Assembly: GCA_027858915.1 (NCBI GenBank)
Contig: JAQIBT010000165.1
Coordinates: forward strand, 1 to 64,000
Source of the DNA: Salinisphaera sp.
Lineage (GTDB): Bacteria; Pseudomonadota; Gammaproteobacteria; Nevskiales; Salinisphaeraceae
DNA length: 64,000 nt
Direction of reading: 5' to 3'
The number at the start of each line of letters is the position of its first letter. The first letter of the stretch is position 1. Positions 1 through 64,000 of this stretch are shown one piece after another. The notes under the pieces are model-generated. The model did no database searches, was not told the DNA's origin, and saw only the letters and a list, made by a program, of their open reading frames with translations. A program made the position numbers and the translations under genes.

Positions 1-770
1 GAAGCCGTCGAACGTTTTTGGCATGGCGCGTTTCGGCTGCGCTCTTCCAGGCGAGCACGCAAGACATGGCTTGGTTGTTGATTGGACTCAGCAAGCGCCG
101 CGGGTTCTCCTTTGCTCTGCAACCCGATTGTTCCGTGGATTTCGGCGATTCGAGCTGGGGGTTTCACGCTGCTGCGCGACTCCCTTTCGTTTGCTTGTCC
201 AAACGAAAGGAAGCAAAGAAAAAGACACTCGCTCTCCGCGCCGGCTGCGCCGGTCCACTCCGATGCTCACGTCGAAGGGATGCGGCCAGAACTCGGGCCG
301 CTTTGGCGGCCCTCAAACAGACTGGCCACACCGATGCTGTGCATCGGACACCCTTCGCCACTGCGCGTCTCCGTCGCTGCGCCACGGGCCCCAATACATA
401 TACGAGCCACGAGTCGTCTCGATCGCCTTGCCTGTATTCGTTCCCTTGGGCGTAGCGCCGAGCAGTGGAGGCCAAAAGAGAAAAAGACGGCCGGATGTCT
501 GAGTCGTGCGCAGCACGGCGAGTTTCCGGCTGTCCTCTTTCGGCCAGAGCCGCGCAGCGCATCGATGCGCAGCATCGGCGCGAAACCCCAGCTTCGACCA
601 CGTCCAAATGACCTGGACCCGCCGGTTTCGAGCACCGGCCGAACCGGCGCAAAACCTCAGCCAAATCGCCCATATCGATGCAGCGATCAGTTGGTCTCGG
701 AATAAGGTAAAACCAGACTTCCGGAGATTGATACTGGCTCAAGGAACCAGAACCCCGCCCCGTATCAGCT
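1..770. other. Hairpin-rich intergenic region without a convincing gene
   Basis: Several overlapping open frames exist on both strands, but none shows a domain, a ribosome binding site or a sensible protein composition; their products are rich in Arg, Pro, Ser and Ala, as expected from GC-rich non-coding DNA. The stretch is full of short inverted repeats, for example around 183-210, and runs such as GAAGCAAAGAAAAAGACAC that resemble dispersed intergenic repeats of other Proteobacteria (from memory, not searched). The 5' part could contain the end of a gene lying outside the window, but I see no evidence for one. Confidence 0.5.
183..210. repeat. Perfect 11-bp inverted repeat (hairpin)
   Basis: CCTTTCGTTTG at 183-193 and its exact reverse complement CAAACGAAAGG at 200-210 flank a 6-base loop. 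There is no U-run directly after either arm, so it is not a classical terminator; it looks like part of a dispersed palindromic repeat. Confidence 0.6.
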
Positions 771-1655
771 CTACCCAAAAACCACCGTACGTTCGCCGTT
801 CACGAAAACCCGCCCTTCCAGATGCAGTTTCACTGCCCGCGACAAGGCGCGACACTCGCAATCCCGTCCAATGGCGACGAGGTCCGGGGCGCGATCGGTG
901 TGGCGGACGCGGGCCAGGCTCTGCTCGATGATGGGGCCTTCGTCCAGATTGGGAGTGACGTAGTGGGCGGTAGCGCCGATCTGTTTCACGCCGCGGGCGT
1001 GGGCACGGTGGTACGGGTGGGCGCCTTTGAAGCCCGGCAGGAACGAATGATGGATATTGATGGCGCGGCCGGCCAGCGAGCGCGCTAGTTCGTCGCTGAG
1101 TATCTGCATGTAGCGGGCCAGAACGAGCAATTCGGTGCCCGTCTCATCGATCAGTGACCGCAGTTGGCTTTCCTGTTGCACACGCGTGTCGTTGTTGACC
1201 GGCAGATGCTCGAACCGGCAACCGTATTGTCGGGCCAGCGGTTCCAGGTCGGCGTGATTGGACACGACGGCGGCAATGGACATGGGCAGTTCGCCGCGCG
1301 CATGGCGATACAGCAGATCGCGCAGACAGTGGTCGAGCTTGGACACCATGATCAACACCGGCATTCGGCGCGTTATCGGCACCAGCTCGCTTTGCAGATC
1401 GAACCGTTCTGCCAGACGTTCACGCTCGGCAGAGAATCCCTCGGCGTCGAAATTATCCGACTCGTCGACGTGAAACGCGACGCGCGCAAAGAAGCGATGG
1501 GTGTCGCGATCGTCGTATTGATCGAGCTCTTCTATATAGCCGCCCTGTCGATCGATACTGTCGCTCAGTGCTGCGACCTGCCCGCGCAGGCTGGGGCCAG
1601 CGGCCGTCAGTACGTACCCGCCTGCCCCGGTTTCATCCCTGGGCTGCGGGCTCAT
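771..1655 (-). CDS. purU: Formyltetrahydrofolate deformylase PurU
   Basis: Hydrolyses 10-formyl-THF to formate and THF in the cytoplasm. The 294-residue protein has the expected PurU architecture: an N-terminal ACT-like segment (about residues 13-90) and a formyltransferase-fold catalytic domain. The hallmark stretch NIHHSFLPGFKGAHPYHRA and the downstream GATAHYVTPNLDEGPIIEQ carry the conserved Asn, His and Asp catalytic residues of the family. Length is normal (about 280-295). Its start overlaps the stop of soxG by 4 bases (ATGA), indicating translational coupling. As last gene of the sarcosine operon it would recycle one-carbon units released as 5,10-methylene-THF and oxidised to formyl-THF, the same association seen in betaine-catabolic operons of pseudomonads. 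Identity is secure; the operon role is inferred from context. Confidence 0.95.
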   Translation of the reverse strand: MSPQPRDETGAGGYVLTAAGPSLRGQVAALSDSIDRQGGYIEELDQYDDRDTHRFFARVAFHVDESDNFDAEGFSAERERLAERFDLQSELVPITRRMPVLIMVSKLDHCLRDLLYRHARGELPMSIAAVVSNHADLEPLARQYGCRFEHLPVNNDTRVQQESQLRSLIDETGTELLVLARYMQILSDELARSLAGRAINIHHSFLPGFKGAHPYHRAHARGVKQIGATAHYVTPNLDEGPIIEQSLARVRHTDRAPDLVAIGRDCECRALSRAVKLHLEGRVFVNGERTVVFG

Positions 1656-2335
1656 GAGGCGTTAACGGCCTCGTCGAAGTCGTTGTCGGCGGATGCCGAT
1701 AACGCCAGCGTGGCATCAGCCGGCAGAATCTCGCAGCCGTATTCTTCGCTCGCATCGACCAGCCACTGCCAGAGATAGTCGGCAAAACTGCGCCGCACCA
1801 CGATCTCGAAGCGTTCGCCCGCTTCGACCACGCGCAGGAAGATCGCGCTCTTGGCCAGCGTCGAGCGCGTACAGAAGCCGGCCTGGGCTTCGCGCGGATG
1901 CAGGTCGAGCGTGCTGCCCTTGGCCAGTACGTCGCGGGCATGCTCGCCGGCGAGCGTGATCAGCGTCTGGCCGCCGGACAGGTCGACTACACCGGCGTGC
2001 TGGTCAGCCAGCGCTTCGCGCAGGGATATCAACCATTCGTGCCGTGTCTCGGCGGCCACCAGCACCAGCCATTCTGTTGGCCCCATCCAGCCGATCACCA
2101 CGCCCTCGCCTTCTACCCAGGTATTGGGCGTCTTTGGCAGGGCTATGCCGAATACACGTGAACAGGCGGCCATCAAGGCCTCATCGTCGGCCTTGCCGCG
2201 CAACGAGAAATGGCCGAGGAACGGGCGCTCGCCGAGCGATACGCCGGATTGGGCCGCACTCTGGCCGTCGGCCGGCTGGCCCTGGATGCTATGCGGCCGG
2301 CCAATCAGCGGGCTTTCCATGACGGGTTCAGACAT
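1652..2335 (-). CDS. soxG: Sarcosine oxidase gamma subunit SoxG
   Basis: Small gamma subunit of heterotetrameric sarcosine oxidase, which converts sarcosine, THF and O2 to glycine, 5,10-methylene-THF and H2O2. About 227 residues, as usual for SoxG. I chose the ATG at 2335 because AAGGAG lies 9 bases upstream; an in-frame GTG at 2353 overlaps that site and is less likely. The start lies inside the 3' end of soxA (8-base overlap) and the stop overlaps purU by 4 bases, so the gene is tightly coupled on both sides. The family is weakly conserved in sequence, so the call leans on position between soxA and purU as well as the GcvT-like composition. Confidence 0.9.
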   Translation of the reverse strand: MSEPVMESPLIGRPHSIQGQPADGQSAAQSGVSLGERPFLGHFSLRGKADDEALMAACSRVFGIALPKTPNTWVEGEGVVIGWMGPTEWLVLVAAETRHEWLISLREALADQHAGVVDLSGGQTLITLAGEHARDVLAKGSTLDLHPREAQAGFCTRSTLAKSAIFLRVVEAGERFEIVVRRSFADYLWQWLVDASEEYGCEILPADATLALSASADNDFDEAVNAS

Positions 2336-5300
2336 TTTGACGCGCTCCTTCACGGTCGTAGAACACAGGGCCGGCGATTGTTGCGGCGATCACGCTGCCG
2401 TCGGGCTGCGGCGAATAGACGGTCTCACCCATCCGGGACTGGCCGTCCTTGACCAACGCCAGGGCAAAGGAATGACCGAGCGTGACGCTGTGGTAGCTCG
2501 ACGACACGTGCCCGACCATCGGCATGGGCAGCGGCGCTTGTGGATCATCGACCAGCTGCGCGCCTTCCGGCAGGACGACCGTGCCGTCGGTGGGCAACAG
2601 GCCCACGAACTGCTTGCGGCCGCTGGCGACGATATCGGGCCGGGCCAACGAGCGCATGCCGATGAAGTCGGTCTTTTTCTTGCCGACTGCCCATTGCATG
2701 CCCATGTCCATCGGCGTCATGGAGCCGTCGGTATCCTGGCCGGCGACGATGAAGCCTTTCTCGGCGCGCAGGATATGCATCGTTTCGGTGCCGTAGACGG
2801 TGATGCCATATGGCGCGCCGGCGGCCATCACGGCTTCCCAGACGTAGCGGCCATGGTTGGCATCAACGTTGATCTCGAAAGCCAGTTCACCGGTAAAACT
2901 GATGCGGAATACCCGGGCGGCCACGCCGGCCACGGTGCCTTCGCGAAAAGTCATGAAGGCAAACGCGTCGCGATCGAAATCGATGTCGTTGCAGAGTGCC
3001 TGCAGCACCTCGCGGGACTTCGGGCCATTGACGGCAATGGTGGCCCACTGATCGGTTATCGACGTAAAGAACACGTCCATATCCGGCCATTCGGTCTGGT
3101 GCCAGGCCTCCAGCCAGTTCATCACGCCGGCCGCACCGCCGGTGGTGGTGGTGAGGAAATAATGATTGTCGCCGAGCTTGGCGGTAACGCCGTCGTCGAA
3201 GATCATGCCGTCTTCGTGCAGCATGAGGCCATAGCGGCAGGTGCCGGTCTTCATGTTGCGGCGGGCGCCGGTGTAGATCAGGTCGAGGAACCGATCGGCA
3301 TCGGCGCCGTGCACCTCGATCTTGCCGAGCGTTGAGGCATCGAGCACGCCGGCTGCCGTGCGCGTGGTCTGGCATTCCCGATCCAGCGATTCCTGCATGG
3401 ATTCGCCGTCTTTCGGGTAGTACCAGGGCCGCTTCCACTGGCCGACATTCTCGAACAGCGCGCCGTGTGCGGCATGCCATTCGTGCATTGCGGTCTTGCG
3501 CTCTGGATCGAACAGATGACCGGCGTTGCGCCCCGCGAGCGCGCCGAAGGAGATCGGCGTATAAGCCGGCCGGAACGTGGTTGTGCCGGTCTCGGCGATG
3601 CTCTTGCCCAGCGTGGCGGCGAGGATCGCCATGCCGTTGATGTTGCCGAGCTTGCCCTGATCGGTGCCAAAACCCAGCGCGGTGTAGCGCTTGACGTGTT
3701 CGACCGACTCGTAGCCTTCACGGACCGCCAGCGCAATATCTGCTGCGCTGGTGTCGTTCTGGAAGTCTACGAACTGCTTGGGTCCGCGGCTGATCGGCGC
3801 GCCGCTCGGCGCAAGCCAGAAAGGCCGGATTGGCATGGTCTCGCCGGCTGCTGGCGCGCTCGGCGCGGTGCCGGCGGTTGGCTCGAAACCAGCGGCTGCC
3901 GCGGCTGCATCGCCGCGCTCGAAGCCTTGCGCCAGACAATCCCGCAGATTGAAATGGCCGGTGACCGATCCGGCCGATGTCTGGCCCGGATTGTCCGCAC
4001 CGGGCAGGAAACAGGCGGCCTGGTCGTCCCATACCGGCTTGGAGCCGATATGACAGTGCAGATGCACGACCGGCGACCAGCCGCCGGAACTGGCCACCAG
4101 ATCGCAGCTAATCTTCCAGCGGTCGCCGGTGAGCTGTTCGCCGGACAGCCGCCCGATCTCGACGCTCCTGACCCGGCGCCCGCCACGTGCCTTGATCAAG
4201 GTGCAGCCGTCGTGAATAGGAATCTTTGCCGCACGGACCGCGGCTGCCAGCGCCCCGCTGGGCCGCCGACGCACGTCCACCACGGCCGCCACATCGATAC
4301 CGGCCGCGTGCAGATCGAGTGCGGTGCCATAGGCGCTGTCGTTGTTGGTGAATACCACCGCGCGATAGCCCGGCGTCACGCCGTAGCGATTGATATAGAT
4401 CGACACGGCCGAGGCCGTCATCACGCCGGGCCGGTCGTTGTTGCCGAATACGAGCGGGCGCTCCAGCGCGCCGGTGGCCAGTACCACCTGCCGGGCACGC
4501 ACGCGCCACAGACGATGCCGCACGCCGTGGGCCGCCGGCTGGCCGAGATAGTCGCCGCGGTCTTCCATCAAGCCGATGAAGTTGTGGTCGTAGTTGCCGA
4601 ACGCGGTCGTGCGCGTGAGCAGGCGCACGTCCGGCATGGCGGCGAGTTCAGCGACCGTGTTGGCAATCCAGTCGCGATTGGAACGGCCATCGACGTGGTT
4701 GTCGGGCGCATCGCGTCCGGACAGCAGCGAGCCGCCGAATGCCGGATTCTCATCGACCAGGATCACGCGCGCGCCTGCGCTGGCTGCGCGCTGTGCAGCC
4801 GCCAACCCGGCCGGGCCGCCGCCTACCACCAGCACGTCGCAGTGTGCGTTCATGTGGTCGTAGCGATCGGCGTCGGGCTCGATCGGCGACTCGCCGATGC
4901 CCGCCACCGCGCGGATCTTCTCCTCATAGCGCGGCCAGTAGGTGGCCGGCCACTTGAAGGTCTTGTAGTAGAAACCGGCCGGCAGCATGCGCGCGAACAT
5001 GTTGTTCACGCTCAGGGGATCGAAGCCGAGGCGCGCGCTGGTAGAGGCGACCAGACCGTCGAACAGCTCGACCTGCGTGGCTCGCTGATCGGGCCGGGTA
5101 GTGGCGCCGGTGCCAACCTGGAAGATGGCGTTGGGCTCTTCCGGCCCGGCGCCGACAATACCGCGCGGCCGGTGATACTTGAAGCTGCGGCCAATCACCG
5201 ATACGCCATTGGCCAGCAAGGCCGAGGCGAGCGTATCGCCGGGATGGCCCTGGTAGCGGCGGCCGTTGAAGGTGAACGTCAGCTCGCGGGCGCGGTCGAT

Positions 5301-5336
5301 GCCGCCGCCCTGTGACAAACGATGGGTCTGACTCAT
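2328..5336 (-). CDS. soxA: Sarcosine oxidase alpha subunit SoxA
   Basis: Large (1002 aa) NAD+-binding and THF-handling subunit of heterotetrameric sarcosine oxidase. The N-terminal 100 residues form the ferredoxin-like domain (RYQGHPGDTLASALLANGV), without cluster-binding cysteines as is normal for this family. A dinucleotide-binding fold follows near residue 170 (VVGGGPAGLAAAQRAASAGA, GxGxxG motif), and the C-terminal 400 residues match the GcvT/aminomethyltransferase fold that binds THF and accepts the methylene group (GEHxxEWH-like start, then LDLIYTGARRNMKTGTCRYG). Overlaps soxD by 4 bases upstream and soxG by 8 downstream. Length and domain order are canonical. Confidence 0.97.
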   Translation of the reverse strand: MSQTHRLSQGGGIDRARELTFTFNGRRYQGHPGDTLASALLANGVSVIGRSFKYHRPRGIVGAGPEEPNAIFQVGTGATTRPDQRATQVELFDGLVASTSARLGFDPLSVNNMFARMLPAGFYYKTFKWPATYWPRYEEKIRAVAGIGESPIEPDADRYDHMNAHCDVLVVGGGPAGLAAAQRAASAGARVILVDENPAFGGSLLSGRDAPDNHVDGRSNRDWIANTVAELAAMPDVRLLTRTTAFGNYDHNFIGLMEDRGDYLGQPAAHGVRHRLWRVRARQVVLATGALERPLVFGNNDRPGVMTASAVSIYINRYGVTPGYRAVVFTNNDSAYGTALDLHAAGIDVAAVVDVRRRPSGALAAAVRAAKIPIHDGCTLIKARGGRRVRSVEIGRLSGEQLTGDRWKISCDLVASSGGWSPVVHLHCHIGSKPVWDDQAACFLPGADNPGQTSAGSVTGHFNLRDCLAQGFERGDAAAAAAGFEPTAGTAPSAPAAGETMPIRPFWLAPSGAPISRGPKQFVDFQNDTSAADIALAVREGYESVEHVKRYTALGFGTDQGKLGNINGMAILAATLGKSIAETGTTTFRPAYTPISFGALAGRNAGHLFDPERKTAMHEWHAAHGALFENVGQWKRPWYYPKDGESMQESLDRECQTTRTAAGVLDASTLGKIEVHGADADRFLDLIYTGARRNMKTGTCRYGLMLHEDGMIFDDGVTAKLGDNHYFLTTTTGGAAGVMNWLEAWHQTEWPDMDVFFTSITDQWATIAVNGPKSREVLQALCNDIDFDRDAFAFMTFREGTVAGVAARVFRISFTGELAFEINVDANHGRYVWEAVMAAGAPYGITVYGTETMHILRAEKGFIVAGQDTDGSMTPMDMGMQWAVGKKKTDFIGMRSLARPDIVASGRKQFVGLLPTDGTVVLPEGAQLVDDPQAPLPMPMVGHVSSSYHSVTLGHSFALALVKDGQSRMGETVYSPQPDGSVIAATIAGPVFYDREGARQNV

Positions 5337-5620
5337 GACGACTCTCCGCCAGCGGCGGCACTTTCACCCATGCGCCGTATCGATTCGATGCGATAAGTCA
5401 CGGTATGGCGCGTGACCTGGAAGAACTGGCCGCAGCCGTGGACGTGGCGCCATTGTTCGTGATGCATGCCGCGCGGGTTGCGGCGCATGAACAGATAATC
5501 GGCCCACTCGGCGTCGGTCGTCGCACTCGGGTCTTGCGGACGCTGGATACCGCCCTCGCCTGCGTAGGAAAATTCCTGCTGGTCTCGCGGGCCGCACCAG
5601 GGGCAATCGATCTGAAACAT
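5333..5620 (-). CDS. soxD: Sarcosine oxidase delta subunit SoxD
   Basis: 95-residue zinc-binding delta subunit of heterotetrameric sarcosine oxidase. The pattern CPWCGPRDQQEF near the N-terminus and HVHGCGQFFQVTR in the C-terminal half supply the Cys/His zinc ligands typical of SoxD. The middle has the expected DYLFMRRNPRGMHHEQW block, where the family contacts the alpha subunit. The stop overlaps the soxA start (ATGA). It lies 51 bases downstream of soxB in the same operon. Confidence 0.95.
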   Translation of the reverse strand: MFQIDCPWCGPRDQQEFSYAGEGGIQRPQDPSATTDAEWADYLFMRRNPRGMHHEQWRHVHGCGQFFQVTRHTVTYRIESIRRMGESAAAGGESS

Positions 5621-5671
5621 GGGTCTTTCCTCAAAGAACGGTTGACGCGTACTGCATATCGAGTCCGTGTG

Positions 5672-6925
5672 TCAGTGCGCCACGCCGGCAGCGCCGTGCT
5701 CGTCCACGAGATATCCCGTGGTATAGCGGTCCAGCGAGAACGCCGCGTTGATCGGATGCGGCTCGCCGGTAGCCAGCGTGTGGGCAAATACCCAGCCCGA
5801 ACCGGGCGTTGCCTTGAAGCCGCCGGTGCCCCAGCCGCAGTTGATGAACAGATTCTCGACCGGCGTCTTGCCGATGATGGGCGTCGCGTCGGGCGTGATA
5901 TCCACGATGCCGCCCCAGTGGCGCAGCATCCGCATGCGCGAAAAGACAGGGAACAGTTCCTTGATCGCCGCCAGCGTGTCTTCGATGATATTGAAGCTGC
6001 CGCGCTGGCCGTAGCCGGTGTAGCTGTCGATACCGGCGCCGATCACCAGCTCGCCCTTGTCGGACTGGCTGATATAGCCGTGCACGGCGTTGGACATGAT
6101 GACCGTATCCAGAATCGGCTTGACTGGCTCGGACACCAGCGCCTGCAGTGGATGCGACTCTATCGGCAGGCGAAAGCCCGCCATGTCGGCCAGCACGCCG
6201 GAGTGACCGGCCACCACGATACCGACCTTCTTCGCCTTGATCGTGCCGCGCGTGGTCTCCACGCCGGTGACCCGGCCGCCGTCGCGCAGGATATTGGTGA
6301 CTTCGCAGTTCTCGATGATGTCCACGCCGCGGGCGTCCGCCGCGCGCGCAAAGCCCCAGGCCACACCGTCGTGACGCGCGGTGCCGGCACGCGGCTGGAA
6401 CGACGAACCCAGAATCGGATAGCGGGCGTTGGGCGAGGTGTTGAGATACGGCACCGCGCGCTTGATCTGCTCGGCGTTGACCACTTCACCGTCGATGCCG
6501 TTGAGCCGATTGGCATTGACGCGCCGATGGATATCGCGCATCTCCTGCAGCGTATGGCCCAGGTTGTACACGCCGCGCTGGGAGAACATGACGTTGTAGT
6601 TCAGCTCCTGGCTCAGCCCTTCCCAGAGCTTGAGCGACTTCTCGAACAGATGCGCCGACTCGTCGTAGAGATAGTTGGAGCGCACGATCGTGGTGTTGCG
6701 CGCCGTGTTGCCGCCGCCCAGCCAGCCTTTCTCGACCACCGCGACGTTCGTGATGCCGTGTTCCCTGGCCAGGTAATAGGCCGTGGCCAGACCGTGGCCG
6801 CCGGCGCCGATGATGACCACGTCATATTCGGGCTGTGGCTCTGCGCTGCGCCAGGCGCGGCCCCATTTCTCATGATGCGACAAGGCGTTGCGCGCAAGCG
6901 AGAAGATCGAGTAGCGGTTATTCAT
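5672..6925 (-). CDS. soxB: Sarcosine oxidase beta subunit SoxB
   Basis: Catalytic FAD/FMN-carrying beta subunit (DAO family) that oxidises sarcosine. The flavin-binding motif [20 protein letters not shown] sits near residues 32-51, and the C-terminus has the [18 protein letters not shown] block of the family. The open frame extends upstream to 7036, but conservation begins at [14 protein letters not shown], so I start at ATG 6925 (417 aa, usual length about 415). The flavin-linking region around [15 protein letters not shown] is intact. The ribosome binding site is weak. It is separated from sdaA by 76 bases, so it may have reduced coupling to that gene. Confidence 0.95.
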
Positions 6926-7001
6926 GACAGTTGTCCGGACGTGATGAACATAGGGCCTGAGCCGAGGCGGCTGGCGTATTGACGGCCTGCGCCTGGCTGG
7001 C

Positions 7002-8361
<1,360 letters not shown>

Positions 8362-8372
<11 letters not shown>

Positions 8373-8433
8373 GGCCGACTCCCGGGTCCAGCCCGAAGTT
8401 CAGCCGGTCCGCCGTCACGCTGTCTGCCTGCAT
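8362..8433 (-). CDS. Possible 23-codon leader peptide coupled to sdaA
   Basis: A short frame encoding [20 protein letters not shown] followed by HGD ends with a TAG that lies inside the first codons of sdaA, 8 bases past its ATG. A perfect AGGAGG occurs 8 bases before the ATG at 8433 (a second in-frame ATG at 8439 is too close to it). The strong ribosome binding site and the stop/start overlap suggest translational coupling rather than chance, but the peptide has no recognisable family and no codon bias argument was possible. Confidence 0.35.
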
Positions 8434-8439
8434 TGCCAT

Positions 8440-8869
8440 AGCCTCCTGCATCGGTTCGATGCGCCTTGTCATCCGATTACATAGGCATCAGGGGCACGGT
8501 GACTTGTACGTTTGCGACATCATGGCGGGAGATTTCGCACGGCGTCTTCCGCTGAATGCTCGGGCGCCACCGAGAAGGTGCCCTGCCAAGTCCGGGCCGG
8601 CCGCGGGCGGACGGCATAGCCAGCAGCCGGAGAGCTGAAGGGCGATGCCGAGGGGTCTGCCCTCATCCTGGATACAGCATACAGTCGTTGCGTAAGGCCA
8701 GCGGCTCCTTCTTGGCGCACATCGAATGGACTGATCTGCAGAGCCTGCACTCGATTGGGCATGTTATCTTTTTAACGTCGATCCCATGCCCGTGACGTAT
8801 CGTTTGTCCTATTACCCGCGATCCTGCGGTGGTAGGCTTTGGCATATTTGCGCCCCAACCCTCGACCGC
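8440..8869. promoter_or_regulatory. Divergent intergenic region between sdaA operon and DUF748 gene
   Basis: About 430 bases upstream of both the sarcosine operon (minus) and the AsmA-like gene (plus), so it must hold both promoters. The central part 8530-8680 is rich in short inverted repeats (for example CACC-GAGAA-GGTG near 8568-8580). No perfect sigma-70 promoter stands out. I could not assign an operator for a sarcosine or betaine regulator. Confidence 0.4.
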
Positions 8870-11800
8870 ATGAAGCTTTCTCGTAGCGCGTGGCGTGCAC
8901 TGGCCGGTTTTGGCCTTCTGATCGTGGTGCTGGGCGCGATAGCCGTGTTCGCCCCGCCTGTCGTGGTTCGTTATGCCCTGCTGCATTATCTGCAAAGCCA
9001 AGGCATAGACGCGACGATCGAGAATGTTGACGCCAACCTGTTTACCGGCCATATCGCTATCGATAGTGCTCGCGGCCGACGCGACCATCGGACCGTGTTC
9101 GATATCGGTCATCTGGCGCTGAATCTGCGCTATCCGCCGCTGTGGGATAAAAAGGTGGCCCTGTCGCATCTTTCAATATCGAACAGCTCGCTCGGCGTGC
9201 GCCATACCGCAGGCGGCGCGATACGGGTCGGCGGGGTCCCGTTGATCTCGAACTCGCAAGCTCCCGGGAGCGGCGCAAGCTGGACTTTTGGGCTGTCGCA
9301 GCTCTCGATTGCGCAGGTAACGGTTCACTACAGCCGGCCAAAATCTCCTGCCTATCAGGCTGTGACGCAGGATGTGGTTGTCAACAAGCTCCGTATGTCA
9401 AACATCGAACCCTGGCAGCGCAAGGCGCGAGTGACGCTGAACGCCGACCTGGCTGCCGGCAAGAGCGATGTCCGCATAGCCGGTCACGCGACGCCGTTTG
9501 CCAGCTCGAAGAAGGCAGAACTGCAGCTGCACACCACCGATCTGCATCTCGCCGTGTTGGCGTCGCTCATCCGCACGCAGCGGCTCGGCCAACTTGACGG
9601 CCAGATCGACAGCCATCAGCAGATCGACATGAGCTACAAGGCGAACCACGGCCTGCATGTCGATCTGAACGGCTCGGTGGACTGGCAGGACGCCGGCTAC
9701 GCACGGGCAAACGGGCTGGCAGTGAAAAGCCAGAACCTGGGGTGGACCGGCACGTCCCACGCCGACCTGCTCCGGGCCAATAAGCAACCCGGTCGAATCG
9801 AGCTAGACGGGTCGCTGCATGTCGCCCAGCTTGAGACACGACAGCCAGGAACCCTCGATTTCCATCAGGCTGACGGTCACTGGAAAGGCCGCGCCGAGGC
9901 CACGCTGGGTTCAGCGATACAACTCGATACCCAGGGCACGCTCTCGACCGCGGATACCCGCCTGAACTCGCCGGGGCGGCTGAGCCTCGCCGCTGAACGA
10001 AGCACGCTCGAGGGCAAGCTCAACCTGAGGTTCGGCGCCAAGGACAGCCAGATCGATACCGCCGGCAACCTCAGCGCCAAAGGCATGACGTTCAGCGTGC
10101 CTGACAGCCTGAAATTCACCAGTCAGACGTGGGACTGGCACGGCAAGAGCGAGACCCGTCTTGGCGGTCCCGCCACTCGTATCACGACCAATGGCCACGT
10201 CAGCGGCACCGCGCTGGCTCTCAACGTGCCAGGTACAGGTCAGTTCAAGGCGAACGCCGTCAACTGGCAGGGCGAGGCTGATATCCATAGCGCCGGCCTG
10301 TTCGCACGCAAGGCGGATGGCCAGCTTACACTGAGCCAGCCGACACTCGACATGACCAGTGTACCGCTGTCGATTGACGCCGACCGTTTGGTCTACGACG
10401 GCCACTATGCGCAACAGCCCGACGCTGCCGGCCACGCGCTGCGCTTGAGCATGAACGGTGCGATAGACAGCCACAAGATGCACGTCGTCGACACGGCGAT
10501 TGATGCGCCCTGGTTCTCGGCCCTGGAGTTGCACGGCGCCAACCTATCGATAGACGGCCTGGACCAGATACAGCTTGCGAGTCTCAAGGCCAGCGGCGTG
10601 CGCCTGCTGGGCGACACCAATACCTCGTCATCGGTGTTGAACGCCGTTTCATTGACCGCCCAATCGATCAAACTCTCGCAGCTGGCCCACTATAGCTTTG
10701 GCAAGGTGTCGATTGACGACGCGGATATCCATGTCCGCCGTACCCCAAGCGGCATGGGTGTCATCAGCCTGTTTCTCGGCAGCGGGTCCAAGAGCAGCTC
10801 AGGAGCCGGTCAGCCTTCGCAATCCAGCCCCCACACAAGACGTTCGACGCTCGCTGTCAAACACCTTGCCTTGTCTGGCCCGGCGGCCACGTTCGTCGAT
10901 ACCGCAGTCACGCCGAACGTGAAACTGAATGGCTCCGACCTGAATTTCACGCTCGAGGATCTGGATACCGCCAAACCGGCCCACGAGGCGAGCTATCGTC
11001 TGTCGCTCAACGTCGGCGCCTACGGCCATCTGAATTCCCGCGGCCAGATTGCGCCCCTGGCGCCCAACGGCATCAATATGAACCTGGATGCCTGGCTGCG
11101 CTCACTGGCCATGGCGCCGCTGTCCGGCTATCTGAACGCGGCCATGCGCCGTAAGATCGCGAATGGCGCTGCGGACGGCACGATGCATCTTAAAGCGACA
11201 CATGGCCAGCTCGACGGCACGCTCAAAACCACGCTGTCCAACTTCCGGCTGGCCGGCGGCGAGCAGGCAGAGACCAATATCGCCCTAGGCATATCACTGG
11301 ATTCGGCGTTGACGCTGGTACGAGGTCAGAATGACGTCATCAATTTCAAGACCCGGATCCTGGGCGACGTGACCAACCCGTATTTCTCGATCCGGAACCT
11401 CGTGCGCGAAGCCGTGCTGGCCGGCCTGCGCACCGCGCTGCTCAGCGATTATTCGCCGGTCGGCCTGCTCAACAAGGCGAAGAACGCGTTCCTGAACCTG
11501 TTCCGATCGGTGTCGGATCGCCCGGCGATTTTCGAGGCAGGGCGTCACTACATTCGCCCCGAAGATCGCGAGTATATGGGCCGTATCGCCCAGGCCATGG
11601 TCAGCCAGCCGGGATGGGATCTGATCGTCCAGGGGCACGCCAACCCCAGCGACGCCAAGGCGATGGCTTTGTTCAAGGGACAGAACACATCCCAGGGCGG
11701 CAAACAGGTCACACTGCGACAGTTGGCTCGAATGCGCGGCCAGGCCGTGCGCGATTACCTGGCCGCCCGCAACGTCAATCCCGATCGCATCCGACTGCAG

Positions 11801-11875
11801 AAGCCGGTGGTCGACAACAGCGCCAACGCCAAGCCTCGGGCGACCTTCAAGGCCGACAAGTCGCCGCAGAATTGA
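8870..11875 (+). CDS. AsmA-like / DUF748 envelope protein
   Basis: Predicted 1001-residue envelope protein with one N-terminal transmembrane anchor (residues about 8-38, LAGFGLLIVVLGAIAVFAPP) followed by a very long beta-rich periplasmic part full of alternating hydrophobic strands, as in AsmA/YhdP/DUF748 proteins now linked to phospholipid transport to the outer membrane. The last 90 residues (IVQGHANPSDAKAM, then QLARMRGQAVRDYLAARNV) resemble the OmpA-like tail seen at the end of DUF748 proteins. I start at ATG 8870 because it directly precedes the basic MKLSRSAWR signal-anchor; upstream in-frame starts give an uncharacteristic hydrophilic extension. It stands alone and converges with speA, 16 bases between stops. 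Confidence 0.8.
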   Translation: MKLSRSAWRALAGFGLLIVVLGAIAVFAPPVVVRYALLHYLQSQGIDATIENVDANLFTGHIAIDSARGRRDHRTVFDIGHLALNLRYPPLWDKKVALSHLSISNSSLGVRHTAGGAIRVGGVPLISNSQAPGSGASWTFGLSQLSIAQVTVHYSRPKSPAYQAVTQDVVVNKLRMSNIEPWQRKARVTLNADLAAGKSDVRIAGHATPFASSKKAELQLHTTDLHLAVLASLIRTQRLGQLDGQIDSHQQIDMSYKANHGLHVDLNGSVDWQDAGYARANGLAVKSQNLGWTGTSHADLLRANKQPGRIELDGSLHVAQLETRQPGTLDFHQADGHWKGRAEATLGSAIQLDTQGTLSTADTRLNSPGRLSLAAERSTLEGKLNLRFGAKDSQIDTAGNLSAKGMTFSVPDSLKFTSQTWDWHGKSETRLGGPATRITTNGHVSGTALALNVPGTGQFKANAVNWQGEADIHSAGLFARKADGQLTLSQPTLDMTSVPLSIDADRLVYDGHYAQQPDAAGHALRLSMNGAIDSHKMHVVDTAIDAPWFSALELHGANLSIDGLDQIQLASLKASGVRLLGDTNTSSSVLNAVSLTAQSIKLSQLAHYSFGKVSIDDADIHVRRTPSGMGVISLFLGSGSKSSSGAGQPSQSSPHTRRSTLAVKHLALSGPAATFVDTAVTPNVKLNGSDLNFTLEDLDTAKPAHEASYRLSLNVGAYGHLNSRGQIAPLAPNGINMNLDAWLRSLAMAPLSGYLNAAMRRKIANGAADGTMHLKATHGQLDGTLKTTLSNFRLAGGEQAETNIALGISLDSALTLVRGQNDVINFKTRILGDVTNPYFSIRNLVREAVLAGLRTALLSDYSPVGLLNKAKNAFLNLFRSVSDRPAIFEAGRHYIRPEDREYMGRIAQAMVSQPGWDLIVQGHANPSDAKAMALFKGQNTSQGGKQVTLRQLARMRGQAVRDYLAARNVNPDRIRLQKPVVDNSANAKPRATFKADKSPQN

Positions 11876-11891
11876 TCCGGGCGAATGGTTT

Positions 11892-13763
11892 TCAGGATTC
11901 GAGCAGATAGGTGTAGCCCGCCAGCCCTGCCTCCAGCAGTGCCTCGCATTCCGCTCGCATGCGGCCCGTCAGCCCCGCGGCGGACAGTTTGCGGCGATAC
12001 GCCACGCGCAAGGCTTCTGGCTCGAAATGAACGTAGCGCAGCAATTCGTCGGCACGATCACCGTGCTGGGCCTCCGCCAGATGCCAGACGCCGTGGCGGA
12101 TCTCGACGTTGACCACATCAGTATCTCCGAACAAATTGTGCATATCGCCGAGATTTTCCTGATAGGCCCCTACCAGGAAAATCCCGATCCGATACGGCTT
12201 GCCGTTTTCCAGGGCATGCAACGGCAGCGTGGTATCGACGCCGTTGTGGTCAACGTAGCGATCCAGCCGACCGTCAGAATCACAGGTCAGATCGCACAAT
12301 TGCGCGCGCTGGCGCGGCTCTTCGTCAAGCCGCGCCAACGGCATAACCGGGAACACCTGATTGAGCGCCCATACATCGGGCACCGACTGGAATACGGAGA
12401 AGTTGACAAAGTATTTGGCCGCCAGCTTTTCGCGCGCCGCCGCCACGGCTGTACGCTCGTCGTTGTCGGTCGGCTCCAGCGCCGCTAACGCGCGATAGAT
12501 CGCGGTCGCATGATGCTCGGCTTCGGCGCGCTCGGCCATGCCAATCTCACCGCCCACAAAGCGAGCCTGAATACTAGTCAGATGGGCCTGCACACGGTCC
12601 AGCTGGGCGCTCACTGACAGATGCGGGTCGAGCTCGGCTGGCGCTGCTGGAATCGAGGCCTCGCTGTCGATGACCTGGGTCAGCAGAACCGCATGATGTG
12701 CCGTCAGCGCGCGCCCGGACTCGCTGAAGATATGCGGCGCCGGCAGGTCGAAGTCGCGCGCGACACGCGCCAGGGCTTCAACCACCAGCCGGGCATAGTC
12801 GGGCACGCCGTAGTTCATGGAGCAGAACGAGCGCGCGCCACGGCCTTCGTAATCGACGGCCAGGCCACCACCGACGTCGACTGTATCCACCGGCGCACCC
12901 AGTGCACGCAGCGCCCGATACAGATGCGCCGTTTCTGCCATGGCCTGGGACAGCGCTGCATGATCTGCGACCTGGGAGCCCATATGGACATGCAGCATAT
13001 TCACGCAATCTACATAGCCCAGCGATTCGAGCTGTCTGATCGCAGCCATGGCCTGTTCGCTGGTCAGACCGAACTTGGATTTCTCGCCGCCGGTGTTCTG
13101 CCAGTGGCCGGCCGCCACACTAGCCAGGCGCAGCCGCAAACCCAGCCGCGGGCGCACACCCAGTTCGTCGGCCAGCTCGGCGATCGGCGCCAGCTCCGAC
13201 GGCTTCTCGACCACAATATAGACCTTGTGCCCCAGCTGCTGGCCGACAAAGGCCAGCCGCAGAAACGCGTGGTCCTTGTAGCCGTTGCAGACAATCACGC
13301 TGCCCGGGCGTGCCAGCGCCAGCACCGCCATCAGTTCCGGCTTGCTGCCGGCTTCCAGGCCGGCCCGATCGCCGCCGGCCGATACCAGCTGCTCGACTAC
13401 CGAGCGCTGCTGATTGACCTTGACCGGATAAACCACGGTATAACGCCCCGCGTAGTTCTGCTCGGCACGGGCAACCTCGAAGGCATCGCACAGCCGCGTC
13501 AGCCGATCACCGAGGATATCGGTGAAACGCACCAGCACCGGCAGCCGCAGACCGGTGGCCTGGATTTCGTCGGTCAGGGCATCGAGATCGATGGCCGGCG
13601 CATCGACAGACGGGCGCACATCGGCGTGACCGGCTTCATTGATGCCGAAATAACCATCGCCCCAGGTCGCAACGCGATACAGGGCTTGCGCCTGATCAAT
13701 GGACCAGGACGGCGTGTCGGCGGTGGCGGGCCGTTGGGTCGAAGAGGCGTTGGCAGACATCAT
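11892..13763 (-). CDS. speA: Biosynthetic arginine decarboxylase SpeA
   Basis: PLP-dependent arginine decarboxylase giving agmatine, first step of putrescine and spermidine synthesis. 623 residues, close to the family's usual 630. The PLP-lysine region YPVKVNQQRSVVEQLV (about residue 105), the glycine-rich EKSKFGL block, the VDVGGGLAVDYEG phosphate-binding loop and CDLTCDSDGRLDRYV with the active-site cysteine and aspartate are all present. Divergent from speE with only 60 bases between start codons, implying a shared control region. Agmatinase and SpeD are not in the window. Confidence 0.97.
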   Translation of the reverse strand: MMSANASSTQRPATADTPSWSIDQAQALYRVATWGDGYFGINEAGHADVRPSVDAPAIDLDALTDEIQATGLRLPVLVRFTDILGDRLTRLCDAFEVARAEQNYAGRYTVVYPVKVNQQRSVVEQLVSAGGDRAGLEAGSKPELMAVLALARPGSVIVCNGYKDHAFLRLAFVGQQLGHKVYIVVEKPSELAPIAELADELGVRPRLGLRLRLASVAAGHWQNTGGEKSKFGLTSEQAMAAIRQLESLGYVDCVNMLHVHMGSQVADHAALSQAMAETAHLYRALRALGAPVDTVDVGGGLAVDYEGRGARSFCSMNYGVPDYARLVVEALARVARDFDLPAPHIFSESGRALTAHHAVLLTQVIDSEASIPAAPAELDPHLSVSAQLDRVQAHLTSIQARFVGGEIGMAERAEAEHHATAIYRALAALEPTDNDERTAVAAAREKLAAKYFVNFSVFQSVPDVWALNQVFPVMPLARLDEEPRQRAQLCDLTCDSDGRLDRYVDHNGVDTTLPLHALENGKPYRIGIFLVGAYQENLGDMHNLFGDTDVVNVEIRHGVWHLAEAQHGDRADELLRYVHFEPEALRVAYRRKLSAAGLTGRMRAECEALLEAGLAGYTYLLES

Positions 13764-13823
13764 CTATACTGGCTCGCGTCGATTTGAACAGAACGCCCGG
13801 TAGCGGCGATCAAGGTGAAGCAG

Positions 13824-14672
13824 ATGGTACTGGATGGCTCCTGGTATACCGAATCCAGCGACGAGCTCGGGCTTGGCTTTTCGCTTCGCATCAAGGAAAA
13901 GCTGCACGAGGAGGTCTCCGATTATCAGACCATCGCGGTCTACGAGACCGAAACCTTCGGCCGGCTGCTGACTATCGATGGTCTGGTGATGCTGACCGAC
14001 CGCGACAATTTCGTCTATCACGAGATGATGACGCACCCAGCGATCTTCTCGCACGGTCACGTGAAGCACGTCGTCGTCATCGGCGGCGGGGATTGCGGCA
14101 CCCTGCGCGAAGTGCTCAAGCATCCGGCTATCGAGTCGGTCACTCAGATCGATATCGACGAGCGCGTCACCCGCGTCTCGGAACAATATTTCCCGCAGCT
14201 GGTCGACTCCAACGACGACCCGCGAGCTCAGCTTGCTTTCGAGGACGGTGTGGCATGGATGCAGAATGCGGCTGCGGGCAGCGTCGATCTGATCATCATC
14301 GATAGCACGGACCCGATCGGCCCGGCCGAAGGATTGTTCAACGAAGCATTCTACCGTCAATGTCATCGCGTACTTGCCGAACACGGCATGCTGGTCCAGC
14401 AGAGCGAATCACCGCTGGCCCACTCCACGTTGATCGCCGAGATGCACGCCGGCTTTGCGCGTGCCGGCTTTGCGGCGACCCATCTGATGAGCTTCCCGCT
14501 ACCAAGCTACCCCACCGGCTGGTGGTCGGCCACGCTGGCTGCGCGTGACGATCTGGCGCTGGCGATGCCCACTGAAACCCTCGATTTTCATACCGACTAC
14601 TACACCCCGGCCATGCACCACGCCGCTTTCGCGCAACCGGCGTTCATGCAACGAATCCTGGCGGCAAGCTGA
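13824..14672 (+). CDS. speE: Spermidine synthase (polyamine aminopropyltransferase) SpeE
   Basis: Transfers the aminopropyl group of decarboxylated SAM to putrescine. 282 residues with the standard SpeE order: N-terminal beta domain (LTIDGLVMLTDRDNFVYHE), SAM-binding loop VVIGGGDCGTLREVLKHP, DIDERV acidic site, and the catalytic IDSTDPIGPAEGLF. The loop reads GGGDCG instead of the commoner GGGDGG; the key Asp is kept. I start at ATG 13824 because AAGGTG lies 6 bases upstream; a GTG at 13815 is part of that site. No stop/terminator hairpin directly follows; a palindromic element begins 50 bases after the stop. Confidence 0.95.
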   Translation: MVLDGSWYTESSDELGLGFSLRIKEKLHEEVSDYQTIAVYETETFGRLLTIDGLVMLTDRDNFVYHEMMTHPAIFSHGHVKHVVVIGGGDCGTLREVLKHPAIESVTQIDIDERVTRVSEQYFPQLVDSNDDPRAQLAFEDGVAWMQNAAAGSVDLIIIDSTDPIGPAEGLFNEAFYRQCHRVLAEHGMLVQQSESPLAHSTLIAEMHAGFARAGFAATHLMSFPLPSYPTGWWSATLAARDDLALAMPTETLDFHTDYYTPAMHHAAFAQPAFMQRILAAS

Positions 14673-14721
14673 GCCGGCGAAGAGGAAGACTGTTTGTCTG
14701 CGGATAAATGTCTTTCTCTAT

Positions 14722-14992
14722 TAGGGCGTGTTGCCGTTTCGTGCGAGGCCGCGCCAAGGACTGTTTTGCGGCAAGACGAGGCGCAGCAAGTGCCGTGTAG
14801 TCATTCTACTCAAGCGCGCTGCAACGCTGTATTGCCACAAAACAGCCCTTGTCCCGAAGGGTTGGGCCTCAAATCGCCTCAGGCGGCGTGGCAAGTCTTG
14901 ATCGTGGCACGCCACGACCGGCGACTCGCGCCTTGCCTGAGACGATTTGAGGACTCCAACGCGGCTCTCGAACGAAACGGCAACACGCCCTA
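14722..14992. repeat. Nested palindromic, MITE-like element (271 bp)
   Basis: Terminal arms are a perfect 21-bp inverted repeat (left 14722-14742 begins TAGGGCGTGTTGCCGTTTCG; right 14972-14992 is its reverse complement). Two further stem-loops are nested inside: 14755-14774 with 14832-14851 (20-bp arms, 2 mismatches, both wobble-compatible), and 14868-14884 with 14935-14951 (17-bp arms, 1 mismatch). No transposase frame fits inside. The mismatches that keep pairing suggest selection for structure or a recent palindromic origin. No clear flanking target duplication could be identified by eye. It could be a non-autonomous transposable element or a large REP/BIME-type structured repeat. Confidence 0.75.
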
Positions 14993-15073
14993 GCCGACAA
15001 CGCGCGCTTGCGTTCTTTGCGTTCATTTGCGGACAAAACGATTCCAACGTGGCGCCGCTGAACAGCAGACGAT

Positions 15074-16129
15074 CTACGCTTTCGTATCGGCGCTCTTCAT
15101 GGCGTCCTTGAAAGCATCGAACTGATAGAACGGCTCAAGCTGGTCGCGTACCAATTGCTCCAGCAATCCCGTTTCGGAAAGCCCGGCGACGATCTCCGGG
15201 CCAAGCGTCTGCGCTTCTGCGAGCAGCAAATCCCGGTCAATGCCGACATGCGCCATCAACTCGGCCAGCGTCTGCTCGCCGTGATGAGTAAAATAGCGCT
15301 GAACGGCTTCGTCCACCATGACGCCTACATATTCGGTCTGCCGCAGTTCTTGCCAGATTCGCAGCCCGTAATCGACCAGTTTCTGTATCTCGTTCGAATC
15401 GACCACGTCCTCGATTGACAGAGGCTTGTCGTGCACGGCCTCCCATATCTCATCGGCGATCGAGCGGATGCGTTCGGCGTCCAGCGAGTCAAGCAGGTAC
15501 TGCTCGCTGCGTGCCAGTGTCTTCGCGGTATTATTCTCGATATACGCCTTGACCCGTCGTTCGACCTGCGCTTCCAGCCCCGGCAGTCGCTTGCTGACCG
15601 CACTCGACGAGCCCTTGAGCAGTTTCGAGACCCCCGGAATCGAATTGATCGCCCCGCTATCGGCAAAGATATAGTCCTTGATGCCCTGATAGAGCACATC
15701 GCCTGCCAGCGCGGTGTACACCGGACTATCGAGCAGACGCTTGATCAGCCGGGCTCGCAGCTCCTCAAGCTCAATGAACAACGCCACGCCGTCGTCGAAC
15801 AGGGCCTGATCGACGACATCCTGAATCTGCGTATCGCGATTGGTCTCCAGCCGGATCAACTCGTCGGCGATAGCGCCGATCACGCCGGCCAGTACATCCG
15901 GCAAGGCCATATCCAGCGCCAGCCGTTCAGCGGCACCGCGAACGGTGTCCACCGATACAACCGACGACAGCTGTGTCTCGCCGGCCCATTGCCAGACCGT
16001 ATCGACCAGCTGCCGCATGCGTTTGGCGCCCGACTTGCCCTGCCATTGCGCGAGTTCGAAAGCCACGTGGGCTTCCAGTAACGCACGGGCCATGCGCTTC
16101 GATTCAGACGAGTCGCTCATACCATCCAT
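15074..16129 (-). CDS. Conserved hypothetical protein, helical, cytoplasmic
   Basis: I do not recognise a named family with confidence. The product (about 351 residues from ATG 16129; alternatives are ATG 16120 and GTG 16195) is mostly amphipathic alpha-helix, with no signal peptide, no membrane segment and few cysteines. Repeated short blocks of the type ADEIWEAVHDKPLSIEDVVD and LLDSPVYTALAGDVLYQGI suggest a long helical bundle. Similar long acidic helical proteins of unknown role are found beside stress genes in gammaproteobacteria (memory only). It is divergent from the csbD-like gene, with no gene following it before the palindromic element. No ribosome binding site decides the start. Confidence 0.6.
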   Translation of the reverse strand: MDGMSDSSESKRMARALLEAHVAFELAQWQGKSGAKRMRQLVDTVWQWAGETQLSSVVSVDTVRGAAERLALDMALPDVLAGVIGAIADELIRLETNRDTQIQDVVDQALFDDGVALFIELEELRARLIKRLLDSPVYTALAGDVLYQGIKDYIFADSGAINSIPGVSKLLKGSSSAVSKRLPGLEAQVERRVKAYIENNTAKTLARSEQYLLDSLDAERIRSIADEIWEAVHDKPLSIEDVVDSNEIQKLVDYGLRIWQELRQTEYVGVMVDEAVQRYFTHHGEQTLAELMAHVGIDRDLLLAEAQTLGPEIVAGLSETGLLEQLVRDQLEPFYQFDAFKDAMKSADTKA

Positions 16130-16277
16130 CGAGGCCAGGAAAGATTGCCTGATCTTAACCGGGTCACCAGGCGAGCGCGAGCGTGTACGCGGCACCGGTT
16201 CCGTATAACTGCGGCTTGTGCGTCAGTCATACCCTGCTAACGTAGTCATTTCATATTTCAACCGAAGGAATTGAGTC

Positions 16278-16475
16278 ATGAACGACGACCAGTTCGAAGG
16301 CAAATGGGACCGCATGAAAGGCAAGGCCCGTGAACACTGGGGCCGCCTCACCGATGATGATGTGGAAGAGGTGAAGGGCAAACGCCAGAACCTGATTGCC
16401 AAGATCCAGGAGAAATACGGCGATACCAAGGAAGCAGCCGCAGAGAAGATCAACGAATTCGAACGCAAGTTCTGA
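16278..16475 (+). CDS. CsbD family stress protein (YjbJ-like)
   Basis: 65-residue acidic/basic helical protein with the CsbD pattern: MNDDQFEGKWDRMKGKAREH then WGRLTDDDVEEVKGKRQNL. This family is small, hydrophilic and induced in general stress responses; biochemical function is unknown. A good ribosome binding site (GAAGGA, 8 bases upstream) supports the start. It heads a run of small stress-type genes on the plus strand ending in a terminator at 17511-17539. Confidence 0.9.
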   Translation: MNDDQFEGKWDRMKGKAREHWGRLTDDDVEEVKGKRQNLIAKIQEKYGDTKEAAAEKINEFERKF

Positions 16476-16599
16476 TTCAGCGATTGCAACCGGCGTCGCG
16501 GCGTACCGCGGCGCCGGTCTGAGGTCGCGCTGTCGTTTGCGCGGGACGGCTATTTCCGATCCAGGGAACGGCAGGGAAAGACCCCACAAGAGAGCGTTT

Positions 16600-17040
16600 A
16601 TGACAACTACATGGATCGTCGTCGCCGACGCCGCCGAGGCGCGTATCTTCTCGCGCGTTCGGGCCGGAAAAAGTCTCGACCAAGTCGATACATTGCATCA
16701 CGATGAGAGCAAGGCGCATGAAGGCGACTTGCGCACGGGCGGCAAGGGCGAAGTCGCCGACTCAAGTGGCCACGGGAGACACCAGGCCGATCCACAGACC
16801 TCTACCGGCGAGAAACACGCGGATATTTTCGCCAAGCAGGTCATGGAGCGTCTGAAAACGGGCCTGAACGACAAGGCGTTCGATTGGCTTGTCATTGCGG
16901 CCGCGCCCGCGTTTCTCGGCCATCTGCGCGATAAGCTCGACTCGCCCCTGACGCAGGCTGTGCAGGCGACCATCGACAAGAACTGGGTACAGGAAGACGA
17001 CCGCCAGCTGGAGAAACTCATCGAGAAACATCTCGGCTGA
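16600..17040 (+). CDS. Host attachment protein / Rf1-like (baeRF-type) domain protein
   Basis: 146-residue cytoplasmic protein beginning MTTTWIVVADAAEARIFS, the characteristic opening of the proteobacterial 'host attachment protein' family, which shares the eRF1-like/baeRF fold. The C-terminal block FDWLVIAAAPAFLGHLRDKL is also typical. In Agrobacterium the founding member was linked to plant-cell attachment, but most members are annotated only by similarity. Start ATG 16600 is preceded by GAGAG. It lies 124 bases after the CsbD gene, likely the same stress-related group. Confidence 0.75.
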   Translation: MTTTWIVVADAAEARIFSRVRAGKSLDQVDTLHHDESKAHEGDLRTGGKGEVADSSGHGRHQADPQTSTGEKHADIFAKQVMERLKTGLNDKAFDWLVIAAAPAFLGHLRDKLDSPLTQAVQATIDKNWVQEDDRQLEKLIEKHLG

Positions 17041-17305
17041 GGAAATACACGGCCTGCCACGCCGCCTATCGGTTGCAGGAAGGAACAAAGCGCGCCAAAT
17101 CGCAGCCAACAAGACAAGGGAGAATGCCGGAAACGGCAAGTTATATCGTTTTGTTGCTTCAATCCTGCCTCTCTCGCCGCTTGCCTTGGATCGTTCATGC
17201 GAAATACAGATTCTTCGGCGACAATAGGACAAACTGGCGCAGAGGGGGAGACTTCGGAGTCGGCAATCAGGCGTTAGTGCGCATTAATCAAACTGGAGAA
17301 TAATC

Positions 17306-17482
17306 ATGCTTGGATGGGCCGTCATATTTTTTATCGTGGCGATCATCGCCGCTATATTCGGCTTCGGCGGCATTGCCGCTGGTGCCGCCGGGATCGCCAA
17401 GATCCTGTTCTTCATCTTTCTGGTGTTGTTCATTATCGCGCTGGTATCCAACGCGGTGCGTGGACGAGGACCGAAGATATAG
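17306..17482 (+). CDS. DUF1328 small membrane protein (YtjA-like)
   Basis: A 58-codon gene. The product starts [20 protein letters not shown], continues with a Gly/Ala-rich turn and a second hydrophobic helix [19 protein letters not shown], and ends with the basic tail RGRGPKI. Two transmembrane segments and this composition match DUF1328/YtjA, a stress-induced inner-membrane family of unknown function. GGAG lies 7 bases before the ATG. A strong terminator follows 28 bases after the stop. Confidence 0.85.
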
Positions 17483-17510
17483 GTCGGATCCGTTGAATTC
17501 AGCCTGAGAG

Positions 17511-17539
17511 CCGCCGATGGAATCATCGGCGGTTTATTT
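17511..17539 (+). terminator. Rho-independent terminator after DUF1328 gene
   Basis: CCGCCGATG (17511-17519) pairs perfectly with CATCGGCGG (17524-17532) around a GAAT loop and is followed by TTTATTT. Confidence 0.85.
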
Positions 17540-17627
17540 GAACCACTATTTCGCCGGCGCGGCGTCGTATGAAACAGCAACAGGCCACGAGATTGTCGGA
17601 TTCAAGCCCATTCTCTCGCCTTGCTGG

Positions 17628-18296
17628 CTACGAGCGCTTGAGCCCGACAGCTTCCTGGGCGTGGCGATCCTCTGTCAGGCTTTCAGAATGATGACCTGCG
17701 CCGAGCCAGATGCGCACCAGATGCGCCAACGAATCGGCCTGCAGTTTCTGCATGATATGTACGCGATGTGTTTCCACGGTACGCGGACTGATTCCCAAAT
17801 CGCTGGCCACCTGCTTGTTTGCCAACCCATCGACGATACCGCGCAGCACCTGTAGCTCGCGCGGCGTCAAGCTGTCTATGAGTGCGGCCTGTTGGCGTGC
17901 ATTGCGTTGCATATGGTCTGGCGTATCCACAGCTTCGGCAAGCGTAGTAATGCGCTGCAACAGATGCTGGGGGTCGAACGGCTTCTCCAGAAAATCCACC
18001 GCACCAAGCCGCATGGCCTCGACGGCGCGCGGCACATCACCATAAGCCGTCATGACGATAACGATCAACGGCGAGCGGCGTTCGATGAGCTCCTTCTGCA
18101 GTGCAATCCCGTCCATTCCCGTCATGCGCAGGTCGATGAGAGCACAGCCGCGATCTTTACTGGCACGCTCGAGAAAGCACTCTGCAGTCGGATGACAATG
18201 CACCACGAAATTGGCACCCTGCAACAATGCTTTCGTCGATTCGCGCACCATCGGGTCGTCGTCGACGATATGTACGGGGAATGAAATATCCATCAT
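17628..18296 (-). CDS. FixJ/NarL-type response regulator
   Basis: 222-residue two-domain response regulator. The receiver domain has the acidic pair DDD near residues 12-14, phospho-acceptor Asp55 in ALIDLRMTGMDG, the conserved Thr in VIVMTAYGDV and the Lys in DFLEKPFD. The C-terminal LuxR-type helix-turn-helix reads LTPRELQVLRGIVDGLANKQ then VASDLGISPRTVETHRVHI. The FLEKPFDP switch region and spacing are those of the FixJ/TtrR subgroup. Divergently transcribed from the histidine kinase gene (238 bases between starts), which is its probable partner. Target genes are unknown. Confidence 0.93.
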   Translation of the reverse strand: MMDISFPVHIVDDDPMVRESTKALLQGANFVVHCHPTAECFLERASKDRGCALIDLRMTGMDGIALQKELIERRSPLIVIVMTAYGDVPRAVEAMRLGAVDFLEKPFDPQHLLQRITTLAEAVDTPDHMQRNARQQAALIDSLTPRELQVLRGIVDGLANKQVASDLGISPRTVETHRVHIMQKLQADSLAHLVRIWLGAGHHSESLTEDRHAQEAVGLKRS

Positions 18297-18534
18297 CGGT
18301 TCTCGTTATCGGTCATCCCAAATAGACGCGCGGCCTCGCCAGATGCCTGCGATTGACTGTTGACACCCGCACCCGGTTAGGCCGCCACTGCCATAGCCCG
18401 CTGGCCTGGACGGTCATGGCACGTTGGCGGCTGTTCGAAGCGAATAGGCCCAAACTCATCCTCCGAGTTGTCCTCGATGCACGTTATACGCTTATATTAT
18501 TTCTGACAGCTGTTTTTTATCCACGCGAGTCCTC

Positions 18535-19749
18535 ATGAATACGTCATCCCACACACCCGACCATAAATCACCGGAGACGCTCGACGAAGCAAGAGACGTC
18601 ATCCATCAACTACAGCAACAATTGTCGGAGCGGACAACCCGTCTTGAGCATGCTCAGTATAACGAACGATGCTTCCGAGAGCTCGCGGAACATATTCGGG
18701 AAGTGTTCTGGCTCACCAACCTGCTCGGAGACCAGTTAATCTATATCAGCCCGGCTTACGAGAAGATCTGGGGGCAGACCTGTCAGAGTCTGTATGAAGA
18801 CCCTGGCACCCGTCTTGCCTGGATACACGAAGACGATCGACAACGTGTCCTCACGGCGTTCAAGCGCGACGCGATCGAAGGTCAGTTCGACGAAACCTAT
18901 CGACTGGTGCGGCCCGACGGTGATGTGCGCTGGATCCGCGATCGCGCTTTTCCGATCCACGATGACGACGGTAATATCTATCGCCTGGCCGGTTTTGCCG
19001 TCGACATCACGCAGTCGGTCGATCAGCAGGATCGCGTATCGCGCCTGTGCGGCACATTGACCGGCAAAGAGCGAAGCAGCGTATTTGCCGCGCTGGGCAC
19101 CGGCCTGGCGCACGATCTGAGCCAACCGTTGACGGCGGCCCGCAATTTCATCGCCCGCGCGAAACAGATCGGTAGTGCAAGCGAGGAGGAGCAGGCAGCG
19201 GTCCTGGCAAGCGCCGACGGCGAGATCCAACGTGTGGTAGCAATAATACACCATCTGCGCGATTTCGCCCGCGCAGGCCGGCCGACAGTGGTTCGTCAAC
19301 CGCTCAAGCCCGTCCTCGATGAGCTGCAACAACTGCTCGATCCTTATTTTCGGGCTGCCCGTATCGCGTACCGCGCACCGGACAACGACCAGTTACAAGT
19401 ACTCGAACTGCCGCTGGATGCGGTCTTTGCGCAACAAATTCTGCGCAATCTGCTGTCCAACGCCATGGAGGCTTTGTGCGGCGATAGCCAGCCCACCGCC
19501 CCACAGATCACACTGGACGTGAATCAGGACGACACCGAGCATGTCGACATTTTCGTCAGCGACAACGGGCCCGGTATTTCAGATGAGGTCCAGCTGTTCG
19601 AGCCCTATGCCACCACCAAGGGCAACGGCCTCGGGCTCGGGTTGAGCGTCAGCCGCTCGCTGGCCGAGAGCCACGGCGGCAGCCTGACCGTGGCCAGTCG
19701 TGGCGGCAATGGCGCATCCACCCGATTCCTGCTGCGACTTCCGCGTTAG
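18535..19749 (+). CDS. PAS-domain sensor histidine kinase (FixL-like, soluble)
   Basis: 404 residues without membrane segments or signal peptide. A short coiled coil (residues 15-45) precedes one PAS/PAC domain (about 50-160, ending YRLAGFAVDITQSVDQQD). The phospho-acceptor is His193 in TGLAHDLSQPLTAARNFI, the HxxxQPL form typical of FixL/DctB relatives. The ATPase domain shows an N box (LRNLLSNAMEAL), G1 (VSDNGPGI) and G2 (GNGLGLGLSVSRSL). The PAS domain does not show an obvious haem-binding pattern of oxygen-sensing FixL, so the signal is unknown. The stop codon TAG is part of a TTAGGGCCTG repeat motif. Confidence 0.92.
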   Translation: MNTSSHTPDHKSPETLDEARDVIHQLQQQLSERTTRLEHAQYNERCFRELAEHIREVFWLTNLLGDQLIYISPAYEKIWGQTCQSLYEDPGTRLAWIHEDDRQRVLTAFKRDAIEGQFDETYRLVRPDGDVRWIRDRAFPIHDDDGNIYRLAGFAVDITQSVDQQDRVSRLCGTLTGKERSSVFAALGTGLAHDLSQPLTAARNFIARAKQIGSASEEEQAAVLASADGEIQRVVAIIHHLRDFARAGRPTVVRQPLKPVLDELQQLLDPYFRAARIAYRAPDNDQLQVLELPLDAVFAQQILRNLLSNAMEALCGDSQPTAPQITLDVNQDDTEHVDIFVSDNGPGISDEVQLFEPYATTKGNGLGLGLSVSRSLAESHGGSLTVASRGGNGASTRFLLRLPR

Positions 19750-19780
19750 GGCCTGTTGCCATTTCATACGACGCAGCGCC
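19746..19780 (+). repeat. Diverged copy of the 14722-14992 element terminus
   Basis: TTAGGGCCTGTTGCCATTTC here matches the left end of the palindromic element at 14721 (TTAGGGCGTGTTGCCGTTTC) at 18 of 20 bases, with weaker similarity continuing for about 15 bases. No right-hand partner is visible nearby, so it is probably a solo end or remnant. It supplies the kinase gene's stop codon. Confidence 0.45.
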
Positions 19781-19785
19781 GGCAG

Positions 19786-20211
19786 TCAGCGAGGCGGATG
19801 CATGATGCGCATGAAGATCGCCACGCCCAGCCCAAAGGCGCCATTAAGCGCCAGACCGATGGCGGCGTGATGCAGCGTCAGCCCGCCGACCATCGTATCC
19901 ACGCTCGTGCCGCGGGTCAGTGGCACCAGAGTCAAGGCCACCAGGGTCGGCAGAATAGCCCCTAGTATCACCGCCCCGACGTAGTAGCCCGCGGCCAGCG
20001 CGTTTCGGATAAGCAGCCAGATCACAATCCCCCACAACCCACCCCAGAACGCCAATGAGATCACCGACGGCACGCCCAACGGCGGCACCGGCGTCATGCG
20101 CCAGGCGGTCGCCGACAGAACCTGGAGCCGGTCGAGCCCCCAGAGCAGGCCCTGGTGGAAAGTCAGTGTGGCAACAAAGCCGGCGATGAAGGCCTTGATG
20201 ATGGCAATCAT
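19786..20211 (-). CDS. Small inner-membrane protein, unknown function
   Basis: 141-residue integral membrane protein with four predicted hydrophobic helices: IAIIKAFIAGFVATLTFHQG, VISLAFWGGLWGIVIWLL, AAGYYVGAVILGAILPTLVA and AIGLALNGAFGLGVAIFM. Similar small proteins are widespread in Proteobacteria without assigned function. The frame extends further upstream, but ATG 20211 directly begins the first helix and has AGAGGA 5 bases before it. Converges with the histidine kinase gene. Confidence 0.7.
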   Translation of the reverse strand: MIAIIKAFIAGFVATLTFHQGLLWGLDRLQVLSATAWRMTPVPPLGVPSVISLAFWGGLWGIVIWLLIRNALAAGYYVGAVILGAILPTLVALTLVPLTRGTSVDTMVGGLTLHHAAIGLALNGAFGLGVAIFMRIMHPPR

Positions 20212-20302
20212 GAGATCCTCTACGTCATGGTGTTGATAGCGATATAAATCCGTTATCAAACGATTACAACCCCGGTCGATGACTCCAGCGCAGGAGGCGT
20301 CA

Positions 20303-21031
20303 TCAACCGGCGTCGTCTGGCTGGCTGCCGCGGTCGGTATGGCCGGTCTGATTGAACAGACGATTGCGCGCCGCCGCGCTCTTCGGCCGCCCATCACGCC
20401 ATTGCTTGCCCAGATCCACTCCGCGCTGAACGGCCGGACGTTGCTTGACGCGCTGGCGCCAGGCGGCCACCCGCGGGAACTCGTCCAGCGGCTGCCCCAT
20501 CGCCTTGGCGATCAACACCCACGGCCAGTTGACGATATCGGCGATGGTATAGACCTCGCCCACCAGATATTCGCGATCGGCCAACCGCCGTTCGAGCACG
20601 CCCAGGCACCGATGATATTCGTTGCGGTAGCGTTTTTCTGAATAAGGGTGATCACCCGGCGCATAATTGACGAAATGGCTCATCTGACCGCCCATGGGCC
20701 CAAGATTGCCCACCTGCCAGTACAGCCACTCGTCGATTTCCTTGCGAAGCCGATAATCCGCGGGATAGAACTGTCCGGTCTTGATCGCCAGATAGCGCGC
20801 GATCGCAGCCGATTCGAATATCGGCAATGGCTGGTCGCCAAAGCCGTCAGCCGGCTCGTGATCAACAATCGCCGGCATGCGATTATTCGGCGAAATCGCC
20901 AGAAATTCCGGCGCGAACTGATCGCCCGCGTTGATATCGACTGGCACGGTGCGATAAGCCAATCCGAGCTCTTCCAGCAGGATGGATATCTTCCAACCGT
21001 TGGGCGTCGGCCAATAGTAGAAATCGATCAT
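20303..21031 (-). CDS. yfcG: Glutathione S-transferase, YfcG-like disulfide-bond oxidoreductase
   Basis: 242-residue GST with an N-terminal thioredoxin-like domain opening MIDFYYWPTPNGWKISILLE, very close to E. coli YfcG (PTPNGxK motif with Thr and Asn replacing the usual catalytic Tyr/Cys). ISPNNRMPAIVDHEP is the glutathione-binding loop, and the helical C-terminal domain has the WQVGNLGPMGGQMSHF block. YfcG-type enzymes have glutathione-dependent disulfide reductase activity. The last 25 residues are a poorly conserved tail. The start overlaps the upstream CoA-transferase stop by 4 bases, so the two are co-translated. Confidence 0.9.
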   Translation of the reverse strand: MIDFYYWPTPNGWKISILLEELGLAYRTVPVDINAGDQFAPEFLAISPNNRMPAIVDHEPADGFGDQPLPIFESAAIARYLAIKTGQFYPADYRLRKEIDEWLYWQVGNLGPMGGQMSHFVNYAPGDHPYSEKRYRNEYHRCLGVLERRLADREYLVGEVYTIADIVNWPWVLIAKAMGQPLDEFPRVAAWRQRVKQRPAVQRGVDLGKQWRDGRPKSAAARNRLFNQTGHTDRGSQPDDAG

Positions 21032-22230
21032 GGAGTAGTCGTATCTTCAGCGGCGGCGCGGACGGCCATCAGGCGATCGATTTCGGCATTGTTCAGGCCG
21101 GCTTGCGCCAGCACCTGGCGGGTATGCTCGCCCAGCAGGGGCGCAGCCTGCATCGGCACCTCCGGCATGCTCGAAAAACGAGCCGCCGGGCGTGCCTGGC
21201 GCAAACGTCCGGCCACCGGATGATCGCTCTCGACCACGATGTCGTTGGCGCGTATCTGCTCGTGTTCAATCAGCTCGGTGCGTGTGAGCACCGGCGCACA
21301 CGGCACACCGAACTCGGTCAGGCGCTCGAGCCAGTATTCGGCACTGTCGTCGGCCAGCCGCTCCTGGGTGAGCTCCAGCCGTTCGTTGATATGATCCTGA
21401 CGATCGGCCGGTGTGGCAAAGCGTGGATCGTCGCGCCAATGGGCGCAATCCAGCGCTTCGGTGAGCGCATGCCACTCCTGGTCGGTCTGTACTGCCACGC
21501 TGATATGCCCGCTGGTCGTACGATAGATCAGATCGATGAAACTCGCCGCCTTGGTCTGCGCTATGTCATGGCCCACGAACGTCTGGCTGTTCATGTCCGA
21601 ATGCCAGAGGAAATCGATGACTGCATCGAGCATGGAGACATGAATATGCTGGCCGGGTGCGCCGTTGGCGCGCGCCAGAAGCGCCGCCGTGATGGCCTGC
21701 GCTGCCACATAGCCTGTGAGCTTGTCGGGTACGATCGTGCGCACCAGCCGGGGTTGCACGTCGTCCGACCCACCCTGAATGCTCGCCAGCCCTGACAAGG
21801 CCTGCACCAGCGGATCATAGACCGGCTTGGCCGCGTACGGCCCGGCTTCGCCAAAACCGCTGATCGACACATAGACGATATCGGGGGCGACTTCTCTTAT
21901 TGCTGCCTCGCCAATGCCCATGCGCTCGGCAACGCCCGGCCGGAAATTCTGTACGAATACGTCGGCGGTACGCGCCAGGCGCATGAGCGCTTCAAGACCT
22001 GCCGGCTGCTTCAAGTCAAGCGCCACAGATCGTTTGTTGCGGTTGTTGTTGAGGAAACTGGCGGACAGCCCCGCTAGTCGGTTGGAAGCCAGACGCGTGT
22101 AGTCACCGGAGCCAGGGCGTTCGATCTTGACGACGTCGGCGCCCTGATCAGCCAGCAACATGGTCGCCAACGGCCCGGAAACCATGGCCGTCAGATCGAG
22201 GATTCTATAACCGGATAGTGGATATTTCAT
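21028..22230 (-). CDS. Class III (CaiB/BaiF) CoA-transferase
   Basis: 400 residues, the usual length for the family III CoA-transferases that move CoA between carboxylic acids. Family signatures: LSGYRILDLTAMVSGPLATM at the N-terminus, ADVVKIERPGSGDYTRL, then VYVSISGFGEAGPYAAKPVY with the catalytic-Asp region (DPLVQALSGL). The substrate cannot be told from sequence. It is followed by a coupled GST gene, a pairing that suggests processing of an electrophilic acid or detoxification, but this is speculative. Confidence 0.92.
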   Translation of the reverse strand: MKYPLSGYRILDLTAMVSGPLATMLLADQGADVVKIERPGSGDYTRLASNRLAGLSASFLNNNRNKRSVALDLKQPAGLEALMRLARTADVFVQNFRPGVAERMGIGEAAIREVAPDIVYVSISGFGEAGPYAAKPVYDPLVQALSGLASIQGGSDDVQPRLVRTIVPDKLTGYVAAQAITAALLARANGAPGQHIHVSMLDAVIDFLWHSDMNSQTFVGHDIAQTKAASFIDLIYRTTSGHISVAVQTDQEWHALTEALDCAHWRDDPRFATPADRQDHINERLELTQERLADDSAEYWLERLTEFGVPCAPVLTRTELIEHEQIRANDIVVESDHPVAGRLRQARPAARFSSMPEVPMQAAPLLGEHTRQVLAQAGLNNAEIDRLMAVRAAAEDTTTP

Positions 22231-22456
22231 GGCGGCATTATAAAGCCGTTCTTAGGCTCGACGCTTGCGACCCGACCTCTTGTCGTTTCTCGAATCCAAA
22301 AATCGACGATAAGCCAATCTACGATAAACAAACGGCCCTCGGTGCGCCCGGCCGATTGTTCAGACAGCGTCAAGCGCCAGCCTGCCTATACTCCCCGCCC
22401 ACCGGTGATGTTGTCTGCAACACACCTGGGGGTTTAGCCATATTCAAGGAGTTCAT

Positions 22457-22675
22457 ATGAACCGGAAGATCACCACGCTGATTCTAGCGGCGGCCCTCGG
22501 CATCAGCACGATCGGACTGGCGGCATGCGACAACAAGGGCCCGGCCGAAAAAGCCGGCGAGAAGGTCGACAACGCCACGAACAAGGCACGCGACGCAATG
22601 GATAACGCCGCTGACAAGACTGGCGATGCGGCCGACAAGGCCGGAGACAAGTTAAAAGACAGCACCGGAAATTAG
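22457..22675 (+). CDS. Small lipoprotein, Ala/Asp/Lys-rich
   Basis: 72-residue protein with a lipoprotein signal peptide: basic MNRK start, hydrophobic core and lipobox LAAC at residues 20-23. The mature part is a repetitive hydrophilic helix (DNAADKTGDAADKAGDKLKD), resembling entericidin-like and late-embryogenesis-like small envelope proteins. AAGGAG lies 5 bases before the ATG. Stand-alone gene with a terminator 31 bases downstream. Function unknown; osmotic or envelope stress is a guess. Confidence 0.8.
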   Translation: MNRKITTLILAAALGISTIGLAACDNKGPAEKAGEKVDNATNKARDAMDNAADKTGDAADKAGDKLKDSTGN

Positions 22676-22706
22676 GGCCTGAACTTCAGGTTTTTCGGTC
22701 GGTTGG

Positions 22707-22734
22707 ACCCGTCGCTTTTGCGGCGGGTTTTTTT
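22707..22734 (+). terminator. Rho-independent terminator after small lipoprotein gene
   Basis: ACCCGTCGC (22707-22715) pairs with GCGGCGGGT (22720-22728, one G-U pair) around a TTTT loop, followed by an unbroken T run to 22734. Confidence 0.88.
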
Positions 22735-22817
22735 GCGATCCGTGCCTTTCAGCTCACATGCTTTGTCTTAACGGGCGGGTGTGACACAGACTCCGCGCTG
22801 GCTACGTCGGTGATGTA

Positions 22818-23750
22818 TCACTCGCCGGCGCGCAACAGACTGTCGATGTGAATCGCAGCGCTGGCGGCAAGCGCGTCAAGCGCGTAGCCGCCTTCGAGGC
22901 TACTCACGATACGACCATCGCAGTAGCGATCAGCCACTTCGCAGATACGCTGGGTGACCCACTGGAAGTCCTGGGCCTCGAGCTGGAGATCCGCCAGGGG
23001 GTCGGACCGATGGGCATCGAAGCCGGCCGAGATAAAAATCAGTTCTGGCCGCTGGGCATCCAGTGCTGGCAACCAGTCGCGCTCGATGGCGTTGCGAAAC
23101 ACATGGCCGCCGGTGCCTGCGCGCAGCGGGGTCTTGATCAAATGCCCAGGCTGACTGGTATCGGAGGTGAACGGGAACAGCGGGTTCTGATAGCTCGAGC
23201 AGAACAGCACGCGCGGCTCGTCTCGGAAGACGTCCTCGGTGCCGTTGCCATGATGCACGTCAAAATCCAGAATCGCGACGCGCTTGAGCCCGTAGACCGC
23301 CATGGCATGGGCAGCCCCCACGGCCACGTTGCCGAAGAAACAGAAACCCATGGCCCGATCGTATTCGGCATGATGGCCCGGTGGCCGCACGGCACAGAAC
23401 GCGTTGGCGACTTGCCCGTTCATGACCGCATCAGTCGCGCCGATCACAGCACCTGCTGCGTGTCTTGCCGCAGTCAGGCTGTGTGGCGTGAGTAGCGTGT
23501 CGGCGTCGACCGGTACGCGCCCGGTTGCCGGGACGATCGCCAATAGTTGGTCAACATAGGCTGGATCATGAACCCGTTTGATCGCATCGATCGAGGCCAC
23601 AGGCGCATCCCGCCGGTCGAGCAGGTTGGCTACTCCCACCACCTCGAGCCCTTTTTCGATCGCTGCGAGCCGATCCGGGCTTTCGGGATGGCCACTGCCC
23701 ATGTCGTGTGCGCCACAAAGCTCGTGGGTGCTGAAATAGGCCGTGGCCAT
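22818..23750 (-). CDS. Histone deacetylase-like amidohydrolase
   Basis: 310-residue zinc-dependent deacetylase of the HDAC/acetylpolyamine amidohydrolase/AcuC superfamily. The active-site elements are clear: RPPGHHAEYDRAMGFCFFGN with the His pair, ILDFDVHHGNGTEDVF with the zinc-binding Asp and His, and SAGFDAHRSDPLADL with the second Asp. The C-terminal GGYALDALAAS carries the usual Gly-Gly-Tyr. Substrate is unknown: deacetylation of polyamines, proteins or acetylated metabolites are all possible. A single gene, 21 bases upstream of the end of the DUF3015-like gene, same strand. Confidence 0.93.
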   Translation of the reverse strand: MATAYFSTHELCGAHDMGSGHPESPDRLAAIEKGLEVVGVANLLDRRDAPVASIDAIKRVHDPAYVDQLLAIVPATGRVPVDADTLLTPHSLTAARHAAGAVIGATDAVMNGQVANAFCAVRPPGHHAEYDRAMGFCFFGNVAVGAAHAMAVYGLKRVAILDFDVHHGNGTEDVFRDEPRVLFCSSYQNPLFPFTSDTSQPGHLIKTPLRAGTGGHVFRNAIERDWLPALDAQRPELIFISAGFDAHRSDPLADLQLEAQDFQWVTQRICEVADRYCDGRIVSSLEGGYALDALAASAAIHIDSLLRAGE

Positions 23751-23771
23751 GACGCCTCCAGATCTGCTAGC

Positions 23772-24164
23772 TCAGGCGTGTTTCAAGGCCACGATCCGGT
23801 CAGCCAGATTCGTTGGCCGCGCATCGGCAGGATAGAGATCGGCATAGTGCGCCTGCAGCCATCGACCGAATTGATCGGCGTTGTCTACGTGAAGGAGCGC
23901 CGCCAGCGATGCGGTATGTTCGCCCCCGCCGGATGCTGCCTCGCGTTGCAGCGCCACACGCTGACTGGTCGAGAAACGCTCGGCCTGGGCGAAATCACTG
24001 TCGTGGTGTCGCGTGCCGACAATATAAGCCGTCGTGCCCGCAGTGCTGGCGGTGGTCGTGAAATCGTGGCTGTCGTAAGCCCACGCATTGACCGGCAACC
24101 ACGTCGCCGCAATTGCCCCCGCCACCAGAACCGCCGACAAAGTAGAACCTGAAAATCGACTCAT
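23772..24164 (-). CDS. Secreted DUF3015-like protein
   Basis: 130-residue protein with an N-terminal signal peptide (hydrophobic core about residues 8-28, cleavage near VNAWA). The mature C-terminal half has the pattern REAASGGGEHTASLAALLHV and QAHYADLYP, which resembles the end of DUF3015 proteins; this assignment is from memory and moderate. Start ATG 24164 is chosen because AAGGAG lies 6 bases upstream and it begins the signal peptide; an upstream in-frame ATG adds 14 residues. It follows thiC by 38 bases on the same strand. Confidence 0.6.
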   Translation of the reverse strand: MSRFSGSTLSAVLVAGAIAATWLPVNAWAYDSHDFTTTASTAGTTAYIVGTRHHDSDFAQAERFSTSQRVALQREAASGGGEHTASLAALLHVDNADQFGRWLQAHYADLYPADARPTNLADRIVALKHA

Positions 24165-24202
24165 GACCTGCTCCTTTGATGCTCTGACATAGCTGTCGTG
24201 CA

Positions 24203-26080
<1,878 letters not shown>

Positions 26081-26103
26081 TTACCGGTGAAACGAAAACG
26101 ATT

Positions 26104-26165
26104 GGGCTCGTCTAGGACAGGTCCTAGTGTAGTACTTCAGCAGACATGGGCCATGCAATGAGCCC
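26104..26165 (-). promoter_or_regulatory. Structured thiC leader (possible three-way junction), not a canonical TPP riboswitch
   Basis: On the minus-strand transcript GGGCUC (26165-26160) can pair with GAGCCC (26109-26104). Two hairpins lie inside: CAUGG/CCAUG (26155-26145) and the palindrome CUAGGAC/GUCCUAG (26127-26112). Together they give a three-way junction about 30 bases before the thiC start. The CUGAGA and UAAUxCCAGCG elements of the TPP aptamer are absent. Stems are short, so this is tentative; the 16-bp palindrome alone could be a repressor operator. Confidence 0.35.
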
Positions 26166-26212
26166 GACAGTAGCAATGCGCGCGTGTCAGTGAAAGCCGA
26201 CAAGCAGCCGAT

Positions 26213-26836
26213 TCAGCGACCGAGCAACGATTCGCTCACAACAGTCGACGCGCCGGCCGCCTGCATGGCCTGGATCGCCGCAGTGGTATCGCCACGGTGC
26301 ATTTCGACGCCGCGTGTGCCGTCGGTGATCAGCGTGGTGGCAAGCCCGGCTGCCAGCGCGTCCAGTACGGTGTATTTGACACAAACATCAGCCGCAAGCC
26401 CCATCACGAACAGGTCATCCACGCCTATCGCGCGAAGATGCTCGAACATGCCAGTGGCCTGACGATGCCCGTTATCGAAAAACGCGGAATAGCTGTCGAT
26501 AAGCGGTGACATCCCCTTGCGCACGACGTGATCGATACCGGCCACCTCCAGCGCCGAGGCAAAGCTCGCCCCCGACTTTCCCTGAACACAATGGACAGGC
26601 CAGAGTATCTGCTCCAGGCCATCGAGCTGGGTGACCTGGAACGGTTCGAAGCCGTGGTGCTGCACAGCGAAAGAGCCGTGATCTGCCGGATGCCAGTCCT
26701 GGCTGGCAACGACATGCTCGAATATCGGCATCAACGCGTTGGCAATCGGCACCACGGCGTCGCCGTCGACAACCGCCAGCGCGCCGCCCGGCAGGAAGTC
26801 GTTCTGGATATCGACCAGCAGCAGCGCACGCATCAT
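26213..26836 (-). CDS. pncA: Nicotinamidase PncA
   Basis: Hydrolyses nicotinamide to nicotinate in NAD salvage. 207 residues, isochorismatase-fold. Catalytic Asp is in [16 protein letters not shown] near residue 10, metal-binding residues in [12 protein letters not shown], the Lys in [18 protein letters not shown], and the nucleophilic Cys in [16 protein letters not shown]. The start overlaps the pncB stop by 4 bases and has AGGAGA 5 bases upstream, so the two NAD-salvage genes are translationally coupled. Length and motifs are canonical. Confidence 0.95.
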
Positions 26837-28296
26837 GTTGTCTCCTGACGACCAGTACGCGCATGTCGCTTGGCCAGCCAGTCGCGCAGTTCGTCGGTGG
26901 ATTCGTCGAGATAATGATCAATCAACGCCGGATAGTTTGGCTGGGCCGCAAAGCAGGCGAACTGCCGGCGTGCAAAATCACGCGTGGCAGCCAGTTCGTC
27001 GGCTGAGTGCAAGCGCTTGCCGTCACGTATCGCCGGCTGCAGCAGATCGCGATGAGGCGATTCTGGATCAAAGCGTTGCTCGTATTCAGCGACGCCGCCT
27101 GCCCAGGCGGTCGCCGTCGCGGCTTCGTCGAACAACAGATCGGCTATCGGCAGGTCGCCATGGTAGAACCGACGCACCTGCTGGACGCCGGGGCGCGTCA
27201 GTTTGCCGGGAGTATCCGACATCTTCATGCGATACGACCAGCGGCCCTTGTCGTTGCGCATGGCGGCGAGCTTGTAAACGCCGTCAAGTGCAGCGTCTGG
27301 CTGGGCGGTGGTCAAACGGGTGCCTACCCCCCAAAGCACGATCGGCGCGCCGCGCGCCTTCAGGTCCGCAATCGCGCTTTCATCCAGGTTGGAACTCGCC
27401 GCAATCTTTGCGTTCGGAAACCCGGCCTGATCCAGCATGCGCCTTGCGCGACGCGACAACTGTGCAAGATCGCCCGAATCCAGCCGGATACCGGCCATTT
27501 CATGGCCGTTCTCGCGCAGCCGCTGGCCGGCGGCGATCGCATTCTCGATGCCTTCGATGGTGTTGTAGGTATCTACCAGAAATACACAGTTTTCCGGCAA
27601 CGCCCGCGCATAGGCATCGAACGCATCCAGTTCGTCGTCGAAAGCCATCACCCAGCTATGCGCATGCGTACCGGACACCGGTATGCCAAACAGCTTTCCG
27701 GCCAGCACATTGGACGTGCCGGCGCAGCCACCAATGTAGGCTGCGCGCGCTGCCGATACGCCGCCATCGATTCCCTGTGCCTTGCGCAGACCGAAATCCA
27801 GCACCGGGTTGCCGCCGGCGGCATGCGCAATACGCGCGGCCTTGGTAGCCACCAGCGTCGGGAAGTTGATCAGGTTGAGCAGCGCGGTCTCCAGCAGCTG
27901 CGCCTGCAGCATGGGAGCGCGCACGCGCAGCATCGGCTGGTGTGCAAACACCGCCGTGCCTTCAGCTACGGCATCGACCTGACCGGAGAAGCGAAAATTC
28001 CGCAAATAATCGAGAAAACCCTCTGCAAACAAGGTGCCGCCAGCGTTGTCTTCCAGCGTCGCCAGATATGACAGGTCGGACTCGTCGAAGCGCAGATCAT
28101 GGATATAGTCGATGGCGGTTTCCACACCACAGGCAATCGCAAATCCGTTGTCGAACGGCGCGCTTCGAAAGAACAGATGAAAAACCGCCTCTCTCTGATG
28201 AGTTCCATTGACCCAGTGCGCATAGGCCATGGTCAACTGATAAAGGTCGGTCAGCAGCGCAGGCGCGCGGCCATAGAGTCGCCCTAGCGCGGACAT
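26833..28296 (-). CDS. pncB: Nicotinate phosphoribosyltransferase PncB
   Basis: Makes nicotinate mononucleotide from nicotinate and PRPP, the step after PncA. 487 residues from ATG 28296; an in-frame ATG at 28338 would add 14 residues. I prefer 28296 because family members start 10-15 residues before [16 protein letters not shown]. Conserved blocks: [30 protein letters not shown] with the active-site His, [14 protein letters not shown] and [13 protein letters not shown] (PRPP binding). Neither start has a strong ribosome binding site. Operon pncB-pncA, possibly extending to thiC. Confidence 0.93.
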
Positions 28297-28558
28297 AAGG
28301 ACAAAGTGCAGAAAATCGTTCACAGACAATGCGAGCATTCGCCGTCAGTTTCAACCAGCACGTATCCCGGCAGGCACCTTGCCGTATGCTGCACAGATAA
28401 CAAATCCGGATTACCGACGCAGCAAACTGTCGTCATAAGGCCGGCCGTCGACGCCCGGACGTGGCCGCATGGATTGCCCGATTATTTCCCCGGCGCAATT
28501 TCTACACACGTTGGCAGCGCCGCGGCGACACCCACCAACCGCACTTCAGGAACCTGCA

Positions 28559-29311
28559 ATGACGAAAGTCGCTAAGCGATCGGAACAATCGAAACACCGG
28601 TTTCGCGGGCGTCACGGTTCCAGGGCGCGCCGAGCGGCGATCTCCTGGACTACCGAATCGGCGGTATTCCTGTTCATCTGGTTGCTGCGCCTGACCTGCC
28701 GCGTGCGTATCGTCCAGGGCCAGGAGCATCTCGATGCAGCACTGAAACAAGCAACGCCGGTCGTACCCTGTGCCTGGCATCAGACCTTGGTCGCCAGCGC
28801 GTTATTCATGCGAACGCTGTCACCGCGCGGCATGCGTATCGGTTATCTGATCAGTCCGTCGCGAGAAGGCCGCTTCCTTTGTCGCGTGGCGCGCGCACAC
28901 AAAGTGACGCCAATCAGCGGATCGTCAAGCCGCACTGGCAGAGAGGCTATGTGCGCGCTCACCCAAGCGATTGCCGCAGGCATTTCACCGATGATGTATG
29001 GCGACGGTCCGCGCGGTCCCGCGCGCGTCTTCAAACCTGGCGCCGTAGTGCTGGCTAGCCGGTCTGGCGCGCCGTTGTTCCTGGTTGGGGCGGCGGCCAG
29101 CCGCTACTGGCAGGTCCGCTCCTGGGATCGTTTTCGGATCCCCAAACCGTTCTGTCGTTTCGATATCGTGATTGACGCACCGTGGCCGGTCGGCGAGCTC
29201 ACAGGCAAACAGCAGGCCGAGGACATCGCACTGGCGCTTGGGCAACAGCTCGATGCGCTGAATCGTATCGCTGCAACGGGCACGACTCCCGCCAACATAA
29301 AGCCTGCATGA
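28559..29311 (+). CDS. DUF374 lysophospholipid acyltransferase-like protein 1
   Basis: 250-residue member of the DUF374 branch of the PlsC-like acyltransferases. One membrane segment (ESAVFLFIWLLRLTC) is followed by the catalytic-type motif PCAWHQTL (HxxxL replacing HxxxxD of PlsC) and MYGDGPRGPARVFKPG, the DGPxGP signature of DUF374. It probably acts on lipid A or phospholipids in the inner membrane, but no member has a firmly known substrate that I can cite. Start ATG 28559 has AGGA upstream. The stop overlaps the next paralogue by 4 bases. Confidence 0.85.
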   Translation: MTKVAKRSEQSKHRFRGRHGSRARRAAISWTTESAVFLFIWLLRLTCRVRIVQGQEHLDAALKQATPVVPCAWHQTLVASALFMRTLSPRGMRIGYLISPSREGRFLCRVARAHKVTPISGSSSRTGREAMCALTQAIAAGISPMMYGDGPRGPARVFKPGAVVLASRSGAPLFLVGAAASRYWQVRSWDRFRIPKPFCRFDIVIDAPWPVGELTGKQQAEDIALALGQQLDALNRIAATGTTPANIKPA

Positions 29312-30027
29312 CCAAGAACACTGTTCCTGATGCCGCCTTGCCGTGGCATACAAGATTATGGATGACAATCGCCGCCCCGCTGATCCGAATCATCGCTCGG
29401 GCGCTACTTGCCAGCTATCGAATCGAGCGCGTAGACGGCGAGCATCACTTGAATGCTCTGTTGGCTGAAAACCGCGCGGCCATACTCTGTTGCTGGCACC
29501 AGCGCCTGAGCGTGTGCGCAGGCTATCTGCTGCAAGCCCGTAGCCGAGGTCTGCGTCCGGGCTTTCTGGTGTCGCCCTCCAAGGACGGCGAACTGGTGGC
29601 ACGCGTGGTGTCGGGCATGGGCGCGACCATCATGCGCGGCTCGGCTACCCGAACCGGTGCCAAAGCGCTACGGGAAATGTATGCCGGCATCCGGGCGGGG
29701 ACCTCACCGATCGTCCATCCCGACGGTCCGCACGGACCGCCGAACCAGGCCAAGCCGGGCACCGCATTGATTGCCCAGATGACACGCACGCGGCTGCTGC
29801 CGATGTCTTTCTCCGCCAACCGGTACTGGCAACTCGGTTCCTGGGATCGACTGATCATTCCCAAGCCTTTTGCCCACGTCATCGTAACCGTCGGCGAGCC
29901 GATTACAGTTGCCCGGGGCGACGGTATCGAAGCTAGTACAGCAAGACTCACGGAAATTCTGGACTCGCTGGACGCTGCCGCGGATGACGTTATGCCAAGT
30001 CGCCCGCAACGAAAACGTGAGAGATAG
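29308..30027 (+). CDS. DUF374 lysophospholipid acyltransferase-like protein 2
   Basis: 239-residue paralogue of the preceding gene, starting at an ATGA overlap. It has one N-terminal hydrophobic segment, then CCWHQRLSVCAGYLL in the HxxxL position, FLVSPSKDGELVARV, and the family signature VHPDGPHGPPNQAKPGT. The two copies align through their whole length (WHQ, SPS+G, RTG+A, DGP+GP, SANRYWQL+SWDR, IPKPF), so they arose by tandem duplication. The pair may work as a heteromeric or sequential acyl transfer unit; that is inference. Confidence 0.85.
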   Translation: MTKNTVPDAALPWHTRLWMTIAAPLIRIIARALLASYRIERVDGEHHLNALLAENRAAILCCWHQRLSVCAGYLLQARSRGLRPGFLVSPSKDGELVARVVSGMGATIMRGSATRTGAKALREMYAGIRAGTSPIVHPDGPHGPPNQAKPGTALIAQMTRTRLLPMSFSANRYWQLGSWDRLIIPKPFAHVIVTVGEPITVARGDGIEASTARLTEILDSLDAAADDVMPSRPQRKRER

Positions 30028-30170
30028 TGAATTCGAACAAGGGGTCTATCCATACAGTCAACGCTGCCCAAGGCAGACTGCTACGGATCGGCAAAATGAC
30101 GCGCCTACTTGCCAGAAGTGGAGTTTAGGGCCATCTTCAGAGAGCAAGGTTAAATTGACGGAGGTTCGTG

Positions 30171-30485
30171 ATGCAGGGCTTCGAACTGGTATTCATTGCT
30201 CCGCGTTCGCGCCGGCATCACGGCACAGGCGTAATCGACGCGATCGCAAAATTAGCGCGGAAGCAGGGCATCAAGCGTATGACCCGTCGTGTCGATGCCG
30301 AAGGCACCGGTGCGCACGGGCATACCCATTCAGCACACTTCTTCGAACTGGCCGACGAGCCGGAAGAGTTGATGTTTGTACTCGACCGCGATGAGGCGGA
30401 CCAGCTTGTCGCTGCAGTTCGAGACAACGCGATGCACGTCTTCTGTCTGCGACGTCAGATCGAGTATTGGCAATTTGATAATTGA
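30171..30485 (+). CDS. PII-like (GlnB-fold) regulatory protein
   Basis: 104-residue protein beginning MQGFELVFIAPRSRRHHGTG. The alternation of strand-helix-strand, a loop rich in Gly and His (GTGAHGHTHSAHFFE) where PII proteins have the T loop, and the ending HVFCLRRQIEYWQF are those of PII-like proteins (DUF-type GlnB relatives that accompany membrane transporters). It lacks the Tyr and the full T-loop sequence of GlnB/GlnK. GGAGG lies 6 bases before ATG 30171. It lies 237 bases upstream of the hydrogenase-related complex on the same strand, suggesting it regulates that complex; family call moderate, role inferred. Confidence 0.6.
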   Translation: MQGFELVFIAPRSRRHHGTGVIDAIAKLARKQGIKRMTRRVDAEGTGAHGHTHSAHFFELADEPEELMFVLDRDEADQLVAAVRDNAMHVFCLRRQIEYWQFDN

Positions 30486-30570
30486 GGAATTCTTCGCCAG
30501 TTAAAACTGGAGGCTATTCTCAATGACGCCAGGCAAACACAAATCGCACAAGCGAATTTTAACGGGGAGA

Positions 30571-30599
30571 TTGACAGTTTCTGAGGGTCGATGTAATTT
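30571..30599 (+). promoter_or_regulatory. Candidate sigma-70 promoter of the Ehr-like operon
   Basis: A perfect TTGACA (30571-30576) is followed after exactly 17 bases by TAATTT (30594-30599), 123 bases before the GTG of the first membrane subunit. The -35 is consensus, the -10 weak. A palindrome CCAGTT-AA-AACTGG at 30497-30510, just after the PII-like stop, may be an operator or weak terminator. Confidence 0.4.
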
Positions 30600-30721
30600 G
30601 CACATAAGGCAAAGGGGTTTGCCACAGCGATTGCTGAAACCGCTCTGACAAAGCTAATGACTCCTCCAGATTCGTAACCGAATTGATCCGCACGCAACTG
30701 TGTGGGCTGGAAGGAGTGTAT

Positions 30722-31684
30722 GTGTCGCCGACCGTCACACATCTTGTCGTAAACCTGATTCAGGTTGCTTTTCTGCTGGTCTTTGCGCCGCTGCTGAAGG
30801 GCGTTCTCGAGCGGCTTGAAGAAATTATCCAGGGCAAGCGGGGGCCGAGCGTATTCCAGCCCTACCGCGATATCTACAAGCTGTTCGGCAAGGACGAGAT
30901 CGTTTCCCAGGATTCGACCTGGGTGTTTCGGTTTGCGCCGATCATTCATTTCGTCATGCCGATCTTCGTGGTCCTGCTGATACCGGCGCTCACCACGATG
31001 CCGCTGTTCTTTGCCTTCATGGGCGACATGCTGTCGGTGGGCTTCTACCTGTCGCTCGGCGGCTTTTTCATTGCCCTGGCGGCGCTGGATACCGGCAACG
31101 TCTACGGACCCGTAGGCGCCAGCCGCTCGCGAATGGTCGGCTTTCTCTCCGAGCCAGCCGCGATTCTGGTCTATTTCACGCTGTCCTACGTCGCCAATTC
31201 GACTATTCCGTATGTCGTAACGGCCTCTTGGGCGCAGTCCTGGGCGAGCATGCTGGAGCCGGCGCACCTGCTGGTGGTGATCGCATTTTTCCTGCTGATC
31301 CTCGCCGACGAAGGGCGTATTCCGGTCGATAGCCCGTCCGGCAAGGTCGAGATCGCCATGATCGGCCATTCCAACTATCTGGAATATTCGGGAACCAGCG
31401 CAGCACTGATCAAATGGGGCGGCGCGCTCAAGCTCATGGTGTTGATGATCATTTTCCTCAACGTGCTGGTCACCCCTTGGGGATTGGCGAGCACGCTGCA
31501 CTGGGCGGACGTGCTGTGGGCCATTCCCAAGGTGCTGGCCAAGATGTTCATATTTCTTGTGGCGCTGGCCGTGATTGAAAGCAGCCTTGCCAAGCTACGC
31601 CTGTTCCGGATCGGCGAATATCTGGCCGCCGCTTTTGTCATTTGCCTGTTTGCCATGGGCGTGCGCCTGGTAGGCATCGCATGA
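30722..31684 (+). CDS. HyfC-like (NuoH family) membrane subunit of hydrogenase-related complex
   Basis: 320-residue integral membrane subunit of the HyfC/HycD/NuoH family, which in complex I and group 4 hydrogenases links the soluble arm to the proton-pumping modules. About eight hydrophobic helices. The first cytoplasmic loop has LEEIIQGKRGPSVFQPYRDI, the hydrogenase-type equivalent of the quinone-site loop of NuoH, and RIPVDSPSGKVEIAMIGHSN occupies the position of the Nuo[12 protein letters not shown] loop. The start is GTG 30722 with AAGGAG 5 bases upstream; earlier in-frame codons lack such a site. The stop overlaps the next gene (ATGA). First gene of a six-gene operon. Confidence 0.88.
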   Translation: MSPTVTHLVVNLIQVAFLLVFAPLLKGVLERLEEIIQGKRGPSVFQPYRDIYKLFGKDEIVSQDSTWVFRFAPIIHFVMPIFVVLLIPALTTMPLFFAFMGDMLSVGFYLSLGGFFIALAALDTGNVYGPVGASRSRMVGFLSEPAAILVYFTLSYVANSTIPYVVTASWAQSWASMLEPAHLLVVIAFFLLILADEGRIPVDSPSGKVEIAMIGHSNYLEYSGTSAALIKWGGALKLMVLMIIFLNVLVTPWGLASTLHWADVLWAIPKVLAKMFIFLVALAVIESSLAKLRLFRIGEYLAAAFVICLFAMGVRLVGIA

Positions 31685-32364
31685 TGCCCGCTAGCTTCGA
31701 CATCGCCTATGCGCTGGACGGTTTTTTTGCGGCGTTCTTTGTGTTGTTCAGCGTTGGCATTGTGGTTGCACGGCAGATGCGTGGCGCGTTGTTTCTTTTT
31801 GTCCTGCACGCGCTGGCCTTGACGGCTTCGGCGATTGTGCTGGCGATTGCGCTCGACAGCCCGCATCTCGGCTGGGTGGCGCTGATCACTTTCTCGACCA
31901 AGGCCATCGCCGTACCGCTGGTGTTGCGTTGGGCAGCCGGTCGCAAGCTGCACGAGCGCCGCGAAGTGGATCACGTATTGACGATCACTTTCTCGCTGCT
32001 TATCGCGGCCGTGCTGGCGTTGATCGCCTGGGTGACCATCGAACCGCTGGTTCAGGCGATTCCCGGTCGGCCGTTTGCGGCCATCAATCTGCCGACTGGC
32101 CTGATCGCGATTTTTTTCGGCGCTTTCACCGTCACCGTACGCCGAGAGGCGATGGTCCAGCTCATGGGCCTGCTGGTCATGGAAAGCGGTGCGTTCTTTG
32201 CCTCGATCTCGATTGTTAACGATCTGTCGGTCATCGCCGAAATCTCGGCGGCCGTGGACGTGCCCATCGCCGCGATGGTGATCGGTTTGCTCATCCGCAA
32301 CATCAACCGCGTGGCAGGGTCCACGCGGGTCGGACATATGGCCGACCTTAAGGAGCACAACTGA
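31681..32364 (+). CDS. HyfE-like membrane subunit
   Basis: 227-residue, highly hydrophobic protein (about seven helices) of the HyfE family, whose C-terminal part corresponds to NuoK. Recognisable stretches are FFAAFFVLFSVGIVVARQM and QLMGLLVMESGAFFASISI, the latter carrying the membrane-embedded Glu (LLVMESG) equivalent to the NuoK Glu36 needed for proton transfer. ATG 31681 overlaps the previous stop; a second ATG follows at once. The stop shares one base with the next start (TGATG). Confidence 0.86.
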   Translation: MMPASFDIAYALDGFFAAFFVLFSVGIVVARQMRGALFLFVLHALALTASAIVLAIALDSPHLGWVALITFSTKAIAVPLVLRWAAGRKLHERREVDHVLTITFSLLIAAVLALIAWVTIEPLVQAIPGRPFAAINLPTGLIAIFFGAFTVTVRREAMVQLMGLLVMESGAFFASISIVNDLSVIAEISAAVDVPIAAMVIGLLIRNINRVAGSTRVGHMADLKEHN

Positions 32365-33824
32365 TGCTGGTGTTGATTCTGGTCATTCCAGCAGTGGTCG
32401 CGCTGCTGACGCTGGCCAGCCGGCGTCTCGCGCCGTGGCTGACGCTGGCCGGCATGCTCATCGGGCTGGGGCTGGCGATCGTCAACGCGTTACGGGTCGC
32501 CCACGGCGGCATCATCCATGGGGCCTACGGCACGCTCTCGCTCGATCCCCTGGGCGCGCTTTATCTGTTGGTAGTGGCTTTTGTCGGCGTCACCGCCGCG
32601 CTCTATGGCATCGGTTACCTGACCGCGCGCATGGCCGAGCTCACCGAAGACGATCCGCCGCCGCGCTATCGACAGTATTTCCCGTTGTTCAATCTGTTTC
32701 TGCTGTCGATCATGGCGGTACCGCTGGCTTCGAATCTGGCCGTGATCTGGATCGCTATCGAGCTGACCACGGTTTTTTCGGCGTTTCTGGTGGCCTACGA
32801 CGACGGCAGGCAGGCGCTGGAAGCGGCCTGGAAATACGTGGCCCTGACCAGCATGGGCGCGATGATCGCGCTGCTCGGCGTATTGATTCTGTACTACGGG
32901 ATCAACCATCAGGGGCAACCGATCACCTGGCAGGGATTGCAGCAGGCCGCGCCGCATTTGCCGGCCGCGGTGCTGCTCATTCCCTTCGTGCTGTGGCTGA
33001 TCGGCTTTGGCGCCAAGACCGGCCTGGTGCCGCTGCATACCTGGCTGCCGGATGCTCACAGCCAGGCGCCGGCCTCGGTCTGTGCCGTGCTGTCGGGCGT
33101 GGAAGTGAGTGCCGCGCTTTACATGCTGCTGCGGATCTATCCGGCGCTGGTAGCCAATCCCGGCATTGTCAATCCGGAAATCTGGTATCTGGTGGCCGGG
33201 CTGATCACGGTGGCGACGTCGGCGTTCCTGCTGTTGCAGGTGCATGACTACAAGCGGCTGTTTGCTTATTCCACGATCGAGCATATGGGCATCATCCTGG
33301 CCGCCTGTGGGCTAGGCGCCGGCGGGCATCAACTGGGCACGGTCTACCAACTGTTTGCCCATGCGTTCACCAAATCGTTCTGTTTCTATGCGGCAGGCCT
33401 GGCCACGCTCGTTTTTGGAACACAAAAGATAGCTGCGGTCGGCGGCCTGCTGGGCCGGGCGCCGGTGGTCGGTTGGGCGTTGTTGCTGGGCGCCATTGCC
33501 ATTGCCGGCGCGCCGCCGTTCGCACTGTTCATCTCCGAGTTCGAGATTCTGCGCACCGGCTTTGCCGCCGGCCAGTATGCGGCGACGGGTGTATTGACCA
33601 CGCTGATCGTATTGGCTTTTGTTGCCATCGTTTATCAGGCTGGACGTATTGTGTTCGGAGAACCTGTCGTGGCCGACGGGTATCAACCGCCGCCGCTGCC
33701 AAAGACCAGCATGGTCGCGCTAGCAATCGCTTTTGTGCCGGTGCTGGTATTCGGCTTCTATCTGCCGCCGCCGTTGATGTCGCTGGTCCATCAGGCCGCG
33801 CTGATTCTCGGAGGGCCGACATGA
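32364..33824 (+). CDS. HyfF-like antiporter-type subunit (NuoN/NuoL family)
   Basis: 486-residue proton-translocating antiporter-like subunit of the HyfF type. It has about 14 transmembrane helices with the family core FGAKTGLVPLHTWLPDAHSQ then APASVCAVLSGVEVSAALYM, including the conserved Lys in the broken helix TM7. The helix-5 Glu is in IWIAIELTTVFSAFLVAYDD, and the second-half motif is YKRLFAYSTIEHMGIIL. All key charged residues for pumping seem retained, which argues that the complex conserves energy. Starts one base after the previous gene ends and overlaps the large subunit start by 4 bases. Confidence 0.92.
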   Translation: MLVLILVIPAVVALLTLASRRLAPWLTLAGMLIGLGLAIVNALRVAHGGIIHGAYGTLSLDPLGALYLLVVAFVGVTAALYGIGYLTARMAELTEDDPPPRYRQYFPLFNLFLLSIMAVPLASNLAVIWIAIELTTVFSAFLVAYDDGRQALEAAWKYVALTSMGAMIALLGVLILYYGINHQGQPITWQGLQQAAPHLPAAVLLIPFVLWLIGFGAKTGLVPLHTWLPDAHSQAPASVCAVLSGVEVSAALYMLLRIYPALVANPGIVNPEIWYLVAGLITVATSAFLLLQVHDYKRLFAYSTIEHMGIILAACGLGAGGHQLGTVYQLFAHAFTKSFCFYAAGLATLVFGTQKIAAVGGLLGRAPVVGWALLLGAIAIAGAPPFALFISEFEILRTGFAAGQYAATGVLTTLIVLAFVAIVYQAGRIVFGEPVVADGYQPPPLPKTSMVALAIAFVPVLVFGFYLPPPLMSLVHQAALILGGPT

Positions 33825-35419
33825 GTACAGCAAGCGGGATAAGCAATCTGGCGCAGGCGCTACGAGACCAGCACGCCGATACAACGATTCACGATCGCGG
33901 CGACCGACTGCTCATCGAGGCGTCGACCGATCGCCTCTACGATCTTGCTGTCGCCCTCACGAGCGATCACGGCTGCGAGTTTGCGGATCTGGCCATAGAA
34001 CAACACGCCGAACAAGACGCCGAAGAAGACACGGCGTCGTTCACCGCACGCTATTTCTTTTACGCAGATACCGGCGTGCTGGTAGAAATAGTCACTGCAA
34101 GCACAAACGCCGAGTTGCCCGCAATCAGCGATCGCATCCACGCGGCTGACTGGCACGAACGCGAAGCCGAGGACATGTTCGGCATTCATTTCACAGGCCA
34201 CCCGTTCATGGGCGATTTTATCCTCCACGATACGGTCTGGCCAGAAAACGTGGCGCCGATGCGGCGTGGTTTCGATCACGGCGAACGCGTGTCGGAAAAA
34301 GGGCTGGGCGAAGACTGGCAGCCGCCGCGGTTGATCGACGAACCAGGTCTTTTCGCTTTTCCGGTGGGCCCGATCTGGTCCGATTACGCCGAGTCGGGGC
34401 TATGGATATTGGAGACCCCGGGCGAACATATCCATCAAGCCCATACACGGCTGTTCTATAAATTTCGCGGCGTCCAGAAAATCGCCGAGGGCCAGTCGAC
34501 CGGACAAGCGTTGCTGCTCGCCGAGCGTTTTTCCGGCAGCTCGGCGTTTGCGCATGGCCTGGCCTATTGCCAGGCGCTGGAAAAGCTGGCGGGTTGTGAA
34601 GTGCCGGCACGCGCGCAGATGCTGCGGGTGATTGTTGCCGAGTTCGAGCGCATCCGTTATCACGCCATGACCATCGCCGAGTTGGCCGGCTCGACCGGAT
34701 TGGCGGTGGGCAAGGCCCGCGGCCAGGACATCGAAGAGACGCTGCTCCGGCTTTCCGGCGAGGTGTTTAGCCATCGTTATCTGTTCGGATTGATCGCTCC
34801 CGGTGGATTGGCTTGGGCACCAGATGACGAGGCGCTGGCGCGGCTTGATCATGGCCTGCAGGCCGCGGCCGAAGAACTCGAACAGCTGGAGCGTTTGCTC
34901 ACCGCCAGCTCCAGCTTTCTCGACCGCATCGAGGAAATGGGCGGGCTTTCGACCGAAGACGCTGTGCGCTACGGCACGTTAGGTCCGGTTGCACGCGCGG
35001 CCGACCGCACGCTCGATCTGCGCGTCTCGCTGCCCTACGGGATCTACGACCGGCTGAAAGTCACGGTTGCCCACGAAACCGAAGGCGACGGCTATGCCCG
35101 CATGCGCGTGTTCTTCAGCGAAATCCGCGTCAGCGCTGCGCTGATTCGCGATCTCTTATCGCGGTTGGAAGACGGCCCGTTCGCGGCACCGTTTGAAGTG
35201 GTGCCCGGCGCGGCCCTGGGCTGGGTCGAGGCCCCAGCGGGCGCCACATTCCACTGGTTGCGGGTGGACGAAGCCGGATTGATCGCCCGCTGGCAGGTTG
35301 CCGCGCCCAGTTTTCGCAACTGGCACGCGTTTCAACAAGTGTTCGACGGCGCTGCGTTTCAGGATTTCCCGATCATTATGGCCAGCTATGGCTTGTCCGT
35401 CGCGGAGAACGATCGATGA
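33821..35419 (+). CDS. HyfG-like large subunit lacking nickel-ligand cysteines (NuoC-NuoD fusion)
   Basis: 532 residues: an N-terminal NuoC/HycE-N domain with DWHEREAEDMFGIHFTGHP (residues 110-128), then a NuoD/HycE catalytic-type domain. In group 4 [NiFe] hydrogenases the first nickel motif reads ERVCGICGFAH; here residues 235-245 read ERFSGSSAFAH, so both cysteines are Ser (238 and 241). The C-terminal motif DPCxxCTDR is replaced by GLSVAENDR, the cysteines becoming Ser526 and Glu529 while the final Asp-Arg remains. The protein therefore cannot hold a NiFe site. This places it with Ehr-type complexes (energy-converting hydrogenase-related), intermediate between hydrogenases and complex I. 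Substrate unknown. Confidence 0.9.
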   Translation: MSTASGISNLAQALRDQHADTTIHDRGDRLLIEASTDRLYDLAVALTSDHGCEFADLAIEQHAEQDAEEDTASFTARYFFYADTGVLVEIVTASTNAELPAISDRIHAADWHEREAEDMFGIHFTGHPFMGDFILHDTVWPENVAPMRRGFDHGERVSEKGLGEDWQPPRLIDEPGLFAFPVGPIWSDYAESGLWILETPGEHIHQAHTRLFYKFRGVQKIAEGQSTGQALLLAERFSGSSAFAHGLAYCQALEKLAGCEVPARAQMLRVIVAEFERIRYHAMTIAELAGSTGLAVGKARGQDIEETLLRLSGEVFSHRYLFGLIAPGGLAWAPDDEALARLDHGLQAAAEELEQLERLLTASSSFLDRIEEMGGLSTEDAVRYGTLGPVARAADRTLDLRVSLPYGIYDRLKVTVAHETEGDGYARMRVFFSEIRVSAALIRDLLSRLEDGPFAAPFEVVPGAALGWVEAPAGATFHWLRVDEAGLIARWQVAAPSFRNWHAFQQVFDGAAFQDFPIIMASYGLSVAENDR

Positions 35420-35644
35420 CAGAACCTCGGATCGGCCCGTGCACGGTCGCGCAAAGGCCCGGCCCCACGCTACGCGTGCATGCTTCGCATGGGGTTTGGC
35501 CCAAGCCGCCCGCCTGCGGTGTTACCCGGCTCGACCGCGGGGCCCGCCACGGCGCATCGCCGGGCGCTTTGCAGGCAGACGGCTTGCCTAGTCAATTTTT
35601 TCTAGGCAAACGCGGTCCGTAGACGGGCCGATCAGAGGTTACTC
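35420..35644. other. Repeat-like insertion between large- and small-subunit genes
   Basis: The otherwise gapless Ehr-like operon has a 225-base interruption here. It contains palindromic runs (GCATGC-TTCG-CATG near 35478-35492; TTGCCTAG/CTAGGCAA at 35584-35591 and 35602-35609 around a T-rich loop). A 68-codon frame starting at an ATGA overlap (35416-35622) has an Arg/Gly/Pro-rich product with no family and is probably not a gene. The composition resembles the hairpin-rich sequence at 1-770. Confidence 0.45.
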
Positions 35645-36364
35645 GTGGCTAACTGGGTATTCCATAGCTTGTCGCGCGGTATTCGCACCACGCGATGGCC
35701 AACAGATCCCGAAACCGCGGCCGGTGTAACGCCCGGGCGCCCGCGCGCAGGCGTCGGTTCGGCGGAATTGGCGGCGCGTTGCCCCACCGAGGCGCTGTTC
35801 CCGCACGACAACGGCGTGGGCGTCGATTTCGGCCACTGCGTGCACTGTCAGCGTTGCCGGCACGGCGACGAAGCGCTGGCCTGGGAACAGGATTTTACCT
35901 GGACCAGCAAGCCCGAGCAGGGCCGCGAGGCACTGCCCGCACGTTTCTCGCGTTCGATCCACGTGCGCTATATCGATGCCGGCGCCTGCGGCGGCTGCAT
36001 GGGTGAAATCCGTCTGATCGACGCGCCCGCCTACAACATGCACCGCGTGGGTATTTTCATCACCGCAACGCCGCGCGACGCCGACGTGCTGCTGGTGGGC
36101 GGCCCGGTCACCGAGGCCATGCGCGAACCATTGCGCAAGGCTTATGAGGCCATGCCGGAGCCCAAGCGCGTGGTCGCCATGGGCGTATGTGCGATCAACG
36201 GCGGCGTGTTCGGCACCAGCTTTGCCAGCGCCGGCGGCGTCGCGGCCGAGATTCCAGTAGATCTGGTCATTCCCGGCTGCCCTCCGCCGCCGCTGGCGAT
36301 TATCCACGCGCTGCTCGCGGTTACCGGTCGAACCGAGCCGGCCGAACTGGTAGAAAACCCATGA
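35645..36364 (+). CDS. HyfI-like small subunit with fused one-cluster ferredoxin domain
   Basis: 239-residue protein. Residues 1-75 resemble a shortened NuoI/HyfH ferredoxin: it opens MANWVFHSLSRGI, then Cys46-Pro and a CxxCxxC at 65, 68 and 71. Those four would hold one [4Fe-4S] cluster; the other half of the two-cluster ferredoxin is missing. Residues 100-239 are the NuoB/HyfI domain with the N2-type cluster ligands Cys115, Cys118 (GACGGC), Cys182 (MGVCAINGG) and Cys212 (PGCPPPP). The CxxC spacing is hydrogenase-like rather than the CC of NuoB. Start is GTG 35645 with AGAGG upstream. Supplies the electron wire of the Ehr-like complex. Confidence 0.88.
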   Translation: MANWVFHSLSRGIRTTRWPTDPETAAGVTPGRPRAGVGSAELAARCPTEALFPHDNGVGVDFGHCVHCQRCRHGDEALAWEQDFTWTSKPEQGREALPARFSRSIHVRYIDAGACGGCMGEIRLIDAPAYNMHRVGIFITATPRDADVLLVGGPVTEAMREPLRKAYEAMPEPKRVVAMGVCAINGGVFGTSFASAGGVAAEIPVDLVIPGCPPPPLAIIHALLAVTGRTEPAELVENP

Positions 36365-36383
36365 ATGCCGGAGGTCGACACAC

Positions 36384-38495
36384 ATGAACTGCATCGCTTT
36401 CGGTTACGCCGCGCTTGGTTTTGCGTTGCTGGCGCTGATCTGCCCCAGCGCAAGACTCAGCCGAGCCGCTTATCTGCTGGGCGCCTGGGCAGCGACCGTG
36501 TTGTTGTTGATCGGCGCGGGTCTCGCGCTGGCCGGCGCAGCGTCCTTCGATCTCAACCTGCATCTGTCGATCCTGCCGGCGCTGGGCTTTACGCTCGATC
36601 CGCTGCGTGGCTTTTTCATCGGGATTTCGGCGGCAGTGTACGGGCTGTCGATTGCGTTCATCACGCGCGAGGCGAAAATCTATCCGTCGGGCCACGGCCG
36701 GGGATTGCTGGCCTGGACTACCGTGTTGTTTGCATCGCTGCCTGCGATTGCGCTCAGCGCTACCGTGCTCAGCCTGATATTCACCTGGGAAATCATGTCG
36801 CTCGCCCTGTGGGCGCTGATCAGTTTCGATACGCGCAATCCGAACAGCGTCCGGGCCGGCGTTCTCACCCTGGCCGTTTCCGAGGCCGGCGCCCTTGCGG
36901 CACTCGCTGGCCTCTTGATTCTGGCAAATGCTGCGGGCAGTTCCAATCTGGCGGCAATTGCTGCGGCTGCCGACCACATGTCGCCGGGCGTGATATGGGC
37001 CGGTGTCTTGCTGACGTTCTTCGGCTTTGGCGTCAAGACCGGCATTCTGCCGGTCAACCTCTGGATGAACGAGGGCTATGCGGCTGCACCCGCCAGCCTC
37101 AGGCCGCTATTCTCCGGGGCGACCATGAACCTCGGCGTATTCACGCTGTGGATCGTCGACGGCCCGTTGGCCAGTCACGCGCTATGGCCGGCGCTGGTCA
37201 TCCTCATCGTCGGCGCGCTCACCGCTATCCTCGGCATCATCTATGCCCTGACCGAACACGAACTCGGGCGACTGCTGACCCAGAGCTCGATCGAGAACCT
37301 CGGCGTCGTAGTCGCGGCACTCGGTGCAGGCTTTGCATTCGTAGCACTCGACAAGCCGATTCCGGCCGGCATTGCCCTGGTTGCCGCGCTATATCACATG
37401 CTCAACCATTCAGCGTACAAGACGCTGCTGTTCATCGGTGCCGGCGGCATTCAGAGCGCTGCCGGCACCGACGACATGGATCGGCTGGGCGGTTTGATGA
37501 AGCATCTGCCGGTCTTCGGCACCCTGTTTCTGCTGGGCGCGCTGGCGATTGGCGCACTGCCGCCGTTTAACGGCTTTGTCAGCGAATGGCTCACGCTGCA
37601 GTCGCTGCTACGCATCATCGAAGTGACTGCCATACCGGTACGAATCGTGTTTGCCCTGGCCGGCGCCGCACTCGCCTTGACTGCAGGGCTGGCGCTGACC
37701 TGCTTCATCATGCTGGCCGGCAGTACGCTGCTCGGCCTGCCGCGCTCCGCCAAAGCCGCGCAAGTACGCCATATACCGGCGAGCGCGACCGCGCCCATGG
37801 CCATCCTCGTGGTTGTCTGTCTTGCCTTGGGCGTGCTCGCTACCGCTGTGATCCCGGTGCTCGGCTCCTTGGTGGCACCACTCACCGGCACTGACCCGAC
37901 CTCTGCGCTGGTGCCGGCTTTTTTCCACGGCGCACCGGCGCTGGCGCCGAAAATCGCGGCTAGTCTGGCGCCGATCGGCACCCAGGTCGGCGAGGGCATC
38001 CTGCCGCTGCGCGGGTTGGCCGTGCTGCATTCAGGCGGGACGGCCACGCCGGTAATTTATGCCATATCGACCGCGTTGAGCTTTGCGGTGATTGCGTCGC
38101 TGCTGTTGCTGGTCTGGCTTCTGAGCCGCTTGCTCGGTCGTCGACGCGTACAGCGTGGCAGGGTCTGGGACGCAGGTCTGGTCCGCCTGCGACCCGAGAT
38201 GACCTACAACGCTACCGGCTTTGCCGCACCCGTGCGCACGGTTTTCGGTTCCCTGCTACGCCCCACCGTGACAGAACATGTCGAACGCCACGGTGCTTTT
38301 GCGACAGCCTGGCACCGCAAGACGCTGACGGTACATATTGTTGACCGACTCGCTCTGCATCCGCTGATGTCGGTCATGCAGCATAGCGCGGCGCTGCTGG
38401 CGCGCATGCAGCACGGTCGTGTCAACGCTTATGCCGGTTACGTGCTGATGGCGCTGGTCGCCGTTTTGATTGCCGCCACCGCCGCACTTCACTGA
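36384..38495 (+). CDS. HyfB-like antiporter-type subunit (NuoL/NuoM family)
   Basis: 703-residue proton-pumping antiporter-like subunit. The core matches HyfB: FTWEIMSLALWALISFDTRN with the TM5 Glu, FFGFGVKTGILPVNLWMNEG with the TM7 Lys, and YHMLNHSAYKTLLFIGAGGI. The C-terminal 200 residues add more helices and a cytoplasmic loop (GRRRVQRGRVWDAGLVRL), as in HyfB of E. coli. It lies last in the operon, whereas hyfB usually leads it in E. coli hyf. GGAGG is 9 bases before the ATG. No terminator is obvious between this gene and the convergent acyl-AMP ligase gene. Confidence 0.92.
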   Translation: MNCIAFGYAALGFALLALICPSARLSRAAYLLGAWAATVLLLIGAGLALAGAASFDLNLHLSILPALGFTLDPLRGFFIGISAAVYGLSIAFITREAKIYPSGHGRGLLAWTTVLFASLPAIALSATVLSLIFTWEIMSLALWALISFDTRNPNSVRAGVLTLAVSEAGALAALAGLLILANAAGSSNLAAIAAAADHMSPGVIWAGVLLTFFGFGVKTGILPVNLWMNEGYAAAPASLRPLFSGATMNLGVFTLWIVDGPLASHALWPALVILIVGALTAILGIIYALTEHELGRLLTQSSIENLGVVVAALGAGFAFVALDKPIPAGIALVAALYHMLNHSAYKTLLFIGAGGIQSAAGTDDMDRLGGLMKHLPVFGTLFLLGALAIGALPPFNGFVSEWLTLQSLLRIIEVTAIPVRIVFALAGAALALTAGLALTCFIMLAGSTLLGLPRSAKAAQVRHIPASATAPMAILVVVCLALGVLATAVIPVLGSLVAPLTGTDPTSALVPAFFHGAPALAPKIAASLAPIGTQVGEGILPLRGLAVLHSGGTATPVIYAISTALSFAVIASLLLLVWLLSRLLGRRRVQRGRVWDAGLVRLRPEMTYNATGFAAPVRTVFGSLLRPTVTEHVERHGAFATAWHRKTLTVHIVDRLALHPLMSVMQHSAALLARMQHGRVNAYAGYVLMALVAVLIAATAALH

Positions 38496-38825
38496 GGCGG
38501 TTGTCATTGGACAGATCGAGCGTGCTGGTGGCGCAACGACTCACCGCCATTCGCATCGCGACGAGAGAGCTGCGGCTGTCAGAACGATCAATGGCATGTC
38601 GCGGAGTTGGACGCTGTATCGGAACGTCCAGGACTAGGGCCTGTAATCGTCAAGCAATATCAATGAAACCGAAAATGTATGAACACCCGCGCGCACTCTC
38701 GCCAGATAGCTGGTATCGAACTGGCTGACGCGAAAAAATCCTCCCGGCCAAGGGGTACGCCTTGATCAGCAAAGGCGCCCGCCCATCGGCCGTTAAAACC
38801 ACTCATACGGCGATCGCGTGCTGCT
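38496..38825. other. Convergent intergenic region with repeat motif
   Basis: 330 bases without a supportable gene, between convergent operons. It contains CTAGGGCCTG (38634-38643), one of several occurrences of this motif in non-coding positions of the window. I see no good terminator hairpin with a T run on either strand. Confidence 0.45.
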
Positions 38826-40784
38826 TTAAGCCGTTTCACTATCTTCTAGAAACGCGGCGAGGTCGTTGATCGTCGGGTAATCAAACAGATCGGTCACTTC
38901 CAGCCGATCTGGCCAGCGGGCTTCGATACCTTCGTGGATCTGGGCAAGCTCCAGCGACGACAAACCGGTTTCGAACAGGTCGTCGTCGTAACCAATCTTC
39001 TTGTCGGGGGCGATCTCGTCGCAGATCATCTTCAGATCTTCGACGATTCCACCGCCTGTCTGGGCATCGCCATCGGCCAAGGTCGCGGCCGGGCGCATCA
39101 ACTCATCCAACTCGGCGGCCACCTGGGCAAACTCGCCGTTGGCATAGTCGCGGGCCAGCTGGCTGCGTTGCAGCTTGCCACTCGTGGTCTTGGGAATATT
39201 GCGTACCGGCAATACCTTTGAGGTGACCAATCCGGCCCGCTGATTGATGGCGCCAGCGACGGCCCGCGCGATGTCCGCGAAGTCTTCGATATGTCCGCGG
39301 AAGACTACAAATACAACCAGTTCGTCGGCATCCGCGCCCGGCGCACGCACGCCGGCCACGGCCACTTTGTTGAGCTCGACGCCCTCGGCAGCCGTCGCGA
39401 TCTGCTCCAGATCCTGAGGATAGTGGTTCTGACCGTTGACGAAGATGATTTCCTTGGCGCGACCGGTAATCACCAGATCGCCGCCGTGGGTGAAACCGAG
39501 ATCACCAGTATCCAGCCAGCCGTCGCCGACCAGCGCGGCTTCGTTGGCCGCGGGACTGTCGTAATAGCCGGCCGTGACGTTGTCTCCCGCAATCCAGACG
39601 CGCCCGACTACATCGTCGGCCAGTGGTTGGCCGTCGGCCGCGGCAATCTTCAGATCGGCGCCGCTCACGGGCTTGCCCAGATTGACCAGCTCCACGGCGT
39701 CGTCGCCCTCGGCAAGGCGCACGTTGTCGCCAACGCCCAGCTCGCCGCGCGCGACGCTGACGGTATTCAGTCCTTCGCCGGCCGGCGGAAAAGTAGCCGC
39801 CAGGCTCGCTTCAGCCAGACCGTAGACCGCAAACATACTGTTGGCGGACAGCCCGGTCGGCGCCAGCACGCTCAGAAACTCGCGTGCCAGCGACGGCGAG
39901 ATCGGCTCGGCCCCGTTGTAGATGCGGCGCACAGCCGAGAGATCCAGATCGGGCAGGCCCCTGGCGCTGATGGCCCGCAGCGTATGGCGATAACCAAAAT
40001 TGGGCGAGCACAAAAGGGTGGCCTGTTTTTCAGCCGCTTTTTCCAGCCACAGCATCGGCCGACGCGCGAACAGGTCGGTGGCCATCAGATAATGATTGAA
40101 AGCGTGGCATATCAGCGTCAGATGAAAACCGATCAGCCCCATGTCGTGGGTCAACGGCATCCAGGAAACGGCGATCTCCTGCGCCGCAAATTGCGAGCCT
40201 TTCGCTATGCCACGGATATTGGCCAGCACGTTGGAATGGCTCAGAACCACGCCCTTGGGATCCCCCGTGGAACCGGAGGAGAACTGGATGAAGGCCGTGT
40301 CGCCTGGCTTCAGGCTGGCGCGCTCGGCCGTTGCCTCGACCGCCGGCGGCTCGTCAGATATCGCGCGGTCGGCCAGTCGCTGGGCAGCATCGGCCTGGCC
40401 GTCATTCTCCAGCCAGCCGCGAATCCGCTCGAGATGCCGCGCATCGGCCACCAGGCGCGGTTCACCCATGTGTTGCCAGACGCGGACCAGCTTCTCGAGA
40501 TGCGCGTCGGTCGCGCCGGCAGCGACCGGCACCGGGGTCAGGCCGCCATAGACCGCGGCCCAGAAGAACTGTACGAATCGCAGATTGTCGCCGACAAACA
40601 GAATCAATGGCTCGCCGGGCGCCGCCCCACGGTCCTGCAGCACAGCCAGCAGTCGCATGGCAGCCCGTGACAAGAGCCTGAAACTGAGGCGGCGCTCGTC
40701 ATTGGCGCCGTCAATGAAGCCGATTTCGCCGCCGGTGTCGGCCGCTGCATCGAGTGCGTCGGCCAGCGTGTTGAACGATGTCAT
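38826..40784 (-). CDS. Fatty acyl-AMP ligase with C-terminal carrier protein domain
   Basis: 652-residue two-domain protein. The first 560 residues are an acyl-adenylating enzyme of the fatty acyl-AMP ligase (FAAL) type: TAFIQFSSGSTGDPKGVVLS is the P loop, SWMPLTHDMGLIGFHL is the FAAL-typical motif, VYGLAEASLAATFPP is A5, then GYYDSPAANEAAL and a Lys-containing end KTTSGKLQRSQLA. Residues about 575-652 form an acyl/peptidyl carrier domain with the phosphopantetheine serine in DDDLFETGLSSLELAQIHEG. It would activate a fatty acid as acyl-AMP and load it on its own carrier arm. I start at ATG 40784, 10 bases after the P450 stop, so the two form an operon. Confidence 0.9.
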   Translation of the reverse strand: MTSFNTLADALDAAADTGGEIGFIDGANDERRLSFRLLSRAAMRLLAVLQDRGAAPGEPLILFVGDNLRFVQFFWAAVYGGLTPVPVAAGATDAHLEKLVRVWQHMGEPRLVADARHLERIRGWLENDGQADAAQRLADRAISDEPPAVEATAERASLKPGDTAFIQFSSGSTGDPKGVVLSHSNVLANIRGIAKGSQFAAQEIAVSWMPLTHDMGLIGFHLTLICHAFNHYLMATDLFARRPMLWLEKAAEKQATLLCSPNFGYRHTLRAISARGLPDLDLSAVRRIYNGAEPISPSLAREFLSVLAPTGLSANSMFAVYGLAEASLAATFPPAGEGLNTVSVARGELGVGDNVRLAEGDDAVELVNLGKPVSGADLKIAAADGQPLADDVVGRVWIAGDNVTAGYYDSPAANEAALVGDGWLDTGDLGFTHGGDLVITGRAKEIIFVNGQNHYPQDLEQIATAAEGVELNKVAVAGVRAPGADADELVVFVVFRGHIEDFADIARAVAGAINQRAGLVTSKVLPVRNIPKTTSGKLQRSQLARDYANGEFAQVAAELDELMRPAATLADGDAQTGGGIVEDLKMICDEIAPDKKIGYDDDLFETGLSSLELAQIHEGIEARWPDRLEVTDLFDYPTINDLAAFLEDSETA

Positions 40785-40794
40785 AAATTTGTCG

Positions 40795-42128
40795 CTAATA
40801 TTTTCTAGGCGCCAATTGTAAATAAATTCCGTCGGCCGGCCGCAGATTGATTGCCGAATCAATGGCAGGCGCGCCTGCACCGAGATAGCGCGGCGTGAAT
40901 CGGCGGAGAAAAACAGCCAGGTGCACGCGCATTTCGGTCGCCGCCATATGCTCGCCTACGCAGTGACGCGGCCCCGCGGCGAAGGCAGATAAGCCATGCG
41001 ATGCGAGGGCGTTCGTGCGTCCGCGAATCGGTCCGGATCAAACCGATCCGGTGCGCGCCAGTAATCCGGGTGACGATGCAGAATATAAGGGCTGATGAAC
41101 AGCTGCGTGCCGGCAGCGATCGGATGGCCGCCCAGTTCGTGACCCACTGTGGCGCGACGCGACAGCAGCCAGCCGGGTGGATAAAGACGCAGTGTTTCGG
41201 CTATCACCCGGTCGGTGAACGGCAGACGCGGACTGTTCTGGCGCGGGCCATTGCCTCCGGTGGCGGCGAGCTCGTCGTCGGAGACGGTATCGATTTCCTG
41301 CTGCAGTCGACGGCATATCGCATTGTCAGCCGCAATCAGATACCAGGCAAACGCCAACGCGCTGGCAGTCGTTTCATGGCCGGCAACAATCAGCGTCATG
41401 ATCTCGTCGACCAGCGCGGTTCGGCTCATCGATTCGCCGTTGCGCAGACGCACCGAAAGCATGTGGCCAAGAAAATCGAAGGCAGTATCGGCAGCTGACA
41501 GACGCTGCTCGATGATCGAATCGACCACGCCCTTCAAGCGATGAAACCGGGCCGCAAAACGCAGATTCCGGCTCGGCTCCTCGGTGAGCAAGGAAAACGG
41601 GTTTCGGCCGCCTGCCACCAGCTGCGCATAGTCGCGACCAAAGATCGACTTGAGCACGATTACCAGCGTCAACTCACTGATCGCGCCTACGGCTTCCACC
41701 GATTCGCCGGCGTCAGCCCGAGCCTGCCAGCGCTTGGCCAGGGCCAGATTCTCGGCATGAATCATGGCGTTGAAATCGGCCAGCGAGCGCGGTTTGAACG
41801 CCGGCTGGATGAGACGACGCTGGCGCGCCCAGAAATCGCCTTCGCTGACCATGATGCCGTTGCCAAGTAGAATCCTGACTCGGTCCAGCCCCATGCCCTT
41901 TGCGTAATGATCAGCGCGGCGCACCAATAGCTGGTGCACAAGATCAGGGCGATTCACAACCCAGTGCGCGTCAGGGCGACGTGTATCGCGTACCTGATAG
42001 AAATCGCCATAGTCCTGCTGCCAGCGCTCGAGCATGCGACGCGTGTGATCGTTGGCTTCGATGGAAAATGGCTGTTGCGGGCCCAACAATTCGGTTATTG
42101 CAGCGGAATCGAGAATGCAACTATTCAT
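40795..42128 (-). pseudogene. Cytochrome P450, frameshifted just before the haem-binding loop
   Basis: Reading from ATG 42128, the frame encodes a bacterial P450 with helix I LIVAGHETTASALAFAWYL, the ExxR motif in VIAETLRLYPPGW and HRHPDYWRAPDRFDPDRFA. At about 40981-40983 the frame breaks and would stop at 40956. One base more (CCTTC to CCTTTC) restores FAAGPRHCVGEHMAATEM, the complete FxxGxRxCxG haem loop, and continues to a stop at 40795, giving about 444 residues, a normal P450 length. Intactness downstream suggests a very recent mutation or a sequencing error in a short homopolymer. In operon with the FAAL-carrier gene; likely oxidises the carrier-bound acyl chain. Confidence 0.88.
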
Positions 42129-42213
42129 GACGACATCGGTTGCTTGTGATGAAAACCGTTCAACAACGAACGCGCGTCGTCACTTTACGGCAAAAAAATA
42201 TTAATTAAATATT
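42129..42213. promoter_or_regulatory. AT-rich divergent promoter region of P450-FAAL operon and PPTase gene
   Basis: 85 bases between divergent starts, markedly AT-rich against the GC-rich surroundings (AAAAAAATATTAATTAAATA near 42193-42212, continuing into the first codons of the PPTase gene). This composition suits a silencer-controlled or horizontally acquired promoter. No unique -35/-10 pair can be chosen. Confidence 0.4.
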
Positions 42214-42837
42214 ATGATTGTATTATACACTTCAATGAATAAGCCTCGTGAATCGGCTCTAGCCGCGCGCCCCGTTCACAAGGCGCCTGCGGCGTATCGC
42301 CAACGCCTGGCCGACATGCAGAGCGCGGCTGCGCGCGCCCGGACCTTCGCCGGCCTGGACCTGCTGACAAGCGGACTGAAACAACTCGGACTAGCGACGG
42401 AAATCGACGGCATCGGGTTCGCCGCCGGCGGGCGCCCGGAACTTCACGGCGGCCCGTCTTTCAGTATTTCCCACAGCGGCCAGACCGTCGCCTGTGCGAT
42501 CGCGCAGGAGCAGACCATTGGGCTCGACATCGAAGCTCGCCGCGACAATATCTCGGCGCGGCTGGCCGCGACCATCCAGGCTGGCCTGGCAGCAAACAGT
42601 CCGTGGGACTTCTTCGACGCCTGGTGCGCGCGCGAGGCTGCCGTGAAGGCCAGTGGACGCGTCGGCCTGGCACGTATTCGCCAACTGGAATTCGACGGCG
42701 CCAACGGCTGGCTCGACGACCAACGCTGGTATCTACGCCCGCTTGGTCTGGTCGACGGCCTGGCCGGCTTTCTGGCCAGCGATCAACCCATCCGCGATAT
42801 CAGCGTTCGCGAGATCAGCCTTGATCACGCTGAATAA
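42214..42837 (+). CDS. 4'-phosphopantetheinyl transferase, Sfp type
   Basis: Transfers the phosphopantetheine arm of CoA to a carrier-protein serine. 207 residues with the two signature motifs of the superfamily: QTIGLDIEARRDN with the metal-binding Asp and Glu, and FDAWCAREAAVKASG with the WxxKE-type block (WCAREAAVKA). The upstream GPSFSISHSGQTVACAI supplies the conserved Ser-His. It is divergent from the P450-FAAL operon and is very probably the activator of its carrier domain. Start may instead be ATG 42235; neither has a ribosome binding site. The 3' end overlaps the NUDIX gene on the other strand by 23 bases. Confidence 0.88.
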   Translation: MIVLYTSMNKPRESALAARPVHKAPAAYRQRLADMQSAAARARTFAGLDLLTSGLKQLGLATEIDGIGFAAGGRPELHGGPSFSISHSGQTVACAIAQEQTIGLDIEARRDNISARLAATIQAGLAANSPWDFFDAWCAREAAVKASGRVGLARIRQLEFDGANGWLDDQRWYLRPLGLVDGLAGFLASDQPIRDISVREISLDHAE

Positions 42838-43342
42838 AATACAGACCGGTATAGATTTTCGGATCAACCCAGACGCCGGCATCGCGTTTGTCTTGCAGCC
42901 ATGGCTCAATCTCGCCTAGCGGCACTGCGTACACGGTAATTTCCTCGGTCTCGTCGCCACCGCCAGCGCCAACCCGTGTCAGCTCAATGGCACGATAGAA
43001 AGACAGCACCTCGCCGGCCAGGCCCGCGCTCGGCGGCCCCGCCGTGAGAAATTCGAAGCGTGCGGCCCGATAGCCGGTTTCCTCTTCAAGCTCCCGGCCA
43101 GCGGCCACCGCCATATCCTCGTTTTCCTCGCCCTGGATATCGCCGACCAGACCAGCCGGCAATTCGAGCACTGGACCACCCATCGGCGCTCGCGGCTGTT
43201 CGACCAGCAACAACTCGTTATCCGGCGTGACCGCAACAATCACGACCGCGCCGCGGGCGTTCACGCGTTCGGCGTATTCCCAGGTGCCCCGTCGGCGCAG
43301 CCGCAGATAATCGCCTTCGAATAAAATTGCCTCATTGCTCAT
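42815..43342 (-). CDS. NUDIX hydrolase, ADP-compound hydrolase (NudE/NudF-like)
   Basis: 175-residue NUDIX enzyme. The box GX5EX7REUXEEXGU is seen as GEENEDMAVAAGRELEEETG within a sequence resembling ADP-ribose pyrophosphatases (LLLVEQPRAPMGGPVLELPA just before it). It likely hydrolyses ADP-ribose or related nucleoside diphosphate derivatives. Start ATG 43342 is preceded by GTGAG; an in-frame upstream codon would add 9 residues. It overlaps the PPTase gene tail to tail. Confidence 0.85.
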   Translation of the reverse strand: MSNEAILFEGDYLRLRRRGTWEYAERVNARGAVVIVAVTPDNELLLVEQPRAPMGGPVLELPAGLVGDIQGEENEDMAVAAGRELEEETGYRAARFEFLTAGPPSAGLAGEVLSFYRAIELTRVGAGGGDETEEITVYAVPLGEIEPWLQDKRDAGVWVDPKIYTGLYFIQRDQG

Positions 43343-43482
43343 ATCACTCACTTGCCACCCTGTATCCAAAGCGAGCGAGTCTACCGTTTCATGCGATGCC
43401 GCGACGCACCACGCTTTGTTAAGCTGGCGCTAGCACAGCGGCGCGGCCGCTCTTCTGACCTCTTGTCCATCGGATCGAATTC

Positions 43483-44787
43483 ATGCGCCAGACCTCGCAC
43501 CGGGTACTCATTGTCGGCAACGGTGGCCGCGAACACGCGCTGGCCTGGAAGATTGCTCAGTCACCGCGGGTCGAGGCGTTGTATATCGCGCCCGGCAACG
43601 CCGGCACCGAGGCCCTGCCCCGGGCCCGCAACGTCGCGATTGCCGCCACCGATATCGAAGGCCTGCGCGAATTTGCGCTCACCGAATCCATCACCTTGAC
43701 CATTATCGGCCCGGAAGCGCCGCTGGCAGCGGGCATTGTCGATGTTTTCGAAGCGGCCGGACTGGCTTGCTTTGGCCCACGTGCGGCAGCCGCCGAGCTG
43801 GAAGCCAGCAAGGCCTTCTCCAAGGATTTTCTCGCACGCCACGACATCCCGACCGCCGAGTACCGCATCTTTTCTAATCTGGCAGCGGCCGAGGCTTATA
43901 TCCGCGTTCGCGGCGCGCCGATCGTGGTCAAGGCTGACGGTCTCGCTGCTGGCAAGGGCGTATTCCTTGCCCGGTCAGTAACCGAGGCCATTACCGCCGC
44001 GCGCGAGATACTGGAGGACAACGCTTTCGGCGACTCGGGCGCGCGTATCGTGGTCGAGGATTTTCTGGTCGGCGAGGAGGCCAGCTTCATCGCACTGGTA
44101 GACGGCAAGAACATTCTGCCACTCGCCAGTTCGCAGGATCACAAGGCCGCCTACGACGGCGATACCGGCCCCAACACCGGCGGCATGGGCGCCTACTCGC
44201 CGGCCCCGGTACTGACCGAGTCGGTCGCCGAGCGTGCCATGGCAGAGATCATTCGCCCGACCGTCGAAGGCATGGCCGCCGACGGCCGCGTCTTCACCGG
44301 TTTTCTCTATGCTGGATTGATGGTCGACGACGCTGGCAAGGCCAAGGTGCTGGAGTTCAACGTCCGCCTGGGCGATCCGGAAACCCAGCCGCTCATGATG
44401 CGCCTCGACAGCGATCTGGTTGATCTGATCGAGGCCGCGCTGGGCGGGCGGCTCGACCAATGTCAGGCCAGGTGGCGCGACGAAGTCGCGCTCGGCGTCG
44501 TCCTGACAGCCGGCGGATATCCCGGGGCCTATGACAAGGGCGACGCGATCCATGGCCTGGAAATCGCCATTGACCCGCATACCGAAATCTTCCATGCCGG
44601 CACGCAACGCGACAACTCCGGCGAAGTCGTCACCAATGGAGGACGCGTACTGTGCGTCTGTGCGCTAGGCGCTGACGTCGCCGAAGCCCAACAGCGAGCC
44701 TATGCCGGCGTGGACAAGATCGCATGGCGCGGCATGACTTGTCGTCGCGATATCGGGCATCGAGCGATCGCGCGCGACCATCCATAG
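43483..44787 (+). CDS. purD: Phosphoribosylamine-glycine ligase PurD
   Basis: GAR synthetase, second step of purine synthesis, joining glycine to phosphoribosylamine with ATP. 434 residues, normal length. ATP-grasp signatures: VLIVGNGGREHALAWKI at the N-terminus, PIVVKADGLAAGKGVFLA, the phosphate loop DHKAAYDGDTGPNTGGMGAY, and the metal-binding FNVRLGDPETQ. Stand-alone gene on the plus strand, followed by a bidirectional hairpin at 44840-44868. The start ATG 43483 is standard for the family. Confidence 0.97.
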   Translation: MRQTSHRVLIVGNGGREHALAWKIAQSPRVEALYIAPGNAGTEALPRARNVAIAATDIEGLREFALTESITLTIIGPEAPLAAGIVDVFEAAGLACFGPRAAAAELEASKAFSKDFLARHDIPTAEYRIFSNLAAAEAYIRVRGAPIVVKADGLAAGKGVFLARSVTEAITAAREILEDNAFGDSGARIVVEDFLVGEEASFIALVDGKNILPLASSQDHKAAYDGDTGPNTGGMGAYSPAPVLTESVAERAMAEIIRPTVEGMAADGRVFTGFLYAGLMVDDAGKAKVLEFNVRLGDPETQPLMMRLDSDLVDLIEAALGGRLDQCQARWRDEVALGVVLTAGGYPGAYDKGDAIHGLEIAIDPHTEIFHAGTQRDNSGEVVTNGGRVLCVCALGADVAEAQQRAYAGVDKIAWRGMTCRRDIGHRAIARDHP

Positions 44788-44839
44788 CTCGCAGCCGTTG
44801 CCGCCGTGCCTGCGCACGCCCGGCGGCGCACGCCAATAA

Positions 44840-44868
44840 AAAAGCCCGGTCTTTACAACCAGGCTTTT
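44840..44868. terminator. Bidirectional terminator between purD and methyltransferase gene
   Basis: AAAAGCCCGG (44840-44849) pairs with CCAGGCTTTT (44859-44868) with one mismatch around a 9-base loop; the A-rich left arm and T-rich right arm let it end transcription from both convergent genes. Confidence 0.75.
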
Positions 44869-44889
44869 CTGACTGCGATTGGCGTCGGC

Positions 44890-45507
44890 TCAGGCATCGG
44901 GATTACGCGCATGAATGAGCGTCCAATAACCAAAGGCATTCACCGGGCGGGTTTCGAGCACGTGCAGGTCGGCCATGCGCAGAAAACCGTCGAGCGGGAA
45001 CGACGGGCGGAAGCCGACCAGCTTAGACAGCGGCGACACCAGTTTCTCTATGGAGGCCATCGGGCCTTTGCCCTGACTGAAGTGATTGACGATGAACAGC
45101 TCGCCACCGGGCTTGCAGACGCGTTTCATTTCCTCGATCACTTTCTTTGGATCGGGCGCGACCGATACCACGTACATGGCGACGACCTTATCGAAACTGT
45201 TGTCCGGATAATCGATCGACTGGGCGTCCATCAGCTGGAGCGTAATACGATCGGCGCTGCCGTTTACCCGTGCACGCGCATGCTCCAGCATATCGGGAGA
45301 TACATCGATCCCAACGACCTGGACCCCCTCCTCGTAATGCGCGAGCGACAGGCCGGTTCCTACACCGACTTCGAGCACACGATCTCCAGGCTGGCAATCC
45401 ATCTTGCCGACCGTCACTTGCCGTCCCTGCTCGAACACCGGACCGAAAAAACGGTCGTAGGTGCCGGACAAGCGGCGATAGGCGGTTACGACAGAGCGTT
45501 CATCCAT
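44890..45507 (-). CDS. SAM-dependent methyltransferase, PmtA-like (phosphatidylethanolamine N-methyltransferase type)
   Basis: 205-residue class I methyltransferase. YDRFFGPVFEQGRQVTV and the SAM-binding DRVLEVGVGTGLSLAHYEEG strongly resemble Rhodobacter-type PmtA, which makes phosphatidylcholine by methylating phosphatidylethanolamine; UbiE-like enzymes are the main alternative. Further blocks: VVGIDVSPDMLEHAR and MKRVCKPGGELFIVNHF. The open frame runs much further upstream, but homology and a sensible size begin at ATG 45507. If the PmtA call holds, choline lipids and the sarcosine operon could share a betaine theme. Confidence 0.8.
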   Translation of the reverse strand: MDERSVVTAYRRLSGTYDRFFGPVFEQGRQVTVGKMDCQPGDRVLEVGVGTGLSLAHYEEGVQVVGIDVSPDMLEHARARVNGSADRITLQLMDAQSIDYPDNSFDKVVAMYVVSVAPDPKKVIEEMKRVCKPGGELFIVNHFSQGKGPMASIEKLVSPLSKLVGFRPSFPLDGFLRMADLHVLETRPVNAFGYWTLIHARNPDA

Positions 45508-45635
45508 GTGTTCTATACCCGTGAGTCGGTCGTAGGGTCGAATTGGAAGCGGGGGGAAGAATACGCCGGGCGGCCGATATATACAAAACTTTAGTCGGAG
45601 GCGACCGGGCAGCGCAAGCGGTTCCGATGCTCGCA

Positions 45636-45669
45636 AAAAGTCGGCTGCGCAAAAACGCAGCCGACTTTT
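45636..45669 (-). terminator. Strong terminator downstream of acn
   Basis: A perfect 14-bp stem: AAAAGTCGGCTGCG (45636-45649) and CGCAGCCGACTTTT (45656-45669) around a 6-base loop. On the minus strand, T residues follow the stem, 15 bases after the acn stop; it can also act on the plus strand. Confidence 0.88.
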
Positions 45670-45683
45670 GTTCCGCCGCCCGA

Positions 45684-47615
45684 TCAATCCTGGTCGCGCT
45701 TCCAGTTGATCAGCCCGCCCGCCTGGAGAATCTCCAATTGGCGCGGCGACAAGCCATGCCGACAATCGATGGCATCACCGGCCTCGGTTTCAACCGAGAC
45801 GTTGTCGCCAGATTCCAGGGCCTTGTGCAACCCGCTCAGCTTGAGCTTGGACCCTTGCTCGAGCTTGTCATAGTCGGATTCGTTCTCGAAAATCAGCGGC
45901 AGCACGCCAAAGTTGACCAGATTCTGCCAGTGAATACGGGCATAGTCCTTGGCAATAACGACGCGCAGTCCAAGATAGCGCGGCGCGATAGCGGCATGCT
46001 CACGCGAGCTACCCTGGCCGTAGTTGGAGCCGCCGACAATGGCATGATTTCCGGTGTCCTTGGCGCGACTTGGATAGTCCTTGTCGACCACGTCGTAGAC
46101 GAATTCGGCGATCGCCGGAATATTCGAACGGAACGGCAGCACCTCCGCACCGGCACGCATGATCTCGTCGGTCGAGATATCGTCGCCCACCTTGAGCAGC
46201 ACTGGAATATCCAGTTCGTCCGGAATCCCCTCGAAGTCCGGCAGCGACTTGATGTTCGGCCCCTTGACGAGTTCGACCTTGCTCGCCTCGTTTGCCGGCA
46301 GCGGCGCTTCCATCATATGGTCGTTGACCACCGGATCGTCGGGATTGGCCACCTTCGGATAATCGAAGTCCAGCGTGCGCGGATCGGTGATCTTGCCCAT
46401 CAGCGCGCTGGCGGTAGCGGTTTCCGGCGAGCACAGGAATACCGAGTCCTCTTTGGTGCCCGAGCGGCCGGGGAAGTTGCGCGGCGTGGTGCGCAGACTG
46501 TTGCGCCCGGTCGCCGGCGCCTGGCCCATGCCGATACAGCCGTTGCAGCCGGCCTGATGAATACGCGCGCCGCTGGCGATCAGCTGGCCCAGGCGATCGT
46601 CGCGCGCCAACGTCTGCAGCATGGCCCTGGATGAGGGATTGACGTCGAAAGAAACGTGCTGGGACACCTGCCGGCCGCGCACCATTTCCGCTGCCATGGC
46701 GAAATCCCGATAGCCAGGATTGGCCGAGGAGCCGATATAGGCTTGATACAGATCCTCGCCGGCCAGCTCTTCCACGGTCACCACGTTTCCCGGCGACGTC
46801 GGCTTGGCAATCAGCGGCACCAGCGTGGACAGGTCGATCTCGTCGGTCTCGTCATATTCGGCACCGTCGTCGGCAACCCATTCCTCGTATTCGTCCTCGC
46901 GACCCTGGGATTTCAGGAAACGCTTGATCTCGGCATCAGCCGGAAACACGGTCGTCGTGGCACCAAGCTCAGCGCCCATATTGGCAATCACGTGACGATC
47001 CATCGCCTCGAGATTATCCAGGCCAGGCCCACAGTATTCGATGATCTTGCCTACGCCGCCGGACACGCCGTGCCGGCGCAGCATCTCCAGCACTACGTCC
47101 TTGGCCGAAACCCAGTCCGGCAGTTTGCCAGTGAGTTTGATGCCGAATACCTTGGGCATCTTGGTGTACAGCGGTTCACCTGCCATCGCCATGGCAACTT
47201 CCAGACCGCCGGCACCAATCGCCAGCATGCCCATCGAGCCGGCCGCCGGCGTATGACTGTCCGAACCCAGCAATGTCTTGCCGGGGCGTCCGAAGCGCTC
47301 CATATGGACAGCGTGTGAAATACCGTTGCCGGGCCGCGAAAAATACACCCCGAAACGCTCGCAGGCCGATTGCAGGAACAGATGATCGTCCGGATTCTTG
47401 TGGTCTTCCTGAATCAGGTTGTGGTCGACATACTGAGCCGATATCTCGGTCTTGACCCGGTCGAGCTTCATTGCCTCGAGCTCAAGCATTACCAGCGTAC
47501 CGGTGGCGTCCTGGGTCAATGTCTGATCGATCCGAAGCGCCACTTCTTTCCCTGGCGTCATTTCGCCATCGATCAAATGCGACTCGATAAGTTTCTGGGC
47601 GACATTTCTTGCCAT
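45684..47615 (-). CDS. Aconitate hydratase, short monomeric type
   Basis: Interconverts citrate and isocitrate in the TCA cycle. 643 residues, much shorter than AcnA/AcnB (about 865-930), matching the compact aconitase subfamily related to mitochondrial aconitase. The cluster region HQAGCNGCIGMGQAPATGRN supplies two of the cysteines, and LLGSDSHTPAAGSMGMLAIG and VGGSNYGQGSSREHAAIAPR carry the His and Ser/Arg active-site residues. C-terminal swivel domain from about residue 480. Single gene, divergent from nuoA, ended by a strong terminator. Confidence 0.93.
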   Translation of the reverse strand: MARNVAQKLIESHLIDGEMTPGKEVALRIDQTLTQDATGTLVMLELEAMKLDRVKTEISAQYVDHNLIQEDHKNPDDHLFLQSACERFGVYFSRPGNGISHAVHMERFGRPGKTLLGSDSHTPAAGSMGMLAIGAGGLEVAMAMAGEPLYTKMPKVFGIKLTGKLPDWVSAKDVVLEMLRRHGVSGGVGKIIEYCGPGLDNLEAMDRHVIANMGAELGATTTVFPADAEIKRFLKSQGREDEYEEWVADDGAEYDETDEIDLSTLVPLIAKPTSPGNVVTVEELAGEDLYQAYIGSSANPGYRDFAMAAEMVRGRQVSQHVSFDVNPSSRAMLQTLARDDRLGQLIASGARIHQAGCNGCIGMGQAPATGRNSLRTTPRNFPGRSGTKEDSVFLCSPETATASALMGKITDPRTLDFDYPKVANPDDPVVNDHMMEAPLPANEASKVELVKGPNIKSLPDFEGIPDELDIPVLLKVGDDISTDEIMRAGAEVLPFRSNIPAIAEFVYDVVDKDYPSRAKDTGNHAIVGGSNYGQGSSREHAAIAPRYLGLRVVIAKDYARIHWQNLVNFGVLPLIFENESDYDKLEQGSKLKLSGLHKALESGDNVSVETEAGDAIDCRHGLSPRQLEILQAGGLINWKRDQD

Positions 47616-47921
47616 GTTGGGCTCCGTGATTATGCTGGTACCACTCTATCCCCGGACCGTTCGAATCACAAAGGGCTGCTAGACATCAGAACACCTTTCT
47701 CGGCGCTGAATGCAACTGCGTCTCATCCATACCCATGGAATTACCGGCTTTTCGGCACAGGGCTCGCCATCAGGGATTGAAATCGGCTATTTTATCTCGC
47801 AACAACTCGATTGACTCGACGGTCCGCCGTTGGTGGAATCGGTGTCATGTATCATGCACGAACTGCAGGGTCGCTCGGCCGCATCGCTCCGAAGCTGATC
47901 TGCGTAGACCGGGATGTGCTT
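47616..47921. promoter_or_regulatory. Divergent acn / nuo promoter region
   Basis: 306 bases separating the aconitase gene (minus) from nuoA (plus). It must hold the promoter of the 15-kb nuo operon. No consensus promoter or FNR/ArcA-type site is clear to me; the AT-richer TTGAAATCGGCTATTTTATC at 47777-47796 is the most promoter-like stretch. Confidence 0.4.
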
Positions 47922-48362
47922 ATGGAATCTGCCACTCAACAAGCAGACGTGATCTGGCCGTTGCTACTTTTTACAGCCGCCGCGCTGGCACTGGTTGGTG
48001 CGATGCTTGGCATGTCGTACATGCTCGGCGGACGACACAATGAACGATTGGGCAATCAGCCGTATGAGTCGGGAATCAAGCCGACCGGCGGCGCCCGCAT
48101 GCGATTCTCCGCCAAGTTCTATCTGGTGGCGATCATCTTCGTGCTGTTCGATCTGGAAGTGGTTTTCATTTTCGCATGGGCCATTGCGGCGCCGGATCTG
48201 GGCTGGAGTGGCTACTTCGCATTCCTGACTTTTCTGGGTGTGCTGACGCTTGGCCTGATCTATGAATGGCGCATCGGCGCGCTGGATTGGGCGCCCAAGG
48301 CACCACGCCAGTATCGTCTGGACGCAATCGAAAGCAATCAGCGGCGGAACGCGCAGTCGTAG
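47922..48362 (+). CDS. nuoA: NADH-quinone oxidoreductase subunit A
   Basis: Membrane subunit A of complex I, 146 residues, three transmembrane helices. The conserved loop YESGIKPTGGARMRFSAKFY between helices 1 and 2 and the acidic IIFVLFDLEVVFIFAWAIA helix identify it. The frame is open from 47811, but ATG 47922 begins just before the first helix and gives the usual size. First gene of the nuoABCDEFGHIJKLMN operon. Confidence 0.95.
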   Translation: MESATQQADVIWPLLLFTAAALALVGAMLGMSYMLGGRHNERLGNQPYESGIKPTGGARMRFSAKFYLVAIIFVLFDLEVVFIFAWAIAAPDLGWSGYFAFLTFLGVLTLGLIYEWRIGALDWAPKAPRQYRLDAIESNQRRNAQS

Positions 48363-48410
48363 ACGCGACGCTCGACAACTCAGCACAGACAAGACACACG
48401 GTGGCGCTTG

Positions 48411-49058
48411 ATGGCCTGGACTCTTAGCAGTACCGACAACAATCCCACGCCCGGCTCAGCCGGCGGCGAGGGCGGCACGCTCGAAGACGCGCTGGCGCGC
48501 AACGTCGTCACGGCCAAGCTTGACGACATGATTGCCTGGGGCCGTAAGAATTCGATGTGGCCGTTCAATTTTGGCCTGTCCTGTTGCTATGTCGAAATGG
48601 CGACGGCCCTCACCGCGCCGCATGACATGGCGCGTTTCGGTGCCGAGGTCATTCGTGCCACCCCGCGTCAATCCGACGTCATGGTTATCGCGGGCACCTG
48701 TTTTCTCAAGATGGCGCCGGTCATACAGCGTCTGTATGAGCAGATGATGGAGCCGCGCTGGGTGATTTCCATGGGCTCCTGTGCCAACTCGGGCGGTATG
48801 TACGATATCTACTCGGTGGTTCAGGGCGTAGACAAGTTCCTGCCGGTCGACGTCTACGTCTCGGGCTGTCCGCCGCGCCCTGAGGCGTTCCTACAGGGAT
48901 TGCTCCTGCTGCAGGATTCGATCGGCGTCGAGAAACGTCCGTTATCTTGGATGATCGGCCCGCAAGGCGTCACCCGCGGCCCGAAGCTGTCGCAGCGCGA
49001 CGAGCGCCGCGCCGAACGTTCCAAGACCACCACCCTGCGTAGCCCGGACGAAGTCTGA
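48411..49058 (+). CDS. nuoB: NADH-quinone oxidoreductase subunit B
   Basis: Carries the terminal cluster N2 that hands electrons to quinone. 215 residues. Ligands: the tandem cysteines in [10 protein letters not shown], one in [15 protein letters not shown] and one in [12 protein letters not shown], the standard complex I pattern (contrast with the CGGC small subunit at 35645). Extra Pro/Gly-rich N-terminal 25 residues and a charged C-terminal tail. Start ATG 48411; the stop TGA shares bases with the next ATG (TGATG). Confidence 0.97.
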
Positions 49059-50806
49059 TGCTCGATACCGTAGATATTCAGCGCCAGCTCTCCGAGCGCT
49101 TCGGCCAGGACACGCTGCATCCGCAGATCACCGCCGACGGCCTGCCGACTTTCTGGGTGCCGCGCGATCGCATCCTGGAAGTACTCGGATTCCTGCGCCA
49201 GAACAGCGCCCCCGCCTATCGCATGCTCTACGACCTGACTGCGATAGACGAGCGTGCGCGCGAGCACCGACCCAATCAACCGATATCCGACTTCACCGTC
49301 GTCTATCATCTGTTGAGCCTGTTCCCGGTCGCCGAGATTCGGCTGAAAGTTGCCTTGCTCGAGGACGATCTGAGCGCGCCGACAGCGACCGGCATCTGGC
49401 CGAACGCCAACTGGTACGAGCGCGAGGTCTGGGACATGTTCGGCGTGACCTTCAACGGCCATCCGAACCTGCGTCGAATCCTGATGCCGCCGACCTGGAA
49501 AGGGCACCCGCTGCGCAAGGATCATTCGGCACGCGCGACCGAGTTCGAGCCGCTGCATCTGGACCCCAAGCGCCAGGACATCGAAGAAGACGCCCTGCAG
49601 TTCAAGCCCGAAGACTGGGGCATGGAGCGCGAATCGGGCGACACAGAGTTCATGTTCCTCAACATGGGGCCGAACCATCCCTCGGTGCACGGGGTCTTTC
49701 GTATCGTGCTGCAGCTGGACGGCGAGGAGATCCGGGGCGCAGTGCCGGATATCGGTTACCACCATCGCGGTGCCGAGAAGATGGCCGAGCGCCAGTCATG
49801 GCACACGTATATCCCTTATACCGATCGAGTGGATTATCTGGGCGGCGTGATGAACGAGCTGCCCTACGTCATGAACCTGGAAAAAGTGCTGGGCATCGAG
49901 GTGCCCGAGCGCGTGAAGGTCGCCCGGGTGATGCTGTGCGAATTCTTCCGTATCACCAGCCACCTCATGTTTCTCGGCACCTACGTACAGGATATCGGCT
50001 TCATGAGCCCGATCTTCTGGATGTTCTCGGACCGGCAGAAAGCCTACGACGTAATCGAGGCGATAACCGGCTTTCGCATGCATCCAGCGTTCTTCCGGAT
50101 CGGTGGCCTGTCGCTGGATCTGCCCAATGGCTGGGATCGCAAGGTCAAGGAGTTCATCGACTGGTTCCGGCCGCGGCTGAACGAGTACGAACGCATGATC
50201 GTGCCCAACGGGCTCGTGATCGAGCGCTCCCGACATATTGGCGCCTATTCGCAGGACGAAGCGATCGATTGGGGAATCACCGGCGCAGGGCTGCGCGCCA
50301 CGGGCGTCAATTTCGATCTGCGCAAGGCACGCCCCTACTCTGGATACGAGAATTTCGAGTTCGATGTGCCACTTGGTCACAACGGCGATTGCATGGATCG
50401 GTTGACGGTTCGTATCGAGGAGATGCGTCAGAGCACGAACATCATCGAGCAGTGCATGCAGAACATGCCCGAAGGCCCGTACAAATCCGACCACCCCTTG
50501 ACCACGCCGCCGGTCAAGGAGCGCACGATGCACGACATCGAAACGCTCATTGCACACTTTCTGACAGTAAGCTGGGGCCCGGTCATCCCGGCGATGGAGT
50601 CATCCACGATGATCGAAGGCACCAAGGGCCTGAACAGTTACTACTCTATTTCCGATAAACACACGATGAGCTATCGCACGCGTATCCGTACGCCGAGCTT
50701 CGCCCACCTGCAGCAGATCCCGCTGATCTCGCAGGGCGGCCTGGTCGCGGATCTGGTCGCAATTATTGGCTCGATCGATTTTGTAATGGCAGACGTGGAT
50801 CGATGA
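49058..50806 (+). CDS. nuoC: NADH-quinone oxidoreductase fused subunit C/D
   Basis: NuoCD fusion of 582 residues as in enterobacteria. The NuoC part (about 1-190) has [20 protein letters not shown]; the NuoD part starts with [20 protein letters not shown], where the quinone-site His is in NHPSVHG, and later [19 protein letters not shown]. It docks NuoB and forms the quinone pocket. NuoD evolved from the hydrogenase large subunit and lacks nickel ligands, like the Ehr-type protein at 33821 but with different substitutions. Translationally coupled to both neighbours. Confidence 0.97.
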
Positions 50807-51273
50807 TGCAACTCAGCGAAGCCGAAATCGAGGGTATCCAGCACGAGATGAGCCTCTATGAGGATCCGGGTGCGGCGACCATCGAAGCGCTCAAGATCGT
50901 GCAGGAACATCGAGGCTGGGTGTCGGACGAAGCGCTTGCAGCGGCGGCCGCGGTAGTCAACGTTACGCCGACTCAGATGGAGGCTGTGGCGACGTTCTAT
51001 AATCTGATCTTCCGCCAGCCCGTCGGCCGGCACGTGATCATGCTGTGCGACTCCATCTCCTGTTATCTCGTGGGCTACGAACAGGTCCGTGATCATCTGA
51101 AATCCACGCTTGGCATCGACTTTGGCCAGACCACCGCGGACGGGCGTTTCACACTGCTGCCTATCTGTTGCCTGGGCGATTGCGACAAGGGCCCCGCGAT
51201 GCGTGTTGGCGAGGTCTATCACGACCAGCTCACCCCTGAACGGGTCGACGCCATACTCGACGAATACAAATAG
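50803..51273 (+). CDS. nuoE: NADH-quinone oxidoreductase subunit E
   Basis: 156-residue thioredoxin-fold subunit carrying the [2Fe-2S] cluster N1a. Ligands are the Cys pair in [13 protein letters not shown] (CxxxxC) and in [14 protein letters not shown] (CxxxC). Part of the NADH-dehydrogenase module with NuoF and NuoG. ATG overlaps the nuoC stop (ATGA). Confidence 0.96.
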
Positions 51274-51291
51274 GGTGGCGGAGTACAACTA

Positions 51292-52611
51292 ATGGAAGAA
51301 ACCAGAGTACTGACGCAGCGCATCCGCGCCGACCGCTCGCCGGTCTGGATGAAAGACTATCTGGATAGCGGCGGCTACGACGCGCTCAAGAAAGTTCTGG
51401 CCGAACTCAAACCGACCGAAGTTGGCCCGCTGGTCAAGGAAGCGGGTCTGCGCGGGCGAGGCGGCGCGGGTTTTCCGACCGGTGTGAAGTGGTCGTTCAT
51501 GCCGCGCTTCGAAGAGCGCCCTGAGCAGCGACCGGCGCATGTCTATCTGGTGGTCAACGCCGACGAGATGGAGCCCGGTACCTTCAAGGATCGACTGCTC
51601 ATGGAAGGCGATCCGCATCAGCTGATCGAGTCCATGATCATCTCGGCCTATGCCATCGGCGCCGATATCGCCTATGTGTTTCTGCGTGGCGAATACACCG
51701 AGTGCCGTCGGCGCCTGCAACAGGCGATAGACGAGGCGACTGCCGAGGGGTTTCTTGGCAAGAACATTCTGGATTCAGGTTTCAATCTGAGCCTGCACCT
51801 GCACATGAGTGCCGGGCGTTATATCTGTGGTGAGGAATCGGCGCTGCTGTCGGCGCTGGAAGGCCGCCGCGCGGTGCCGCGCCACAAGCCGCCTTTTCCA
51901 GCGGCATCGGGGCTGTTCGGCCAGCCAACCACTGTCAACAACGTCGAAACCGTCTGCAACGTCCCGCACATCATCAATAACGGCGGCGACTGGTACAAGG
52001 AGCTCGGGCTCAACAAGGATGGCGGCACCAAGCTGTTCGGCGCCTCGGGTCACGTCGCCAAACCGGGGCTGGCCGAGTTTCCACTCGGCGTGAAGCTGGG
52101 CGACGTGCTCGAGCATTTTGGCGGCATCCGTAATGGTCGCAAGCTCAAGGGCCTGCTACCCGGTGGCGGCTCCACTCCGTTCCTGACGCCCGATCATCTC
52201 GATACGCCGATGGACTATGACGGCGTGGGCGCGGTCGGCAGTCGGCTGGGGACGGCGACCATGGTCGTATTCGATGACCAGACTCCGATTGTCGGTGTGC
52301 TGAAGAATCTCGAGCATTTTTACGCCCAGGAATCCTGCGGCTGGTGCACGCCCTGTCGTGACGGCCTGCCCTGGGTTGAGCGGATACTGGGAAACCTGGA
52401 GGCCGGCAAGGGCCAGCCTGGCGACATCGAGTTGCTCGATCTACACGTCAAACTGCTCGGCCCAGGCAAAACCTTCTGTGCCCATGCGCCTGGCGCGATG
52501 GGCCCGCTGGAAGCCGGCCTCAAGTATTTCCGCGAAGAGCTGGCTGCCCTGATTCCGGACGACGCACAGACGCTTGGCCGCATCGAAGCGGCCAACGCGA
52601 ATCCTCTTTAA
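51292..52611 (+). CDS. nuoF: NADH-quinone oxidoreductase subunit F
   Basis: NADH- and FMN-binding subunit with cluster N3, 439 residues. The glycine-rich NADH site reads LRGRGGAGFPTGVKW, the FMN region is VVNADEMEPGTFKDR, and the [4Fe-4S] ligands are in ESCGWCTPCRDGLPW plus the Cys of KTFCAHAPGAMGP. Normal length. Begins 18 bases after nuoE; a GGTGGCGGAG stretch lies before the ATG. Confidence 0.97.
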   Translation: MEETRVLTQRIRADRSPVWMKDYLDSGGYDALKKVLAELKPTEVGPLVKEAGLRGRGGAGFPTGVKWSFMPRFEERPEQRPAHVYLVVNADEMEPGTFKDRLLMEGDPHQLIESMIISAYAIGADIAYVFLRGEYTECRRRLQQAIDEATAEGFLGKNILDSGFNLSLHLHMSAGRYICGEESALLSALEGRRAVPRHKPPFPAASGLFGQPTTVNNVETVCNVPHIINNGGDWYKELGLNKDGGTKLFGASGHVAKPGLAEFPLGVKLGDVLEHFGGIRNGRKLKGLLPGGGSTPFLTPDHLDTPMDYDGVGAVGSRLGTATMVVFDDQTPIVGVLKNLEHFYAQESCGWCTPCRDGLPWVERILGNLEAGKGQPGDIELLDLHVKLLGPGKTFCAHAPGAMGPLEAGLKYFREELAALIPDDAQTLGRIEAANANPL

Positions 52612-52629
52612 ATAGCGCACGGTTTAGCC

Positions 52630-55320
52630 ATGGCAACGATCACCATCGACGGCAATCAGTATGATGTCGACGACACCGAGAATCTGCTGGCAGTTGCTCT
52701 GTCGAAGGGCTATGACCTGCCCTATTTCTGCTGGCATCCAGAGTTGCACAGCGTAGGCGCCTGTCGCCAGTGCGCGGTCAAGCAGTACCGCAACGACGAA
52801 GACGAGAAGGGCATGATTGTCATGGCCTGCATGACGCCCTGCTCCGACGGCGGCCGTTTCGAGATCGCAGACAAGGAAGCCGCCGAAATGCGCTCCCAGG
52901 TCATCGAATGGCTGATGATCAATCATCCGCACGATTGCCCGGTGTGTGAAGAAGGCGGCGAGTGTCATCTGCAGGACATGACGCTGATGACCGGGCATAC
53001 CCAACGGCGCTATCGCGGCCCGAAACGCACGCACCGGAATCAGGACCTGGGCCCGTTCATCTCGCACGAAATGAACCGCTGTATCGCCTGTTACCGCTGC
53101 GTGCGCTTTTACCGCGACTATGCCGACGGCGATGACCTGCGCGCGCTTGGCTCACACAACAACGTCTATTTCGGCCGCGATTCGGACGGTGCACTTGATA
53201 ACGAGTTCTCGGGCAATCTGGTCGAGGTCTGCCCGACGGGTGTGTTCACAGACAAGACGCTGGGCGCCCACTACAACCGCAAATGGGATATGCAGAATGC
53301 GCCCGGCATCTGCACGCATTGCTCGCTGGGCTGCAATACCAGCCCCGGTTCACGCCAGGGCATGCTCAAGCGTATCCAGAATCGCTTTCACGGCGAGATC
53401 AACCATTATTTTCTATGCGACCGCGGCCGTTTTGGCGCCGGTTTCGTCAACCGCGACGATCGTCCGCGTCAACCGCTGGTACGCAACGCAGACGGTATCC
53501 TCGAGCCGCGTGCAATGGACGTCATGCGCGACACCATGGAAAGCGTGTTCGCCGAGGCGAAAGGTGTGGTTGGCGTAGGTTCGCCGCGCGCCTCACTGGA
53601 AGACAACTACGCCCTGCGCCATCTGGTGGGTGCGAAGCAGTTCAGCAACGGCATGAGCGCGCCAGACGCCGCTGCCAGCCGGGCCGCGCTCGCGGTTCTT
53701 GAAAATCACAGCGGCCAGCTGGCTACGCTGCGCGAGATTGAAGAGTGCGACGCCGTGCTGATTCTCGGCGAGGATGTCACCCAGACCGCACCGCGCGTTG
53801 CCCTGTCGCTACGCCAGTCGGCGCGTAACAAACATCATGAAATGGCCGCTGCCAACAAGATCCCGAAATGGCATGCGCGCGCCGTTCGCGATATTGGGCA
53901 AACCCATAACAGCCCGATCTTCTCGGCCACGACGCATGCGACGCGGCTGGACGATATCGTGGTCGAGCCCTACCGCGCCCGACCGAACGCAATCGCCGCA
54001 CTCGGATTCGCCGTCGCCAATGCCTTGGACGCGACCGCACCGGCGGCGGTCGAACCGTTGGACCAGGACGCACAAGCGTTCGTCGACGCGATCGCCGCGA
54101 CCCTCAAGGGAGCCAAAAAGCCGTTGATCATTGCCGGTACGAGCCTAGGTGATCCGTCGATCCTGGCCGCCGCCGGCAATGCGATGCGCGCCTTGCGCAC
54201 GGCGAACAGCGAGGCCCGGCTGTTTGTCACCTTCAATGAAGCCAACAGTCTCGGCTTGGCGATGATGGAAGATCGCGACGTCGACACGGCCTTCGCTGCC
54301 ATCGAGGACGGTACGGCCGATACGCTGGTCGTGATGCAGAACTGCCTGTACGAACGGGCGCCCAAGGCCCGCGTCGACGCGGCGATCAAAAAAGCGAAAA
54401 ACGTGATCGTGATGGATCACAGTCTCACGCGCACGGTCGGTGAAGCCGCAACGCACGTGTTGCCGGCCGGCAGCTTCGCCGAGGCCGATGGCACGCTGAT
54501 CAACAACGAAGGCCGCGCACAGCGTTTCTTCCAGGTATTCATTCCGGATGCGCCGATGCAGGAAGGCTGGCGCTGGGCGCAGGATCTGGCCGAGGTGGCC
54601 GGCCACAAGCCCGACTGGATCGGCATGGATGACCTGATTGCGGCGATCGTGGCCGACATGCCGCAGTTCGCCGGCATCCAGGACGCAGCACCCAGCCAGA
54701 GCTTCCGCAAATTCGGCATGCGTTTTCCGCGCAGTCCTCACCGATATTCGGGCCGCACGGCACTGTATGCCAACGTTGATGTGCGTGAACGACGCCCCGA
54801 AGTCGATCCCGACTCGGCGCTGTCTTATTCGATGGAAGGTTATCAGGGCGTCGCGACGCCGCCGGCGCTCATGTCGTATGCCTGGGCACCGGGCTGGGAC
54901 TCCAACCAGGCCGCCATCACCCGTTTTCAGGATGAGGTCGGCGGCCATCTGAAAGGCGGCGATCCTGGGGTACGAATCCTGCGGGTTGCCGCCGGGCATT
55001 CGGCGTTTGCCGACGCCACGATCCATCCGGTCGCGGGCTGGCAGGCCGTACCGATACACGCTATCTTCGGCAGCGAATCGCAGTCAGCGCGCTCGGCAGC
55101 GATCGTCGAACGCATGCCAGCCGCCGAATACCGAGTGAACCCGGCGGCCGCGAAGAGCTTGAAGCTGACCGCCGGCGATACGCTCGAACTGGCGATCGAC
55201 GGTGAAACCCACGCCTTCCCGATTGCTATCGATCCCAGCCTGCCCGATCAGACCGTTGGCGTGCCGGTCGGCATGCACGGGGTCTGCGGCCTGCGACTGC
55301 CTGTGGAAATCAAGCCATGA
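52630..55320 (+). CDS. nuoG: NADH-quinone oxidoreductase subunit G
   Basis: 896-residue iron-sulfur subunit. The N-terminal ferredoxin-like domain holds N1b ([18 protein letters not shown], then MTPC), followed by the His-ligated N5 site [14 protein letters not shown] and N4 ([11 protein letters not shown] with CPTGVF). A fourth site CTHCSLGC with a later Cys in FLCDRGRFG corresponds to the extra cluster N7 of E. coli-type NuoG. The remainder is a molybdopterin-oxidoreductase-like domain without cofactor. The stop overlaps nuoH (ATGA). Confidence 0.96.
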
Positions 55321-56297
55321 TCTTTGGTCTATCGGAACACGACATCATCTCGATCGGTCTCACGGCGATCAGAACCCTGGTCATTTTGCTCGGCAGCGTG
55401 CTCGTCGCGGCGATGATGATCTGGGTGGAGCGGCGTTTACTCGGCCTGTGGCAGGATCGGTACGGTCCAAACCGCGTCGGGCCCTTCGGGCTGCTTCAGG
55501 TTGTGGCCGACATGATCAAGATCTTCTTCAAGGAAGACTGGATTCCACCGTTCGCCGACAAGGCAGTGTTCGTGGTGGCGCCGGCGATCATCATGCTCAC
55601 CTCCATGCTCGCCTTCGCGGTCATTCCATTCACGCCCACCTGGACCGTCGTCAATCTGAACGTCGGCATCCTGTTCCTGCTGGCCATGAGTTCACTGGGC
55701 GTCTATTCGGTGATCTTTGCGGGCTGGGCCTCGGATAACAAGTACGCCCTGCTAGGCGCCATGCGAACGGCCGCACAGATGATCTCCTACGAGGTTTTCA
55801 TGGGCCTGTCGCTGCTGGGCGTGGTGCTGCTGGCCGGCAGCTTCAATCTGGGCGTTATCGTCGAATCGCAGCGCGGCATGTGGAACGTGATTCCGCAGTT
55901 CCCGGCGTTTGTAATCTTTTTCCTGGCCGGCTGTGCGGAAATCCACCGGGCGCCGTTTGACCTGCCGGAAGCCGAGCAGGAACTCACCTCGGGTTACCAC
56001 ACCGAGTATTCGGGCATGAAGTTCGGCATGTTCTTCGTCGGCGAATACCTCGGCATCGTGCTGATCTCCTGCCTGGTCACCACCCTGTTCTTCGGCGGCT
56101 GGCTCGGCCCGTGGCTGCCCGGCTTCGTGTGGTTCGCCCTGAAGGCCGGCTTCTTCATGTGTTTCTTCATCCTGTTGCGTGCTGCCACCGTGCGGCCACG
56201 CTATGACCAGCTCATGGCCTTTGGCTGGAAAGTGCTGCTGCCGATTGCGATCATCAACGTGGCAATTACCGGCGCTATTGTGGTGGCCCAGAGTTGA
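55317..56297 (+). CDS. nuoH: NADH-quinone oxidoreductase subunit H
   Basis: 326-residue membrane subunit, eight helices, forming the quinone entry channel with NuoB and NuoD. Loop 1 reads [20 protein letters not shown] and the conserved acidic loop [20 protein letters not shown] is intact. Compare its hydrogenase-type homologue at 30722. Confidence 0.97.
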
Positions 56298-56362
56298 TCA
56301 GCCTTTAACCGACAGTTGATCGCGGACATTCGATCCGGGACTGTGTTCTCCAAGAGCCGTTT

Positions 56363-56911
56363 ATGAAAAACGCTGCACAAAACGCTATTTCTGCCACCTC
56401 GGGCGTGCTGCGCACGCTCGGGATGACGTTCATGCACAGCTTTCGCAAGCGCGACACCATCATGTATCCCGAAGAGCAGCCGTATCTGCCGCCGCGCTAT
56501 CGCGGCCGGATCGTGCTGACCCGCGATCCAGACGGGGCCGAGCGCTGTGTGGCCTGTAATCTGTGCTCGGTGGCCTGCCCGGTCGACTGCATCAGCGTGG
56601 TCAAGACCGAAGACGAAACCGGTCGCTGGTATCCGGAGTCCTTTCGCATCAACTTTTCGCGCTGCATCTATTGCGGGTTCTGCGAGGAGGCCTGCCCGAC
56701 CTATGCCATCCAGTTGACTCCGGACTTCGAGATGGGCGAGTTCGATCGTCAGCAAATGGTTTACGAGAAGAGCGACCTGCTGATTTCTGGCGTAGGCAAG
56801 CGACCGGGCTACAACTTCTATCGCGTGGCCGGCATGGCCGTCGGCGGCAAGGACAAGGGGGCGGCCGAGAACGAGGCCGAACCTATCGATATCAAGACAT
56901 TGCTGCCGTGA
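56363..56911 (+). CDS. nuoI: NADH-quinone oxidoreductase subunit I
   Basis: 182-residue 2[4Fe-4S] ferredoxin-type subunit carrying N6a and N6b. Both motifs are complete: [17 protein letters not shown] and [17 protein letters not shown]. The N-terminal amphipathic helix [20 protein letters not shown] contacts the membrane. Lies 65 bases after nuoH, the widest spacing so far in the operon. Contrast with the single-cluster remnant fused to the small subunit at 35645. Confidence 0.96.
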
Positions 56912-56980
56912 TGCGTTGTCTGTCGTCTCGACACCCCCAGCGCTGTCTTTGCGCTGAACGCAGGCCCTAAGGGAACCGCT

Positions 56981-57538
56981 ATGGAATTCGCTTTCTTCAT
57001 CGCTGGATTTATCGCACTGGCCGCCACGCTGCGCGTCATCACCTGTGCGAATCCGGTTCACGCGTTGTTGTACCTGATCGTATCGCTACTGGCCGTCGCC
57101 ATCGACTTCTATGCGTTGGGCGCGCCGTTCGCTGCCACGCTCGAAGTGGTTGTGTACGCAGGCGCGGTGATGGTGCTGTTCGTGTTCGTGGTGATGATGC
57201 TCAACCTGAACGCCGAAACCGTGGCCCGCGAGCGCCACTGGTTACGGCCGGCATTGTGGACCGGCCCTGCAATCATGGCAGGGGTTCTGCTCTTTGCCAT
57301 GCTGGGCGCACTGATCGACGGCCATAGCATCGGCGTAGTCGACGGGCAGGTACTATCGGCAAACTCCGTCGGCAAACAACTGTTCGGGCCGTACGTTCTG
57401 GTAGTCGAGCTGTCTGCGTTCCTGTTACTCGCGGCGCTGGTCGTGGCCGCACACTTAGGCCGTGAAGACGACGATGTGGAAGACAAAGATACGGCGCGTC
57501 GCGAACGCGGCGTATCCAAGGCAGGAGAACAACGATAA
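56981..57538 (+). CDS. nuoJ: NADH-quinone oxidoreductase subunit J
   Basis: 185-residue membrane subunit, five helices, opening [20 protein letters not shown] and with the conserved [20 protein letters not shown] helix containing the pi-bulge region. Charged C-terminal tail ([17 protein letters not shown]). The preceding 69-base gap contains the motif TTAGGGCCTG on the minus strand (56961-56970). The stop shares a base with nuoK. Confidence 0.95.
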
Positions 57539-57846
57539 TGAACGGACTCCCGATCGAATACGGCATGGGGCTGGCCGCCTTGTTGTTCATCATGGGCCTG
57601 ACCGGCCTCGTGGTGCGTCGAAATACGCTGTTCATCCTCATGTGTCTCGAGATCATGCTCAATTCAACGGGCCTGGCTTTCATCGTGGCCGGCCAGCATT
57701 GGCACCAGGCGGACGGGCAGTCGATGTTCATCCTGATTATCGGCCTGGCCGCTGCCGAAGCCAGCATCGGCCTCGGGCTGCTGCTGCAGCTCTACAAACG
57801 TTTCAAGACAATCGACATTGACGCAGCCAGCGAGATGCACGGATGA
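57538..57846 (+). CDS. nuoK: NADH-quinone oxidoreductase subunit K
   Basis: 102 residues, three helices. The two membrane-embedded glutamates of NuoK are visible in [18 protein letters not shown] and [18 protein letters not shown]. Equivalent to the C-terminal part of the HyfE-like protein at 31681. Overlaps nuoL by 4 bases. Confidence 0.96.
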
Positions 57847-59696
57847 GCCTGCTTGCCCTGACCATCGTATTTCCGCTGCTCGGCGCCATCACGCTGAGCC
57901 TGTTCCCGCGCATGAACGACGGGTTGGCAGCCACTATCGGCGCTGCCTCGGTCGGCCTGGCGGCGCTCACGACGGCGATCGTCATGATCTTCTGGGGAAC
58001 CGCCGGCGGCTATCCTTATATCCAGACGCTCTGGCAGTGGGTCTCGGTCGGCGATTTCCAGATGAATTTCGCGCTGTATCTGGACGGCCTGTCAATCACC
58101 ATGATGGGCGTGGTCACGGGCGTGGGCTTCCTGATCCACCTGTTCGCCACCTGGTACATGAAGCATGACCTGGAAGGCGACCGCGGGATGGCGCGCTTCT
58201 TTGCGTACATGAACCTGTTCATCGTCGCCATGCTGTTGCTGGTGCTTGGCGACAACCTCTTGCTGTTGTACCTGGGTTGGGAGGGTGTCGGCCTGTGCAG
58301 CTATCTGCTGATTGGCTTCTACTACAAGTCCGAGGCGAATGCCTGGTGTGCCTACAAGGCCTTCATCGTCACCCGTATTGGTGACGTGTTCCTGGCGATC
58401 GGCATGTTCATGCTGTTCGCCACGTTTGGCACGCTGAATATCCAGACCCTGCTGCATCAGGCGCCACAGGTCTGGGAACAAGGTGGCACGATGGTCAACG
58501 TGACCGCGCTGATGCTACTGCTGGGTGCCTGCGGCAAGTCCGCACAGCTGCCGCTGCAGACCTGGCTGGCCGATGCCATGGCCGGCCCGACGCCGGTCTC
58601 TGCCTTGATCCACGCCGCCACCATGGTCACCGCGGGCGTGTATCTGATCGCCCGCACCCACGGCATCTTCGAGCTGGCCCCGGTCATCCTGGAACTGGTG
58701 GGCGTGATCGGCGGCCTGACGCTGCTGATCGCCGGCTGCGCGGCCCTGGCACAGACCGATATCAAGCGCGTCATCGCCTATTCCACCATGAGTCAGATCG
58801 GCTATATGTTTTTGGCGCTCGGCGTCGGCGCCTGGCATGCCGCGATATTCCATCTGATGATCCACGCCTTCTTCAAGTCACTGCTGTTCCTGACCTCGGG
58901 ATCGGTGATCATCGCCTGTCATCACGAACAGAACATCTTCAAGATGGGTGGCCTGCGCAAGACGCTGCCGCTGGACTACTGGATGATGGTTATCGGCGGC
59001 TCGGCTCTATCTGCCCTGCCAATTGTGACCGCCGGCTTCTACTCCAAGGATGCGATCCTGTGGGATGCCGTTGCCAACGGCCACGGGTTGCTCTGGCTGT
59101 TCGGCCTGGTGGGTGCGTTCATTACGGCGGTCTACACGTTCCGCATGATCTTCATCGTCTTCCACGGCGAGGAAAAGATCCATGCGCATGCAGGCAGCGG
59201 ACTCTCCCATCATCTGCCATTGATCGTGCTCGCTGTGCTGTCGACCTTCGTAGGCGCGCTCATTGTCCAGCCGCTGGGTGGCGTGTTGCCCTCGGGTGCA
59301 GTGGAAGGCCATCACTGGGTCGAGCTTTTCTTTGAAGTGATCTCCAGCGTCGTGGCGCTGGTCGGCCTGGGCGTTGCAGCCGCGCTTTTCCTAGGCAAGC
59401 GGGAGATGATGCGCAACGTGGTCGACACGCCTGTGGGTGGCGGCACCTGGACGTTCTTCCACAACGCATTGGGCTTCGACTGGCTCTACGACAAGACGCT
59501 TGTACAACCCTATCTGTTTGTAGCAAGTCTGCATCGGGTCGATTGGATCAATTCCCTGATCAATCTGCTACCGACTGCAGCATCCGGTTCCAACGCTGCA
59601 CTTGTGACCACCCAGAGCGGCCGGTTGCGCTGGTACGCCGCGACCGTCTTCGGCGGCGCCGCGGCGTTTCTCGTCGCACTGATGTTGTTCGGATAA
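57843..59696 (+). CDS. nuoL: NADH-quinone oxidoreductase subunit L
   Basis: 617-residue distal antiporter-like proton pump with the long lateral C-terminal helix. Markers: [20 protein letters not shown] (helix 5 Glu), [20 protein letters not shown] with the TM7 Lys, [20 protein letters not shown] and [20 protein letters not shown]. Length and order are typical. Confidence 0.97.
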
Positions 59697-59712
59697 CGAC
59701 CAAGGACCTCCA

Positions 59713-61260
59713 ATGATCCTTTGCTGGATACTTTTTATCCCATTTGTTGGCGGACTGCTGTGCTGGCAGATTGAGCGCGGTCGTGCCCCGGGCTCTCCGC
59801 CAAGTACGCTGCCGCGCTGGATTGCGCTGATCAGCATGCTGCTGATCCTGGTCCTGTCGCTCTGGCTTTGGTTTGTCGGCAACTTCACGCTCACCGGCGG
59901 GTCGGTCGGCGCCGCGCCGAGCTGGACCCGTGAGATACAGCTGCCGTGGATTCCGCGCTTTGGCATCTCGTTCCATCTGGCGCTGGATGGCCTGTCGCTG
60001 GTCATGCTGCTGTTGACCAGTTTCCTCGGCGTGCTTGCGGTGCTGTGTTCGTGGAAGGAGATCACCAACCGGGTCGGCTTCTTTCATCTGAACCTGTTGT
60101 GGATCATCGGCGGCGTGGTGGGTGTGTTCCTGTCGGTCGATCTTTTCCTGTTCTTCTTCTTCTGGGAAATGATGCTGGTGCCGATGTACTTTTTGATCGC
60201 GCTGTGGGGACACAGCGGATCGAAAGGCCAGACGCGCGTCCAGACCGCCATCAAGTTCTTCATCTACACGCAGGGCAGCGGCCTGCTGATGCTTGTGTCG
60301 ATTCTGGGGTTGGTGTTTGTCCACTACAGCCAGACAGGCGTGTTCACCTTCGATTACATAGCCTTGAAGGAAACACCGCTCGCTGGGCCGGTGGCTTTCA
60401 TACTGATGCTCGGTTTTTTCATTGCCTTTGCGGTCAAGCTGCCAGCGGTGCCGTTGCATGGCTGGCTGCCAGATGCTCATGCCCAGGCGCCGACGGCCGG
60501 CTCGGTCGACCTCGCCGGTATTCTTCTGAAGACCGCTGCCTACGGCATGCTGCGCTTTGCGATTCCGCTATTTCCACACGCCTCGGCTGAGTGGGCTCCG
60601 TATGCCATGGTACTCGGGCTGATCGGCATCTACTACGGCGCGATCCTGGCCTTCGCGCAGACCGATATGAAGCGGCTGATCGCCTGCTCCAGTATCTCGC
60701 ATATGGGCTTCATACTCATCGGCATCTATTCTGGTTCGACGCTAGCGCTGCAGGGCGTAGTGGTGCTGATGGTCGCGCATGCGTTCTCCTCCGCCGGACT
60801 GTTCATCATCTCTGGCCAGCTCTACGAGCGCCTGCGTACCCGCAACATGATGGAAATGGGCGGCCTGTTCGGACGCATAGGCGCCCTGCCCGGCTTTGCG
60901 CTGGTATTCGTTGTGGCGTCGCTGGGCATGCCAGCCACCGGTAACTTCATCGGCGAATTCCTGATTCTCTTTGGTGCGTTCCCGGTGGTCCCATGGGTGA
61001 TCGTCATTGCCTGCGGTGGCCTGGTACTGGCTGCGATCTACTCGCTGATACTCATGCACCGGGTGTACTGGGGCGAACCGTCTTCCGAGGCGTCGCTGGG
61101 CGGGCTGGATACGCGTGAATACTCCATGCTGATGCTGCTGGTCGTCCTTACGCTCATAGTCGGCCTGTTTCCAGAAACCGTACTCAGCGTGACGCAATCC
61201 GCCATGATCGAAGTTACTCACTGGTTCGCCGCGGCCAGTTCCTCGTTGCCGACCTCGTAA
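59713..61260 (+). CDS. nuoM: NADH-quinone oxidoreductase subunit M
   Basis: 515-residue antiporter-like proton pump. Conserved FFFWEMMLVPMYFLIALWG (helix 5 Glu), FAVKLPAVPLHGWLPDAHAQ with the TM7 Lys, and FAQTDMKRLIACSSISHMGF. Begins 16 bases after nuoL. Confidence 0.97.
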   Translation: MILCWILFIPFVGGLLCWQIERGRAPGSPPSTLPRWIALISMLLILVLSLWLWFVGNFTLTGGSVGAAPSWTREIQLPWIPRFGISFHLALDGLSLVMLLLTSFLGVLAVLCSWKEITNRVGFFHLNLLWIIGGVVGVFLSVDLFLFFFFWEMMLVPMYFLIALWGHSGSKGQTRVQTAIKFFIYTQGSGLLMLVSILGLVFVHYSQTGVFTFDYIALKETPLAGPVAFILMLGFFIAFAVKLPAVPLHGWLPDAHAQAPTAGSVDLAGILLKTAAYGMLRFAIPLFPHASAEWAPYAMVLGLIGIYYGAILAFAQTDMKRLIACSSISHMGFILIGIYSGSTLALQGVVVLMVAHAFSSAGLFIISGQLYERLRTRNMMEMGGLFGRIGALPGFALVFVVASLGMPATGNFIGEFLILFGAFPVVPWVIVIACGGLVLAAIYSLILMHRVYWGEPSSEASLGGLDTREYSMLMLLVVLTLIVGLFPETVLSVTQSAMIEVTHWFAAASSSLPTS

Positions 61261-61270
61261 GCGAGCTGCC

Positions 61271-62728
61271 ATGACCGACTTTTCATCTCAATTCGTCGCC
61301 ATCCTGCCGGCGCTACTGATCGCGGCAACCATCGTCGCCGTGGTGCTGGCCACGGCGTACCAGCGGCATCATTTCCGAGTCGCCACGTTGACCGTGCTTG
61401 GCCTGAACGCCGCACTGCTGTCGTTGCTGGCGGCGCTGACGGTCACCCCGATCGAAGTCACGCCGCTGTTCGTGATCGATGGCTATTCGGTGCTGTTCAC
61501 GGCGATCATCCTGGTCGCCGCATTGGCCTGCTCGACGCTGGCCTATGCGTATCTCTCGACTCTGCCGGACCGACGCGAGGAGTACTATATTCTGCTGCTG
61601 AGCTCTACGCTTGGCGGTATCGCGCTGGTATCCAGCCAGCATATGGCGTCTTTGTTCATCGGCTTTGAACTGCTGTCGGTACCCCTGTACGGCATGATCG
61701 CTTATGCCTATCGCGACCATATCTCGCTGGAAGGCGGGCTGAAGTACATGGTGCTCTCCGGCATGGCCTCGTCTTTCCTGCTATTCGGCATGGCGTTGTT
61801 GTACGCGGCCTCCGGAACGCTCAGCTTTGCTGGCTTGCTGGATCCCATGGCTGGCGACGGGGCGCTGCACAACTGGCTGCTCGTCGGCGTCGGCATGATG
61901 GTCGTGGGCCTCGGCTTCAAGCTGTCCCTCGTCCCTTTTCACCTCTGGACTCCAGACGTCTACGAAGGCGCACCCGGCCCGGTATCGGCGTTCCTGGCCA
62001 CCGTCAGCAAAGTCGCCGTGTTCGGCGTGTTGATGCGCTTCTTCGTCGTGGCGCCGTCTACCGACGACCACTTGCTGATGATTCTGATCGGCGTGATTGC
62101 TTTTGCCTCAATGCTGATTGGCAACCTGCTCGCGCTGCGTCAGAACAACATCAAGCGTCTGCTCGGGTATTCCTCTATTGCTCATCTCGGCTATCTGCTG
62201 ACAGCCGTAGTGGCCGGTGGCGCACTGGGAGTGGAAACCGCCGGCGTTTATCTGGTGACTTATGTCGCCACCACGCTCGGCGCCTTTGGGGTGGTTACGC
62301 TCGTGTCCTCTCCCTACAGCGGTACGGACGCCGGTAGCCTGGACCACTATCGCGGACTGTTCTGGCGGCGGCCATATCTTGCTGCCGTGCTGACTGTGAT
62401 GATGCTGTCACTGGCCGGAATTCCGCTGACCATCGGCTTCATCGGCAAATTCTATGCGATCGCCGTTGCGGTGCAGTCCGGTCTCTGGTGGCTGGTTGGC
62501 TCGCTGGTCGTCGGCAGCACTATCGGCCTGTACTATTATCTGCGTGTCATGGTCATGTTGTATCTGGAGGCGCCGGAAAAAGGGCCGCGCGACGCCATAT
62601 CCGCCTGGGGACGCCAGTCGGGCGGTATCATGGTGATCCTGCTGGCCATCGCGGTCATTGCTCTTGGCATATTCCCGCAGCCACTGATTTCGCTGGTGGA
62701 TGCAGCCGTGTTTACCGGCGGCGGGTAG
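61271..62728 (+). CDS. nuoN: NADH-quinone oxidoreductase subunit N
   Basis: 485-residue antiporter-like proton pump closing the operon. FIGFELLSVPLYGMIAYAYR (helix 5 Glu), GLGFKLSLVPFHLWTPDVYE (TM7 Lys) and LRQNNIKRLLGYSSIAHLGY are intact. After its stop there is no strong terminator; a short CCCTAT/ATAGGG hairpin at 62889-62903 lacks a T run. Confidence 0.97.
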   Translation: MTDFSSQFVAILPALLIAATIVAVVLATAYQRHHFRVATLTVLGLNAALLSLLAALTVTPIEVTPLFVIDGYSVLFTAIILVAALACSTLAYAYLSTLPDRREEYYILLLSSTLGGIALVSSQHMASLFIGFELLSVPLYGMIAYAYRDHISLEGGLKYMVLSGMASSFLLFGMALLYAASGTLSFAGLLDPMAGDGALHNWLLVGVGMMVVGLGFKLSLVPFHLWTPDVYEGAPGPVSAFLATVSKVAVFGVLMRFFVVAPSTDDHLLMILIGVIAFASMLIGNLLALRQNNIKRLLGYSSIAHLGYLLTAVVAGGALGVETAGVYLVTYVATTLGAFGVVTLVSSPYSGTDAGSLDHYRGLFWRRPYLAAVLTVMMLSLAGIPLTIGFIGKFYAIAVAVQSGLWWLVGSLVVGSTIGLYYYLRVMVMLYLEAPEKGPRDAISAWGRQSGGIMVILLAIAVIALGIFPQPLISLVDAAVFTGGG

Positions 62729-62918
62729 CACACGCCGTTGGCACCTTCCGCTCGATATAGCATCTCGAGCCGACTGTCCGCGCCATGGCTTTGGCACCAG
62801 CTGCTCACGCGAGACAGAGCGGCCGTCACAGGCACTTGTCAGATCCGTGGGGCCAGAGACCGCACCACATCACGCTACCAAGGCCTGTCCCTATTGCATA
62901 GGGCATTCGGCCGGGCCG

Positions 62919-64000
62919 TTAAAGCGACGCGTTGATCTTCTGCAGCAGTGCTTCGGTCGGATACCCGTCGGCCACCTGCCCCTGAGCGCGCTGGAAGGCG
63001 CGAATGCCGGCGCGCGTATTGGGGCCCACTATTCCATCAGGCGTTCCACTCCCATACCCAAGCGCCTTCAACCCGGCCTGCAGTTGGCGTATCTGACTAT
63101 TGGACAGATTGGCCAGCTGACGAGGCCACGGCTTTTGTACACCCGGATTCCCGGCCAGACGATCAGACAGCAGTCCGACCGCCAGCGCGTAGCTGGTCGC
63201 GTTGTTGTAGCGCAGAATCGTGCGAAAATTCGGCCCCACAATGAACGCCGGGCCCCTGGCGCCGGCAGGCGCAAGGATGCCGGCAGCGCTGAACTCCGGC
63301 ATACCACGAGAATCGATCGGCTTCACACCGATAGCCCGCCAGGCCGCGGTCGACCGACGCGGACTGCCGTCTGCCTGGGTATAGTCAAACCCGGCCGGCA
63401 GGATGACTTCGCGCCCCCAAGGATGGCCGCTGTCCCAACCGTTCTTCGACAGATAGTTGGCGGTCGAGGCCACCACATCCGGAATCGAGCCCCAGATATC
63501 GCGCTTGCCGTCACCGTCGCCGTCCACCGCATAGGCTAGAAAGCTGGTGGGTAGGAACTGCGTATGACCCATGGCACCGGCCCAGGATCCACGCATGTCG
63601 TCACGGCTGATATCGCCATCGGCAAGGATCTTCATCGCCGCGTATAGCTGGCGCTCAGCAAAGGTTTCTCGACGGCCGTCGTAGCCGAGCGTGGCGAGTG
63701 CGTCGATCGTCTCGTAACGACCGAAATTACTGCCATAGTTACTCTCCATGCCCCAGATTGCCGTGATGACGTAACGCGATACGCCATAGTGCGTCTGGAC
63801 CCGCCGAGCTAGCGCGTCGTATTGCGAGAGCTTGTCGCGACCATGGCGAACCCGCGAGGCCGAAACTGCCGTGTCCAGATAATCCCAGATCGCTCGACTG
63901 AATTCGGGCTGGCGATTATCGAGACTGATGACATGCGGCAGGAAATGGGCGTCGCCGAACGCCGCGTCCAGCGCCTGATCCGACACGCCTTTGGCCCCGG
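62919..64000 (-). CDS. Lytic murein transglycosylase (MltB family) with peptidoglycan-binding domain, 5'-truncated by window
   Basis: Periplasmic enzyme that cleaves peptidoglycan glycan strands. The catalytic domain contains TAIWGMESNYGSNFGRYETI with the catalytic Glu, then GSWAGAMGHTQFLPTSFLAY and the Ca-loop-like YAVDGDGDGKRDIWGSIPDV. The last 60 residues are a PG_binding_1 domain (RQLQAGLKALGYGSGTPDGI). The reading frame stays open to the window edge and the sequence AKGVSDQALDAAF continues into family-conserved residues, so the true start and signal peptide lie outside. Convergent with nuoN. Confidence 0.93.
   Translation of the reverse strand, partial: GAKGVSDQALDAAFGDAHFLPHVISLDNRQPEFSRAIWDYLDTAVSASRVRHGRDKLSQYDALARRVQTHYGVSRYVITAIWGMESNYGSNFGRYETIDALATLGYDGRRETFAERQLYAAMKILADGDISRDDMRGSWAGAMGHTQFLPTSFLAYAVDGDGDGKRDIWGSIPDVVASTANYLSKNGWDSGHPWGREVILPAGFDYTQADGSPRRSTAAWRAIGVKPIDSRGMPEFSAAGILAPAGARGPAFIVGPNFRTILRYNNATSYALAVGLLSDRLAGNPGVQKPWPRQLANLSNSQIRQLQAGLKALGYGSGTPDGIVGPNTRAGIRAFQRAQGQVADGYPTEALLQKINASL

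Follow-up and report, generated by a model that had tools for sequence, protein, structure and literature searches.

What does a hydrogenase-like membrane complex do once the residues that would bind nickel have been replaced, and under which conditions is it made? This question is raised by six adjoining genes in a 64,000 nucleotide stretch of DNA from Salinisphaera sp. (contig JAQIBT010000165.1; hereafter the window). The reading preferred here, with a probability of about 0.62, is that fluoride, acting via a riboswitch, induces these genes, and that the Ehr-type complex they encode contains no nickel and works as an ion pump driven by redox chemistry, bringing pH and proton-motive force back after HF has entered the cell. 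The position of the riboswitch, the loss of the nickel ligands, the clade-wide link between the two, and the retention of pump residues and iron-sulfur cysteines are taken directly from sequence, while the steps of the mechanism are set out conditionally below.

Open reading frames and profile searches identified HyfC-, E-, F-, G-, H/I- and B-like subunits side by side on the + strand at 30722-38495, and Pfam and NCBIfam matches bore out the six contiguous Hyf-like genes of the initial annotation:

30722..31684, + strand: HyfC/NuoH-like membrane subunit, start GTG (NADHdh, PF00146, 5.8e-30)
31681..32364, + strand: HyfE-like membrane subunit (NF008556, hydrogenase-4 membrane subunit, 3.6e-16, 59.7 bits against a cut-off of 136)
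32364..33824, + strand: HyfF-like antiporter subunit (Proton_antipo_M, PF00361, 6.9e-47)
33821..35419, + strand: HyfG/NuoCD-like large subunit with a NuoC domain and without nickel ligands (Complex1_49kDa and 30kDa)
35645..36364, + strand: HyfH/I-like subunit, a fused ferredoxin-like and NuoB/HyfI-like small subunit, start GTG (Oxidored_q6, PF01058, 3.7e-27)
36384..38495, + strand: HyfB-like antiporter subunit (PF00361, 4.1e-38; NF005086, hydrogenase-4 subunit B, 1.4e-123, 413.7 bits against a cut-off of 667)

The NCBIfam matches of the HyfE- and HyfB-like genes fall under their equivalog cut-offs. Based upon Pfam, NCBIfam and PDB matches, the subunit set is of the group 4 hydrogenase type, as in Ehr complexes. 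PMC6349859 describes Ehr complexes as having group 4-type subunits, lost Ni/Fe-coordinating residues and Mrp-like subunits, with a redox reaction suspected to be coupled to ion movement. The window complex is alike in its subunits, its lost nickel ligands and its Mrp-like components, but its clade differs by the gene order C-E-F-G-HI-B, by a small subunit fused to a ferredoxin part, and by the fluoride riboswitch; in the other Ehr clusters examined, B or I-B leads the gene order and the riboswitch search gave no match. The gene order recurs throughout the fuller loci of the clade and is not odd within it; the distinct subtype proposed in the initial annotation stood.

In alignment, the window large subunit carries Ser238, Ser241, Ser526 and Glu529 at the positions of E. 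coli HycE Cys241, Cys244, Cys531 and Cys534, in agreement with the initial claim that all four NiFe cysteines were lost. The alignment comprised 98 Ehr large-subunit rows, one from the window and the rest from 97 relatives; 97 of them lack cysteine at all four nickel positions (three rows are incomplete at two of the four), and the remaining row, L030, has one. An assembly error as the source of the loss was rejected as very unlikely, since 96 of the 97 relatives (three rows incomplete) share the absence of all four.

The loss of both nickel-binding CxxC pairs bears on a name already in print. Weinberg 2010 and a 2024 review list 'formate hydrogen lyase' among riboswitch-linked genes, and those riboswitch-linked genes (Weinberg 2010; Baker 2012) are probably the same as the ones described here, a Hyf-like operon following the crcB motif. 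A genuine formate hydrogenlyase or group 4 [NiFe] hydrogenase, as so labelled, was considered. The window complex shares its subunit set with E. coli hydrogenases 3 and 4 (Hyc/Hyf), and HycE is the best PDB match of the large subunit (chain 7z0s_E, 1.8e-52). Formate dehydrogenase (FDH) genes are present in the genome, and an FDH query matched one of 77 stretches. However, the window complex lacks the CxxC pairs, HyfA/HyfD, and any FDH or separate HyfA/HycB-like gene among its six genes, and the tree places Hyc/Hyf apart from the Ehr clade. HypD yielded no match in the window's genome, G000 (99.6% complete), with a search that detects E. coli HypD. The FdhA-like genes lie on another contig beside NuoE/NuoF-like genes, partners typical of NAD-linked FDH enzymes. 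The earlier statement that no hyp or formate dehydrogenase genes are nearby was therefore extended to HypD genome-wide and upheld for FDH within the operon, with the correction that FDH genes occur elsewhere in the genome. On the cysteine loss and the lack of a HypD match the true hydrogenase reading was dropped, and it is now barely credible. Because the clade has no hydrogenase active site, neither the published name nor its fermentative reading fits, and the name looks wrong for this clade as judged from sequence.

Three further features lie upstream of or at the start of the operon:

30168..30485, + strand: PII-like gene of the DUF190 family, 5' of the riboswitch (PF02641, 30.9 bits against a Pfam cut-off of 23.4)
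30599..30673, + strand: fluoride riboswitch aptamer RF01734 (34.9 bits, cut-off 34)
30709..30716, + strand: HyfC Shine-Dalgarno stretch, predicted by RNA folding to be sequestered by the 3' pseudoknot strand of the aptamer without fluoride

As in a fluoride riboswitch regulon, the aptamer stands in the 5' leader. The predicted fold suggests an ON switch in which fluoride would free the HyfC ribosome site. The search model leaves out the pseudoknot, which shows covariation among 107 matches from 53 of 80 sources (98.5% paired, with four of five pairs altered on both sides). Occurrence of the riboswitch before HyfC by chance is unlikely. That the complex has nothing to do with fluoride, the RNA match being accidental or a relic, is likewise very improbable: the window aptamer scores only 0.9 bits over the cut-off with two non-standard pairs, and type 3 Ehr loci have no match, but the window's match is the sole one in the 4.3 Mb of G000, lies 49 nt 5' of HyfC, and has counterparts in nearly all clade members examined.

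According to the tree, relatives with the window's gene order form one clade with two subtypes. In type 1, which includes the window, a riboswitch match was present within 1.2 kb upstream of 15 of 19 HyfC starts, and in type 2 within 600 nt of all 49, that of L050 being under Rfam's own cut-off. Neither model found a riboswitch in L018, L024 or L027, and the riboswitch of L021 is 1.8 kb away from HyfC. Within the window's genus, Ehr of this kind occurs in two of 14 genomes and RF01734 in exactly those two. The other nickel-less Ehr clusters examined (type 3) had a riboswitch in none of three loci, nor in any of six on plasmids. Elsewhere in the type 3 genomes, that of L030 contains one RF01734 match over the cut-off outside the L030 stretch, and that of G037 one match below it. 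An Ehr-type complex of distinct subtype with lost nickel ligands had been recognized by the initial annotation, and tree and alignments agree; the fluoride riboswitch and its link to the clade had not been seen. These two results point to fluoride stress rather than to uptake of dissolved inorganic carbon (DIC) or a generic missing link.

DIC uptake had been suggested by the PII-like DUF190 gene next to NuoL-like subunits, and relatives occur in Acidithiobacillus and Nitrococcus, autotrophs by name. However, DUF190 adjoins crcB in G007 (by Pfam) and L012, where the order is riboswitch-crcB-DUF190-hyfC, and is frequent in the clade along with crcB. Type 2 hosts also include Paraburkholderia, Mesorhizobium and Labrys, which are not known as autotrophs. 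The idea was set aside on the pairing of DUF190 with crcB in relatives and is considered highly improbable. Neighbours of the complex are often CrcB, DUF190, enolase or CLC, and CrcB, CLC, enolase or pyrophosphatase was found in 48 of 77 type 1 and 2 stretches.

Residues associated with pumping are invariant or nearly so, consistent with the Mrp/Nuo-type antiporter subunits of Ehr. Alignment of relatives showed that E133, K218 and K337 of the HyfF-like and E136, K218 and K346 of the HyfB-like subunit are kept, in accordance with the lysines and glutamates noted at the outset, and Glu168 of the HyfE-like subunit is invariant across 75 sequences. These residues would also suit a fluoride-induced ion exchanger, with antiporter subunits acting in an Mrp-like manner without redox chemistry and a structural peripheral arm. 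A review ranks Na+/H+ antiporters as the next commonest riboswitch-linked class after exporters, and type 1 small subunits are without one of the two ferredoxin clusters found in type 2. Nevertheless, motif reading identified cysteines for one ferredoxin [4Fe-4S] cluster and the proximal cluster in the window small subunit, which has no ferredoxin domain over the Pfam cut-off, and relatives retain the proximal-cluster motif and the cysteines of at least one ferredoxin cluster wherever the motif is readable. Loss of these cysteines would be expected without electron transfer, so their retention argues against the exchanger, which is regarded as unlikely. A HycB query matched 16 of 77 stretches, perhaps because it recognizes the ferredoxin region fused into the small subunit.

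For the redox-driven pump, the following sequence of events may be envisaged. HF crossing the membrane would release F- and H+ inside, draining the proton-motive force needed for export by CrcB and CLC, and fluoride would open the HyfC ribosome site as a translational ON switch. Ferredoxin or a similar soluble donor of low potential would dock on the fused ferredoxin domain and give up electrons, which an N2-like cluster would relay to an acceptor in what was once the NiFe/quinone cavity. The energy would drive H+ (or Na+) outward through HyfB, HyfF and HyfC, so that cytoplasmic pH and proton-motive force recover. Homologous membrane arm, Q-module and pump residues are common to this complex and respiratory complex I, but the window operon is without the NADH module and the NuoD quinone-binding His and Tyr, with Ala and Gly at those columns. 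The Tyr was present in none of 98 rows (two gaps) and the His, in a variable loop, in one (five gaps). Given these absences, a quinone bound differently than in complex I is a first guess for the acceptor. The organism also carries NuoCD of complex I, which counts against the need for a second pump. A reversed direction, in which proton-motive force is spent on lifting electrons to a low-potential carrier that the cell needs while enolase and lower glycolysis are blocked by fluoride, accords with the reversibility of group 4 relatives and with enolase in 18 of 77 type 1 and 2 stretches. Spending proton-motive force would, however, be expected to aggravate HF stress, and no low-potential consumers were seen among the recurrent neighbours, a listing rather than a dedicated search; this alternative is quite improbable.

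The fluoride switch before this clade suggests that cells can meet fluoride partly by actively rebuilding proton-motive force, which matters for acid bioleaching bacteria and for strains that defluorinate. The odds are even for a broader proposal, that a third arm of fluoride resistance exists beside exporters and spare enzymes: a nickel-free redox-driven proton pump of the hydrogenase/complex I lineage, made only under fluoride, with Ser/Ser/Ser/Glu replacing NiFe, the fluoride-regulon 'formate hydrogen lyase' having been misnamed since 2010. Such a complex would be a natural relative of complex I whose catalytic site differs both from NiFe and from the known quinone site. Most Ehr complexes are without a shown role, and the fluoride switch before one clade supplies a candidate inducer and a candidate phenotype. 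It also calls into question the fermentative account that a fluoride review gives of 'formate hydrogen lyase'.

The association with the riboswitch runs largely in one direction. Fifty of the 77 loci come from 49 genomes, 47 of which have RF01734 over the cut-off, compared to 57 of 398 genomes of the phylum. Those 57 contain 64 such riboswitches, the window's being one. Searches of the remaining 63 stretches, each some 9 kb long unless cut by a contig end, gave no Hyf match. Set against the clade-wide riboswitches, this indicates that the riboswitch is rarely a sign of Ehr, though an Ehr of this clade is almost always accompanied by the riboswitch. CrcB or CLC was found somewhere in 50 of the same 63 stretches.

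A scan of the whole window against Rfam returned a single match, a fluoride riboswitch aptamer, and the six contiguous Hyf-like genes proposed in the initial annotation were confirmed directly behind it. The relevant features are:

30599-30673: fluoride riboswitch aptamer (RF01734), its 3' end 49 nt from the HyfC start
30722-38495, + strand: six contiguous genes encoding HyfC-, HyfE-, HyfF-, HyfG-, fused HyfH/I- and HyfB-like proteins
35420-35644: 225-nt gap within the operon, from HyfG to the small subunit, with inverted-repeat-looking sequence (by eye)
about 49.3-50.5 kb: canonical NuoCD

The large subunit was most similar among solved chains to HycE of the E. coli formate hydrogenlyase (7z0s_E, 1.8e-52), and HycE again ranked first with a profile of three sequences. 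In the alignment, the HycE nickel cysteines 241, 244, 531 and 534 are replaced by Ser238, Ser241, Ser526 and Glu529 of the window. The suggested loss of all four NiFe cysteines was borne out across 98 Ehr rows (the window and 97 relatives, three rows being incomplete at two of the four nickel places), of which 97 had no cysteine at these places and one, locus L030, had a single cysteine. Unlike complex I NuoD, with its quinone His and Tyr, the window contains Ala and Gly at those columns; the site therefore matches neither a hydrogenase nor complex I. The initial annotation had noted the absence of hyp and formate dehydrogenase genes nearby. HypD gave no match in the entire window genome (the E. 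coli control was positive with the same search) or in any of the 77 type 1 and type 2 stretches, while two FdhA-like genes over cut-off do exist in the genome, both on a different contig. One of these adjoins NuoE- and NuoF-like genes, as in NAD-linked enzymes.

A search of a species-level genome collection yielded 219 relatives; the 80 best, representing 77 loci, were retained, and two more were taken from relatives of the window's genome. Three types, named here, were distinguished by large-subunit motifs, with small variations in the first two: type 1, that of the window (ERF[SA]..AFAH and GLS.AE.DR), type 2 (ERVSGV.S.AH and GLTIAGCDR) and type 3 (SGD or CGD and N.SYSG.D). In a tree of 59 rows (48 of alignment A4, G007, G037 and nine references), type 1 and type 2 each formed one side of a branch (100/100) and were joined with 100/97 support, followed by type 3, while E. 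coli HycE and HyfG fell outside the Ehr types (100/99); the deep branching order is not firm because the tree program warned of long branches. On its sequence, the window is assigned to the type 1 branch of this nickel-free Ehr clade. Type 1 and type 2 loci of sufficient length had the order C-E-F-G-HI-B in common (HyfE was sometimes too divergent to call), so the gene order with HyfB last, first regarded as unusual, and the fused small subunit are marks of the clade. Tandem HyfB-like antiporter genes end the cluster in L012 (11060-15386), L013 (2374-6704) and L027 (11206-15708), which would be consistent with the gain of a pumping module, and in Acidithiobacillus marinus the HyfI-like and HyfB-like parts occupy one 952-aa frame (L019, 10572-13430), perhaps a gene fusion. 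Type 1 and type 2 clusters adjoin in Acidithiobacillus and some MAGs (L015-L020, L023, L024, L029), often separated by crcB and in some by DUF190 too.

The window aptamer, which contains two non-standard pairs, scored 34.9 bits (cut-off 34); the 4.3 Mb genome had no other RF01734 match. In the predicted leader fold, the aptamer 3' strand, which is the pseudoknot strand, pairs with the HyfC Shine-Dalgarno stretch; with the pseudoknot occupied, this pairing falls at seven of eight bases and one remains paired. The prediction fits a translational ON switch for HyfC, with fold stability being ordinary (18 of 200 shuffles equally good).

A search model built from seven aptamers, including that of the window, was run over 80 sources. 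Nine loci lacked a HyfC start; of the 72 starts present, one lay beyond the end of its locus and was left out. All 49 type 2 starts had a match on the same strand no more than 600 nt upstream, and for 43 the distance was at most 150 nt; of two weak matches retested with Rfam's own model, L067 was confirmed and L050 was not. For type 1, matches lay within 300 nt upstream in 8/19 and within 1.2 kb in 15/19. For the loci as a whole, the match density gives a chance expectation of about 0.016 per start within 300 nt. L021 carried its riboswitch 1.8 kb from HyfC with a dynamin-like gene in between, and L018, L024 and L027 had no match by either model. None of the three type 3 starts had a riboswitch, nor did those loci anywhere, and the L030 genome (type 3) carries one outside the locus. 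Rfam's model alone found riboswitches in six of seven first-batch loci, the miss being type 3. The pseudoknot was excluded from the search model, yet its cells were paired in 98.5% of cases, with both-side changes in four of five pairs (107 matches in 53 of 80 sources, counting all riboswitches and not just those before HyfC).

The genomes that contain 50 of the 77 loci (one locus type 3) number 49, and RF01734 exceeded its cut-off in 47 of them, compared to 57 of 398 genomes in a sample spread evenly over the phylum (Fisher p 7e-32, only a guide because the two sets differ in make-up). Within the window's genus, Ehr of this clade occurred in 2 of 14 genomes and RF01734 in exactly those two (Fisher p 0.011). 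Among nine plasmid clusters hand-picked from 86 records with a match, three of type 2 (two Burkholderia, one Caballeronia) had a riboswitch shortly before HyfC, and six other nickel-less Ehr clusters had none. The association is one-way, from Ehr clade to riboswitch, since none of 63 other riboswitch stretches of the phylum contained a Hyf match; CrcB or CLC was present in 50 of them. On the Caballeronia plasmid, the Ehr cluster is closely followed by a CLC gene that has a second fluoride riboswitch directly 5' of it (L199, 11813-13263).

Neighbours in 77 stretches of type 1 or type 2 (75 loci plus L009 and the window; many are incomplete)
DUF190: 51
CrcB: 42
Enolase: 18
Dynamin-like: 5
CLC: 4
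Pyrophosphatase: 1
FDH: 1

Counting CrcB, CLC, enolase and pyrophosphatase together, 48 of these stretches had one or more. In L012, riboswitch, crcB, DUF190 and hyfC form a single run; on B. multivorans and B. cenocepacia plasmids, inorganic diphosphatase and DUF190 accompany the cluster, the latter plasmid also having crcB. The window cluster retains only DUF190, and the single CrcB of its genome is on a different contig; all 41 genomes of the CrcB search had at least one.

The association of fluoride riboswitches with Hyf-like operons is already in print, under a name that looks wrong. In Weinberg 2010 (PMC2864571), 'formate hydrogen lyase' genes are listed behind the crcB motif, and a 2024 review restates this link, citing an earlier paper taken to be Baker 2012, and places the genes among metabolic shifts to fermentation. 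Ehr complexes are described in PMC6349859 as lacking Ni/Fe-coordinating residues, with redox-coupled transport suspected; the role of an extra HyfBCEFG of Acidithiobacillus caldus is called 'less obvious' in PMC3826726. No paper pairing 'hydrogenase-related complex' with 'fluoride' was found, and among papers on fluoride together with hydrogenase-4, formate hydrogenlyase or Acidithiobacillus none seemed to connect this complex with fluoride, in a search that mostly excluded subscription papers, so that priority is not proven. As far as searched, three points are new: the riboswitch-linked operons belong together as one nickel-free Ehr clade; fluoride control would be a feature of this clade that the other Ehr examined do not share; and the window is placed in the type 1 branch of the clade.

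The retention of antiporter-subunit lysines and glutamates was upheld: HyfB E136, K218 and K346, HyfF K218 and K337, HyfC E144 and E221, and HyfE E168 showed no variation among the aligned letters, those of E. coli among them, and HyfF E133 was Glu/Asp in 77 of 78. The membrane arm thus looks able to pump ions. Small subunits, where readable (some ORFs were cut or started too early), retain the motif for the proximal cluster together with a fused ferredoxin domain, which has one [4Fe-4S] motif in type 1 and two in type 2; the type 3 small subunits examined have no such domain. Electrons may enter via this domain and reach an acceptor in the old active site. A pump rebuilding a gradient drained by HF entry would fit.

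Burkholderia plasmids L197 and L198 (the latter typed conjugative) carry fluoride islands in which Ehr is accompanied by several riboswitches and by diphosphatase, DUF190 and dynamin-like genes. One neighbour, about 220 aa long and with no Pfam match, recurs in eight loci (L056, 4816-5481, and relatives), and a TMEM175-type channel gene lies downstream of Acidithiobacillus Ehr clusters in L015, L016, L017, L019 and L083 (Pfam run on the L016 copy).
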